DNA from: a bacterium
GTDB lineage: Bacteria > Armatimonadota > UBA5829
Direction of reading: 5' to 3'
Length of the DNA stretch: 41,949 nucleotides
Assembly (NCBI GenBank): GCA_021373255.1
Contig: JAJFTD010000200.1
Span: forward strand, 1-41,949
The first letter of the stretch is position 1; each line of letters opens with the position of its first letter. Made by a program: the position numbers and the translations under genes. The notes under the pieces were generated by a model, which was not told the DNA's origin, made no database searches, and worked only from the letters and a program-made list of their open reading frames with translations. This document shows positions 1-41,949 of the stretch, piece after piece.

Positions 1-141
1 CTTTTTTTTGGTTTCTTCGACCCAGTCTATGCCTATTCTACGTGAGCGCGGAGCAGTAATCATGTATTCCGCAATCATCTGATAGGCTTCGGTCACCTTG
101 CCGCCCACAAGGAGTTCGATTGCTTTCGATTTAGTTTCGAA
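1..141. repeat. Left copy of 141-bp terminal direct repeat
   Basis: Bases 1-141 are identical to 41809-41949. An exact overlap of this size, with an open reading frame continuing through it, indicates a circular or circularly permuted molecule written with a redundant end. The length equals a k-mer size commonly used by de Bruijn assemblers, so it is more likely an assembly overlap than a biological terminal repeat. Confidence 0.95.
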
Positions 142-153
142 TAGGATATCCAT
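1..153 (-). CDS. N-terminal part of MuF-cysteine-motif protein (continues at window end)
   Basis: On the minus strand an ATG at 153-151 opens a frame (MDILFETKSKAIELL...) that runs off the left end and continues in the gene at 41311-41949. On the closed circle the gene covers complement(41311-41808 joined to 1-153), 216 aa. This ATG is preferred over the internal GTG (window position 108, equal to 41916) because it adds 15 sensible residues and has a purine-rich AAAGAG stretch upstream. It lies 51 bp downstream of the repressor stop, so the two are probably co-transcribed leftward. Confidence 0.75.
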   Translation of the reverse strand, partial: MDILFETKSKAIELLVGGKVTEAYQMIAEYMITAPRSRRIGIDWVEETKKK

Positions 154-173
154 AATGGCTCTTTGGTCAAGGC

Positions 174-197
174 AACCTGAAACTGCTCGGCTCTCAG
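174..197 (-). repeat. Intergenic leader element, copy 1
   Basis: This 24-nt stretch matches 40538-40561 at 22 of 24 positions. Both copies lie on the minus-strand operon between the end of one gene and the start of the next, about 20-25 nt before the downstream ATG. Both are followed by an AGAGCCA stretch just before the start codon. It may be a conserved translational or RNA-processing leader, or simply the scar of a duplicated gene border. Confidence 0.55.
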
Positions 198-204
198 CTT
201 GTTT

Positions 205-600
205 TTAGTTCTGAAACTTCTTAGCGTATTTCTCCCGGATTCGCTCAAGCTCTTTTTCCATCTCGGTCTGGACCATCTCCTTGGCTTTGCCTTGTAGATT
301 TTGTGGCATATCACGGAAAAGAACCTGGCCAGCCGCTTTGACGGGATCGGATTCTTGCCAATCTGGCGGGATAGGAAAACCAACCACTTTAAGGCATTCG
401 ATTGCCTCATCGCGCGGAAATGCTTGTAGCAACGAATATGCTTTCTCTTTGTAAAGTGGAACGGAACCACTCATCCATTCGATTATGGTTGTATGACTTG
501 GCTCTCCACCTGCCTTAAAGTGGGCCCCGCGTGGAGTCAACCCATGACGTTTTAATAAATCAGTGATGCATTTTCCCCATTCGGGATTAATTCTCGCCAT
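205..600 (-). CDS. Cro/CI-type phage repressor
   Basis: A 131-aa protein whose residues about 8-62 form a helix-turn-helix of the lambda-repressor/XRE type (ITDLLKRHGLTPRGA, then THTTIIEWMSG in the recognition region). The C-terminal half is charged and probably helical (EMEKELERIREKYAK), with no LexA-like self-cleavage domain. It starts at the ATG ending at base 600, with an AAGG stretch before it. It is transcribed divergently from 764-961 across a region holding several copies of a TTTACACC half-site, which it or the Cro-like gene presumably binds. Lacking an autoprotease domain, it may be inactivated by the ImmA-like protease at 40558-41061. The fold is seen; the repressor role is inferred from position. 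Confidence 0.75.
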   Translation of the reverse strand: MARINPEWGKCITDLLKRHGLTPRGAHFKAGGEPSHTTIIEWMSGSVPLYKEKAYSLLQAFPRDEAIECLKVVGFPIPPDWQESDPVKAAGQVLFRDMPQNLQGKAKEMVQTEMEKELERIREKYAKKFQN

Positions 601-620
601 ATGTACCTTGCGTGAAGAAC

Positions 621-751
621 TTTACACCAGTATACACCAGTTCCTCGCACTCCTTTATTTGCTCCTGAAAAATCTTAGAAAAATCTTGTGTAAAGCACTT
701 GACACCACGCTATTTACATGGAATAATAAGGTGTAAACAACTTTACACCTT
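621..751. promoter_or_regulatory. Lytic/lysogenic operator region, TTTACACC half-sites
   Basis: Repeated half-sites of consensus TTTACACC are found at 621-628, 631-638 (TATACACC), 687-694 and 699-706 (imperfect inverted pair, 4-nt spacer), and 730-737 with 742-749 (perfect inverted pair; arms extend to 728-751, 10 bp each, spacer CAAC). They flank the rightward promoter at 699-727 and cover the region where a leftward promoter should start (TATACT on the minus strand near 631-636). This is the expected multi-operator switch between divergent repressor and Cro-like genes. Confidence 0.7.
699..727 (+). promoter_or_regulatory. Rightward early promoter (PR-like)
   Basis: TTGACA at 699-704, exactly 17 nt, then AATAAT at 722-727: a sigma70-type promoter with a perfect -35 and 5/6 -10. 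The -35 overlaps an operator half-site and a perfect inverted repeat lies just downstream at 728-751, so a bound dimer would block initiation. It would drive the early genes from 764. Confidence 0.7.
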
Positions 752-763
752 TGGTAGAACTAC

Positions 764-961
764 ATGCGAAAACAAACAACAATCGAAGATCGGCGGCTGA
801 TCCGCAAGGTCAACACCAGACTGGTGAAAGGTATGACCTGGCCTCAGATAGCTATTGATCTTGGCTATGGAAATAACTGGAAACAGCTTTACAACAGACT
901 GTATGCCAAAACAATCCAAATGCCAGACAAGACATTGCGACCGATTGACCAGGCCGCCTAA
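764..961 (+). CDS. Small Cro-like helix-turn-helix protein
   Basis: A basic 65-aa protein, the first gene of the rightward early transcript. Residues about 20-45 (LVKGMTWPQIAIDLGYGNNW, KQLYNRL) read as a helix-turn-helix. It faces the repressor across the operator region, the position of Cro in lambdoid phages. The start lacks a clear Shine-Dalgarno sequence and lies about 15 nt past the last operator, so translation may depend on a very short leader. Assignment as Cro is by position and size. Confidence 0.6.
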   Translation: MRKQTTIEDRRLIRKVNTRLVKGMTWPQIAIDLGYGNNWKQLYNRLYAKTIQMPDKTLRPIDQAA

Positions 962-1090
962 AGCACAAAACAGCCCGGCGGCTTAGCCCCCGAGCTGATA
1001 ATACGCAATCCGTTGTATCTGTATAACATTAAACACTAAAACTTAGACAAAGTCTACTGTTACAATTACCGGGATTTTGGAGGGGAAGCT

Positions 1091-1309
1091 ATGAGCCAGG
1101 AACCAAAAGTTTATATCAAGCCACTGCGTTATGACCTGAACGCGATTGCCATAGTGCTCTGCGTGAGCCGGGAAACAGCTCGTCAAATTGCAAACCGTGA
1201 GGGCTGGAGGAAATATCGCGATACTGATATGCGGCGCGTCTATTATCGCCCACAGGATATAGAGTCATATGTCGAAAACTGGTTTAAGCTAACCGAGGGT
1301 GCGGCATGA
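1091..1309 (+). CDS. Small winged-helix/excisionase-like DNA-binding protein
   Basis: 72 aa, preceded by a strong GGAGG site. The sequence AIAIVLCVSRETARQIANREGW followed by YYRPQDIESYV is the layout of MerR/excisionase-type helix-turn-helix proteins: a recognition helix, then a short wing and tail. It could be an excisionase or an early transcription regulator. It lies 3.3 kb across the junction from the integrase, so a general regulator is about as likely. Its stop overlaps the start of the next gene (ATGA), indicating translational coupling. Confidence 0.6.
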   Translation: MSQEPKVYIKPLRYDLNAIAIVLCVSRETARQIANREGWRKYRDTDMRRVYYRPQDIESYVENWFKLTEGAA

Positions 1310-1515
1310 ACCGAGCGCAGTTTGATCACTTCGAGCAGAAGAATCGATGGCTCACAGGCAACGGCACAACCGATGTAGAGCCGGTATGGCGATGGGTGCA
1401 GGAGACGAACGCTACGCCCACTGCAGTTGACGATAAGCTATTCGCGCTCCTCGATGGTGAGGCAGCGTTGATAGAAACAAACTGCGTGCCTGGATTTGTG
1501 GGCGCGGAGTATTGA
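1306..1515 (+). CDS. Hypothetical early protein, coupled to upstream regulator
   Basis: 69 aa, starting within the stop of the previous gene (ATGA overlap). No recognised domain. It is tryptophan-rich and acidic (NRWLTGNG, VEPVWRWVQE, DKLFALLDGEAAL). The overlap and the absence of better alternatives support it as a real early gene of unknown role. Confidence 0.5.
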   Translation: MNRAQFDHFEQKNRWLTGNGTTDVEPVWRWVQETNATPTAVDDKLFALLDGEAALIETNCVPGFVGAEY

Positions 1516-1516
1516 C

Positions 1517-1672
1517 TTGAACAAGCGACTCGAATGGGGGTGGTTCCATTGGGCTAGACGAAACAATTTGAATTTGATTTTGGCTAAGCAATTAGAAAAG
1601 CTCTTTGGCACATTCCGGCTGTTGAGTGTCGGAACGGGGGCGAATAGCCCCCTGCAATTATACGAACATTGA
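1517..1672 (+). CDS. Possible 51-aa basic early protein (TTG start)
   Basis: A 52-codon frame begins with TTG one base after the previous stop and reads NKRLEWGWFHWARRNNL and then NLILAKQLEKLFG. The tight spacing and amphipathic, basic composition make it plausible, but the start codon is weak and there is no independent Shine-Dalgarno site. A G-rich hairpin (six GC pairs around GAATA, near 1635-1652) lies inside its 3' end. Alternatively this is the first part of the non-coding region that follows. Confidence 0.3.
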   Translation: MNKRLEWGWFHWARRNNLNLILAKQLEKLFGTFRLLSVGTGANSPLQLYEH

Positions 1673-1922
1673 AAACAACAAACCAGGCTGACCTCTGGGC
1701 AAAAGAACTCAATCATTTCTGAGGGCGGGGTGGCAGCCGGGAGAGACCGGCAGAACATTGACAATTGGGTTTGAGTCCAGGGCAGTAAATTCGTAAAGGT
1801 CGATTGCGATGACTGTGAGACGGCGCGTTTGAGGTGTCAACCCTGTGAAAAGGTGGCGCGGATAGCAGGGCGGGCTAGGCTGCAATGATTTGGCAGACCA
1901 CAGTTACTGGACTCATATAGTT
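1673..1922. other. Non-coding stretch between early genes and folded RNAs
   Basis: No frame here looks like a protein. Short GC-rich inverted repeats occur, for example GCCGG-GAGAGA-CCGGC near 1737-1752, and a sequence reminiscent of a T-loop (GGGTTTGAGTCC near 1767-1778) without a good flanking stem. Together with 1923-2137 it makes about 460 bases of mainly RNA-like sequence. I see no promoter strong enough to call. Confidence 0.35.
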
Positions 1923-2054
1923 TCCGTGGTCGGTGTAGCTCAATGGGCAGAGCGGCCGCACCGAGGGTGTCAGAGCTAAGTGTTGATGCATGCGGACACA
2001 GCTAGGCAGGCCAGCCGAAATCGTGCAGGTTCGAGTCCTGCCACCGATCACGGA
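1923..2054 (+). ncRNA. tRNA-like RNA with extended stem and oversized central insert
   Basis: The ends pair over 13 bp (1923-1935 with 2042-2054, one G-T wobble), of which the inner 7 bp (1929-1935 with 2042-2048) would be the acceptor stem. Then follow TA, a D-arm (GCTC 1938-1941, loop AATGGGCA, GAGC 1950-1953), and on the 3' side a perfect T-arm (GCAGG 2025-2029, loop TTCGAGT, CCTGC 2037-2041). Between them lie 71 nt instead of the roughly 22 that an anticodon arm and short variable loop need. This insert contains its own hairpin (AGCT..GTGT pairing with ACAC-AGCT). No clear anticodon arm and no encoded CCA were found. It could be a degenerate or interrupted tRNA or a tRNA mimic. Confidence 0.6.
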
Positions 2055-2062
2055 GTTAAATT

Positions 2063-2137
2063 TGCCGGAGGGTGTCCTGCATCTCCATCCATAAAAGCAG
2101 GCGGGTTGCATCCTCCCGTCCTTTCCGCCCTCCGGCA
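2063..2137 (+). ncRNA. tRNA-sized three-way-junction RNA
   Basis: A perfect 10-bp stem (2063-2072 with 2128-2137) encloses two hairpins: CCTGC/GCAGG (2076-2080 with 2097-2101) and CGGG/CCCG (2102-2105 with 2115-2118). Total length is about 75 nt. It begins 8 nt after the previous tRNA-like element, so both could come from one transcript. The second hairpin vaguely resembles a T-arm (GGTTGCATCC) but the geometry is not that of a standard tRNA and no D-arm is present. It could be a decayed tRNA or an unrelated structured leader of the gene at 2190. Confidence 0.4.
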
Positions 2138-2189
2138 GGTTTGAATAGCGGTCATGGGTAGGGGTCGCGACAACAATAGGGAGACGGTA

Positions 2190-2543
2190 ATGATAGAGAT
2201 TAAAAACAGATGGAATGGCAGCATTATTTACACGGGCGAACACACTGATATTCGCGAGGCAGTAAAAGCTGCTGTTAAGAGCGGCAGCAACCTGAGCGGC
2301 AGCAACCTAGATTTTTCAGCTTGGCCTCTGTGTTGTGGGTCGTGCGATGTCGCGGTAGATGTTATGATCGCAAGGCAACTAGCATATCATTTTTGTCGAC
2401 TCGAATGCGATGACCCCGAGTATATCGCAGCCCGAAATGCGCTAGTGGAATTTGCGAACAAGAGCCACCTGATAAAAATACACTCCATGCCCCTACTGGA
2501 GAAAATGGAGGAGAGGAATGCGAATAGTGATGAGACAGAATGA
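2190..2543 (+). CDS. Pentapeptide-repeat-type phage early protein
   Basis: 117 aa beginning MIEIKNRWNGSIIYTGEH, with a GGAGA site before the ATG at 2190; an upstream in-frame ATG (2154) lies too close to the RNA element and has no site. The N-terminus and the IREAVKAAVKSGSNLSGSNL segment match a family of short phage proteins that normally carry many pentapeptide repeats. Here only two repeat units remain. The C-terminal part (DFSAWPL, IARQLAYHFCRLECDDPE) is the usual tail of that family. Function is unknown. The 3' end overlaps the next gene by 26 nt. Confidence 0.65.
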   Translation: MIEIKNRWNGSIIYTGEHTDIREAVKAAVKSGSNLSGSNLDFSAWPLCCGSCDVAVDVMIARQLAYHFCRLECDDPEYIAARNALVEFANKSHLIKIHSMPLLEKMEERNANSDETE

Positions 2544-2898
2544 TCTGACGAGGCACACGTGCTCGGACTGCGGCCTCCAAATCATTGGGGATTATGCATG
2601 CGAAGTGCGAAACGGTGTCACACTCTATTTTCATCCGTACCGCTGCAGCAATTACGACTATGTTAGAGACTCAGGAGGCGAAATATGCGGAGAGATTACA
2701 AAAAATTGCTCTGGCGAATCGTTATCATCGCCACGCTCTTGTTTATCGCGTATAACCTGCGCGATGAGGGTGCGGTCATGGATCGATGCAGTCAACGAGG
2801 CACTGTTTCGACTGGTGAAATGGATGGCAGAGCAGGTTATGCAAACGATGTTTACGGCGTCGAAACCGGTCTGGCCGGATCGGAAAGCAGATGATTAA
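2518..2898 (+). CDS. Hypothetical early protein with cysteine pairs
   Basis: 126 aa starting at an ATG with a good GGAGGAGAGG site inside the end of the previous gene. The N-terminal half has CSDCG (residues about 15-19) plus later cysteines and a histidine, suggesting a small metal-binding domain. The C-terminal part (WIDAVNEALFRLVKWMAEQVMQT) is an amphipathic helix. The middle (SGESLSSPRSCLSR) is low in complexity and overlaps a second frame with its own strong ribosome site at 2685. The long frame may therefore represent a short zinc protein plus a separate 44-aa peptide starting at 2764. Confidence 0.5.
   Translation: MRIVMRQNDLTRHTCSDCGLQIIGDYACEVRNGVTLYFHPYRCSNYDYVRDSGGEICGEITKNCSGESLSSPRSCLSRITCAMRVRSWIDAVNEALFRLVKWMAEQVMQTMFTASKPVWPDRKADD
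2685..2894 (+). CDS. Possible small single-pass membrane protein, overlapping frame
   Basis: An ATG at 2685 is preceded by AGGAGG at ideal spacing and opens a 69-aa frame. Its start, KKLLWRIVIIATLLFIAYNL, is a clear transmembrane helix with positive residues on the N-side, followed by a soluble tail. It lies in another frame within 2518-2898, so only one of the two may be genuine over this interval. The excellent ribosome site and membrane segment favour at least its first 30 residues being translated. Confidence 0.45.
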   Translation: MRRDYKKLLWRIVIIATLLFIAYNLRDEGAVMDRCSQRGTVSTGEMDGRAGYANDVYGVETGLAGSESR

Positions 2899-3070
2899 TA
2901 TGATAGATATGACAAAATCGCCTTGGTGGATAGTAAATCGCACGTTGGACGATGAGGATAACCAACATGGGGTTACGATATTTGAAGCGAAACATATCTT
3001 GCGCGATGATAACTGTACCGTGATTGATGCTGGGAAAGAACCCGAAACAGCGACGGAGCCGACCCGGTGA
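2891..3070 (+). CDS. Hypothetical 59-aa early protein
   Basis: A 60-codon frame begins at the ATG at 2891, overlapping the TAA of the preceding gene (ATGATTAA). It reads MINMIDMTKSPWWIVNRT and ends ETATEPTR. Overlap with the upstream stop and a GGAAAG stretch before it suggest coupled translation. No domain recognised. Confidence 0.5.
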   Translation: MINMIDMTKSPWWIVNRTLDDEDNQHGVTIFEAKHILRDDNCTVIDAGKEPETATEPTR

Positions 3071-3126
3071 AGATCGGCTCTGTCAGATGAATGAAAACAA
3101 TACAACTTACTGGAGAATTATAACAG

Positions 3127-4029
3127 ATGAATGAAAACGACGCAACTACAGATGTAAAGCAAGAGCCGTTTGGATTTGTGACAAATGGATATCTGCTCGA
3201 AGACGATGGTCGGTGTCCACTCTGCGGAACCGATCTTGAGCCGTCGCAATGCGGTGACTGGCTTACTATGGGCAATCTGGTAAAACACAGGTGTTTGAAT
3301 CCTGATTGTCCATATCTGAATGATGAGAATGTGCGCAATGTGGTCAATGCTCTTATCAACAATGGAGCGGCTCCTCTGGAGGCAGCTAAACTCACTCGTG
3401 ACTACACGATTTCGGACCCGAAAGGGTTTCACATCCACGACCGTGAATCGGCGGGCTGGCTGCTCAAGAAGCTCGCGAAGATCGACGGCCGGGAGAACGA
3501 TATCAACGCCGAGGTAGATGCACGGAAAGCTGAGTTGCAGGCCGAAATAACCGCCTTGGAAGAGCGCAGGACTGAGATGATTGCACCGTATGAGCGCGAC
3601 CGTATTTATCTCACCACACGCTATGGCGGCGAACTGGAGGAATGGACAAAAGCCGAACTCAAGGGCAACAAGAGCAAGAGTATCAAGCTCTCATACGGTG
3701 ATGTCGGTACAAAGAAATCACGGGCGGCCAATGTGGTTGACAGTGAACTCGACACGTTGGTTATGGCGGAATCTCTCGACAATCCTGACGACCCGGAACA
3801 GGTTTTCGTCAATCGCAAGGCGACTATCTACAAAGACGCCTTTTTCAAGTGGCTCTCCGAGCACCCGGATCACGAGCGCGTACGCGTGGATGAGGATGGA
3901 ACTATTAATCTGCTTGCAGACGATTCGTTCCTGGCTGATGGTGATGAGCCTGAAGTCATAGCTCACATTGCTCCGGCTAAGGACGAGTTCTACATCAAGC
4001 CCGCAATGCCGGTCAAGGGGGTGGCGTAA
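3127..4029 (+). CDS. Mu Gam-like DNA-end protecting protein with N-terminal zinc ribbon
   Basis: 300 aa. Residues about 105-235 match the Mu Gam/host-nuclease-inhibitor family: a long helical hairpin (INAEVDARKAELQAEITAL), then the family core ending in SIKLSYGDVGTKKS. Gam proteins bind double-stranded DNA ends and block RecBCD/AddAB exonucleases, protecting replicating phage DNA. The first about 65 residues are an unusual addition with C30-x2-C33, C56 and C61, ending NPDCPYL. A very similar ribbon heads the ssDNA-binding protein at 4986. It is first in a tightly packed operon running to 5687; its stop overlaps the next start. Gam identity is fairly confident; the role of the zinc ribbon is unknown. 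Confidence 0.8.
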   Translation: MNENDATTDVKQEPFGFVTNGYLLEDDGRCPLCGTDLEPSQCGDWLTMGNLVKHRCLNPDCPYLNDENVRNVVNALINNGAAPLEAAKLTRDYTISDPKGFHIHDRESAGWLLKKLAKIDGRENDINAEVDARKAELQAEITALEERRTEMIAPYERDRIYLTTRYGGELEEWTKAELKGNKSKSIKLSYGDVGTKKSRAANVVDSELDTLVMAESLDNPDDPEQVFVNRKATIYKDAFFKWLSEHPDHERVRVDEDGTINLLADDSFLADGDEPEVIAHIAPAKDEFYIKPAMPVKGVA

Positions 4030-4496
4030 TGGATGATTTCTTCAAAAAGCTGTCTTCCTGCGTCAAGCAGATGCGTGCTGAGAGCACATGCCCGGTATGT
4101 GGCAAACCGCGTGAAGGGGTTCGGAGGGCATTAGGCAGTCGCGTGGTGAGTGCATATGATGAAACCGGCTCATCATCCGAGCAGTGCATCGGCGGATATC
4201 CTGAGAGCTATGAATCCGCCGGACTTTGTCTTTGTGAGCGTGTTTACTTCTATCGTGCATCAGATCGACGCAAAATCGAACATCCGGCACAAGGCGGCAT
4301 TATCACAGGCATTCATGTCGAGGATGGAAAAAGCATTATTGCTCTCGACCTGATTATTGAAGCTAATAAACCAGCGCAGCGCTTTACCGCTGCAGACTTT
4401 GATGAGCCTGTCAAAGTGCAAATACTGGCACCGGATCAGCATCCCGAAACGGTGACATTTAAGTGGACCCCATCACAACTTAAGGAGGTGGCGTAA
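4029..4496 (+). CDS. Zinc-motif hypothetical protein of the recombination operon
   Basis: 155 aa, starting in the stop of the Gam-like gene. It carries CPVCGKP near residues 21-27 and further cysteines (CLCERVYFY near 67-75), consistent with a rubredoxin-like or ribbon zinc site. The C-terminal half is probably beta-rich (GIITGIHVEDGKSIIALDLIIE). No family recognised. Sandwiched between DNA-end protection and ssDNA-binding genes, it is likely a DNA-metabolism accessory protein. Confidence 0.6.
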   Translation: MDDFFKKLSSCVKQMRAESTCPVCGKPREGVRRALGSRVVSAYDETGSSSEQCIGGYPESYESAGLCLCERVYFYRASDRRKIEHPAQGGIITGIHVEDGKSIIALDLIIEANKPAQRFTAADFDEPVKVQILAPDQHPETVTFKWTPSQLKEVA

Positions 4497-4703
4497 TTGA
4501 GCAATCTGACCAATATGCTTCAGCGCGAAATCACCAAGCTCGAAGTTCGCATTATGAACAAGAAACAGCGGCTTGAGCAGGACCAAGTATCTCTGGAAGT
4601 CCTTGAGGCTGATCTTGTCCTATGGAGAAACAAGCTCAAAGAGCTTGAAGCAGATGAGGCCAATCGTGCGGCCAGAATCTCGGGCGAGCCAGAGGTCGTG
4701 TGA
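4497..4703 (+). CDS. Short coiled-coil protein (TTG start)
   Basis: 68 aa. TTG start directly after the previous stop, with a perfect AAGGAGG eight bases upstream, which decides the start. Nearly the whole protein is a predicted coiled coil (REITKLEVRIMNKKQRLEQD, then LEADLVLWRNKLKELEADEA). It probably oligomerises or acts as an adaptor for its operon partners; no specific function can be given. Confidence 0.65.
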   Translation: MSNLTNMLQREITKLEVRIMNKKQRLEQDQVSLEVLEADLVLWRNKLKELEADEANRAARISGEPEVV

Positions 4704-5002
4704 TGATCATCACAGCGGTAGGTCCAAAACGAATCGAACGCACAGCCGATCCGGAGCGCATTATCCGCAGCGATGAGGTGTTGTCAGCCTACACGATTGA
4801 ACAGATCGATGCTACTCACTGGCTGGTGAGTCATCCAGGCGACAATGAGCGCAAATACATTGTCGACACTGATTTGATGGAGTGTTCCTGCATGGACTTC
4901 CTGTGCCGGATGGACCACGAGGAGAAGCTGTGCAAACACCTGATAGCTGTCCAGCGGCACATACGACTGATGGGAGGGCTGATCGATGGCCGTCCGGCTT
5001 GA
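4700..5002 (+). CDS. SWIM zinc-finger protein
   Basis: 100 aa, overlapping the previous gene by four bases. Residues C62-x-C64 and C78-x-H80 (ECSCMDFLC, KLCKHLIAV) form the CxCxnCxH signature of SWIM zinc fingers, which bind DNA or proteins and occur in recombination-associated factors, Swi2/Snf2 helicases and transposases. The rest is a small beta-rich domain that commonly precedes the motif. In this operon it may assist recombination or loading of the ssDNA-binding protein. Its end overlaps the next gene by 17 nt. Confidence 0.75.
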   Translation: MMIITAVGPKRIERTADPERIIRSDEVLSAYTIEQIDATHWLVSHPGDNERKYIVDTDLMECSCMDFLCRMDHEEKLCKHLIAVQRHIRLMGGLIDGRPA

Positions 5003-5687
5003 GACTCTGCAGTTTGGCTATGCCGAGCTGCTCACGACTGCTAGTGCTAGACCCTGTCCGCACTGCGGACAGCCTATGCAACACTTTTACGACGATGAGT
5101 CGGGGTGTAAATACGCCCAATGTCAGAATCCAGAATGCGAATATCTCAGACAGCGAAGTCCACTAATGGACAGATTAAAAGAGATCAGAAAAGGAGCTAT
5201 GAACATGCCGGTAGTTACAGCAAAAGAACAAGAGTTTGAATTGATTCCAGAGGGAAAGTACCTCTTCCAGGTCACGGACATCGAGGCCGACAAGGGGGAA
5301 TACGGTCCGTTTGTCAAGGTAAAGTGCGAGATCGTCAAGCCGGAAGAAGTTGAGGGCGTCGAAACAAAGGGCAAATGGATAAGCGTAATGGCCTCTCTGA
5401 CCATCTCCGCAGGTGATAAACCCTCCAAGCTATATCAGTTGACCTCCGCTGCGTTCGGTCGCGAGATAGACTGTGCCAGGGGGGAGAAAGTCGATACCGA
5501 TGACCTGCAAGGGCGCCGATTTTATGGCCTCGTGGGACACGTTGATAAAGGTGAAAAAGGGACATTCGCCAATATCCTCAATTACAAGGCCGACAAAAAG
5601 CAGGATGTTATGCCGGTCGGCGGCGGTGAGTTCGAGGTAGGCGAAAGCAAGAATAAAGATGATGACGATCCATTCGAGGATGAATAG
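4986..5687 (+). CDS. Phage single-stranded DNA-binding protein with optional zinc-ribbon N-terminus
   Basis: 233 aa from the ATG at 4986. Residues about 75-200 look like an OB-fold domain (FELIPEGKYLFQVTDIEAD..KVKCEIV). The protein ends with an acidic tail DDDDPFEDE, the hallmark of SSB-type proteins that recruit partners through their tips. Residues 24-54 form a zinc ribbon (CPHC, C46, NPECEYL) matching the one at the start of the Gam-like protein. An internal AAAAGGAG site eight bases before the ATG at 5205 could produce a shorter, ribbon-less SSB. Followed by a terminator-like hairpin. SSB role is inferred from the tail, fold pattern and context. Confidence 0.7.
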   Translation: MAVRLETLQFGYAELLTTASARPCPHCGQPMQHFYDDESGCKYAQCQNPECEYLRQRSPLMDRLKEIRKGAMNMPVVTAKEQEFELIPEGKYLFQVTDIEADKGEYGPFVKVKCEIVKPEEVEGVETKGKWISVMASLTISAGDKPSKLYQLTSAAFGREIDCARGEKVDTDDLQGRRFYGLVGHVDKGEKGTFANILNYKADKKQDVMPVGGGEFEVGESKNKDDDDPFEDE

Positions 5688-5701
5688 GGTCAGCGGGGTG
5701 A

Positions 5702-5731
5702 GGCCCGGCTAATTTGGCCGGGCCATTATTT
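5702..5731 (+). terminator. Terminator-like hairpin after ssDNA-binding gene
   Basis: Perfect 8-bp GC-rich stem (GGCCCGGC at 5702-5709, GCCGGGCC at 5717-5724), 7-nt loop, then ATTATTT. The U-tract is interrupted, so it may be a partial terminator or an mRNA-stabilising hairpin within the early transcript. Confidence 0.6.
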
Positions 5732-5758
5732 GCACCACGAAGCGGGGGAGCATAAACG

Positions 5759-6121
5759 ATGAGCGAATTTGAGTCACCAAAAGAACGCAGAGAGCGCCTG
5801 CGCAGGGAAGCACAACAGAGAATGGCCAAAATCTATCAACGGAAGTTTCCAGTAGGCACACCTGTCGAAGTATTGAGCAGCCCTTCCGGTCCGGCATTCA
5901 GAGATTTTATTGATAGTTATGGCCGCAAAGGAAAAAAAGTAGTAAATCCAGATAATATTTATTTTCTCCGCGGTAGGTCCGGGCAGGTAAAAGGTCTGGT
6001 CTTTGTGCCCCATGTCGGTTTGTGTATTACAGTCGAGATGAACGCATGCGTCAGTAAACTCAACGGTATCAGGCAAGTAACATTCAAGCCGGACCAGCTC
6101 CGAGTGGCGAGAGAGGACTAA
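5759..6121 (+). CDS. Hypothetical basic early protein
   Basis: 120 aa. Begins with a highly charged helix (SPKERRERLRREAQQRMAKIY) followed by a beta-rich domain (GTPVEVLSS, IYFLRGRSGQVKGLVFVP). It could be a small nucleic-acid-binding protein, but no family is recognised. First gene after the hairpin at 5702; four bases before the next gene. Confidence 0.55.
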   Translation: MSEFESPKERRERLRREAQQRMAKIYQRKFPVGTPVEVLSSPSGPAFRDFIDSYGRKGKKVVNPDNIYFLRGRSGQVKGLVFVPHVGLCITVEMNACVSKLNGIRQVTFKPDQLRVARED

Positions 6122-6125
6122 AACT

Positions 6126-6530
6126 GTGAACATTTATCTTGCAGCAAGATACGAGCGGCGCGAAGAGCTTAATGCATATGCGACTGATCTCGCACGTCAT
6201 GGCCATCACGTAATAAGCAGATGGATTCGCGGTGAACATGAGTTCGTTAATACTGAAACAGACATAATACGCTATGCGTTGGAGGACTGTGAAGACCTGA
6301 TAGCAGCAGATATGGTAATTTCATTTACCGAGGAACCGCGCTCCGGTCATTCTCGCGGCGGCAGGCATGTGGAGTTTGGACTTGCAGTTGCATTCGGCAA
6401 GAAGCTGTGCGTTGTTGGATACCGCGAAAACGTCTTTCATTACCTGCCGGAAGTGGCGTTTTTTCAGACTTGGAAAGACTGCCTTGAGAGCTTAACGAAG
6501 CCTCGGGAAACGGCACGGGCTGGAGCATGA
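6126..6530 (+). CDS. Nucleoside 2-deoxyribosyltransferase-like protein
   Basis: 134 aa with a GTG start. MNIYLAARYERREELNAYA, then AADMVISFTEEP, then GGRHVEFGLAVAFGKKLCVVG follow the nucleoside 2-deoxyribosyltransferase/DUF4406-like Rossmann-type fold: N-terminal strand, mid 'AD' strand, and a conserved G-G-x-x-x-E-x-G helix carrying the catalytic-type glutamate. Members cleave or transfer the base of deoxynucleosides or bind related nucleotides. A phage could use it for nucleotide salvage or to consume a signalling nucleotide. The last base pairs overlap the next start (ATGA). Confidence 0.7.
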   Translation: MNIYLAARYERREELNAYATDLARHGHHVISRWIRGEHEFVNTETDIIRYALEDCEDLIAADMVISFTEEPRSGHSRGGRHVEFGLAVAFGKKLCVVGYRENVFHYLPEVAFFQTWKDCLESLTKPRETARAGA

Positions 6531-6691
6531 GACTCTCTGAAACACAGCTTAAAGATATTCAGCACCGCTATGAGCAAGGTGTTCGATGTGGTATATGGAC
6601 TACCCTCAATTTGTTGTGGCTGATCCACAAAATACCTTTACTCATTGCCGACCTGTTGGACAAGAATCGACAATATGCGATGTTTGACTAG
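6527..6691 (+). CDS. Hypothetical 54-aa protein, coupled to upstream gene
   Basis: ATG at 6527 overlaps the upstream TGA. The product reads MRLSETQLKDIQHRYEQG and then a hydrophobic stretch (TTLNLLWLIHKIPLLIADLL) that might be an amphipathic or membrane-associated helix. The coupling supports translation; no known family. Confidence 0.55.
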   Translation: MRLSETQLKDIQHRYEQGVRCGIWTTLNLLWLIHKIPLLIADLLDKNRQYAMFD

Positions 6692-6730
6692 ATAACTTTT
6701 ATGCAGATTCGTGGGGAAGTAGGCACAAGG

Positions 6731-9109
6731 ATGGCAGAATCGGTTTATCTGACAGCGAGGCGATACGCCAATGCAGGGCTGTCGGTTATACCTATAAAAA
6801 CAGATGGGTCAAAAGCTCCCGCGGTCGGCTGGGATATCTACAAGACCCAGATCGCCGATGACCGGACACTACGCGGCTGGTTTTCACTCGGCAGCTACGG
6901 TATAGCAATCATCGGCGGCGCTGTATCCGGCAACCTGGAGAGAATCGACTTCGATCTGCCCGGGTCATGCAAAGCCTGGGCGGATCTGGCCAAAGAATGC
7001 GGCTATGGCGAACTCATAGAGTCATTGCCCCTTGTCCGCACTCCCAGGTCGAAGCAATGCTACCACCTCTACTACCGCTGCGAATCTACAGTCCAGGGGA
7101 ACCAGCCGCTTGCCCGGTATCTCGATCCTGACAGCAAGGTCAAGGTGGCGATAGAGACGAGAGGGGAGGGTGGCTATACCATCGCTCCCGGATCGCCTGC
7201 CGAAGTCCACGAGACCGGCAATCCCTATGTCCTCATACGCGGCGATCTATGCAACATCCCGGTTATCAGCGCCGATGACCGGGAGGCTCTGCTGGAAATA
7301 GCGCGTTCATTCAATGAGTATAACAAAGCAGTCCCGTCACGTCCTGAGCCGGAACGCGGGGGAGCTCCGGGTGACGACTACAACGCCCGCGGCGATTGGC
7401 GGGAGGTGTTGCAAGGTCAGGGTTGGTCACATGTCTGGGGTAAGGGTGAGGTCGAATACTGGCGCCGACCGGGTAAGTCAAAGGGCATATCCGCAACGTG
7501 GAACTGCAAGGGTTCAGAGGTACTTTATGTCTTCAGTACGAATGCCCTGCCATTTGAGGCTGAGCGGTCCTACACGCCGTTCGGCGTCTATACTACCATT
7601 TTGCACAATGGCAACTACTCTGCCGCAGCCAAGGCGCTCTCTGACGAGGGTTACGGCACACCGGCGACAACGGCAACAGTTACGCACACACCACGCAAGG
7701 ATGAAAAGCAGGTCGATGACAAGGGGTTGGCGTTTTTTGCTCAGACAGACCTGGGTAATGCCGAACGCTTCCTAGCCAGGCATGGTAACGATTTGCTATA
7801 TTGCCCTGCATTCGGAAAGTGGTTCGTCTGGGACAATACACGATGGGCTGAAGATGAGACCGGCAAGGTCGTACAGCGTGCAGCTCTGACGGTCCGCAAG
7901 ATGCTCGATGAGGCTCAAACGTTAGTAGATGAAGCTGCCCAAAGGAGACTTATCAAATACGCCCGGGCGTCGGAGTCTAACAGCAAAATATACGCAATGC
8001 TCAGCCTGGCGCGGGCCTGGCTTGGTATAGGCTCAGATGAACTGGATTCCGACCCGTGGCTGCTGAACTGCAAAAACGGCATCCTGGACCTGCGCAACTG
8101 CGAACTGCTTCCTCATCGGCAGGATAACTATATAACCAAGCTCGCACCCTGGGATTACGACCCGGCTGCCGAATGCCCGACGTGGCTGAAGTTCCTTGAT
8201 TCCATATTCCAAGGAAACCAGCATATCATCGGCTATATACAACGCGCGGTCGGTTATGCGCTCACGGGAGTCATTCGTGAGCAGTGTTTATTCTTCCTAC
8301 ATGGCGTCGGCTCAAACGGCAAGAGCACGTTCCTGAATGTCATTCAGGATGTTCTGGGTGATTATGCCAAGGACACTCCCACAGAATCACTGATGATAAA
8401 GCAAAATGACGGCATATCCAACGATATCGCCAGGCTTAGGGGTGCACGGTTCGTGACGGCTGTGGAGGCAGAGGCTGATAAACGTATGGCTGAGAGTCTG
8501 GTAAAGAGGCTCACCGGCGGCGATACGATCACAGCACGCTTTATGCGGCAGGAGTTCTTCCAGTTCCGGGGCACGTTCAAGATATTCCTTGCGGCCAACC
8601 ACAAACCGGGCGTCAGGGGCACTGACGACGGAATCTGGCGGCGCATAAAAATGATTCCCTTCCTTGTCCGCATACCGGATGATCAGCAGGACGCTACACT
8701 ACCTGACCGCCTGCGTGACGAAGCTGAGGGAATACTTGCGTGGGCCGTGAGAGGCTGCCAGATTTGGCAAAAACAGGGGCTTGGAGAGCCGGAGGAGGTA
8801 AGAGCTGCAACTGCAGAATATCGCGATGAAATGGACTTCCTGGGACCGTTTATCACTGACCGGTGCGTGCTGCAGGCGACCCAGTCTATCAAGGCAAGTG
8901 ACCTCTACAAAGAGTATCTTGACTACTGCGACGTCAACAAAGATAAGCCACTCAGCAGCACCAAATTCGGGCGCATGATGATGGACAGACCGGGGATTAG
9001 AAAGCAACGACATAGCTCTGGGAATGGTATCGAATATTGGGGAATTGGCTTATCAAAATATGGAGCTTGCTTGAATCTTGAAGAGCAAACTGAATATGAC
9101 GAAATATAG
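6731..9109 (+). CDS. Prim-Pol / D5-type SF3 helicase, phage replication initiator
   Basis: About 792 aa from the ATG at 6731. The in-frame ATG at 6701 has no ribosome site, whereas 6731 follows GGGGAAG and AAGG. N-terminal bifunctional primase-polymerase domain: GLSVIPI near residue 17, GIAIIGG, then the catalytic-type RIDFD near residue 75. C-terminal region: D5_N-type linker and an SF3/P4-family helicase with Walker A GVGSNGKST starting near residue 525, and a Walker B-type acidic stretch (FVTAVEAEAD) about 45 residues later. Such fusions prime and unwind at phage and plasmid origins. The iteron array at 9201-9353 directly downstream is a plausible binding target. Confidence 0.9.
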   Translation: MAESVYLTARRYANAGLSVIPIKTDGSKAPAVGWDIYKTQIADDRTLRGWFSLGSYGIAIIGGAVSGNLERIDFDLPGSCKAWADLAKECGYGELIESLPLVRTPRSKQCYHLYYRCESTVQGNQPLARYLDPDSKVKVAIETRGEGGYTIAPGSPAEVHETGNPYVLIRGDLCNIPVISADDREALLEIARSFNEYNKAVPSRPEPERGGAPGDDYNARGDWREVLQGQGWSHVWGKGEVEYWRRPGKSKGISATWNCKGSEVLYVFSTNALPFEAERSYTPFGVYTTILHNGNYSAAAKALSDEGYGTPATTATVTHTPRKDEKQVDDKGLAFFAQTDLGNAERFLARHGNDLLYCPAFGKWFVWDNTRWAEDETGKVVQRAALTVRKMLDEAQTLVDEAAQRRLIKYARASESNSKIYAMLSLARAWLGIGSDELDSDPWLLNCKNGILDLRNCELLPHRQDNYITKLAPWDYDPAAECPTWLKFLDSIFQGNQHIIGYIQRAVGYALTGVIREQCLFFLHGVGSNGKSTFLNVIQDVLGDYAKDTPTESLMIKQNDGISNDIARLRGARFVTAVEAEADKRMAESLVKRLTGGDTITARFMRQEFFQFRGTFKIFLAANHKPGVRGTDDGIWRRIKMIPFLVRIPDDQQDATLPDRLRDEAEGILAWAVRGCQIWQKQGLGEPEEVRAATAEYRDEMDFLGPFITDRCVLQATQSIKASDLYKEYLDYCDVNKDKPLSSTKFGRMMMDRPGIRKQRHSSGNGIEYWGIGLSKYGACLNLEEQTEYDEI

Positions 9110-9200
9110 AAATAACCAACAATCAGTTACTAAAAACAGTGGTATGAACCGGTTTTTGCTGCTGATAGACGCTTGTGTGTGTTTATATTGTGAACACCAC

Positions 9201-9353
9201 AACCCTACAGAAATCTGTAGGGTTGTCACGCTTAACTGCAGGGTTCTGTAGGGTTGACTGTACTATGATTATAGTTCTCAAATTAAGCTCAAATATGCGT
9301 AGTGGCGCTGATAATAGTCAAACCCTACAGAACTATACAGACCCTACAGAATT
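9201..9353. repeat. Iteron-like repeats, candidate replication origin
   Basis: Five near-identical copies of AACCCTACAGAA or its complement: 9201-9212 (+), 9215-9224 (-, forming a palindrome with the first), 9244-9255 (-, preceded by a partial GGGTT copy), 9321-9332 (+) and 9340-9353 (+). An AT-rich segment (about 9260-9300) lies between them. The site sits directly after the primase-helicase in a 290-bp region with no convincing protein, as expected for an origin. Operator function for the next genes is the alternative. Confidence 0.65.
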
Positions 9354-9400
9354 GAAGCATTGATGACATTATCACAAAATATACATATCGGAGTAAGCAC

Positions 9401-9577
9401 ATGGGACGTTACTTGCTTATCTTAAAGAGAATGGGATTTCAAGTTCGGCTAACTCGTGGCGGCAAGAATATGGTCGTGACACCTAAACCACCACCTGATA
9501 TTGCGCGGCAGATATCCTGCTACAAACCTACGATCATAGATGAACTGAAGGTAGAATTCAGAGCAAAGCATAGGTGA
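9401..9577 (+). CDS. TubC-like N-terminal-domain small protein (paralogue A)
   Basis: A 58-aa frame starting MGRYLLILKRMGFQVRLT and ending VEFRAKHR. It parallels the first 50 residues of the next gene (MGRYLNGLTKRGFDVQLS...): shared pattern MGRYL-x-L-x-G-F-x-V-x-L, then VxPKxPxxxxRQ and an x-I-I-x-E-L helix. This resembles the TubC docking-domain pattern seen in several phage replication-region proteins. It starts about 50 bp after the iterons. Confidence 0.6.
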   Translation: MGRYLLILKRMGFQVRLTRGGKNMVVTPKPPPDIARQISCYKPTIIDELKVEFRAKHR

Positions 9578-9581
9578 TGAT

Positions 9582-10028
9582 ATGGGACGCTATTTGAATG
9601 GACTCACAAAACGCGGTTTTGATGTCCAGCTTTCTAACAACAGAAAACTGATCGTATCGCCTAAACTGCCCGACCACCTCCACCGACAGGTAGTCGATGC
9701 AAAAGAGCAGATCATCGCCGAACTGCTCGAATTGCAGGCAGCCCCAACCGTGCCGTCTCCCGTCTCATCGGGTCGGTTCGACGGACTATCCGATGCAGAG
9801 CTGGACGAGATCGGAGCTGCTTATTCAAAGCTATTCCGCTATGCCGCCCTGTGTGATTATTCAGGCTCTCAATACTGGGAACCGGGCGAACCTAAGCCGA
9901 CAACACGGCCCTACGTCTACTTAGACTTTGGCTCACTGATACCTGCAGGCGGCACGCAGCCAAAGCTCTATATCTGGCCGATGGAGGCTGCGGCGGATGG
10001 AGTCGATTACTGCCTGATGTTGAATTGA
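9582..10028 (+). CDS. TubC-like N-terminal-domain protein (paralogue B)
   Basis: 148 aa. Residues 1-50 are paralogous to the preceding short gene and resemble TubC-type docking modules (PKLPDHLHRQVVDAKEQIIA). The C-terminal 90 residues (LSDAELDEIGAAYSKLF, then a Pro/Tyr-rich segment) are unrecognised. In other phages this domain sits next to primase or SSB genes and probably mediates protein-protein contact. It starts four bases after paralogue A stops. Confidence 0.6.
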   Translation: MGRYLNGLTKRGFDVQLSNNRKLIVSPKLPDHLHRQVVDAKEQIIAELLELQAAPTVPSPVSSGRFDGLSDAELDEIGAAYSKLFRYAALCDYSGSQYWEPGEPKPTTRPYVYLDFGSLIPAGGTQPKLYIWPMEAAADGVDYCLMLN

Positions 10029-10040
10029 AAGGAGCGAGAA

Positions 10041-10235
10041 ATGATATCTGCAATCAACGGAGTTGTCATTATGACCGGTCGGGGCAAGACCGGCAAACGG
10101 CATATTGTAATGCCCAACGATATAAGCCTCTGCGGACGGCAGCGCGGCTTTGTGGGCAAGCTGCGACCACGAAGCGAGACGGAAGATCGGCTGATGTGCA
10201 AAGTTTGCTTACGCAAGGAAAGGGAGCTGATCTGA
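10041..10235 (+). CDS. Small zinc-motif protein
   Basis: 64 aa with a good AAAGGAGCGAG site. It contains C-x-R...MCKVCLRKE, suggesting a treble-clef-like or partial zinc site (cysteines near residues 31, 53, 56), and is basic overall. Its stop overlaps the next start (TGATG). No family recognised. Confidence 0.6.
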   Translation: MISAINGVVIMTGRGKTGKRHIVMPNDISLCGRQRGFVGKLRPRSETEDRLMCKVCLRKERELI

Positions 10236-10705
10236 TGGCATACGCTCAGAACACATCCGTCAGTGTCGAGAACTCAATTATGGAGATTCGCCGGACTGTG
10301 AACCGATACGGCGCTGACGGATTCAGTTTTACTGAAGAGGGCAGGATAGCGAAGGTCGAGTTCAAGTGTGATGGACGCACAGTTCGTATCTTTATGAAGC
10401 TGCCGGACAAGAGCGAAGAGCGCTTTACGCTTACCGAAACCGGACGTGAGAGGACTTCGGAAAACGCTGTTTATGCTGCATGGGAACAGGAGTGTCGCCG
10501 ATCATATCGGGCGTTGAATTTGGTTATTAAAGCTAAACTCGAAGCCGTCGAGTCCGGCATTACGACATTTGACGAGGAGTTTATGGCTCATATCGTTCTG
10601 CCGAATGGCCGGACGGTTGGGCAGCAGGTGTTGCAACCGATGCAGGATGCACTGTTAAGCGGCGGGGCGCTGGCGTTAACTGATGGATTCGGGGTGCAAC
10701 GATGA
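10235..10705 (+). CDS. Conserved-looking phage early protein of unknown function
   Basis: 156 aa starting at ATG 10235 (MAYAQNTSVSVENSIMEIRR), overlapping the previous stop by one base. The frame is open further upstream to 10025 but that part is the shadow of the zinc gene. The pattern SVENSIMEIRRTVNRYGADGF, VEFKCDGRTVRIFMKLP and WEQECRRSYRALNLVIKAKLEA resembles phage proteins annotated only as hypothetical, found near recombination genes. It overlaps the resolvase by four bases. Confidence 0.65.
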   Translation: MAYAQNTSVSVENSIMEIRRTVNRYGADGFSFTEEGRIAKVEFKCDGRTVRIFMKLPDKSEERFTLTETGRERTSENAVYAAWEQECRRSYRALNLVIKAKLEAVESGITTFDEEFMAHIVLPNGRTVGQQVLQPMQDALLSGGALALTDGFGVQR

Positions 10706-11310
10706 AGATTTTGGGCCTCGATCCCGGCGAAAGCACAGGGTTCGCATTAATTGAAGTAGCAGGAGAGGAAATGAATCTCATTGATTATGGTGAGATACCT
10801 GTATTAAATCCTGGTTTAGATGGATTGCTCGAAAGCGTGTGGTTTTGGCTGACGGGAGGTTTTGTCGATACTCAGATTGCATTTGAAGAGTTCATAGCCT
10901 CGCAGAAACTTAGAACTACACGTGAGTCGGTTGAAGTGCGTGGAGTGATACGTCTTTATTGTCGATCATATTGCAAAGAGTGGGCTGCATATTACCCGGC
11001 TACTGTCCGGTCACAACTTGGAGTTACGAATAAGCGGGAGGCCAGGGATTTTATAAACAAGTTACTTGGTTTCAAACTCCGAGGCAGAGACCATGTTTCC
11101 GACGCATTGGCTGTAGCTTTGTGCCATGCTTTGAAGCTCGGTTTATGGACTCCGCACATTGATGTGAGCAAGGGAGCGGACTTCTCCCTCGACCGCAAAT
11201 TGGGCGGAAAGCAGGTCAAAAACAAGCTGGCCGAGGAAGATGTTCGGTCTATGTCTTCTGAAGAATTGCGGCAGGCCATGAACTCAGGAAAAATTAAGAT
11301 TGGCAGATAA
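10702..11310 (+). CDS. RuvC-like Holliday-junction resolvase
   Basis: 202 aa. Retroviral-integrase-superfamily nuclease pattern: D7 in MKILGLDPGESTGFA, an acidic pair E62/E63 in IAFEEFI, and DHVSDALAVA with D130 and D134 at the end of the domain, giving the four acidic metal ligands of RuvC. The last 40 residues are a charged tail. It would resolve branched DNA before packaging. It is last in the early operon, followed by about 85 bp before the late regulator. Confidence 0.85.
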   Translation: MKILGLDPGESTGFALIEVAGEEMNLIDYGEIPVLNPGLDGLLESVWFWLTGGFVDTQIAFEEFIASQKLRTTRESVEVRGVIRLYCRSYCKEWAAYYPATVRSQLGVTNKREARDFINKLLGFKLRGRDHVSDALAVALCHALKLGLWTPHIDVSKGADFSLDRKLGGKQVKNKLAEEDVRSMSSEELRQAMNSGKIKIGR

Positions 11311-11396
11311 AACAAAACGCCCACGATCTTCCGTGAGCGCCCAAATATAGTGCATCTACCAGGCACATTATACCATATACAGGGGGCGCGGGGAAG

Positions 11397-11789
11397 ATGG
11401 CAAGGCGGACAATTAATGCTGGCACGTACGAAGAAGTTTTACAGCTTGGAACTCCTCTTTGGCGAGATATTCCGGTTCGTGGTTATGTCGGCAATCGATG
11501 GGCGACAGAGACAGATGGACCTTGGCATGCGCTCCTCTGGTCAGAAATCAGGCATATTGAAGTAGCGGGCAAAATGACTGCTGCGCAAGCCAGTATTTTT
11601 GAATTAAACATCATAGGGGTTAAGTCGGTAAAAATTGCTAAAATATTTTCTATTACGGAGGCAGCGGTTTCAAAACACCTCTCAATCGCGCTCAAAAAAG
11701 CTGATAACGTGAAAAATAAAGGCTTGCTTACGACGGTTTTTGAGGAATGCGGCGGGTGGGGAGCGGTCGGAGAACTGTTAAATGGTTAA
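11397..11789 (+). CDS. Sigma-region-4-like late transcription regulator (ArpU/RinA-type position)
   Basis: 130 aa. Residues about 58-105 (MTAAQASIFELNIIGVKSV, then ITEAAVSKHLSIALKKA) match the helix-turn-helix of sigma70 region 4 and of ArpU/RinA-type phage regulators. Those proteins sit immediately upstream of terminase and activate the late operon in many temperate phages of Gram-positive bacteria; the position here is the same. The N-terminal 55 residues are tryptophan-rich and unrecognised. Function is inferred from fold plus position. Confidence 0.7.
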   Translation: MARRTINAGTYEEVLQLGTPLWRDIPVRGYVGNRWATETDGPWHALLWSEIRHIEVAGKMTAAQASIFELNIIGVKSVKIAKIFSITEAAVSKHLSIALKKADNVKNKGLLTTVFEECGGWGAVGELLNG

Positions 11790-11824
11790 GTTTTTTCGTG
11801 TTTAGGGCTTATATATGGAAGGCA

Positions 11825-11903
11825 ATCGCTGCCCGACGCGGGCGGAAAACCGACAGTATCGGGCCTCCTTTCTAATCGCCCCTGACCGCAAACAGGGGCG
11901 ATT
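11825..11903 (+). terminator. Structured leader/terminator between regulator and packaging genes
   Basis: A perfect 11-bp stem (11874-11884 with 11893-11903, 8-nt loop) is followed by ATTACTATC rather than a T-run. Before it, GCCCG...CGGGC (near 11830-11864) encloses a small CGG-AAAA-CCG hairpin. This could end the early transcript partially or be the leader of the late operon, a natural target for anti-termination. Confidence 0.5.
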
Positions 11904-11912
11904 ATTACTATC

Positions 11913-12065
11913 ATGACTATGAGCTATCGACCCAACACAAATAACCAGCGCAAAGAGGCGCGTGAAAATCTCAGCCCTATTGCGCAAATACGCGCAGCGT
12001 ACGACGCAGATCGCAAGCGCCGGGGCAAAGCGCAGGCCGGGAAGTATGCGAGAGTGGCGAGGTAG
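11913..12065 (+). CDS. Small basic protein before terminase
   Basis: 50 aa, ATG at 11913: MTMSYRPNTNNQRKEARENL, ending AGKYARVAR. Strongly basic and Arg/Lys/Ala-rich, resembling small nucleic-acid-binding peptides often found upstream of the small terminase. It is 8 bp from the next gene. No domain assigned. Confidence 0.5.
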   Translation: MTMSYRPNTNNQRKEARENLSPIAQIRAAYDADRKRRGKAQAGKYARVAR

Positions 12066-12073
12066 ATATTGAT

Positions 12074-12508
12074 GTGGCTGCAAAATCCAACAAAGCGACA
12101 ATGCAAGAGCGGATTGACCACATCTACGAGATGCTGGTTGACGGCTATTCCACGCGTGAAATAGTTCGGTATAGTTCGGAAAATTGGAATTTATCCAGGC
12201 GACAGACTGAAAAGCTAATAGCCCGCGCAAGCGATCTCCTTAAAGAAGAGTCGCAGGAGTTAAGAACTGTTCAGCTAGGCAAAGGAATCCGTCGGCTTGA
12301 AAAGCAATATCGCAAGGCAGATAAGTCAGACTCTACACGTGCGGCAATCGCTGCGCAGGCCGAACTCAATAAACTGCTGAAACTTTATGAATCGCCAAGC
12401 GAACCGGAAGATGAATCCAGCATTGACAGCATAATCGAATCCATCGACTCCAACATGGAGGGCACATGGGACAACGATGACGAGGCGGAACAATGCGAAG
12501 AGGAGTGA
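12074..12508 (+). CDS. terS: Terminase small subunit
   Basis: 144 aa, GTG start. N-terminal helix-turn-helix (MLVDGYSTREIVRYSSENW, RRQTEKLIARASDLL) for recognition of the packaging site, a central helical oligomerisation region (GIRRLEKQYRKADKSDSTRA) and an acidic C-terminus (DNDDEAEQCEEE) that normally contacts the large subunit. Length and layout fit the family. It overlaps terL by 16 nt. Confidence 0.8.
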   Translation: MAAKSNKATMQERIDHIYEMLVDGYSTREIVRYSSENWNLSRRQTEKLIARASDLLKEESQELRTVQLGKGIRRLEKQYRKADKSDSTRAAIAAQAELNKLLKLYESPSEPEDESSIDSIIESIDSNMEGTWDNDDEAEQCEEE

Positions 12509-13824
12509 CCGCATTTAAGTTCCGGCCCATGAGCCGCAAGCAGAAAAAAGTGCTGAGTTGGTGGCGTTCAGGCAGTCCGTACGCCGGTTATGACGGTATC
12601 ATAGCGGACGGTTCGATTCGATCTGGCAAGACCATCGTCTTTATCTTGAGTTTTATCCTTTGGTCTATCCATGAGTTTGCCGATGGTGGATACAATTTTA
12701 TCATTTCAGGCCGCACAATTGGTGCGCTAAAACGCAATGTCATTGGCCCGATGCTGCAGATACTCAAGGCGCTGCGTATAGCGTATGAGTATAACCGTTC
12801 TGAAAATTATCTCATCTTTAGAGGTAACACATACTATCTGTTCGGTACTGACAATGAAGCATCACAAGATGTAGTGCAAGGTCTTACTGCTGCAGGTTGG
12901 CTTGCAGATGAAGTTGCCCTCCATCACCCAGAGTTCATTACTCAAGCACTCGGACGATTGTTGAGCATTCCTAATTCGTTATTTTGGTGGAACTGCAATC
13001 CAGAGAGTCCGAATCACGCTGTTAACACTGAGTATATTCTCAAGGCTCATGAAAAGCATATACTGCACCTGCACTTTACGCTCGATGACAACCTGACACT
13101 TTCACAGAAGGCAAAAGAGCGGGCAAAACGCACATTTGCCGGTGTATTTTACAAGCGATACATCTTAGGTCTGTGGGTAGCAGCTGAGGGCGCTATCTAC
13201 GATATGCTCGATGAGGATGTCCATGTTGCGGACGAGCTGCCGAAGATGCTCAAGCACTGGGTCGGAGTCGACTACGGCACCGGCTCGGTTACTACATTCT
13301 GGCTGTTGGGACTTGGAGAAAACAACAAACTTTACTTCGTTGACCGGTGGCGATGGGACGTTAAAGAGAAGCGCAGGCAGAGATCAGACCCTGACCTTGC
13401 AACTGACTTAGAAAACTGGCTTGAATCGCTGCAGGTAACGCCTGAGTGCATTGTGATACCTGCTGATGCCCAGTCGTTTGCTGTCTATTTGCAAAAATAC
13501 AAGAAGAACTCCAAGCGCATAAAGCGTCTTGCCTGGGCGGATCGCTCACCCGGCTCTGTTCTTACAGGTATTCGTGATGTTGCGACATTGCTTACTCTGA
13601 AGCGCTTGTTGTTCAGCCGGAGGATTGCTCGATATCCTGGTGGATTGGCTGAGTGGCAGGGTTATGTGTGGGATGATAAGGCGCAGGAGCGTGGGGAAGA
13701 TGAACCGCTCAAGCAAAACGACCACGACCCGGATGCAGGCCGCTACGTGGTCGAGTATGTCAAATCGATTTGGAGACACTGGATAAATGTCGCTGCCGAC
13801 GAACAACCAAAAATGGCCGCCTGA
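12493..13824 (+). CDS. terL: Terminase large subunit (PBSX-type ATPase-nuclease)
   Basis: 443 aa. ATPase: Walker A GSIRSGKT (residues 40-47), Walker B WLADE (136-140), coupling motif WNCNP (166-170). Nuclease: RNase H-like domain beginning VGVDYGTG with D260, later acidic residues in IPADAQS and in DHDPDAGRYVVEY. It cuts the concatemer and drives DNA into the prohead. The ATG at 12493 is chosen for its GAGGCGG site; a start at 12529 is possible. Overlaps the portal start by 38 nt. Confidence 0.93.
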   Translation: MRRGVTAFKFRPMSRKQKKVLSWWRSGSPYAGYDGIIADGSIRSGKTIVFILSFILWSIHEFADGGYNFIISGRTIGALKRNVIGPMLQILKALRIAYEYNRSENYLIFRGNTYYLFGTDNEASQDVVQGLTAAGWLADEVALHHPEFITQALGRLLSIPNSLFWWNCNPESPNHAVNTEYILKAHEKHILHLHFTLDDNLTLSQKAKERAKRTFAGVFYKRYILGLWVAAEGAIYDMLDEDVHVADELPKMLKHWVGVDYGTGSVTTFWLLGLGENNKLYFVDRWRWDVKEKRRQRSDPDLATDLENWLESLQVTPECIVIPADAQSFAVYLQKYKKNSKRIKRLAWADRSPGSVLTGIRDVATLLTLKRLLFSRRIARYPGGLAEWQGYVWDDKAQERGEDEPLKQNDHDPDAGRYVVEYVKSIWRHWINVAADEQPKMAA

Positions 13825-15292
13825 GAGTTGGCGGACTGTATACGATATCTACGCCGAGCATGCTGCATGGTATGGCAGCGATCTGGATACACTCGCATCG
13901 ATTTATGCGCAGCGCATTTATAGCCCATATCACGAGCAGACATTTGCGATTGCAGACCATTTGCGCAACGAAATGCGTGACCTGGTGCATGTGCCTGCGG
14001 CTGCCGATATTTCCAATATCAGCGCGGCTATGCTGTTCGGCGAGCATCCGAAGATAAAGATCAAAGAAGCCCAGGAAGAGAACGCTTCGGCTGAAGCAAA
14101 AGCAGCACAGGAAGCGCTCGATGATATCGTTAATAAGTGCGGTCTGTATTCCGTATTCAGCGAGGCGGCGGACACGGCATCGGGTATGGGCGGTGTTTTC
14201 CTCAAGGTCAACTGGAATAAGGACCTGTCGCAGTATCCTATCATAGATGTCGCGCAGGTCGATAACGCTTTGCCCGAGTTTCACTTCGGTTTCCTTCGAG
14301 CAGTCACGTTTTGGAAAGAACTCGAAACCGATGGTAACACCGTCTATCGACTTCTTGAGCGTCACGAGTCGGGCGTTATACTAAACGGACTCTATCGCGG
14401 TACGCCGGGAAACTTGGGTGAGCAGATCGGCCTCACATCCAGAGCGGATACGGCTGATATATCGCCTCAGATCGAAACTGGGCTGGATAGTTTGGCGTGT
14501 GTCTACATCCCGAATATGCGGCCAAACCGCCGATTCCGCGGGCTGCGACTTGGACAGTCGGACTATGCGGCATCCGAGTCATTGATGCTATCACTCGACG
14601 ATATATTCACGTCCCTGCTTAGAGATATTAAGCTGGGTATGGGTCGCATCATCGCACCGGAAGAGTTCTTCGACCACGACTCGGATGGCCAAAAGCGCTT
14701 TGATGTATTTCGGCAGGCATATCTCAAAGTCGACGCCATTCAGGGCGGCAGTGCCGCAAATGATAACATAAAGGTCTCTCAATTTGCCATTCGGACGCAG
14801 GAACACATTGACTCCGCCTTGGCATTGCTCAGGCAGATATACACTAGTGCAGGGTATTCGCCGCAAACGTTCGGCCTGGATATTAACGGTACGGCTGAGA
14901 GCGGTACGGCGCTTACAATCCGTGAGCGCAAATCATTCATCACGACGGCCAAGAAAGCCGACTACTGGCGGCCGGCACTTGAATATATCCTGTGGGCTGC
15001 TCAGGTCATATACAAAACCAAACTCGACGGAAAGATCACGCCTTATAAATCTACTGTCGAGATGCAGGATTCCGTGCAGACCGACATCGGTCAGATAGCG
15101 AACTCGGTAAAGCTGCTATCCGATGCTCAATCCGCATCAATAGAAACCCGCGTGCGGATGGTCCACCCAGATTGGAGTGTCGAGCAGGTCAAAACCGAAG
15201 TGCAGGCAATCCTCGACGAGCAAGGCGCAAATGTGCCGGACCCGACGACACTCGGACGCGGCGATAGTGAGAATGATGAAGAGGCCGAATAA
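13787..15292 (+). CDS. Portal protein (SPP1 gp6-like)
   Basis: 501 aa, usual length for the SPP1-type portal family, between large terminase and the minor capsid protein. Landmarks: HAAWYGSDLDTLASIYAQRI near the N-terminus, a central Gly/Asp-rich region (GGVFLKVNWNKDLSQYPIID), and a long C-terminal helix (NGTAESGTALTIRERKSFIT). It forms the dodecameric ring at the DNA entry vertex. Its stop overlaps the next ATG. Confidence 0.9.
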   Translation: MSLPTNNQKWPPESWRTVYDIYAEHAAWYGSDLDTLASIYAQRIYSPYHEQTFAIADHLRNEMRDLVHVPAAADISNISAAMLFGEHPKIKIKEAQEENASAEAKAAQEALDDIVNKCGLYSVFSEAADTASGMGGVFLKVNWNKDLSQYPIIDVAQVDNALPEFHFGFLRAVTFWKELETDGNTVYRLLERHESGVILNGLYRGTPGNLGEQIGLTSRADTADISPQIETGLDSLACVYIPNMRPNRRFRGLRLGQSDYAASESLMLSLDDIFTSLLRDIKLGMGRIIAPEEFFDHDSDGQKRFDVFRQAYLKVDAIQGGSAANDNIKVSQFAIRTQEHIDSALALLRQIYTSAGYSPQTFGLDINGTAESGTALTIRERKSFITTAKKADYWRPALEYILWAAQVIYKTKLDGKITPYKSTVEMQDSVQTDIGQIANSVKLLSDAQSASIETRVRMVHPDWSVEQVKTEVQAILDEQGANVPDPTTLGRGDSENDEEAE

Positions 15293-16782
15293 TGGCCTGG
15301 GAACGTGTATATGACTCCATCGACGCCTATGCCAATGAGATCGGGCGGGTGTATGCCGAATCCGAGCGCATTATGCTCGAAAAGGTCGCCAAGCGACTGG
15401 CACGCGGGATAGATGAGCCGGGCTGGGCAGAGAAGAAGCTGGCAGAAGTCCGGGCACTCAGGCGTGATATCAGCGGCGAGGTTGCCGACCTTGCGAAGCA
15501 GGAAGCAGGTATCGAGGATGCAATCAACCAGGCTTACGACGCAGGCGCATCAGAGGCTATTGACGAGCTGAAGCAGGCAAAACTTAAAGATATGAGTGCA
15601 TCCGCATTCACCCGCGGCAATGCTCTTAAGGCGCTTGTAAAAGAGACAGTTGGCGCGGTCAATTCGACTCACCTGCGAATGCTCCGGGTGACTCAGGATA
15701 TTTATAGGAACGCGGTGGCTGCTGGAGCTGCTCAGGTCGTAAACGGCACGCAGACAGTCAGGGAAGCCGTTCAGGGTGTTCTCAACCAGTTTGCTGATCA
15801 TGGTATCAGCGGTTACCGGGACTCAGTCGGGCGATGGTGGAATGCTCAGTCATACGCCGAAATGGCAGTGAGGACTGCGGCGGGAAATGCAGCCGATCAG
15901 GGGCATATTGACAAGTTGCAGGCGAATGGCCAGAACCTGGGGATTGTATCCAGTCACGGCAATTGCTGTAGTCTGTGTGCGCCGTGGGAAGGCCGGGTCG
16001 TGTCATTCTCCGGTGAATCTAAGAAATATCCGTCATTACAAACAGCTATTGATGCCGGATTAAAGCACCCTTCCTGTCGCCATACGATTGGTCTGTATAT
16101 CGAGGGTGTGACCAGGCCGCACGATGTCCCCTATGACCCGGAGGCGTATAAGGCTCGGCAGCAACAGAGATTGAACGAACGGCAGATACGGCGTTGGAAA
16201 CGGCGTGAGGCTGTAGCGATCACGCCGGAAGAGAAGAAGAAAGCCCATGTTAAAGTGCAGCAGTGGCAGGCTGCACAGCGTGAGCATATCAAGCAGGCTA
16301 ATCTGGCCGGAGAGAAGAGGCATGGGGAAGGCTGGATAACGCTCAAGAGAAACTATTCGAGTGAACAAGGGCTGTCAGCCAAGTCAATGGCAACCGATCT
16401 TGAAAAAGACCAAAAAGGTGGTATAATGCCTTTGATGGTGGATAAGTCAAATTATGGCACGCTCTCAAACGAGGAGGCCAGGCGTTGGTATAAGAGCAAT
16501 TTGAAAAGTGCGCTTGTCAGAATTAACCCCGAGTTGCCTCTTGAAGAACAGGCAAAAATGGCGCACGAGACCAGAAATCAGATTCGCTCTGAGGCGAGAC
16601 TTATGATGGCCGATAGAGAAAAAGCCGATAGTTTGAATACGAAATATCCTAACTTGTCTTTTGAAGAGATGATAGCTCACAAACGTGAAGACAAAGAACT
16701 CTCTGGTGATGATGTTTGGCGCGATATCATTAAGAGCGCAGGAAAGACAAACACCGACATCGACAAGAAGATGGGGTTATAG
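15292..16782 (+). CDS. MuF-type minor capsid protein with C-terminal toxin-like extension
   Basis: 496 aa. Residues 1 to about 285 fit the phage minor capsid protein 2/MuF family: long N-terminal helices, then AEMAVRTAAGNAADQG and the cysteine motif C225-C226-x2-C229..HPSC262RH. These proteins ride in the capsid and are delivered with DNA. A charged linker (290-345) leads to a separate C-terminal domain (about 346-496) absent from ordinary members: GWITLKRNYSS, NEEARRWYKSN (393-402), a core ETRNQIRSEARLMMADRE (426-443), and an end GDDVWRDIIKSAGKTNTDI. The pattern recalls C-terminal domains of polymorphic toxins, and MuF polymorphic toxins are known in temperate phages. The toxin activity is not identified. 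Followed directly by a candidate immunity gene. Confidence 0.85.
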   Translation: MAWERVYDSIDAYANEIGRVYAESERIMLEKVAKRLARGIDEPGWAEKKLAEVRALRRDISGEVADLAKQEAGIEDAINQAYDAGASEAIDELKQAKLKDMSASAFTRGNALKALVKETVGAVNSTHLRMLRVTQDIYRNAVAAGAAQVVNGTQTVREAVQGVLNQFADHGISGYRDSVGRWWNAQSYAEMAVRTAAGNAADQGHIDKLQANGQNLGIVSSHGNCCSLCAPWEGRVVSFSGESKKYPSLQTAIDAGLKHPSCRHTIGLYIEGVTRPHDVPYDPEAYKARQQQRLNERQIRRWKRREAVAITPEEKKKAHVKVQQWQAAQREHIKQANLAGEKRHGEGWITLKRNYSSEQGLSAKSMATDLEKDQKGGIMPLMVDKSNYGTLSNEEARRWYKSNLKSALVRINPELPLEEQAKMAHETRNQIRSEARLMMADREKADSLNTKYPNLSFEEMIAHKREDKELSGDDVWRDIIKSAGKTNTDIDKKMGL

Positions 16783-16791
16783 GTGAGAGTC

Positions 16792-17121
16792 ATGAACTTT
16801 TCAGTGAAATCAATAAAACCAAGACAAGAACCGGGCAAGGTCGATCATTTTTACCTTGGCGGGATAGATTCCTACGAGGAGATAGGTGAACTCGCCAGGT
16901 ATTGGCGAGACGGTGCGGGGGCAAAAATCGTCAAAAAAGACATTGCGCCTGACGACACGGTCTACATCACGATGGAATACAACAGTCTTATTTTCACAAT
17001 TGTGTTTGATGAGTTTGTTGGTGCTTACATATTTCCCGAGTCTGAATCACAAGTTGAAGTTGTGCATGAGTTTTTGAAAAGGACGCTACTGTTTGAAGAT
17101 GAGCAGCGAATAGTTGCTTAA
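16792..17121 (+). CDS. Candidate immunity protein for the MuF toxin
   Basis: 109 aa from the ATG at 16792, chosen because AGGTGAG lies five bases upstream; GTG 16783 is in frame. Ten bases after the toxin-bearing gene and followed by a strong terminator. Acidic alpha/beta composition (LGGIDSYEEIGELARYW, KDIAPDDTVYITMEYNS, FDEFVGAYIFPESES) without signal peptide or membrane helix, typical of cytosolic immunity proteins. No structural-gene family fits. Role inferred from position, size and composition. Confidence 0.65.
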   Translation: MNFSVKSIKPRQEPGKVDHFYLGGIDSYEEIGELARYWRDGAGAKIVKKDIAPDDTVYITMEYNSLIFTIVFDEFVGAYIFPESESQVEVVHEFLKRTLLFEDEQRIVA

Positions 17122-17152
17122 GCATATCGTTAAATAGACGAATACACATTCA

Positions 17153-17184
17153 AGTCTCCCGGCTTTGTCGGGGGGCTTTTTTAT
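17153..17184 (+). terminator. Rho-independent terminator after toxin/immunity pair
   Basis: 9-bp stem with two G-T pairs (17153-17161 with 17169-17177), 7-nt loop GCTTTGT, followed by TTTTTATT. It is unusual inside a head operon and isolates or attenuates downstream transcription after the immunity gene. Confidence 0.8.
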
Positions 17185-17202
17185 TCAACCGAGGAGACAA
17201 TT

Positions 17203-17625
17203 ATGACCATACAGAACCCGCTTTGTGTCTATATTCGCGAGGTGGCCGATAAACTGGGGCTACGCGATTGGGAACTTATATTGAAAGACGAGTCACCCCA
17301 AGACGAAGACGCTCTTGCTGAAATTGTCCCGGTGGAGGGGCGAAAGCGGGCTTCGATTTACCTGAACAAGAACTTTCGTGATCTATCATTGGGCGAACAA
17401 CGACACACGATAGTTCACGAACTGCTGCATTGCCATCTGAAGTCGGCTACCGACATAATTCGACTCGATCTCTGGGAAAGCAGAGTGCTTAGTCAAAGTG
17501 TTTATGATGTCCTTATAGGTGGTTATCGACGGCAAATCGAATATGCCGTTGATGCTATCGCCGATGCAGTTGCATGTCATTTCCCGCTCATCGAGTGGGA
17601 TACCAATACGCCCACGCGGGGGTGA
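17203..17625 (+). CDS. HExxH zinc metallopeptidase-like protein
   Basis: 140 aa, good GAGGAGA site. Motif HTIVHELLHCHL supplies H72, E73 and H76 of a gluzincin-type active site; a later helix (IEYAVDAIADAVACHF) offers acidic residues for a third ligand. It resembles small phage metallopeptidases with an ImmA/SprT-like core. It lies between the toxin/immunity pair and the scaffold, so roles in prohead processing, toxin processing, or attack on a host protein are all possible. Confidence 0.65.
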   Translation: MTIQNPLCVYIREVADKLGLRDWELILKDESPQDEDALAEIVPVEGRKRASIYLNKNFRDLSLGEQRHTIVHELLHCHLKSATDIIRLDLWESRVLSQSVYDVLIGGYRRQIEYAVDAIADAVACHFPLIEWDTNTPTRG

Positions 17626-17661
17626 TCGCGGATAAGCCGACGGGCTGAAAACGGAGGAACC

Positions 17662-18336
17662 ATGTATACGATTTTTCGATTCTTACGAACCCCTTTATTC
17701 TTCTTGGACGCCGATGACGGAGCAGGTTCCGGCGGCAACGATGACAAGGGTGCTGGAGACGGCAACCAGGATAAAAGCGCTGGTGATGGTGACGGCTGAA
17801 ATGCCGGAAAGACGTTTACGCAGTCTGAAGTTGACGATATTGTCAAAAAACGTCTGGGGCGTGAACGCAAAAGCTGGGAAAGCGCACAGGAAGAAGAGCG
17901 TAGAAAGGCTCAGATGACCGAGGCCGAGAAGGCCAAAGCGGAAAAAGAGGCGGCTGAAAAGCAGGCGAAAGAAGCCAGCACTGCGGCCAATGCTCGCGTA
18001 ATTAGAGCTGAGGCAAAAGTGCAGGCTCTGGCGGCTGGTATCAAGGCCGACCGGCTCGATTATGCGCTACGGATGCTCGACTTATCATCAGTCGAGGTAG
18101 ACGACAACGGCGAGCCTGATGTTAAGGCAATTAAAACGGCTGTTGATGCTCTGCTTAGCGATGTGCCGGAATTGAAGGCCGCAGACGGCAGCGGTAAAGG
18201 CGGAAGTGACTTCTCTGGCGGCGGCGACAGCAAGGCGCTTACAGAGGAAGAAATCATGAAAATGACTCCTGATGAGATGGCAAAACGAATGCCTGAAATC
18301 GAACAATTTTATGCTGCCAGGCGGCAGAAGAAATGA
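17662..18336 (+). pseudogene. Scaffold protein gene interrupted by an in-frame TGA
   Basis: From ATG 17662 (GGAGG site) the frame reads MYTIFRFLRTPLFFLDADD and an acidic Gly/Asp-rich linker, meets TGA at 17797-17799 (codon 46), and continues in the same frame as an unmistakable phage scaffold: KTFTQSEVDDIVKKRLGRER, a long Lys/Ala/Glu coiled coil, and an acidic C-terminus ending QFYAARRQKK at 18336. The next in-frame ATG (17914) has no good ribosome site and would drop the KTFTQSEV region. Possible explanations are readthrough, reinitiation, a natural nonsense mutation (GGA to TGA fits the linker) or a sequencing error. It directly precedes the major capsid gene, the canonical scaffold position. 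Confidence 0.8.
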
Positions 18337-18344
18337 GGTAACGA

Positions 18345-19169
18345 ATGTCAGTAAATAACTTTATCCCCGAACTCTGGACTGGGCGTATTTTCAGCAAGCT
18401 CAAAAAATCCCTAGTCTTTGGTGATGTGGTAAACAGAGACTACGAGGGCGAGATCGCCCAAGCGGGTGACACTGTTCACATTAACTCTGTCGGACCGGTC
18501 ACTATTGGCTCTTACACCAAAAACGTAACGCAGATATCGCCTGAAACGCTTAACGATGCCCAGATGAGCCTTGTTATCACTCAGAGCGACTATTTCTGCT
18601 TCGAGGTTGATGATATCGATCAGAGGCAGGCAAAAGGGAGTCTGCTGCCGGCCGGTATGGATCAGGCCGCTTACGGTCTGAGAGATACAGCAGATCAGTT
18701 CATCGCCGCTCTTCATGTTGATGCATCTGTTGTTAGTGCATCTACGCCCATCAATAGTCTGAATGCCTATGCAGCACTGCTTTCGTTGAGTCAAGCACTT
18801 GATGAGGCGAATGTGCCTGCAGAAGGTCGCTGGTGTATCATCCCGGCATGGTTCAAAACCAAACTAGTGCTTGCAAAGGTTCTCGTCGAGAACACAAGTA
18901 ACGAGGCGTTCGACAATGGCAAAGTTGGCCGTTGCGCAGGTTTCGATCTACGTGCATCTAACAACGTCGCCAACGATGGCACTGATTACTACATTATGGC
19001 CGGAACCAACAGGGCGATTACATTTGTCGACCAGATTAACAAGGTCGAGGCGTTCAGGCCGGAAAGTGCGTTTTCTGATGCAGTTAAGGGACTGCATCTC
19101 TACGGTGCTAAAGTTGTAGACCCGGATTGCCTTGCTGTTCTCGACGCGACTGAAGCAGCGGAGCCGTAG
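18345..19169 (+). CDS. Major capsid protein (P22-coat-like HK97 fold)
   Basis: 274 aa. SVNNFIPELWTGRIFSKLKK and VVNRDYEGEIAQAGDTVHIN, then IDQRQAKGSLLP and the C-terminal YGAKVVDPDCLAVLDA follow the P22-type coat family used by many siphoviruses: N-arm, E-loop region, spine helix, P-domain. Located right after the scaffold with a GAGGTAACG site. Its abundance demand fits the hairpin that follows. Confidence 0.88.
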   Translation: MSVNNFIPELWTGRIFSKLKKSLVFGDVVNRDYEGEIAQAGDTVHINSVGPVTIGSYTKNVTQISPETLNDAQMSLVITQSDYFCFEVDDIDQRQAKGSLLPAGMDQAAYGLRDTADQFIAALHVDASVVSASTPINSLNAYAALLSLSQALDEANVPAEGRWCIIPAWFKTKLVLAKVLVENTSNEAFDNGKVGRCAGFDLRASNNVANDGTDYYIMAGTNRAITFVDQINKVEAFRPESAFSDAVKGLHLYGAKVVDPDCLAVLDATEAAEP

Positions 19170-19203
19170 AGCTTAGGACACTAAGCGTATAACCAAAAAA
19201 TAT

Positions 19204-19233
19204 GGGGCGAGTCGTGAAAGCTCGCCCTTGTTT
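19204..19233 (+). terminator. Hairpin after major capsid gene
   Basis: Stem GGGCGAG (19205-19211) with CTCGCCC (19221-19227), 9-nt loop, followed by TTGTTTATT. Probably a partial terminator that sets a high ratio of capsid to downstream head genes. Confidence 0.65.
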
Positions 19234-19256
19234 ATTAACGAAAGGATTTTAATATT

Positions 19257-19604
19257 ATGGCAGATCAGGTTATAGCTCCGGTATCAGTGCCGGTCAACAA
19301 AACAACCGATGCCGTTACTGGTGTATCGCTCACAGCGGCCAATGACGGTGTTATCACTCCCGTCTCTGACAAGATGGTTGTTATTCTCTATGATGCTGGC
19401 GGTGCTGGCGGAACTGTGCTGATTAAGGCAGGGACTGAAGGCGCGCTCAGCGGTCAGGGTGATATCACAGTCACGCTCGGCGCGGGTGAGACCAAGGCAA
19501 TATGTGTCGAGTCTGCGAGAGTCAAAGCTCTATCCGGGACGGACAAGGGCAAAATCAGACTCGATGCAAGCGCAAACACTACAGCGTGGGCATACGCATT
19601 GTAA
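19257..19604 (+). CDS. Probable capsid decoration or head-stabilising protein
   Basis: 115 aa, beta-rich and Gly/Ala/Thr-rich (GGAGGTVLIKAGTEGALSG, GAGETKAICVESARVKAL), with no charged helices. Placement just after the major capsid gene and composition resemble small head decoration/fibre proteins. A similar repeated beta pattern occurs in 23717-24238. Family not identified. Confidence 0.55.
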   Translation: MADQVIAPVSVPVNKTTDAVTGVSLTAANDGVITPVSDKMVVILYDAGGAGGTVLIKAGTEGALSGQGDITVTLGAGETKAICVESARVKALSGTDKGKIRLDASANTTAWAYAL

Positions 19605-19619
19605 TAAGGAGGTGTCACA

Positions 19620-19850
19620 ATGCCCGAAATAAAATGGTTACGGAAAGGCGGGACGTATTCCGCAAAGTCGAACCCGGCCACCAAGGAAGAGACTCCGATT
19701 GAAAATAAAACGGTGCCTGAACTCAAGGGCATCGCTGATGGACTGGGTATTGACCTTGCAGGGATCACCAAAAAGGCTGACATACTCGCGGCAATCCAGG
19801 CCGCAGAAGAATCAACCGGTGAGGACGGCAACGGGAAGGTGCAGGAATGA
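19620..19850 (+). CDS. HeH/SAP-like head protein
   Basis: 76 aa with a perfect AAGGAGGT site. Residues about 31-63 (TVPELKGIADGLGIDLAG, KKADILAAIQAAE) form the helix-extension-helix pattern of HeH/LEM or Rho-N-type domains, found in short head proteins downstream of major capsid genes. The acidic tail ends GNGKVQE. It overlaps the next gene by four bases. Confidence 0.6.
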   Translation: MPEIKWLRKGGTYSAKSNPATKEETPIENKTVPELKGIADGLGIDLAGITKKADILAAIQAAEESTGEDGNGKVQE

Positions 19851-20662
19851 GACACATCAGAATAATGGCTCTTCTTATAATGCTGATCGTGCTTTTTCCG
19901 CTTTCGGCTTTCGCGCAGAAGACCAACATACAGGAAACCAATTTGCTAGGTTGGAATGGTAATACTTGGCAGAAAGTAGCCAAGGGCAATATCCTCCATT
20001 CCAAGATGGTTTATATGGAGGACTTCCTTTGCTACTCGAATACGACTACTGGTGTTGCTATCTTGGCTGGTGCATCGGCTCCTGATAACTCTAATATACT
20101 CACTCCGGTTGATTGGTATTGGGGAACGACGCTTGTAGGCGGAGGCACGGTTAAAATCATTGCAGGTGTAAACGGAACCGCCGTGATTGATACTGCCCAC
20201 GCAGCGCAGAATGACGCGGCTACATTATCTTGGCGGGAAGCTCTATTCGATATCTCTAATAATCCGAGTATTGAAGCCAGAGTGAAGATCAACTCCCTTA
20301 CAAACTGTACATTTGAGGGCGGTTGGTATGTCGATGGTAATGATGAGTGTCTATTCAGATTCAATCCCGCTGTGTCGGCAACCAAATTTCTCACTGTTTA
20401 TGAAAACAACAACGGCGGCGAACAGGTATACACAACTGCTACAACTGCAACGACAGATACCTATGTGACGCTGAAGATTGAGTTGTTTTCCACGGGTGCT
20501 GCCAAGTTCTGGATTAATGGAGTGCTCATCAAGAGTTATGCAGCATCTACGATAAAGGATGTGGCTTTTAAGCCTCGATTTTACGCTAAAGTGGCTGACG
20601 CCGGACACGCGGCAACTAAAACACTTACAATTGATTATGTGAGAATTACGCAAGACAGATAA
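19847..20662 (+). CDS. Secreted lectin-like (concanavalin-fold) phage protein
   Basis: 271 aa with a clear Sec signal peptide: RHIR, hydrophobic core MALLIMLIVLFPLS, cleavage probably after AFA (residue about 24). The mature part is beta-rich with RVKINSLTNCTFEGGWYVDG, TYVTLKIELF and FWINGVLIKS, a pattern typical of laminin-G/concanavalin-like sandwiches that bind glycans. A signal peptide on a gene inside the head operon is unusual: the product would be exported before lysis, perhaps to the cell surface. Followed by a strong terminator. Confidence 0.6.
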   Translation: MRHIRIMALLIMLIVLFPLSAFAQKTNIQETNLLGWNGNTWQKVAKGNILHSKMVYMEDFLCYSNTTTGVAILAGASAPDNSNILTPVDWYWGTTLVGGGTVKIIAGVNGTAVIDTAHAAQNDAATLSWREALFDISNNPSIEARVKINSLTNCTFEGGWYVDGNDECLFRFNPAVSATKFLTVYENNNGGEQVYTTATTATTDTYVTLKIELFSTGAAKFWINGVLIKSYAASTIKDVAFKPRFYAKVADAGHAATKTLTIDYVRITQDR

Positions 20663-20687
20663 GTCCGATCTCCATGCAAATATATTT

Positions 20688-20721
20688 AGCCGGGGGCTAG
20701 AATTCCCCCGGCTTTTGTTTT
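20688..20721 (+). terminator. Rho-independent terminator
   Basis: Perfect 9-bp stem (20688-20696 with 20705-20713), loop CTAGAATT, followed by TTTGTTTT. It separates the secreted protein from the deacetylase-like gene. Confidence 0.8.
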
Positions 20722-20739
20722 AAGCGCGAGGTGAAACCA

Positions 20740-22608
20740 ATGGCAAAAACTATACCGATTGTAGATTATCCGGATTATGGTGAAGAGTGGGTTAAGCATC
20801 AGCAGGCTCTAGCGGCCAATGGTGTCATCTTGTGCGGACCTAAATGTAAATACACAACAGTATCCGCGGCATTCGCCGCCGCATCTGCCGGCCAGGAGAT
20901 ATACCTGACTCCGGGAGTACATACAGGTGACGCTCTGGATATGACCAGTAAGCCGACCGTAAAGCTCAATGGGACAAGCGCAGCGACTATAGATTTCTCC
21001 CTCACCCTCGACTCTGTCGACCAGGTGCAGGGATTCTACGTAGCTGCGGGCAATACGGTCACGGTAGGCACACAGACGTTTACCGCAACGCAGGATACGC
21101 TGATCGATGACATTTTGCGATATTTCAACGATCGTACAATAACTCTCCCGAGCAGTTTGGCGACTACAATTGAAGACGCAATAGATACCAGTGTCGATGC
21201 TGATGTGATTGATTTGCGCCCAGGCATAGAGCCGGAATTATACACGCCCACACGCTCTAAGCCCATACTGCATAAAGAAGAGATCGCGTACATGTTTGAG
21301 CGCGATCCTCGTTTACCTGATCGTGGATCAATTTATCCTGCCCCGCCAGTGATCCCATATAGTGGCGGACTTGTATCAATAATTGTGCACGGCGATCAGG
21401 GCACAAAACTATTTGACACGACAGGCGTATTCGGCATGTCGGCGGGCATATCGCCGATAATGTATGCTCACGATCAGGGTGTGCCGGTGTCAATAGCTGT
21501 TCCGGTCGGAAGGCTAGGCGAAGCTGGATTTTGGACAGCCGACAATGTGCGTGATGCTCAACGTGTATATGGGTGCGAAATTTGGTCACACACCTACACG
21601 CATCCTGCGTCGATATCTGGATACACCTATGCTGATTGGTGGCGCGAGATTGTACAATCGAGGATAGCCCTCAATGAGTTGATTGATAGTAATACTGCCG
21701 ATGCTGGCATCGTATGTAAGGGTTTTATTCCTGTCAGTCCGATCAGTGATTACCTCAACACAAAAACTCAGGATAGCACGCCAGGTCGATTGATTCGCGG
21801 GTGTTATCGCTATTCAGAGGGACAACAGTATGGCACTGCGGTGACATCAAGCCGCACGGTGGGATCGACGCCGGTGCATGGCGCGCCAGACCACAATATC
21901 GGTTTGTATACTGATGCGCTACTGATTGAGCGGTTGACATCGGCGGCATTCTCGGGTGGTCGAATGGGTTTGCTGTGTCACCTGTATGACGCAGATACTT
22001 TTAGCTGGAAAACACTGATCGATACTATTGTATCGCTTCGAGACTCCGGCCTGATATTCCCTGTCCATAAATCTGCTCTGATGTCTGCTGTGCAATGCCC
22101 GCTTGCAAATAGTGCTGCTTGGGGGTTTCCCAACAACTTCGATGACTGGACTGATGTCAGTACGTGGAACAGTGGGGCGACCTTTTACAGCAACATATAT
22201 GTTTTCAACTCAACGTATGTGTCGCTGACCGCTGAATCACCCAAAAGGATTCAGGTGATTCGTGGCAGTTCCAACTGCTGTTATCTGAAAGCATTGCCGA
22301 CCCAAGGCCAAGGCTTCGCAATCTGCTTTGACGCCCAGGGCTGGGATACAAATGAGGATGTGGCTGCAGACTGTGTATGCAGTTTGAAAATAGATGTGTC
22401 TGATGCGAATGGCAATAGTGTCGTGGCTCGATCATCATGGTATCACACGTTTGGTGCTACCAAAACAATGCATATGTTTCCGATAACAGTGCCTGCATTT
22501 GCACTGCCACGTGCTCGATTACATATTGAAGTGTCGGGTTCGCAAAACCCCAACGCTAACGTGGTGTTGAGATGGGATAATCCGAGGGTCGTGCAGATAG
22601 GAGCGTAG
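20740..22608 (+). CDS. Polysaccharide-deacetylase-like surface/receptor protein
   Basis: 622 aa from ATG 20740, with GAGGTG seven bases upstream; GTG 20731 is less likely. N-terminal part (YTTVSAAFAAASAGQEIYLTP, VKLNGTSAATIDF) resembles a pectin-lyase-type beta-helix start. Centre is NodB/polysaccharide-deacetylase-like: LVSIIVHGDQGT at the motif-1 position, SIAVPVGRLGEAG, then H284-TYT-H288 as the motif-2 H-x3-H. Motif 1 has D-Q where active enzymes have D-D, so metal binding may be altered. The C-terminal 150 residues form a beta-sandwich. It may modify or bind host glycans from the virion. Its location between head genes instead of with the tail fibres is unusual. Confidence 0.65.
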   Translation: MAKTIPIVDYPDYGEEWVKHQQALAANGVILCGPKCKYTTVSAAFAAASAGQEIYLTPGVHTGDALDMTSKPTVKLNGTSAATIDFSLTLDSVDQVQGFYVAAGNTVTVGTQTFTATQDTLIDDILRYFNDRTITLPSSLATTIEDAIDTSVDADVIDLRPGIEPELYTPTRSKPILHKEEIAYMFERDPRLPDRGSIYPAPPVIPYSGGLVSIIVHGDQGTKLFDTTGVFGMSAGISPIMYAHDQGVPVSIAVPVGRLGEAGFWTADNVRDAQRVYGCEIWSHTYTHPASISGYTYADWWREIVQSRIALNELIDSNTADAGIVCKGFIPVSPISDYLNTKTQDSTPGRLIRGCYRYSEGQQYGTAVTSSRTVGSTPVHGAPDHNIGLYTDALLIERLTSAAFSGGRMGLLCHLYDADTFSWKTLIDTIVSLRDSGLIFPVHKSALMSAVQCPLANSAAWGFPNNFDDWTDVSTWNSGATFYSNIYVFNSTYVSLTAESPKRIQVIRGSSNCCYLKALPTQGQGFAICFDAQGWDTNEDVAADCVCSLKIDVSDANGNSVVARSSWYHTFGATKTMHMFPITVPAFALPRARLHIEVSGSQNPNANVVLRWDNPRVVQIGA

Positions 22609-22669
22609 GCGGGTCCTTCCCGACGCCCGGCTAAGGCGCGGGTGCTATAAATATGAGGGGATATAGTTC

Positions 22670-23041
22670 ATGAGCTACGCAACATCAGCCGACATAACCA
22701 TATACACCGGCATAGCCGCAGATGTGCTGCCTGCCGATATAGACAGGCTCATAACCCGAGCATCTGAGATGATGGACGATATCACGCCAGTAAGTATCGA
22801 TCCTAACAATGCCGCTCACCTGGCGGCGGCAAAGAAAGCCGTCTGTGCACAGGTAGAGTTTTGGCTTGAGGTCGGAGAGGATCGGGATATAAGCGGACCC
22901 GTCGAGGAGTATACAGCAAGCAAGGTCACGATCAAGAATGGACAGGGTAGCAACCGTATTGCGCCTGCATATCTTGCGCCTCGTGCACGCAGGGCATTAC
23001 TCAAGGCAGGGTTGCTATATGCCGGGGCGGGTGTGAAATGA
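22670..23041 (+). CDS. Head-tail connector (adaptor, gp6-like)
   Basis: 123 aa. SYATSADITIYTGIAADVLP, then IDRLITRASEMMDDIT and a later helix with AAKKAVCAQVEFWLE match the HK97 gp6/SPP1 gp15 adaptor family: helical ring protein under the portal. First of five head-tail junction genes in canonical order. Overlaps the next gene by four bases. Confidence 0.75.
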   Translation: MSYATSADITIYTGIAADVLPADIDRLITRASEMMDDITPVSIDPNNAAHLAAAKKAVCAQVEFWLEVGEDRDISGPVEEYTASKVTIKNGQGSNRIAPAYLAPRARRALLKAGLLYAGAGVK

Positions 23042-23355
23042 GGTTACCGAGATCATCTTTGCGAGACTCGATGTCCATAGAGCCATTTGCTGGCAATACG
23101 GCCTATGGACCGAGATACGGTGCAATTACCACTGAGCCGTGTATATTCGAGCCGGGGTACAAAAAAATCACAGACAAGCTGGGAGCGGAGGTCGTGGCCT
23201 CCGCTTTTTGCATACTGGGCGCAACGTCGACCACCAAGACACAGGACAGGGTCACGAAAGACGGCCAGGTCTATGAGGTGATAGACGCTCAGCCGATACC
23301 AGTCAATGGCCGGGTCAGCCACGTAGAGGTCTACCTGAAGTCGATAGGGGGCTGA
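23038..23355 (+). CDS. Head closure (stopper) protein
   Basis: 105 aa, small beta-barrel pattern with YKKITDKLGAEVVASAFCIL, TKDGQVYEVIDAQPIP and HVEVYLKSIGG, plus the usual position after the adaptor. It would seal the packaged capsid and join the tail. Confidence 0.65.
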   Translation: MRLPRSSLRDSMSIEPFAGNTAYGPRYGAITTEPCIFEPGYKKITDKLGAEVVASAFCILGATSTTKTQDRVTKDGQVYEVIDAQPIPVNGRVSHVEVYLKSIGG

Positions 23356-23359
23356 GCGG

Positions 23360-23713
23360 ATGGGCGTCAGCGTAAAACTTAACTGGTATGGCGACCAGGT
23401 TACAAACGAGGTCAAACAGGCTGCTGCTGAGGGTTTGCTTCTTGGCGCAGAATATCTGCTTGAGGAAGCCAACAGAGTTGTCCCGCACGATCAGGGAACG
23501 CTTCAACGATCCGGCGAGGCCAGTGTAGACGAAGAGAACCTCGTGGCCGCTGATAGTTATGACACACCGTATGCTGTTCGTGTCTACGAACACCCTAACT
23601 ATAAGTTCCAGAATGGCAGGATCGGAAAGTGGCTGGAGGTCACTTACAACAAATACGGCAAAACCGCGCTCAAGATTGTGGCCGACACAATAGCGCGGAG
23701 AATGCGAGGATAA
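23360..23713 (+). CDS. HK97 gp10-like neck/tail-completion protein
   Basis: 117 aa. Family pattern: LLGAEYLLEEANRVVPHDQG, TLQRSGEAS, then YAVRVYEHPNYKFQNGR and ending with a basic helix (IVADTIARRMRG). Such proteins act at the head-tail interface. Position between stopper and tail terminator agrees. Confidence 0.75.
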   Translation: MGVSVKLNWYGDQVTNEVKQAAAEGLLLGAEYLLEEANRVVPHDQGTLQRSGEASVDEENLVAADSYDTPYAVRVYEHPNYKFQNGRIGKWLEVTYNKYGKTALKIVADTIARRMRG

Positions 23714-23716
23714 AGT

Positions 23717-24238
23717 ATGTCTACAAGTATCAATGTAAAAACGACGCTGAAAGTAGAGTCAAATTTCGTCAATGTGCTGAACGACGGAACCAACGTAACT
23801 GATGCTTTGAGCGCAAGTATACTCAGTGCCGCTGCATTGAGTAACGGTGCAGGTTCGGGCAAGGTACAGGTCCAGTGGCACGACAGGCGCACACTGGCTA
23901 CAACGACCAGCGAGGACATCGACCTGGCTGGAGTCCTGAGCAGTGCATTCGGCGTGGTGACATTTACCAAGATCAAGGCATTGATAATCAAGGTCAATAC
24001 AGTTACCACCGGTTACCGGCTGGAGGTTGGCGGAGCTGCTGCAAACGCATTTGCTTCGATGTTTGGTGATGTATCGGACACCGTAAAGGTGCAGGCAGAT
24101 GGCGTGCTTCTGTTATATGCTCCGGTCGACGGATATACCGTTACTGCCGGGACCGCCGACATCCTCAAGATCAGCAATCCGAGCGGCGGCAGTGTGAGCT
24201 ATGACATTATCGTCATCGGTGAGGGTTCGGTAGCCTGA
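23717..24238 (+). CDS. Beta-rich virion protein of unknown role
   Basis: 173 aa, Ala/Ser/Thr/Val-rich with alternating hydrophobic strands (NVKTTLKVESNFVNVLNDG, IKALIIKVNTVTTGYRLEV, GGSVSYDIIVIGEGSVA). It sits between gp10-like and tail-terminator genes and probably forms a surface or neck ornament. Not assigned to a family. One-base overlap with the next gene. Confidence 0.55.
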   Translation: MSTSINVKTTLKVESNFVNVLNDGTNVTDALSASILSAAALSNGAGSGKVQVQWHDRRTLATTTSEDIDLAGVLSSAFGVVTFTKIKALIIKVNTVTTGYRLEVGGAAANAFASMFGDVSDTVKVQADGVLLLYAPVDGYTVTAGTADILKISNPSGGSVSYDIIVIGEGSVA

Positions 24239-24654
24239 TGCTAGTCGCTGAGGCCGGAAAATATCTGCAGGCGCAGGGATTGGGTGTATTTGACGAGCAT
24301 GGCAGCACAGGTGACATCTACTGCGAAGTATTGCCGGACAAGCCCGATGACGTGATTATGGTCCGCTCGACAACCGGACCTGCGCCGGACAGCCGGGACC
24401 ATGACCAGCCGGACTTGCAGGTGATTGTGCGCGGTGCCGATATGCTGGCGACTCAGCAGCGGGCACAGAATGTATACGATACTCTGCACGGCTTCACAAA
24501 TGCCGTATTTGTGGACGGCGGCACGTGGATCGTGTTGTGCTACAGCCTGCAGAGCGGACCGGCTTATCTTGATAGAGATGAAAACGAACGCCATGAATAT
24601 TCCCTCAACTTTAGATTGAGGGTCAAGAACGAAAACAGGAGGCATTTGGTATGA
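24238..24654 (+). CDS. Tail terminator/completion-type minor capsid protein
   Basis: 138 aa. VIMVRSTTGPAPDSRD, DLQVIVRGADMLATQQRAQNV and YDTLHGF are typical of the family annotated as minor capsid protein from phage, which corresponds to tail terminators: one short sheet plus a long helix. The position directly before the tail-tube gene supports this. Confidence 0.7.
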   Translation: MLVAEAGKYLQAQGLGVFDEHGSTGDIYCEVLPDKPDDVIMVRSTTGPAPDSRDHDQPDLQVIVRGADMLATQQRAQNVYDTLHGFTNAVFVDGGTWIVLCYSLQSGPAYLDRDENERHEYSLNFRLRVKNENRRHLV

Positions 24655-25058
24655 GCACATATGTTGAATATGCTGCCGCCGGGTTTGTATTCAAAATCGG
24701 CAGCACTGTTATAGGTGGGTTAGACAAGTTTGCTGTTGGCACCGATGTGAAAGAAGCCGATACAACCACATTCGACGACCGGGGCTGTGACTCACACGTT
24801 GTGACCCGTCGTGGAAAGTCGCTGAAATTGACCGGCAAGCGTAAAGTTGACCCCCGCGATGCTGGACAGGCTGCAGTCGAGGCTCTGGCTGAACTTGTGG
24901 GTTATGCCGCCGAAGGCACGTTTGAGGTACTGGATTCTCAGGGTGATACACTTACCAAGTTTGTCGGCACCGTCAAGATGGATGATATCGGCGGCGGACT
25001 TGACGACTCTGCGAGTTGGGGCTGCGAAATCAAGCGCACAGGACCGGAGCTGAGCTAA
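24651..25058 (+). CDS. Major tail (tube) protein
   Basis: 135 aa. FKIGSTVIGGLDKFAV, KEADTTTFDDRG, VTRRGKSLKLTGKRKVDPRD and FVGTVKMDDIGGG fit the phage tail-tube fold with the characteristic TTFDD and GTVKxDDI signatures. It polymerises along the tape measure. Stop overlaps the chaperone start (TAATG). Confidence 0.82.
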   Translation: MSTYVEYAAAGFVFKIGSTVIGGLDKFAVGTDVKEADTTTFDDRGCDSHVVTRRGKSLKLTGKRKVDPRDAGQAAVEALAELVGYAAEGTFEVLDSQGDTLTKFVGTVKMDDIGGGLDDSASWGCEIKRTGPELS

Positions 25059-25444
25059 TGACAAAAAAATTCATTGACTTCGACGCATTCTTTGAGACTC
25101 AGGACGCGAAAGTAAATGAGCCTCTTTCTTTTGTCTTCAAGAAGAAGACCTATACTCTTCCGCCGCAACTCTCTGCGGCAGCCGGTCTGTTGATAGTGCA
25201 GCTCAAGTCCAAAGGCGACGGTGCAACTGTTGAGGTTGACGACCTAAAGCTCTTGATCGATGCCCTGATCGGGAAGGGCCAGGCGACTCAGCTCTTTAAT
25301 GATGGGGTTACATTGCCTCAGCTCGAAGAGATCATTAAGTGGATAACTGAGAATTATTTCCCTGCGTTGGCAGAGAACAATTCGAGCGACTCGGGAAACG
25401 TGAAGACCCCGGAGGCAGCCGGGGAAGTATCGACAACATCTTAA
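25058..25444 (+). CDS. Tail assembly chaperone, short form (gpG-like)
   Basis: 128 aa from ATG 25058; an open frame upstream to 25016 is the tail-tube shadow. Helical protein with KKKTYTLPPQLSAAAGLLIV near the N-terminus. Positioned between tail tube and tape measure, as all gpG-type chaperones. Contains GGGAAAC at 25393-25399 in the correct register for -1 slippage, so a fraction of ribosomes should make the longer product. Confidence 0.8.
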   Translation: MTKKFIDFDAFFETQDAKVNEPLSFVFKKKTYTLPPQLSAAAGLLIVQLKSKGDGATVEVDDLKLLIDALIGKGQATQLFNDGVTLPQLEEIIKWITENYFPALAENNSSDSGNVKTPEAAGEVSTTS

Positions 25445-25656
25445 AGCACTGGGCGCTGATAGAATCCGACTTTCAGCGTGAATATGGAATCGACCTTGAA
25501 ACGTCGCTACGGTCTCTGACCTGGCGACGTTTCCTTGTTTTGATGGGTGGGCTGTCCTCAAACTCCCGGCTGGTTATGGCTATGGCGCACGAGAGCAAGA
25601 CAGTGACGGACCCTAAAGCGGCTTCGGCTGCTCTGACGCGATGGGCAGGGAAATGA
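25351..25656 (+). CDS. T extension of tail assembly chaperone, made by -1 frameshift (gpGT)
   Basis: The -1 frame relative to gpG is open from 25351 to the TGA at 25654-25656 and has no usable start. From 25447 it reads HWALIESDFQREYGIDLETS, then WRRFLVLMGGLS, the classic T-domain pattern. The slippery heptamer G GGA AAC at 25393-25399 (lambda uses GGGAAAG) would join 114 residues of G to about 85 residues of T, giving a fusion of about 199 aa encoded by 25058-25656. The T domain recruits the tape measure. Confidence 0.82.
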   Translation, partial: ELFPCVGREQFERLGKREDPGGSRGSIDNILKHWALIESDFQREYGIDLETSLRSLTWRRFLVLMGGLSSNSRLVMAMAHESKTVTDPKAASAALTRWAGK

Positions 25657-25657
25657 T

Positions 25658-27490
25658 ATGGCTCTAAAAGTAGGCGAACTGTTTGGGACGTTGGGGCTGG
25701 ACGACTCCGGCTGGAATAGCGCGATAAAGTCGGCACACACCAGCTTGCAAAATATCGGCTCTGAGCTGAAGAACTTAGGCGGAATGCTCACGGTGGGAGT
25801 AACGTTGCCCCTGCTGGGTTTGGGCGGAGCTGCTATCAAAGTGGCCGGAGATATGGAACAGACGCGGATCGCGCTCACTACGATGCTTGGCAGTGCGGAT
25901 AAGGCCACCGCATTCATAAAAGATATTCAGCAGTTCGCCGCAAAGACCCCATTCGAGTTCTCTGGGCTGATCCAGAACAGCAAGCAACTTATTGCATTCG
26001 GCTACGAGGCCAATGACATTATTCCTATAATGACAAATCTGGGCAACGCAGTGTCCAGTGTCGGCGGTAACGGGGAAACCATCAATCGCATAATCATGCA
26101 ACTCGGGCAGATGAAATCTATCGGCAAGGCGAGTATGGAGGACATCAGGCCGATTGCAGAGGCTGGCGTGCCGGTGTTGCGATACCTGGCGCAGGGGTTG
26201 GGAAAAAGCCAGGCTGAAATAAGCAAGATGATATCGTTGGGCAGCCTTAGCGCAGAAGCGTTTATGGACGGACTTATGAAAGGTATGTCCAATGACTCCA
26301 AGCTCAAGGGCATGATGGATAAGCAAAGCAAAGGTCTGCTTGGGTTATGGTCTAATTTCAAAGATTGGCTATTCCAGACATTGGAACCGTTAGGTGAACC
26401 CCTTGCAAAAATCGGAAAGAATCTACTTACAGCCATACAACCTATTATGGCGATAGTTAAACGTATAGCCGAGGGTTTCGCAAAGTTGCCTACCGGTGTG
26501 CAGGCGCTTATTATCGGCTTCGTGGGCGCTGTGGCGGCTATCGGTCCCCTGCTGGTTGCTGTTGGTAGTGTCATATCCGCGATAACATCCATTGTTGCCG
26601 TAGCGCCCGCGATTGGGACAGCTATAGGCGCGGCTGTAGCGGCTGCCAGTGGTCCTGTCGGGTGGATAATAGCAGGCGTTGTAGCAATCGGTACGGCTCT
26701 GGTCTTGGCATACAACAAGGTCAAGCCTTTCCGGGATGCTGTGAACCAGGCGTGGTCGAGCATTAAAGAGGCTTTCAGCGGGCTGTGGGAGTCGGTGAAG
26801 AAGCTGCTGTCGGCGTTGTCGCCTGTATTCAATGTAATGAAAAAAATATGGGGGGCAGAAGCAAAAGTCGGATTGATGGCCATAGGCGCTACCTTAAAAA
26901 TCGTTGGCATAATTATATCTGGAATTGTCTCTGCAATCGCGTTAGGTATCGAAAAACTTATTGAATTAATAAGAAAGATCGGCACTGCAGTATTGGCTAT
27001 TTTAGCCACAATAAAGCCCCAAGCGCGGAGTTTATTTGAAACGTTGGCAACAGACGAAAAAAATGGATTTGGTGACTCTTTGGCAGGGATGCTAAAACGT
27101 TGGCAAGGCGCATTTAAGGCATTTGGAAGTGTCGGTAAAGCCACCGCAGACGAGCGCAAGCGCCAACTTGCCGAAGTTGCTCAAGCCGAGATCGACTCAA
27201 TAATGAAAGTCATCGAGAAGCAACGCGAGCAGGCCGAGGAGCGCAGGCAGCAACTGCGTGACGCGATGGGTTTCAAGGGAGTGACCGAACTCTGGCATAT
27301 GGCCATGGAAGCTGGGCTGAAGGGCAGCTTGGGTAAGGCTAAGGAATCAACCGAGGTCACAAAAGCGAACCTGCCGAACGCCAAAGAACTGCAGGATATC
27401 CGCGAGACACTCAAGCGACAGGAGAAGAACCAGACTGATCTGAATTCCCTTGTGCGCGAACGTTTGGGGGTGGTGACAGGTGTCGGTTAG
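25658..27490 (+). CDS. Tape measure protein
   Basis: 610 aa, starting two bases after the T frame stops. N-terminal family domain: GELFGTLGLDDSGWNSAIKS, GDMEQTRIALTTMLGSADKA, AAKTPFEFSGL, DIRPIAEAGVPVLRYLAQG. Middle contains several hydrophobic helices (about 285-360, 410-455; Ala/Ile/Gly-rich) and the end is a coiled coil (ALAEVAQAEIDS-type). It sets tail length; at about 1.5 A per residue this predicts a short siphovirus tail near 90 nm. Confidence 0.9.
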   Translation: MALKVGELFGTLGLDDSGWNSAIKSAHTSLQNIGSELKNLGGMLTVGVTLPLLGLGGAAIKVAGDMEQTRIALTTMLGSADKATAFIKDIQQFAAKTPFEFSGLIQNSKQLIAFGYEANDIIPIMTNLGNAVSSVGGNGETINRIIMQLGQMKSIGKASMEDIRPIAEAGVPVLRYLAQGLGKSQAEISKMISLGSLSAEAFMDGLMKGMSNDSKLKGMMDKQSKGLLGLWSNFKDWLFQTLEPLGEPLAKIGKNLLTAIQPIMAIVKRIAEGFAKLPTGVQALIIGFVGAVAAIGPLLVAVGSVISAITSIVAVAPAIGTAIGAAVAAASGPVGWIIAGVVAIGTALVLAYNKVKPFRDAVNQAWSSIKEAFSGLWESVKKLLSALSPVFNVMKKIWGAEAKVGLMAIGATLKIVGIIISGIVSAIALGIEKLIELIRKIGTAVLAILATIKPQARSLFETLATDEKNGFGDSLAGMLKRWQGAFKAFGSVGKATADERKRQLAEVAQAEIDSIMKVIEKQREQAEERRQQLRDAMGFKGVTELWHMAMEAGLKGSLGKAKESTEVTKANLPNAKELQDIRETLKRQEKNQTDLNSLVRERLGVVTGVG

Positions 27491-28310
27491 AGAACTTTTC
27501 AATGGCAACAGCGGACGCATTAAAGAAACAGTCAAGGGCTGCACCTGCCACAGGGAGTTTATCGGTCCGTGGGACGAGGTCTTTTTGGGCGCTCCGAAGA
27601 TCAATTCACCGCATCCGCTGTATCCGTATATGACGGTCAAAGAGAGGGAGTTCGTGCCAGAGGGTGCTCCTGTTCTCACAGGTTGGGGCAATCAGACCGA
27701 GCTTTGCCGGTGCATTCTTGATTACACGTTCGAGTATCAGCGGCCAAAGTTCGGCGATCCACCGCGGCTTTCCTGGAAAACAGAGTCGGAAGCACTGATG
27801 ACCGGTCAGGGTCGCGTATGGGATGACTGTGGTGAAGTGGTTGAGGCTACAGAGTTCAGTGCAGCGACGTCATTTACCATGATCAATTTCACTGCTGATC
27901 TGGCAGTGGTCGAGTTCCCAATCTCGACGATATTGGCATGTATAAACAAGGTCAACGATACGTCTTGGCAAGGCTGCGATGCAGGAACGGTCCTGTTCAA
28001 GGACTTCTCGGAACAGGCTGAATGGGACCCTGAGACTCAAGCGTGGTATTACCGTGCCCAGTATGAGTTTTTATGGCGATCTCGACCTCATAACGAGGTG
28101 TGGCGCGGACCTATCCCAAAACGGGACAGCACAGGTTATATTTTGTATTATCAAAATACTGATGCTGATGGCGACAATTACACAACAGATGCCACCAAAA
28201 CAGGGCATCCGGTGCCAAAAGGCGGGGTTGCGGGCGAGTGGGCTTGGACTTCGCTTACACCTGCAATTTACGAATCCGCTGACTTCTCACAACTGGTAAC
28301 AATCGTATGA
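27480..28310 (+). CDS. Tail tip protein, unassigned
   Basis: 276 aa, GTG start overlapping the end of the tape measure gene by 11 nt. Directly after the tape measure, the place of the distal tail (Dit-like) protein. Landmarks: CTCHREFIGPWDEVFLGAP, TFEYQRPKFGDPPRLSWKT, WYYRAQYEFLWRS, KGGVAGEWAWTSLTPA. Rich in aromatic and charged residues, beta-type. I do not recognise the family; structural role by position. Confidence 0.6.
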   Translation: MSVRELFNGNSGRIKETVKGCTCHREFIGPWDEVFLGAPKINSPHPLYPYMTVKEREFVPEGAPVLTGWGNQTELCRCILDYTFEYQRPKFGDPPRLSWKTESEALMTGQGRVWDDCGEVVEATEFSAATSFTMINFTADLAVVEFPISTILACINKVNDTSWQGCDAGTVLFKDFSEQAEWDPETQAWYYRAQYEFLWRSRPHNEVWRGPIPKRDSTGYILYYQNTDADGDNYTTDATKTGHPVPKGGVAGEWAWTSLTPAIYESADFSQLVTIV

Positions 28311-29578
28311 AGTTGGTCGATCTCAAAAACGGCGATTCGTGGGGCATGATTCCACGTGCTATAAACGCGCTCAACGATGCAATGCGCCAGCTTCAAAACG
28401 GCCGACCGGGTCCGGGATTGGCACGTGCTGCCGACGGGATGATTTACGTGCCTCAGAGGCAGAACGAACCCGTCAGGCAGGCGGCATCCTCGATATTCTG
28501 CGCCAAAATCACCGCCAATGACCCCGCCTATACATTCGCAGAGGTTACCTATGTTGACTCAGCCTGGACGGTCAAATCAGGCGGCAAGACCGGCACTGCT
28601 ATCAATATTGCAGAGGTGGCTGCTGAAAACGTCGAAAAAATACCCGTTGATTCGATAGTCGAAGTGCAGATATTTACATATGGTGGCACGAAATATTACA
28701 TCATCAGCCGCGATATAGGCGGGGGGTCGGGCGAAGAACCGCCTGCTCTTGCCGACCTGATCGAACTCGCCTCGACTCAGGGAACGCGTGATGAGGACTA
28801 CTGGCGTGCTGATCTGGGTCTGGCAGACCTGGCCTACAATATCGATAATATCACCCTGGCTGCAAAGCTGACCCAACTGCTGAATGTAGGCGGATTTGTA
28901 GGAGCGAGTGTTACACTCACAGATGGACCCGCGCCTGCTGATGTCACAATCGAATTTGTTGGAGCGTGGGATACTGTGCCGCTGTTGGTGGCCACAGGCA
29001 GTCTCACAGGCACTCCAGATGTTACAATTTCTCAGGTTGATTCTACTCATCAAAAAATCGATTTCGGCGGCAATGTTACAGGTGGAACGTTCTCGCTTAC
29101 GATGGGTGAATACACATTTGAGGTTATTGATTGGAATGTGACGAACGAAAACCTGCAATTAATAATATCAGGAATGCTGTCTGAGAATGAATATTCGGGT
29201 GATGTTTCCGTATCCGGCGGTCCATGTCCGGGCAGTGTAACGATTGAGTTTGAAGACGCAGAAGTGCCGTTGATGACGGCGGTAAACAGTCTCACAGGCG
29301 ATGTTACCGTTGCCGTCACGCAGATCGATACTACCCACCAAAAGGTCGATTTCGGCGGCACGATCACAGGCGGCACATTCGATCTGCTAATGCCTGGTCA
29401 CGGACAAGATCAGCCGATTCTGGTGAGGTATCTCACCGACCACAAATACGATAAGAGCAATCAAAAAATGACCTATCTGACAAGAAACGAGATAACTCGG
29501 AATGGTAAAACTACATTCATTGGTCCCGAGTCCGACCCTGAAACACTGGTGACAACCGCGGTGGTGCACCCAACATGA
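28307..29578 (+). CDS. Tail protein with two internal beta repeats
   Basis: 423 aa. Residues about 200-266 and 302-365 are two copies of one module: VTIEF..., then SLTG(TP)DVT(I/V)..., Q(V/I)D(S/T)THQK(I/V)DFGG, (N/T)(V/I)TGGTF. The duplication is probably immunoglobulin-like or a baseplate spacer. The N-terminal 150 residues (LKNGDSWGMIPRAINALNDA) may attach to the tail tip. The ATGA-type overlaps on both sides place it in one operon with its neighbours. Confidence 0.6.
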   Translation: MKLVDLKNGDSWGMIPRAINALNDAMRQLQNGRPGPGLARAADGMIYVPQRQNEPVRQAASSIFCAKITANDPAYTFAEVTYVDSAWTVKSGGKTGTAINIAEVAAENVEKIPVDSIVEVQIFTYGGTKYYIISRDIGGGSGEEPPALADLIELASTQGTRDEDYWRADLGLADLAYNIDNITLAAKLTQLLNVGGFVGASVTLTDGPAPADVTIEFVGAWDTVPLLVATGSLTGTPDVTISQVDSTHQKIDFGGNVTGGTFSLTMGEYTFEVIDWNVTNENLQLIISGMLSENEYSGDVSVSGGPCPGSVTIEFEDAEVPLMTAVNSLTGDVTVAVTQIDTTHQKVDFGGTITGGTFDLLMPGHGQDQPILVRYLTDHKYDKSNQKMTYLTRNEITRNGKTTFIGPESDPETLVTTAVVHPT

Positions 29579-32268
29579 ACGTAACTAAAGTGATTAGGGG
29601 CACCGGCACGATCTATTGTCATGCTGGTGGCAGGTATGAGGGCGAATTACCCCCCGACTATGGTTCGTATGCAGTTTATGTCGGCCCCTGTGGCTGCGGT
29701 ATAGTGCTGGCTGGATTTGCTGAAATGTCGCTGCGCTTCATATACCCTGGCAGCGGCGATGGAGTGATCGACTTACAAGGCATTTTTTACAATAACCAAG
29801 CGCAGATTGACACATTTACAACAGATGATATACCGCAGCCTCCCATACCGACAGTAGATGAAAATGGATGGGCGCCCCCATTCTCCTGGTCATGCACAGC
29901 ACAGGTGGAGATGACGTTGACGCTGAATATGACTAGAGCAATACAGCAGCTGGGAGCGGCGGAACAAAAAACGGATTTCCATCGCGCATATACGGATGAT
30001 TGGGCACCATATGACCGAACGCCCGCCGTAATTGGTCCCGTCTATACTCTATTGAGCGCCACCGTGACAGCGCATGTTACATGCGGATCATTCGAGTGGG
30101 ACCGCAGCTATGAGTTTGACCTGGACGATGTGCCGTGGCAGTTGTACCGATATGGTCTGAAGGCCGGATGGCAACTGGGCGGCAGTGGCGAAAACCCATA
30201 CGGGTTTTTTGACAATATGAGCGTCTTTTCCTGCGGCCTGAGCGGAATGCCCGGCACAACCTCAAAAACTCTGACAAGTGGCTCTTCCACACTGAGCTAC
30301 GGAGGGGGGTCGGTGCAGTTTATCTGCAATGGATCGGGAGCATGGACCGGCAGCCTGCTTGTGACGAAGGGCGCATATTCGGCTGGTTATGGCGGCACGA
30401 TAAAAAATATAGATGGGACAGTGCCCAATGTCGCTGCCAGCGTCAAGTCGATTGATGGCGCCACTGGTGATGCAGACGCAAATGGTGAGTTCGATATATC
30501 GCATCAATACGAGGGATATTATCAGGCATACATTGAGAGGTGGGATAACGGCAACCGGTCTTTGGAAACCGACAATGTTAACGACGTCGGACAGACATTT
30601 TCACCTGCAGATGATTGCGAGATGATCGTCATGAATGCCTGGATAAACAACTGCCGCGAGATGGGCGAGCCTGAGTTCCCTTGGAACATGGATGAGGGCG
30701 AGCAATATCCGAATACCGATGGTGAACATGATTATCCCGACTCATTTTATGGTGCATCGGATAGACGGCTAACGATGAAAACCGGCCTCGATGAACTTAC
30801 AGAGGCGCTGACAATCACTGTGCCCACGTCGAAAAATATCATAGAGCAGTTTGAAGGTCAGGGCTGGGAAGTCGAATCCGGGGCAGCAACCATCACGAAT
30901 ACGGACGATGGCATCCGAGTTGTTGTGACCGAAGCGCCCTGCAGAATAAAAAAATCTCACGATGTAACCCTCGCGGGTGGTCGATATGCAGACGTGTTGT
31001 TTACGACCGACAAAACGAATGACAAAGACAAGATCGACGTATATTTAGCGACCAGGCAGTTCCAGATCAGTCCTGACGACTATGAAATTGATCTGATCGC
31101 ACCTGCCGACATCGATATCCCTGCTGTCGATACGAGTCAAACAGCCTGGACCGGATCGCCGTCCTGGGGCTGGGGAATCCAAGCCGTAGGCGATATCGAG
31201 TTCGGCAATCTGCAGGCTGACAGGATATATATATTCAAATCTCTGACGCTCAAGCGCAAAAATCCGTTTTATGTTTTGGTGGACGGCGGAACATGCACGC
31301 GTACGACGGGCATGTCTACCGGTGCCAGCAATCTGGGTGGACCATACGCGCTCGAAGGCGACCCTAACTCAACATACTATAGCCGCACAGCTATGATAAT
31401 TGTTGACGGCATCGTGGCTGCCGAGATCATGGGGATGACGCACTATACAGGCGATATGGGCAACTGGCAGCACGTGCCGGAGGCTCTGTCGGCCACGAGC
31501 CGATATTATCCGAATGATGGGCTGGTAGAGTTTACCGTGGCTGAGGGTGCGGAAAATATACCGATCATCTACCTGAAACGTGGTCACTACGCATCCGAAA
31601 CCGGCAGCGATTCGATCTCACTTTCCACACAGGCTCAGGCGTCGAAATATGCATATCCCTTTAACGAAGGGAGTCCGCCTGCCGGATCAATCGAAAAAAC
31701 ATTGCGTGCACGACTGCTGTTGAGAGTGATATCCCGCGCAGGAGATGAGGTTGGCACGATAAAACTGCGCAAACGGGATATACCTGGCGGGGAAGTGCTC
31801 AGCGAGCAGTATTTGATTGCAAACGAGAGCGGCTTGTTCACTGCTGCGTTGCAGTGTCATACCACGAAACAGGCTGAGATCACATCTGTAACCGACTCGA
31901 CGCATTTTATAGTGTCCGGCCTGGACAAGGATTATACTGGCTACACTGTATATCTGCTGAGCGGGGCAGGCGGAACGGAGTATTACGGCTATCCCCAATC
32001 AAATGTTATAGCTGCTCATAACACCAACACCGGCGAAATAACGCTGGCGAATTCCTTGACAGGACCTCAGCCGGACGCGGGACAGGCGATATGGGTGCAC
32101 CTTGGTTATCAATACGACCTCGAATTCCCAGATGGATCATTGCTGTGTGATATCGAGGGCAACCTGCTGGCCGATCATGGGACTGGCGCACTGTTGGCCG
32201 GCGGAATCATAGGGGAAGCCATTGTTGCACCCCGCAATACGACATATATTACTGCTCTGGTGAGCTAA
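29575..32268 (+). CDS. Large tail-tip/receptor-binding protein
   Basis: 897 aa, the largest structural protein, last in the tail operon. Multi-domain and beta-rich. A segment near residues 277-320 (GGTIKNIDGTVPNVAASVKS, DADANGEFDIS) looks like a carboxypeptidase-regulatory-like beta-sandwich often found in adhesins. The last 50 residues (FPDGSLLCDIEGNLLADHG) are compatible with a compact tip. Probably binds or opens the host envelope. No catalytic motif recognised. Confidence 0.6.
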   Translation: MNVTKVIRGTGTIYCHAGGRYEGELPPDYGSYAVYVGPCGCGIVLAGFAEMSLRFIYPGSGDGVIDLQGIFYNNQAQIDTFTTDDIPQPPIPTVDENGWAPPFSWSCTAQVEMTLTLNMTRAIQQLGAAEQKTDFHRAYTDDWAPYDRTPAVIGPVYTLLSATVTAHVTCGSFEWDRSYEFDLDDVPWQLYRYGLKAGWQLGGSGENPYGFFDNMSVFSCGLSGMPGTTSKTLTSGSSTLSYGGGSVQFICNGSGAWTGSLLVTKGAYSAGYGGTIKNIDGTVPNVAASVKSIDGATGDADANGEFDISHQYEGYYQAYIERWDNGNRSLETDNVNDVGQTFSPADDCEMIVMNAWINNCREMGEPEFPWNMDEGEQYPNTDGEHDYPDSFYGASDRRLTMKTGLDELTEALTITVPTSKNIIEQFEGQGWEVESGAATITNTDDGIRVVVTEAPCRIKKSHDVTLAGGRYADVLFTTDKTNDKDKIDVYLATRQFQISPDDYEIDLIAPADIDIPAVDTSQTAWTGSPSWGWGIQAVGDIEFGNLQADRIYIFKSLTLKRKNPFYVLVDGGTCTRTTGMSTGASNLGGPYALEGDPNSTYYSRTAMIIVDGIVAAEIMGMTHYTGDMGNWQHVPEALSATSRYYPNDGLVEFTVAEGAENIPIIYLKRGHYASETGSDSISLSTQAQASKYAYPFNEGSPPAGSIEKTLRARLLLRVISRAGDEVGTIKLRKRDIPGGEVLSEQYLIANESGLFTAALQCHTTKQAEITSVTDSTHFIVSGLDKDYTGYTVYLLSGAGGTEYYGYPQSNVIAAHNTNTGEITLANSLTGPQPDAGQAIWVHLGYQYDLEFPDGSLLCDIEGNLLADHGTGALLAGGIIGEAIVAPRNTTYITALVS

Positions 32269-32277
32269 GGAGTATCA

Positions 32278-32595
32278 ATGACATTCTATTTTGGATGTAA
32301 GTGGACTTTTGAGTACTTTGCAACCGGTCTTGTCGGCGGCCTGGTAGCGACACTGATTCTGCCCGGATCGTATACAACTCTGCCCAGGCTGGAAAATGTC
32401 GAAGGTGAAGTGCGCCTCTACTGGGGTGTCTTTGCGCGGCTTATCGCTGCGGGCGTGTTCGGGTGTATAGTCGATTGTAACAATAGAAACGCTTTTTTTG
32501 GTGGATTCTTCTCGTGGCATGTGCTCAGGTGGATGTCGGAAGAGGGGTGGATTCTGCTCAAAACTAGGCTGAAGGCTTGGTTCTCGAAAGACTGA
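32278..32595 (+). CDS. Small membrane protein, possible holin
   Basis: 105 aa with hydrophobic segments near residues 11-30 (YFATGLVGGLVATLILPG) and 47-65 (LYWGVFARLIAAGVFGCIVD), and an aromatic stretch (AFFGGFFSWHVL) that could be a third. A basic C-terminus ends WFSKD. First gene after the tail operon, before a terminator, and upstream of the endolysin: holin is a reasonable guess. Starts with an AAGGAG site. Confidence 0.5.
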   Translation: MTFYFGCKWTFEYFATGLVGGLVATLILPGSYTTLPRLENVEGEVRLYWGVFARLIAAGVFGCIVDCNNRNAFFGGFFSWHVLRWMSEEGWILLKTRLKAWFSKD

Positions 32596-32619
32596 GACTT
32601 CAACAATATCGGTTTCTAC

Positions 32620-32654
32620 AGCCCGACCTCCAATCTCGGAGGCGGGCTTTTTTA
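32620..32654 (+). terminator. Rho-independent terminator
   Basis: Stem AGCCCG(A)CCTCC with GGAGGCGGGCT, one bulged A, loop AATCTC, followed by TTTTTT. Strong terminator separating the membrane gene from the rest of the lysis genes; readthrough or a new start is needed for 32673. Confidence 0.85.
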
Positions 32655-32672
32655 ATGCCTAAGGAGGGCTAT

Positions 32673-33023
32673 ATGTTGAGTGTTATCAAAAACATTCTCA
32701 CCGCGTTCGGGACCATCAGCGGCCTGCTGACAATGATCCCATATATCACTACTCTCATCGAGCAGATGGAGTCTACAAGCGCCACTGGAGAGCAGAAAAA
32801 GAGCGCAGTGCTCGATCTCGTCTCTCAGGTTTTGACTACTGTCGACAAAAACACCTCTATCGATCTGCCCACGGACGCAATCATAGAGTGCATCAGCGGC
32901 CTGGTCGACATCATTGTCAAAATCAAAAACCTCGTCGGAGCATTTGAGCACTCTACAGAGACAACGAGCACCGACGACGTAGCCGTAACTGATACCGCCA
33001 CAGTCGATTCGGCTGCAGCCTAA
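32673..33023 (+). CDS. Hypothetical lysis-region protein
   Basis: 116 aa from ATG 32673, set by AAGGAGGGCT upstream; the frame is open back through the terminator but translation there is unlikely. A hydrophobic N-terminus (VIKNILTAFGTISGLLTMIP), helical middle and Thr/Asp/Ala-rich tail. Resembles short helical phage proteins preceding lysis genes; possibly holin-like. Next gene 12 bp away with an identical AAGGAGGGCT site. Confidence 0.5.
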   Translation: MLSVIKNILTAFGTISGLLTMIPYITTLIEQMESTSATGEQKKSAVLDLVSQVLTTVDKNTSIDLPTDAIIECISGLVDIIVKIKNLVGAFEHSTETTSTDDVAVTDTATVDSAAA

Positions 33024-33035
33024 GGAGGGCTAACA

Positions 33036-33356
33036 ATGAAAATGCACAACAAACTCATTACTCTTATCGTTATCATCGCGCTTGTGCTGTGCGCAGGCGC
33101 ATTGTGGGCAGATGATACGAACGCCTCTAGTACGCCTGGCACTCCGGCAATCACCACGTCTGCAGATGTGGCGCAGACGTCGCAGGACATGGGGGCGGGG
33201 TCTGCATCTACTAATGCCACTACACAAGTAGCGCTCAATCCGCCTGTGGTGACTGGCAGTTTTACCTCTGCGGTTACGGCGGCTACTGATTCAGATTCTA
33301 GTTCCGATACCACGGACAGCGCTGCGTTTGACACTGCATTCGCGCGATGCTGTTGA
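33036..33356 (+). CDS. Secreted Ser/Thr/Ala-rich lysis-region protein
   Basis: 106 aa. Clear signal peptide: KMHNK, then LITLIVIIALVLCAGALWA with cleavage after about residue 25. The mature part is low-complexity Ser/Thr/Ala/Asp with no fold visible. It ends ARCC at a TGA that overlaps the start of the next frame. Could be an exported lysis accessory or the N-terminal half of a longer protein disrupted by a frameshift into 33347-33655. Confidence 0.5.
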   Translation: MKMHNKLITLIVIIALVLCAGALWADDTNASSTPGTPAITTSADVAQTSQDMGAGSASTNATTQVALNPPVVTGSFTSAVTAATDSDSSSDTTDSAAFDTAFARCC

Positions 33357-33655
33357 ATGACTGCATGTCTAACCTGGAATGGTCTACTGGCTATGTCAAA
33401 AGCATACGGCATAGCAAACAGGGCACATTTCTGCAGACGTCAAAATTGATTCATTCTTGGAAATTCGGCAACTATACAATTCCGCTCAGAGGCAATGCGA
33501 TTGCTACCCTGGGCTGTGACAATATCTTGGGGGGTGGCCTGAGTATCGATTGTAAGAACCTGATAACTCTCGGGAGCTATGCAATGAGTCCGGGTGTGAG
33601 CTATCTCGCTGGTGGCTACAAGTGGAGCGGCTTCCTCAACTTTAGTAAGCGGTAA
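33347..33655 (+). CDS. Glycine/leucine-rich beta protein, overlapping the secreted gene
   Basis: 102 aa in the -1 frame relative to the preceding gene, 10-nt overlap. Sequence of short amphipathic strands: TSKLIHSWKFGNYTIPLRG, ILGGGLSIDCKNLITLGSY, SYLAGGYKWSGFLNFS. This recalls part of an outer-membrane or surface beta-barrel. No own ribosome site is seen. Either a coupled gene or the displaced C-terminus of the upstream signal-peptide protein. Confidence 0.45.
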   Translation: MLLNDCMSNLEWSTGYVKSIRHSKQGTFLQTSKLIHSWKFGNYTIPLRGNAIATLGCDNILGGGLSIDCKNLITLGSYAMSPGVSYLAGGYKWSGFLNFSKR

Positions 33656-33660
33656 ATTGT

Positions 33661-33846
33661 ATGTCGCCCGAACTCGAGTACTTAATTGACCGCCTGGCTG
33701 CCCAATGGGGCGAGACGCCAGAGGTGCGGCAGGCATATCGCGAGTTCGGGCTGACACTCGTAAGGAGAATCGAGAATTATGAGCGAACCGAAGCAATGCA
33801 GGGATATCAACAAACTCAAAGCAGACCTGCGGAAGAAAATACTTAA
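33661..33846 (+). CDS. Hypothetical helical protein before endolysin
   Basis: 61 aa: SPELEYLIDRLAAQWGETPE, then REFGLTLVRRIENYERTEAM. Helical and charged, five bases after the previous stop, and overlapping the endolysin by 68 nt in another frame. A plausible regulator or spanin-like accessory, but unassigned. Confidence 0.45.
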   Translation: MSPELEYLIDRLAAQWGETPEVRQAYREFGLTLVRRIENYERTEAMQGYQQTQSRPAEENT

Positions 33847-34135
33847 TATCCTCTATGCGCTGAAGCACGAGGGATACCATCCGTTCGTACTCGAAACGCT
33901 ACGCTCAGCAGAGCGGCAGGCATGGCTCATCAAAAAGGGCACTACGTGGACAAAACATTCTCGACACCAGGACGGCGAAGCCTGTGACATCGGCTTCAAA
34001 GACGAAAGAGGCAGTGTCATCTGGGATTCCGCATTTACCGGCTGGGGTCGTCTTGCGCACTACGCGCGTGAGCAGGGACTCGTTGCCGGTCACGACTGGA
34101 AGAAGCGGGACTGCCCGCACGTGGAATTGCCATGA
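33779..34135 (+). CDS. Endolysin: M15-type L-Ala-D-Glu/D-Ala peptidase
   Basis: 118 aa. Contains the M15 peptidase zinc signature: S61-R-H63-x2-G-x-A-x-D70 (SRHQDGEACDIGF) and WKKRDCPHVEL with H114 as third ligand and an acidic catalytic residue before it. VLETLRSAERQ is the usual strand-helix at the domain start. It cleaves peptide cross-bridges of peptidoglycan. No signal peptide and no cell-wall-binding domain, so release depends on a holin. Start has AAGGAG 12 bases upstream, somewhat far. Confidence 0.85.
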   Translation: MSEPKQCRDINKLKADLRKKILNILYALKHEGYHPFVLETLRSAERQAWLIKKGTTWTKHSRHQDGEACDIGFKDERGSVIWDSAFTGWGRLAHYAREQGLVAGHDWKKRDCPHVELP

Positions 34136-34449
34136 TACCCGCCCTATTTGCCCTTCTGGCTCTATCATCTACCCCGCCCGGCACGCTCATTACGTTGAGT
34201 GCAAGCGCGGGTGGGGTTGAGACTACTACCTACCTTGTGGTGATGTCGCCACTCGCGGATAAGATAGGCACTGTTTATGTTTGCGGCAGCTATCGAGGTG
34301 TTCCCTTGCCGGGGATATATGTCAGATTTATAGCGCCGATCAGCCCTGGATGCTATGAGACATTTGAGGGTTGGACACTGCGTGATGGGCGCGTGCTGGT
34401 CGGACAGGAAATCGTTGACGTGGACTCGCTCAACCTTAACATTTATTAA
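34132..34449 (+). CDS. Exported hypothetical protein after endolysin
   Basis: 105 aa, overlapping the endolysin by four bases. N-terminus MIPALFALLALSSTPPG could be a short signal sequence; the rest is beta-rich (TTYLVVMSPLADKIGTVYVC, GIYVRFIAPISPG). Final gene of the lysis operon. Could be a spanin-like or envelope protein; no lipobox is seen. Confidence 0.5.
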   Translation: MIPALFALLALSSTPPGTLITLSASAGGVETTTYLVVMSPLADKIGTVYVCGSYRGVPLPGIYVRFIAPISPGCYETFEGWTLRDGRVLVGQEIVDVDSLNLNIY

Positions 34450-34511
34450 CATTTCTTCCTCATCGATTCTCACTCTCTCGCAGTTTCCACCAGCCGAAAA
34501 ACCTCCATTTT

Positions 34512-34596
34512 TGGGTAAAAATACCCCACTTTTTGATGTTGACACCCACACAATTGTGTGGTATATTATATATAGACAACCACACAGTGATGTGGG
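34512..34596 (+). promoter_or_regulatory. Promoter and operators of accessory operon A
   Basis: TTGACA at 34539-34544, 17-nt spacer, TATATT at 34562-34567. The spacer contains a perfect 16-bp palindrome CCACACAATTGTGTGG (34546-34561); a second version CCACACAGTGATGTGG lies at 34580-34595. Upstream is TGGGTAAAAATACCCCAC (34512-34529), which can fold into GGGTA-AAAA-TACCC and is repeated exactly before operon B. Binding of a dimeric regulator, likely the HTH gene at 35175, would block RNA polymerase. Confidence 0.85.
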
Positions 34597-34615
34597 TGAA
34601 TATGGAGGTATTAAA

Positions 34616-35182
34616 ATGCTAGCAGTCACAGGTAACACATATGCAGTTAGGGATAAAATCAAACAACTCGGTGGTCAGTGGGACAGCGCAAACAAACGCT
34701 GGCTGTGCCCAGACGAATACGAATCCGCGCTCAGGGCGATCAGAATCCCGGTCGGTGGCGCGGAACAACTCTGGGAACCATGCTCCCAATGTGGCAATGA
34801 GCCGGTTGACGGCAGCGGATTATGTGAGGACTGTCGCAGGACAGAGGCATTGCGCATTGAACATCTGCTATCTGTCGAGGATGAGGCGAGAGAGTTGATA
34901 GCCGATATGTCAAATTTGGCAATCGCACTATATAACCATGTGTCGCGTAGAGATGCAGAGGCAATTGATGCTCCTGCTAATACTCGGATTGTGGGTCATG
35001 GCTCTCCGTTAGCTGGAGGGTATAGTGTTGATTTGATTACAGACGGGGCGCAGTTGTATGCTCGTTACAACCATCATTATGACTGGGATCACGACAGATA
35101 TTATGTAATACCGACCGACCACCTAAAACCGGCATACAAAACAGCGGTAGAAATGCTGATCAGGAGCGTCGCAAATGACTGA
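34616..35182 (+). CDS. Accessory protein A1 with N-terminal 'GNTY' domain and zinc motif
   Basis: 188 aa from ATG 34616 (GGAGG site); the open frame further upstream overlaps the promoter. Residues 1-42 (LAVTGNTYAVRDKIKQLGGQ, DSANKRWLCPDE) match a small module seen in many phage and plasmid proteins. Residues about 56-77 hold CSQCG...CEDCRR, a four-cysteine zinc site. The remainder (DEARELIADMSNLAIALYNH, SVDLITDGAQLYARYNHHYD) is unassigned. First gene after a tightly controlled promoter, next to an HTH gene: possible anti-defence or superinfection protein. Confidence 0.6.
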   Translation: MLAVTGNTYAVRDKIKQLGGQWDSANKRWLCPDEYESALRAIRIPVGGAEQLWEPCSQCGNEPVDGSGLCEDCRRTEALRIEHLLSVEDEARELIADMSNLAIALYNHVSRRDAEAIDAPANTRIVGHGSPLAGGYSVDLITDGAQLYARYNHHYDWDHDRYYVIPTDHLKPAYKTAVEMLIRSVAND

Positions 35183-35462
35183 CACAGCGTCTAACAGAGC
35201 ACGACGAAAAGGACTTCCACTTACAGATATGCAGAGATATTTATTAGGCTCTGCCGAGGGACTCGCATTCTCGCCGTCACGCCTACGTGACGCGCGACTC
35301 AAAACAGGATTGCATCAGCGCGAAGTTGCGGAAGCGCTGGGGTGCCTCGTAGATATTTTGCGCAGATGGGAATCCGGGCGGACATCTCCGTCTGCGGAAC
35401 TGTTGCTCAAATTAATGATTATTTACGATGTTAACCCTCGTGATTTAATGAGGACTGGGTAA
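35175..35462 (+). CDS. XRE-family regulator closing accessory operon A
   Basis: 95 aa overlapping A1 by 8 nt. Residues about 35-90 are an XRE helix-turn-helix: SRLRDARLKTGLHQREVAEA, LGCLVDILRRWESGRTSPSA, ELLLKLMIIYDVNPRDL. It probably represses its own operon by binding the 16-bp palindromes at 34546 and 34580, as Aca proteins do for anti-CRISPR operons. Its stop lies inside the shared 18-bp element. The last third is duplicated at 37406-37499. Confidence 0.8.
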   Translation: MTDTASNRARRKGLPLTDMQRYLLGSAEGLAFSPSRLRDARLKTGLHQREVAEALGCLVDILRRWESGRTSPSAELLLKLMIIYDVNPRDLMRTG

Positions 35463-35511
35463 AAATACCCCACAAATTACCCTTGACAAATAGGCCCACA
35501 GGGCCTATAAT
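35456..35511 (+). promoter_or_regulatory. Promoter and operator of accessory operon B
   Basis: TTGACA at 35483-35488, 17 nt, TATAAT at 35506-35511: a full consensus sigma70 promoter. The spacer and -10 carry an inverted repeat ATAGGCCC-ACA-GGGCCTAT (35490-35508), different from operon A. TGGGTAAAAATACCCCAC (35456-35473) upstream is identical to 34512-34529. The likely ligand of the repeat is the HTH protein at 37214. Confidence 0.88.
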
Positions 35512-35560
35512 ACTAATGTAGCAAGGTTGATTTGACCGGCTAACATTTGGAGGTTTTGAA

Positions 35561-36058
35561 ATGACCACAATCGACAAAGTAGTTTGGAGCAAAGACTCCA
35601 GCCGAGGACACATTGACATCAGCACAGATGGCAAGCACTACATAGTTGCCATCGATGGTGTTGAGGTCGGTAAAGGCTGGATACAGCCACTCAGACAACC
35701 CCAAGGTGACATCACCCATTACATTGACACCAAGCCCGCGATTGGTCTCACCGCTGCCGATGTAGCTATCCTCAGGCAAGCATCTGCGGATATCTACAAC
35801 GCTGATCCCCGCAATCAACGCAACGAAATACGCGATAAAATGCAGGCCGCTCTCGATAATGAGAGTTATCATCGTAACAGAGATGACAACGGCACCGGGT
35901 TGAGATTTGCTGAGGCCGCCAAATACGAGGCCGAATACAAAGATTTGGCCGCTCAACTCAAAGCCTTTGATGAGGCTCACCCTGAGATTAAGGCCGAAAT
36001 TGATGCTGAGAAGGAATGCAAAAAAGAAGAGGCTCGCAGGTTTGTCGAGAATAACTGA
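35561..36058 (+). CDS. Accessory protein B1, unknown function
   Basis: 165 aa, GGAGG site, first gene under the consensus promoter. N-terminal beta section (DKVVWSKDSSRGHIDISTDG, YIVAIDGVEVGKG), then long charged helices (KYEAEYKDLAAQLKAFDEAH, EKECKKEEARRF). Acidic overall, no catalytic motif. Size, promoter and company fit a candidate inhibitor of host defence; not recognised. Confidence 0.6.
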   Translation: MTTIDKVVWSKDSSRGHIDISTDGKHYIVAIDGVEVGKGWIQPLRQPQGDITHYIDTKPAIGLTAADVAILRQASADIYNADPRNQRNEIRDKMQAALDNESYHRNRDDNGTGLRFAEAAKYEAEYKDLAAQLKAFDEAHPEIKAEIDAEKECKKEEARRFVENN

Positions 36059-36070
36059 GAGGAAACGAAA

Positions 36071-36274
36071 ATGCAGGGAAAACTCTACTACCACAAATCG
36101 TTACCGACCGTCGTTGTAATCAAGATAGCCGACGGCCAAATGCTAATGCAAAACAGCTTGGAGCTGCGCCCAATAGATATTGCCAAGTGCAAGCCATATA
36201 GAGCGCCGCAGACCGAGGCACTCATCCCGGTGCCGGAGTATCTATACAGGCATTACGGCATCGAGTTATCTTGA
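36071..36274 (+). CDS. Accessory protein B2, small beta protein
   Basis: 67 aa, GAGAGGAAACG site. Sequence KLYYHKSLPTVVVIKIADGQ, SLELRPIDIAKCKPYRAPQ suggests a compact beta fold. The stop is one base before the next start. No family recognised. Confidence 0.55.
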   Translation: MQGKLYYHKSLPTVVVIKIADGQMLMQNSLELRPIDIAKCKPYRAPQTEALIPVPEYLYRHYGIELS

Positions 36275-36275
36275 T

Positions 36276-37217
36276 ATGCGGACTTGGCTCGACTACTACA
36301 TATTAGGAGCACTAGACAGCCTGCCTAAAAGCATCAGGCAGCAATTGCCGCACGAAACAGACGCCGATGCAATGTTGTATCACGTATTGCTAACTTTGCG
36401 TGATTTACAGAGCGCAGAATGGATGCCAGATAATGCAAATGTGCCGCGAAATATGATGTTCGCCTGCCTACTACCTTTTTTGGTTAGGGCAACGGGTGCG
36501 CCAGCGGATATCCTTCAGCCATCAACATCTGCGACTGTGGCGGTGCAGGTGAGTCCCGACCTCATCGAGGACTTCGCCCACGCTACTGCACCTGACACTG
36601 ACGCTTGGCGGATACCTATGCAAAACGCGACATGGTATATAGATATCCCTCATCATGCGCTGCTCGTTGGCGAGCATGAGGTCCGCGCGATATTCACGCA
36701 GGGGACAATGCAAGGCGATATGGTAGTGGTGGTTGTGCTCGCACCGCCTGGTAGCGATAGGTTATCAGGTAGATATGTGTGGACGATGAACGATCCGTCG
36801 CCTGTGCTGGGTATGTCTGCACCGGACGAGATTGACGGCGAATATCTCCGCGAATCGATCAATAATCTCATACGCCTGATATCGCTCTACCGGCTGACTG
36901 CGGATTATCGCCAAGAGCGATTGCCTCAGACATCCGTTGATGATCTCTCAAAATTGAGGTTGGACAAGCAGCGTGCCCGCCAAAAAACGCACAGCATATT
37001 CCGTGTTGGCCGCCTGACATCACCACCTGGACGGTTTGGCCGCGAACATACAGGTGAGCGAGCGTGGATATTGACTCATAGAGTGTCGGTGCGCGGGCAT
37101 TTTCGTTGGCAGCCTTACGGACCTGAGCATAGATTGCGCAGGTTGCAGTGGATAGCAGCCCACCATCGTGGACCCGAGGACGGCGGTGAGAAAATTGATA
37201 TCGAGAGGTTGAAATGA
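36276..37217 (+). CDS. Accessory protein B3 with C-terminal basic 'RGH-WQPYG' motif
   Basis: 313 aa from ATG 36276 (one base after the B2 stop; upstream frame is a shadow). Residues about 1-75 helical; 120-200 beta-rich (IPHHALLVGEHEVRAIFTQG, GDMVVVVVLAPPG). C-terminal 40 residues: RVSVRGHFRWQPYGPEHRLR, then WIAAHHRGPEDGG. This R-G-H-x-R-x-Q-x-x-G...W-I-A-x-H..GP pattern recurs at the ends of many mobile-element proteins of unknown role, and may be nucleic-acid-binding. It overlaps the HTH gene by four bases. Confidence 0.6.
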   Translation: MRTWLDYYILGALDSLPKSIRQQLPHETDADAMLYHVLLTLRDLQSAEWMPDNANVPRNMMFACLLPFLVRATGAPADILQPSTSATVAVQVSPDLIEDFAHATAPDTDAWRIPMQNATWYIDIPHHALLVGEHEVRAIFTQGTMQGDMVVVVVLAPPGSDRLSGRYVWTMNDPSPVLGMSAPDEIDGEYLRESINNLIRLISLYRLTADYRQERLPQTSVDDLSKLRLDKQRARQKTHSIFRVGRLTSPPGRFGREHTGERAWILTHRVSVRGHFRWQPYGPEHRLRRLQWIAAHHRGPEDGGEKIDIERLK

Positions 37218-37396
37218 CGCGAGAGGAATTACGAGAGATTGGGACAAAACTGTGGGGACCACGCTGGCAGACGGCAATGGCAAACGCCCTGCGTGTTAAT
37301 GCCCGCACAGTGCGCAAATGGCTGGCAGGGGATCGCGGTATCCCTGGACCTGTCGAGGTGGCGCTCAAGGCTTTGCTGGATGCGCGGAAGCAATGA
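37214..37396 (+). CDS. Small HTH regulator closing accessory operon B
   Basis: 60 aa, ATGA overlap with B3. Helix-turn-helix: WQTAMANALRVNARTVRKWL followed by AGDRGIPGPVEVALKALLDA. Very similar in size and pattern to phage autorepressors that bind one inverted repeat at their own promoter. Likely target is 35490-35508. This places an Aca-like gene at the end of operon B, as in operon A. Confidence 0.75.
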   Translation: MTREELREIGTKLWGPRWQTAMANALRVNARTVRKWLAGDRGIPGPVEVALKALLDARKQ

Positions 37397-37405
37397 GGCG
37401 CCGGA

Positions 37406-37499
37406 GTGTCTCGTAGATATTTTGCGCCGGTGGGAATCAGCGCGAACGACTCCATCTGCGGAGCTGCTGCTCAAATTAATGATTATTTACGATATCAGC
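37406..37499 (+). pseudogene. Truncated duplicate of the XRE regulator
   Basis: Translates as ECLVDILRRWESARTTPSAE and LLLKLMIIYDISP without start codon or N-terminal half. It aligns at DNA level with 35342-35435 with only scattered differences. It lies ten bases after the operon B HTH stop. A hairpin AGCCCGC/GCGGGCT (37497-37520) follows. This is a recombination remnant, indicating that cassettes here are exchanged at the XRE 3' end. Confidence 0.7.
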
Positions 37500-37518
37500 C
37501 CGCTCTACCACAGGCGGG

Positions 37519-37620
37519 CTATCCTCCAAAAATCCACCACAGCAGGCGCATTATAGCCAGCCCCACAAGGACCCACGCGACTGCTCCCCAATATCCAGAT
37601 TGTCTGTCCCAACCTTGCAT
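37519..37620 (-). CDS. Possible 33-aa single-pass membrane peptide
   Basis: Minus strand ATG at 37620, preceded by AAAGAGGGAAT; reads QGWDRQSGYWGAVAWVLVG then LAIMRLLWWIFGG. One strong hydrophobic helix. It overlaps no other credible gene. It lies beyond the attP terminator as seen from integrase, so it would need its own transcript. Low to moderate support. Confidence 0.35.
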   Translation of the reverse strand: MQGWDRQSGYWGAVAWVLVGLAIMRLLWWIFGG

Positions 37621-37679
37621 ATTCCCTCTTTTTGGCATTGCCGAAGTGGTTACAATGCCAAAAACAATGCCATAACAAA

Positions 37680-37716
37680 AATAAGCCTCTGAAAGCATTT
37701 TTCAGAGGCTTATTTT
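37680..37716. terminator. Bidirectional terminator in attP
   Basis: Perfect 15-bp stem (37680-37694 with 37700-37714), 5-nt loop GCATT, with T-runs on both strands. It can end both rightward accessory transcripts and leftward integrase transcripts, and is one of the strongest hairpins in the genome. Confidence 0.85.
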
Positions 37717-37727
37717 ACGCTTAAAAC

Positions 37728-37772
37728 TGGCGCACCCGGCGCGATTCGAACGCGCGGCCTTCTGCTCCGGAG
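37728..37772 (-). tRNA. 3' half of tRNA-Arg(CCG), attP core
   Basis: On the minus strand, reading from the anticodon loop to CCA: loop CTCCGGA with anticodon CCG, 3' strand GCAGA of the anticodon stem, variable loop, T-arm GCGCG-TTCGAAT-CGCGC, acceptor strand CGGGTGC, G, CCA (37730-37728). The 5' half is missing: the bases before the loop (GGTTATAA) do not pair. On integration this fragment restores the host tRNA-Arg gene. Not a functional tRNA in the phage. Confidence 0.85.
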
Positions 37773-37877
37773 TTATAACCTAACCGTCAAATCGGGGCCA
37801 TAAAGCGGGATTTCGAGCGTGGACAGATGACTTTATACCAATAAAATACCATGCGAACCAATGCCAAACAATGCCAT

Positions 37878-39014
37878 TTACAATGCCAAGGTCCCCAGCA
37901 CATCCACTATGCCGTCCTGTGTGCCTCTCATCAGATGCCCGTAGGTGTTGACAGTTATCTCAATACTGGAGTGCCCTAGCCGTTCGCTTACAGCAATGAT
38001 CGGCACGCCTCTGTTGAGCAATATGGAAGCGTGGGTGTGCCGAAGTGTATGAATGGAGTGAATCGAAATACCCGCGTGTTTGCAAAGTTTTGGAAAAAAT
38101 CTTTTTACCGATTCAATCCTCATAAGCTCTCCGTAATCGGTCGGCGATACCCAATCGTTCTGCAGATAAGATTCACCCAACGATTCTGCTTTTTGCTCTG
38201 TAGCTATTTTGTGGGCACGGAGGATATCCATGGTCGCCTGAGTGACGGGTATACTGCGATGCTTATTGTTCTTCGGTGGTTTAATGTTCATTTTGCCACC
38301 GGTCGACTCAACCGCCTGCGTCACATGTATGAGCCTTCGGGCAAAATCAATGTTGCGCCACTCCAACGCCATAATCTCGCCGATCCTCATACCTGTTGCT
38401 GAGGCAATAACAACCGGTATGTAATATCGTGAGGTTTTTGTATAGGTGAGGAGGGTGCGCAATTCTTCCTCTGTGAATATCTCGATCTGTGTTTTAGGTA
38501 GACGAGGCAATTCGACGCCGACCATTGGTGACCGTGCTATCAATTGCCACTGCACAGCTTTATTGAGCGCGGTTCGCAGGCATGTGACGTGATGACGAAC
38601 ACTGCAGGCCGACAATGTTTCCTTGCCGTTAAGTTTGCTCTTACCATTGAGCTTATCTGTGATGTACTGTTGAATATCTGTGGATTTCAACTTGTCCAGC
38701 CTGATGCTGCCGAGCGCAGGAATGATGTGAGAATTGCACCAGCCGCTGTAATTCTCATGCGTTTTGTCCGTGACTGTGCTGTTTTTTGTCTGTTTCAGCC
38801 AATACGAGAGGTATTCCCCCAGTGTTTGCGAGCAAGGTTCAACGTGTGTGCCTTCGCGCAACTCTACCAATATCTTGTGTAAAGCCGCCTGAGCGTCTTT
38901 CTTGCCACCTCTAATGGTTTTGTTGTGGTATATATCCCTTCCCTGCTCGTTTTTGCCGCAATACCACTGCAGCCGCCACGAGCCGGGAGATCGCTGTGTT
39001 ACTGATCCGCGCAT
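37878..39014 (-). CDS. int: Tyrosine-family integrase
   Basis: 378 aa from ATG 39014, set by AAGGAG eight bases upstream; a GTG seven codons earlier is in frame. N-terminal arm-binding domain (SVTQRSPGSWRLQWYCGKNE, then DIYHNKTIRGGKKDAQ), SAM-like core-binding domain (SQTLGEYLSYWLKQTK), and catalytic domain with R in ATGMRIGE (about 210), H-x-x-R in HTLRH (about 322-325), H in LGHSS (348) and nucleophile Y in VNTYGH (358). It recombines attP with the host tRNA-Arg gene. Its 3' end overlaps an arm site. Confidence 0.95.
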   Translation of the reverse strand: MRGSVTQRSPGSWRLQWYCGKNEQGRDIYHNKTIRGGKKDAQAALHKILVELREGTHVEPCSQTLGEYLSYWLKQTKNSTVTDKTHENYSGWCNSHIIPALGSIRLDKLKSTDIQQYITDKLNGKSKLNGKETLSACSVRHHVTCLRTALNKAVQWQLIARSPMVGVELPRLPKTQIEIFTEEELRTLLTYTKTSRYYIPVVIASATGMRIGEIMALEWRNIDFARRLIHVTQAVESTGGKMNIKPPKNNKHRSIPVTQATMDILRAHKIATEQKAESLGESYLQNDWVSPTDYGELMRIESVKRFFPKLCKHAGISIHSIHTLRHTHASILLNRGVPIIAVSERLGHSSIEITVNTYGHLMRGTQDGIVDVLGTLAL

Positions 39015-39196
39015 TGTGATTTCTCCTTGATGCACGGCGGCAACGCGGCCGCTCGCTCAATAGCAAAGCGAAAAAGCCGTCTGAGTATTTCTGCGTCTTC
39101 TGCGTCGATATATTTAAGCGTGTGTTTCAGCGTTATCACCATATCGCTGTAGATGGTTTCGTATTCGGGAGTAAGTTGTGCGCGTTTACGGGGCAT
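38999..39196 (-). CDS. Small helical protein coupled to integrase
   Basis: 65 aa; its 3' end overlaps the integrase start by 16 nt and contains its ribosome site. PRKRAQLTPEYETIYSDMVI, KHTLKYIDAEDAEILRRLFR. Basic start, helical body. Possible excisionase or directionality factor by position, but no winged-helix pattern. Translation of this gene probably controls integrase synthesis. Confidence 0.55.
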   Translation of the reverse strand: MPRKRAQLTPEYETIYSDMVITLKHTLKYIDAEDAEILRRLFRFAIERAAALPPCIKEKSQCADQ

Positions 39197-39202
39197 GATA
39201 CT

Positions 39203-39877
39203 CTACTGTGGCTTGCATACTTCGCAAGCCTGATATCCTTTCTTTGCTGCCTCGGTCTGGCTGATTGATCTGATCCTCGAACCCCGGATCGTCCGGCAGT
39301 CCCGGCGATGATAACAATGGCCACTCCCGGCTATATATACGGATCCGACAACAACCTGTTTTTTCGGCTGCTCAGCAGGCTCGTCTGATGCACCCTTGCC
39401 TCTGCGCTGCGCTCTAAACTCCCAGGGCGGAATCTGATCGGACTTTGCCCACAGGCCGAGCTTTGCCGACTTCGCCGAAGCCTCGCATTTGGGTAGCATT
39501 TTCGACTTTGGGGCATACTCTCGATACCACCAAGCCATGCCCATGGCCACGAGCTTTTGGTTCAGGTTAACCCTGCCAGACAGGATTACGACCGCCACCA
39601 CGCGGTTGTCACGATCCCAACCGGCAGGCTCGACAGATATTCGCTTACCTAGCGTCAGTTCCGACGTTGCCTTGGCGGCATCAGGACCAAACTCCTGATG
39701 CTTTTCCGGGCAGTCTATGCCGAACAGGCGCACATGCTCTGCTGCCCGGCCATGCTGTACGACTATCGTATCGCCGTCAATAACGCGTTGCACTGTGGCA
39801 GCGTAGGGACGGGCAGCGCAAGCGGGGGTTGTCAAACATATTATTATGAGGGAAAGAATGCGGATTAAAATTTTCAT
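39203..39877 (-). CDS. Exported staphylococcal-nuclease-like protein
   Basis: 224 aa. Signal peptide KILIRILSLIIICLTTPACA (a cysteine is present but no canonical lipobox). SNase/TNase domain: TVQRVIDGDTIVV, HVRLFGIDCPEKHQEFG, WDRDNRVVAVVI with the metal-binding Asp and catalytic Arg/Glu positions conserved, then YREYAPKSKMLP. C-terminal 45 residues hold HCYHRRDCRTI and ACEVCKP, a small cysteine-rich cap. A secreted nuclease carried with the prophage, possibly destroying incoming or extracellular DNA. Leftward transcription. Confidence 0.85.
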   Translation of the reverse strand: MKILIRILSLIIICLTTPACAARPYAATVQRVIDGDTIVVQHGRAAEHVRLFGIDCPEKHQEFGPDAAKATSELTLGKRISVEPAGWDRDNRVVAVVILSGRVNLNQKLVAMGMAWWYREYAPKSKMLPKCEASAKSAKLGLWAKSDQIPPWEFRAQRRGKGASDEPAEQPKKQVVVGSVYIAGSGHCYHRRDCRTIRGSRIRSISQTEAAKKGYQACEVCKPQ

Positions 39878-39881
39878 GCAA

Positions 39882-40514
39882 TTAGTATCCCGTCAAATCT
39901 TCAAATTTTACCGAATGACCGCTTTCCTCTAAAACAGGTGCTCTGAATTTCCATGTTTCATGCGGCCCGAGATTGTTTATATTATCCATTGCTGTACCGA
40001 CCCGATTATTATTGTCATCGTAAACGTTAAATTCAATTTCGGCGTACGAATATGTATTGTCGCTATTGTTTATTACGTTGCCAGCAATACACCGTTCTTC
40101 ATCAAATGCCCATCCTGATTGCAAAGATAGTCCCGAGTAATTTGGAGTTGAACTGACATGCGAATTTTTTGCAATGCTTATCAAAACCAAACACCATATC
40201 CATGCGATAAAAAATAAGCTCATGCCTAGTATCCATGGCCAGAGCGATCGGGCTTTTCTCGCTGGAAAATGATTTGCAGTAACGGCTGACTGTATTGTAA
40301 ATTGCGGTTGTCCAGGGACAAGGGCTGCAGATGGATTAAATACACCAGAGCACACCACGTTCATCATGGTTATTACTCTAAAATAATTCTGCTGAGTTGG
40401 ATTTTGCCAGACCGACACGATTTGATCTGTCTGACCCGCTTTACCGTTGTAAATTATTCTAGCAGTTACCCCGACCAAGGGTCTGTCGAGAAAGGTGACT
40501 TGAAATTCATTCAT
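39882..40514 (-). CDS. Membrane-anchored FxLYD-domain protein
   Basis: 210 aa, AGGAGGAG site. N-terminal 85 residues soluble and beta-rich (LDRPLVGVTARIIYNGKAG, QPQFTIQSAVTANHF). One transmembrane helix near residues 92-113 (LWPWILGMSLFFIAWIWCLV). The C-terminal extracytoplasmic part (NVINNSDNTYSYAEIEFNVY, NLGPHETWKFRAPV) matches the FxLYD beta-sandwich. Could alter the cell surface of the lysogen or sense signals. It ends five bases before the nuclease start. Confidence 0.65.
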   Translation of the reverse strand: MNEFQVTFLDRPLVGVTARIIYNGKAGQTDQIVSVWQNPTQQNYFRVITMMNVVCSGVFNPSAALVPGQPQFTIQSAVTANHFPARKARSLWPWILGMSLFFIAWIWCLVLISIAKNSHVSSTPNYSGLSLQSGWAFDEERCIAGNVINNSDNTYSYAEIEFNVYDDNNNRVGTAMDNINNLGPHETWKFRAPVLEESGHSVKFEDLTGY

Positions 40515-40537
40515 GTGGCTCTCCTCCTGGCCAGAAG

Positions 40538-40561
40538 AACCTAAAACTGCTCGGTTCTCAG
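40538..40561 (-). repeat. Intergenic leader element, copy 2
   Basis: Matches 174-197 at 22 of 24 positions. It covers the last bases of the ImmA gene and lies about 25 nt upstream of the FxLYD start, followed in sense by GGAGGAGAGCCA before the ATG. Confidence 0.55.
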
Positions 40562-41061
40562 TAATGTATTATAGCCGATGTTTTCGTTTTTGATGTGAGC
40601 CCGAGTTCTCGAAGTCTATACCGCATAGCAGATATGCTCACGTCGAACCTGGCAGCCAGCGTGCCGGTCTTGTCGTGTCGGTCCGGGTGGCCGAGGTCTG
40701 ATGCCTGCTCGCGAACCAGATCGGCGGGCATAAGCAGCTCTGTTGCAAACCGATCGCATAGCCGCTCCATCCACCGCGGCACATCGACAGTGTATTTGTG
40801 GCCGGTCGCCTGGCCGATGATATGATGTCCGATCTCGTGCGCCAGTGTGAAGCGCAGCCGTGATTGCGTGATATAGTTATTCAGCCCGATCACACTGACC
40901 CCCGGAACATAGTAGCCCGGCACTTGCACACAGGATTCTATGCTCTCGATATTCAGGCCGAGATGGTCGCACACACAGTGCAGGTCGCACGGAAGCTCAA
41001 GTCCTAAGTGGCTCCACGCGCTCTGTGTCCACCGCCGGATTGTATACTCATCGACAAACAC
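40558..41061 (-). CDS. ImmA/IrrE-family metallopeptidase
   Basis: 167 aa, GTG start. Zinc motif HEIGHH (H75, E76, H79) with third ligand in RFATELLMP (E108), followed by an HTH-like C-terminus (LAARFDVSISAMRYRLRELG), the standard ImmA/IrrE layout. ImmA-type proteases cleave phage or ICE repressors of the CI family on DNA damage or quorum signals, so the repressor at 205-600 is the expected substrate. Separated from it here by one gene and the 28-aa ORF. Confidence 0.88.
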   Translation of the reverse strand: MFVDEYTIRRWTQSAWSHLGLELPCDLHCVCDHLGLNIESIESCVQVPGYYVPGVSVIGLNNYITQSRLRFTLAHEIGHHIIGQATGHKYTVDVPRWMERLCDRFATELLMPADLVREQASDLGHPDRHDKTGTLAARFDVSISAMRYRLRELGLTSKTKTSAIIHY

Positions 41062-41097
41062 TACCTACTGCCTACTACACTGATTTCCAAAGGGATG

Positions 41098-41128
41098 GTC
41101 ATCATGACAACCCCTTGTGTGCTATAAT
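41098..41128 (+). promoter_or_regulatory. Extended -10 promoter for the 28-aa ORF
   Basis: TGC-TATAAT (41120-41128) is an extended -10; no good -35 at normal distance. GTCAT-C-ATGAC (41098-41108) is a palindrome covering the -35 zone, suggesting regulator control. It fires against the leftward lysogeny operon. Confidence 0.55.
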
Positions 41129-41148
41129 ATTAGTGGAGGTGAGCTATT

Positions 41149-41235
41149 ATGAAAATAGTAACAATGTTCTCTGAAATCATACAATTGCTCAAAGAGATCA
41201 AGAGTATGCTTGAATCAAACAGGCAAACCTACTAG
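41149..41235 (+). CDS. 28-aa peptide with strong expression signals
   Basis: ATG 41149, TAG 41233-41235, with GTGGAGGTGAG at ideal spacing and a TATAAT box about 20 bp upstream. Reads KIVTMFSEIIQLLKEIKSML then ESNRQTY: an amphipathic helix with a polar tail. The only rightward signal in an otherwise leftward block, between the ImmA gene and the MuF-motif gene. It may be a regulator of the lysogeny switch, such as a peptide antagonist of ImmA or of the repressor, or a small toxin. Confidence 0.5.
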   Translation: MKIVTMFSEIIQLLKEIKSMLESNRQTY

Positions 41236-41310
41236 GATTCGGAATGCTCACGCTTACCGTAAACGAGCTTTTCTACTTTGATTTGAATCTCGTTTGAACC
41301 GAAACACATT

Positions 41311-41949
41311 TCAAAACTCCACTTTTCGCCTGATTGTATTCGGGTTTATACCAAGTTCTTCCCATGATTTTGTCCATGGTATATATATGCAGCGACAACC
41401 CCAATGACGCGGCAGCGTGGGCATTTGGTCAATTTCATCCCATGTATATTTGCCTGCGCCCTTAAAGCAAAATTCGCATGCTGAATTGCATGGCGAGAGC
41501 TGTATGCCTTTTATGATATTTCGTTGCGCTTTGTAGGTTTTAATGTTTGCAATTGCTGTAGCTTGGCATGCTTTTGTTTGGATATAAGCAAGTGGAATTT
41601 CTGCATAATTCACTTCAGCATATTTTGCCAAATCAGGACAAGGAAAAGGTTCTCCTGTTATGACTATAAGCCTCTTTGCAGTTTTGCGCCACCCTTCGCC
41701 TGTAATTAGAGACAGAGCTATCTCCGCAGCAATATGAGATCGAATCTCTTTGGATACATCTAAATCACTATAATCCAGGAGCATAAGATCATAAATGCGT
41801 TGTGGTGCCTTTTTTTTGGTTTCTTCGACCCAGTCTATGCCTATTCTACGTGAGCGCGGAGCAGTAATCATGTATTCCGCAATCATCTGATAGGCTTCGG
41901 TCACCTTGCCGCCCACAAGGAGTTCGATTGCTTTCGATTTAGTTTCGAA
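41311..41949 (-). CDS. Protein with MuF-like cysteine motif, lysogeny block (continues at 1-153)
   Basis: Complete gene on the circle is 216 aa (see 1-153). N-terminal two-thirds helical and unassigned (AYQMIAEYMITAPRSRRIG, AAEIALSLITGEGWRKTAKR). The C-terminus PCNSACEFCFKGAGKYTWDE, then PTLPRHWGCRCIYIP, is the cysteine/HxxCRC signature that ends the core of MuF-family head proteins, as does the minor capsid protein at 15292. Here it lies in the lysogeny operon away from head genes. A role in superinfection exclusion or as an immunity-type partner is speculative. Confidence 0.65.
   Translation of the reverse strand, partial: FETKSKAIELLVGGKVTEAYQMIAEYMITAPRSRRIGIDWVEETKKKAPQRIYDLMLLDYSDLDVSKEIRSHIAAEIALSLITGEGWRKTAKRLIVITGEPFPCPDLAKYAEVNYAEIPLAYIQTKACQATAIANIKTYKAQRNIIKGIQLSPCNSACEFCFKGAGKYTWDEIDQMPTLPRHWGCRCIYIPWTKSWEELGINPNTIRRKVEF
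41809..41949. repeat. Right copy of 141-bp terminal direct repeat
   Basis: Identical to 1-141; closes the circle. See the left copy. Confidence 0.95.

What the first reader, a model, noticed from the sequence alone, without database searches (positions are those of the whole stretch)
34512..37396. Two anti-defence-style operons, each ending in an HTH autoregulator
Operons A (34616-35462) and B (35561-37396) each have a sigma70 promoter with exact 17-bp spacing and a different palindrome inside the spacer, unrecognised payload genes, and a terminal HTH gene. This is the organisation of anti-CRISPR/Aca and related counter-defence cassettes, located in the classic cargo spot between lysis genes and attP. 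Payload candidates A1, B1, B2 and B3 have no recognised function.
Basis: partly seen in the sequence, partly recalled or inferred. Interest (0 to 1): 0.85.

Follow-up and report, generated by a model that had tools for sequence, protein, structure and literature searches.

The report
Phage cargo operons with Aca2-like repressors
Next to its integrase this prophage carries two small self-regulated gene sets; [quoted passage not shown]

Summary
The two operons are real. Each has a near-perfect sigma-70 promoter with a 17-bp spacer, a palindrome with perfect 8-bp arms in the spacer, and a final HTH gene. The autoregulator reading is strengthened and extended. The 60-aa HTH ending operon B belongs to a large family in phages and plasmids, usually the last gene of a cassette of one to three small ORFs. 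Its profile finds Aca2 first in the PDB (E=4e-4) and aligns full-length with Aca2 of phage ZF40 (E=4e-8). Operon B's leader (35516-35545) folds into a hairpin with a 2:1 internal loop. A covariance model of 11 such leaders found it in 26 further loci fetched only by HTH similarity, always on the HTH's strand and, but for one tandem copy, upstream of it. Pairing shows strong compensatory change; Rfam has no match. Best reading: an Aca2-like repressor acting at DNA and probably mRNA. The anti-defence payload claim is unproven: no payload matches a characterised family, B3 relatives elsewhere sit beside RecT, DnaB or nuclease genes, and the host assembly shows no Cas1 and no match to a relative's Cas9. 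Operon A has the same layout by single-sequence evidence.

The parts
34512..34529 (+). Shared upstream element TGGGTAAAAATACCCCAC (contains GGGTA-AAAA-TACCC), 27 bp before the -35 of operon A
   Evidence: D3; only two occurrences in the 4.2-Mb genome
34539..34567 (+). Operon A promoter TTGACA-17-TATATT with spacer palindrome CCACACAATTGTGTGG (34546-34561), putative DNA operator
34579..34596 (+). Operon A leader hairpin around CCACACAGTGATGTGG, arms repeat the operator half-site; second operator or RNA hairpin (inferred)
   Evidence: single-sequence evidence
34616..35182 (+). A1, 188 aa, weak DUF5710-like N-terminus plus a CxxC..CxxC segment; function unknown
   Evidence: (23.1 bits, below the 26.5 cut-off)
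35175..35462 (+). A-HTH, 95 aa, HTH_3/MqsA-type C-terminal HTH, putative autorepressor
35456..35473 (+). Second copy of the shared upstream element, overlapping the end of A-HTH, 27 bp before the -35 of operon B
35483..35511 (+). Operon B promoter TTGACA-17-TATAAT with palindrome ATAGGCCC-ACA-GGGCCTAT (35490-35508), putative DNA operator of B-HTH
35516..35545 (+). Leader hairpin of operon B, member of a covarying RNA motif (model R1); paired part 35519-35542
   Evidence: (E=0.0024, only good hit in the window; a seed member)
35561..36058 (+). B1, 165 aa, no family and no relatives found
36071..36274 (+). B2, 67 aa, no family
36276..37217 (+). B3, 313 aa, member of a widespread phage/plasmid family with C-terminal motif VRGHFRWQPYGP (phrog_15934)
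37214..37396 (+). B-HTH, 60 aa, minimal Aca2-related HTH, putative DNA- and RNA-binding autorepressor
37395..37501 (+). Truncated copy (84% over 107 nt) of the 3' half of the A-HTH gene

Best explanation
Operons A and B are accessory (cargo) cassettes of a temperate phage, each controlled by its own last gene. For operon B: on entry, the strong promoter at 35483-35511 drives a burst of B1-B2-B3 and B-HTH. B-HTH, a minimal (HTH-only) relative of Aca2, then (i) binds the palindrome inside the promoter and shuts off transcription, and (ii) binds the hairpin at the 5' end of the mRNA (35516-35545), which ends 15 nt before the B1 start codon, and hinders ribosome access, so mRNA already made is silenced as well. 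Shown here: the anatomy; the relation of B-HTH to Aca2; that the hairpin is a conserved, covarying element linked to this HTH family; and that a palindrome lies in or over the core promoter in many relatives. Inferred: that the HTH protein is what binds the operator and the hairpin, and the order of events. What the cargo proteins do is not known; an anti-host role is possible but untested. Operon A probably works in a similar way with a different, MqsA-type HTH.
For: HTH family: P0006 relatives are the last or near-last gene of small-ORF operons in Mannheimia, Edwardsiella and Klebsiella phages and enterobacterial plasmids and in IMG/VR contigs. Aca2 relation: hhalign with ZF40 Aca2 95%, E=3.7e-8, 60 columns, 28% identity; the four best PDB hits of the family profile are all Aca2. 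Hairpin: seed covariation 0.702 vs 0.209 shuffled and at most 0.143 slid. Model R1 on 80 HTH-family loci plus the window: the 30 best matches all lie on the HTH strand, 29 upstream of the HTH and one at a tandem copy in L128 (three of the 30 - window, L070, L080 - were in the seed, leaving 27 matches in 26 loci not used for the model). Their alignment: 94.7% of cells paired, 53 compensatory cells vs 16.7 shuffled, covariation 0.677 vs at most 0.102 slid; RNAalifold predicts the same fold. Further hits: a Klebsiella plasmid (E=0.002) and two Klebsiella phages (E=8e-5). No R1 hit at E up to 5 in 15 loci of B3 relatives. The gap from the match end to the first start codon is about 16-24 nt in most loci. 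Many relatives carry TGTCCTA-n-TTAGGACA-type or CCTAAATTTAGG palindromes in the promoter. ZF40 acrIF8-aca2 has the same order: palindrome in spacer, -10, hairpin with AUGG loop, about 20 nt, ATG. That Aca2 binds DNA and RNA stem-loops is from my knowledge of Birkholz et al. 2024 (not in the library); that Aca proteins repress promoters carrying inverted repeats is in PMC9410906.
Against: No binding was tested. R1 does not match the ZF40 Aca2 leader, so the RNA elements are alike in position and loop but not shown homologous. The window's operator (ATAGGCCC..GGGCCTAT) differs from the CCTA/TAGG type common in relatives. Solo HTH genes from Acinetobacter-type loci (L040-L048) lack the hairpin, and about two thirds of the 80 loci gave no match below E=0.2. 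The operator palindromes of many relatives are imperfect, so a count of perfect arms is not exceptional in most. The A8 alignment was fitted to the model. The window leader alone is not clearly more stable than shuffles (z -0.85 for 68 nt; -2.29 for 36 nt).
Confidence: 0.68

Rival explanations
1. B-HTH acts only on DNA; the leader hairpin is an independent RNA feature (5'-end stabiliser or a site for a host protein) that travels with these promoters.
For: Direct RNA binding was not tested; R1 does not match the Aca2 leader; most characterised HTH regulators act on DNA.
Against: The hairpin tracks this HTH family across unrelated payloads, sits at a fixed distance before the start codon, has a constrained loop and asymmetric internal loop, and the nearest relative with structures is Aca2.
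Confidence: 0.2
2. The hairpin is a second DNA operator, not an RNA element.
For: Published acr-aca promoters often have a second inverted repeat resembling the first (PMC9410906); operon A's downstream repeat shares its operator half-site.
Against: Stem sequences vary freely with compensatory changes (GC/CG/AU/UA) while a 2:1 asymmetric internal loop is kept; in the seed the hairpin does not resemble the promoter palindrome. A sequence-reading DNA protein would keep sequence rather than pairing.
Confidence: 0.1
3. The payloads are anti-CRISPR or other counter-defence proteins. This is a claim about cargo and is compatible with the best explanation of the regulation.
For: acr/aca-like layout; Aca2-related regulator; short-protein payloads in variable cargo; B3 relative adjacent to the defence gene dsr1 on a Nitrosococcus plasmid; a same-genus relative has a type II CRISPR-Cas9 locus near its related prophage.
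Against: No payload match to characterised families; no Cas1 in the host assembly and no match to the relative's Cas9; no spacer of that array matches the window; B3 relatives lie beside RecT, DUF3799 nuclease, DnaB or IMPDH genes in other phages; B3 is long for an Acr.
Confidence: 0.3
4. The operons are type II toxin-antitoxin modules with the antitoxin second.
For: A-HTH resembles MqsA/HigA-type antitoxins; B-HTH weakly matches YdaS.
Against: No toxin family detected in A1, B1, B2 or B3; payloads of related cassettes are diverse and show no plausible toxin match.
Confidence: 0.08

Closest known systems
Aca2 and the acrIF8-aca2 operon of Pectobacterium phage ZF40
   Same: Homologous HTH; last gene of a small cassette; palindrome in the promoter spacer; leader hairpin followed by about 20 nt to the start codon
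   Different: B-HTH is 60 aa against 116 aa and lacks the C-terminal dimerisation region; model R1 does not match the ZF40 leader; no known acr in the operon
Other Aca families (Aca5, 60 aa; Aca9, 69 aa; PMC9410906, PMC7648647)
   Same: Small single-HTH proteins at the end of short operons in phages and plasmids, with inverted repeats in the promoter
phrog_15934-related proteins (B3)
   Same: C-terminal VxGHFRxQPYGP motif, about 270-340 aa, in phages, plasmids and chromosomes
   Different: Relatives are not generally linked to B-HTH-type regulators and several lie in replication/recombination neighbourhoods
MqsA/HigA-type HTH regulators (A-HTH)
   Same: HTH_3 domain with weak MqsA resemblance
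   Different: No toxin partner found; below the MqsA cut-off

Membership tests
Aca2/YdiL (PF08965) | Match to PF08965 above the curated cut-off | tested here: not met
   12.6 bits against 23.8 for P0006; 14 of 28 family members match weakly, best E 1e-4
Aca2/YdiL (PF08965) | HTH domain homologous to Aca2 | tested here: met
   hhalign 95%, E=3.7e-8; Aca2 structures are the best PDB hits of the profile
Aca2/YdiL (PF08965) | C-terminal dimerisation domain (about 116-125 aa in all) | tested here: not met
   B-HTH is 60 aa and ends after the HTH
Aca2-type dual regulation | Inverted repeat within the core promoter | tested here: met
   35490-35508
Aca2-type dual regulation | Conserved RNA stem-loop in the leader near the ribosome-binding site | tested here: met
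   but R1 does not hit ZF40 itself
Aca2-type dual regulation | Direct binding of DNA and RNA by the HTH protein | not testable with these tools
   Needs a bench assay
Anti-CRISPR locus | A known or demonstrated acr gene in the operon | tested here: inconclusive
   No match in Pfam, NCBIfam, PHROGs or PADLOC, but these libraries cover few acr families
Anti-CRISPR locus | Target CRISPR-Cas system in the host | tested here: not met
   No Cas1 (control genomes ring) and no match to the relative's Cas9 in a draft of 201 contigs
Aca5 / Aca9 | Sequence membership | not testable with these tools
   Reference sequences not held; only main-text passages of PMC9410906 and PMC7648647 read
Type II toxin-antitoxin | Recognisable toxin partner | tested here: not met

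The most novel reading that the evidence does not exclude
A family of HTH-only, Aca2-related regulators, spread across phages and plasmids and not described in anything I could read, controls highly diverse small accessory genes through both a DNA operator and a conserved structured mRNA leader that is not in Rfam. The leader could serve as a sequence beacon for finding unknown cargo, including counter-defence genes.
Probability: 0.55. Interest if true: 0.78.

Novelty: new variant of a known kind. Interest (0 to 1): 0.62.

Why it matters
If the hairpin is the RNA target of this HTH family, then DNA-plus-RNA control, known to me only for Aca2, extends to a large family of minimal HTH proteins in phages and plasmids. 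A leader of about 30 nt with a strong covariation signal also gives a regulator-independent way to find accessory cassettes whose payloads are almost all of unknown function, the pool in which anti-defence genes are sought. Both points can be tested directly with one short RNA, one 60-aa protein and a reporter.

Tried and rejected
DNA similarity of the region in the phage collection: none. Payload relatives: A1 in viral contigs, phages and plasmids and B1 in phages and plasmids gave nothing useful; B1 was not scanned in the viral collection. The first genome scan for B3 used poor patterns and found nothing; a second found three loci. B3: AlphaFold model from 10 rows has pLDDT 50, so no fold search was run. 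Rfam: no match for the leader in the window or in ten relative loci. R1 against the ZF40 Aca2 leader: no match. Other members of the host phylum: no A-HTH, B-HTH or B3 relative in the genomes searched, although the phage's terminase has a 70%-identical relative in the same genus, so the contig does not look like a stray from another host. Spacers of a same-genus CRISPR array against the window: chance-level matches only. Literature: no held paper found that describes this leader. A-HTH relatives: one solo HTH match, uninformative. The host was not identified.
Full report
WHAT IS THERE. The window is a temperate phage contig (terminase, portal, tape measure, primase and integrase identified). 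Between an endolysin-like gene (33779-34135) and the integrase (37878-39035) lie two compact same-strand operons exactly as described. Both promoters are the best sigma-70 matches of the region and both carry a palindrome with perfect 8-bp arms in the 17-bp spacer. By shuffling, the palindrome in B is rare (48 of 20,000) and that in A less so (711 of 20,000), because A's sequence is CA/TG-rich.

(i) An identical 18-nt element lies 27 bp upstream of both -35 boxes and nowhere else in the genome, even allowing one mismatch. (ii) The 3' half of the A-HTH gene is present again, 84% identical, immediately after operon B: a trace of cassette shuffling. (iii) Each promoter is followed by a hairpin ending about 20 nt before the first start codon.

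THE HTH FAMILY OF OPERON B. B-HTH (60 aa) falls below all curated cut-offs but matches PHROGs of unknown function. tblastn found relatives in hundreds of enterobacterial and Acinetobacter plasmids and a few phages; most of the neighbourhoods that I opened show it as the last or near-last gene of a run of small ORFs. Degenerate searches of IMG/VR with alignments of these proteins brought in 100 further loci. A 28-sequence profile finds Aca2 as the first four hits in the PDB (E 4e-4 to 1e-3) and aligns along its whole length with Aca2 of ZF40 (E=3.7e-8). It is thus an Aca2-related, HTH-only family; it fails the Pfam Aca2 cut-off and lacks the C-terminal domain, so I do not file it as Aca2.

THE LEADER HAIRPIN. 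Comparing leaders of eleven of these operons by eye showed one design: a 3-4 bp stem, an internal loop of two nt on the 5' side and one on the 3' side, a 4-bp GGNN/NNCC stem and a loop of about 5 nt. On this hand-picked alignment covariation was 0.702 against 0.209 shuffled and at most 0.143 slid. As picked alignments can mislead, I built a covariance model and searched 80 other loci, fetched only by protein similarity of the HTH, together with the whole window. The 30 best matches (E below 0.2) all lie on the HTH strand; 29 are upstream of the HTH and one, in L128, starts about 30 nt after the HTH gene and is an identical second copy. Three of the 30 (window; L070 and L080, which are the same contigs as seeds L051 and L052) are not independent, and a few others are near-duplicates. 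The alignment of the matches has 26 distinct rows, 94.7% paired cells, 53 compensatory cells against 16.7 in shuffles and covariation 0.677 against at most 0.102 slid; it was fitted to the model, but RNAalifold predicts the same fold on it. Named records not used in the model also match: a Klebsiella plasmid (E=0.002) and two Klebsiella phages (E=8e-5). Fifteen loci of B3 relatives, used as controls, gave no match. Rfam has no such family. In most loci the first start codon follows the match by 16-24 nt.

RNA OR DNA. Stems change by compensation while the asymmetric internal loop and part of the loop sequence are kept, and the promoter palindromes of the same loci have another sequence, often CCTA-n-TAGG. 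That points to RNA. In ZF40 the acrIF8-aca2 operon has the same order: spacer palindrome GTTCGCGATTGCGAAC, TATAAT, a 9-bp hairpin with AUGG loop, about 20 nt, ATG. R1 does not score it, so I claim analogy of layout, not homology of the RNA. That Aca2 binds both DNA and RNA stem-loops is recalled from the literature (Birkholz et al. 2024), which the library does not hold.

PAYLOADS. A1, B1, B2 and B3 match no characterised family. B3 belongs to a family with a C-terminal VRGHFRWQPYGP motif in proteobacterial plasmids (34.5% over 99% in Skermanella), actinobacterial plasmids, Bradyrhizobium and phages; in phages and one chromosome it sits near RecT, a DUF3799 nuclease, DUF932, DnaB or IMPDH genes, and on a Nitrosococcus plasmid next to dsr1. 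The 36 payload genes of related cassettes are almost all unknown, with one GNAT acetyltransferase. One of them (L128 1888-2208) contains the segment LKKQGGKFNSANKTWIISSD, resembling A1's IKQLGGQWDSANKRWLCPDE (by eye).

HOST CONTEXT. A same-genus genome has a related phage (terminase 70%) whose corresponding end carries different genes and abuts what reads as a type II CRISPR-Cas9 locus with a 36-nt repeat, so operons A and B are variable cargo. No spacer of that array matches the window. The host assembly itself gives no match to that Cas9 or to Cas1, which does not favour an anti-CRISPR role here, though the assembly is a draft.

VERDICT.

Noticed in passing
window 34512-34529 and 35456-35473: Identical 18-nt element 27 bp before both -35 boxes, found nowhere else in the genome; possible site for a regulator common to both operons.
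   Followed up: partly
window 37395-37501: Truncated copy of the A-HTH gene 3' half, 84% identical, after operon B; suggests shuffling of HTH cassettes.
   Followed up: partly
L128 1841-1869 and 2754-2782: Two identical leader hairpins flank one HTH cassette, suggesting tandem cassettes as in the window.
   Followed up: no
L151 6265-11629 (same-genus genome G003): Apparent type II CRISPR-Cas9 locus (array, Cas2, Cas1, Cas9) directly beside the end of a related prophage; identified from the translated sequence by eye.
   Followed up: partly
window 1929-2049: tRNA model match of 121 nt (39.7 bits) with a long insertion; ARAGORN reports no tRNA. Possible intron or odd tRNA.
   Followed up: no
window 37678-37716: Perfect 17-bp inverted repeat with 5-nt gap between operon B and the integrase; likely a terminator.
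   Followed up: no
L004 (Nitrosococcus plasmid): B3 relative, apparently frame-disrupted, lies next to the defence gene dsr1.
   Followed up: no
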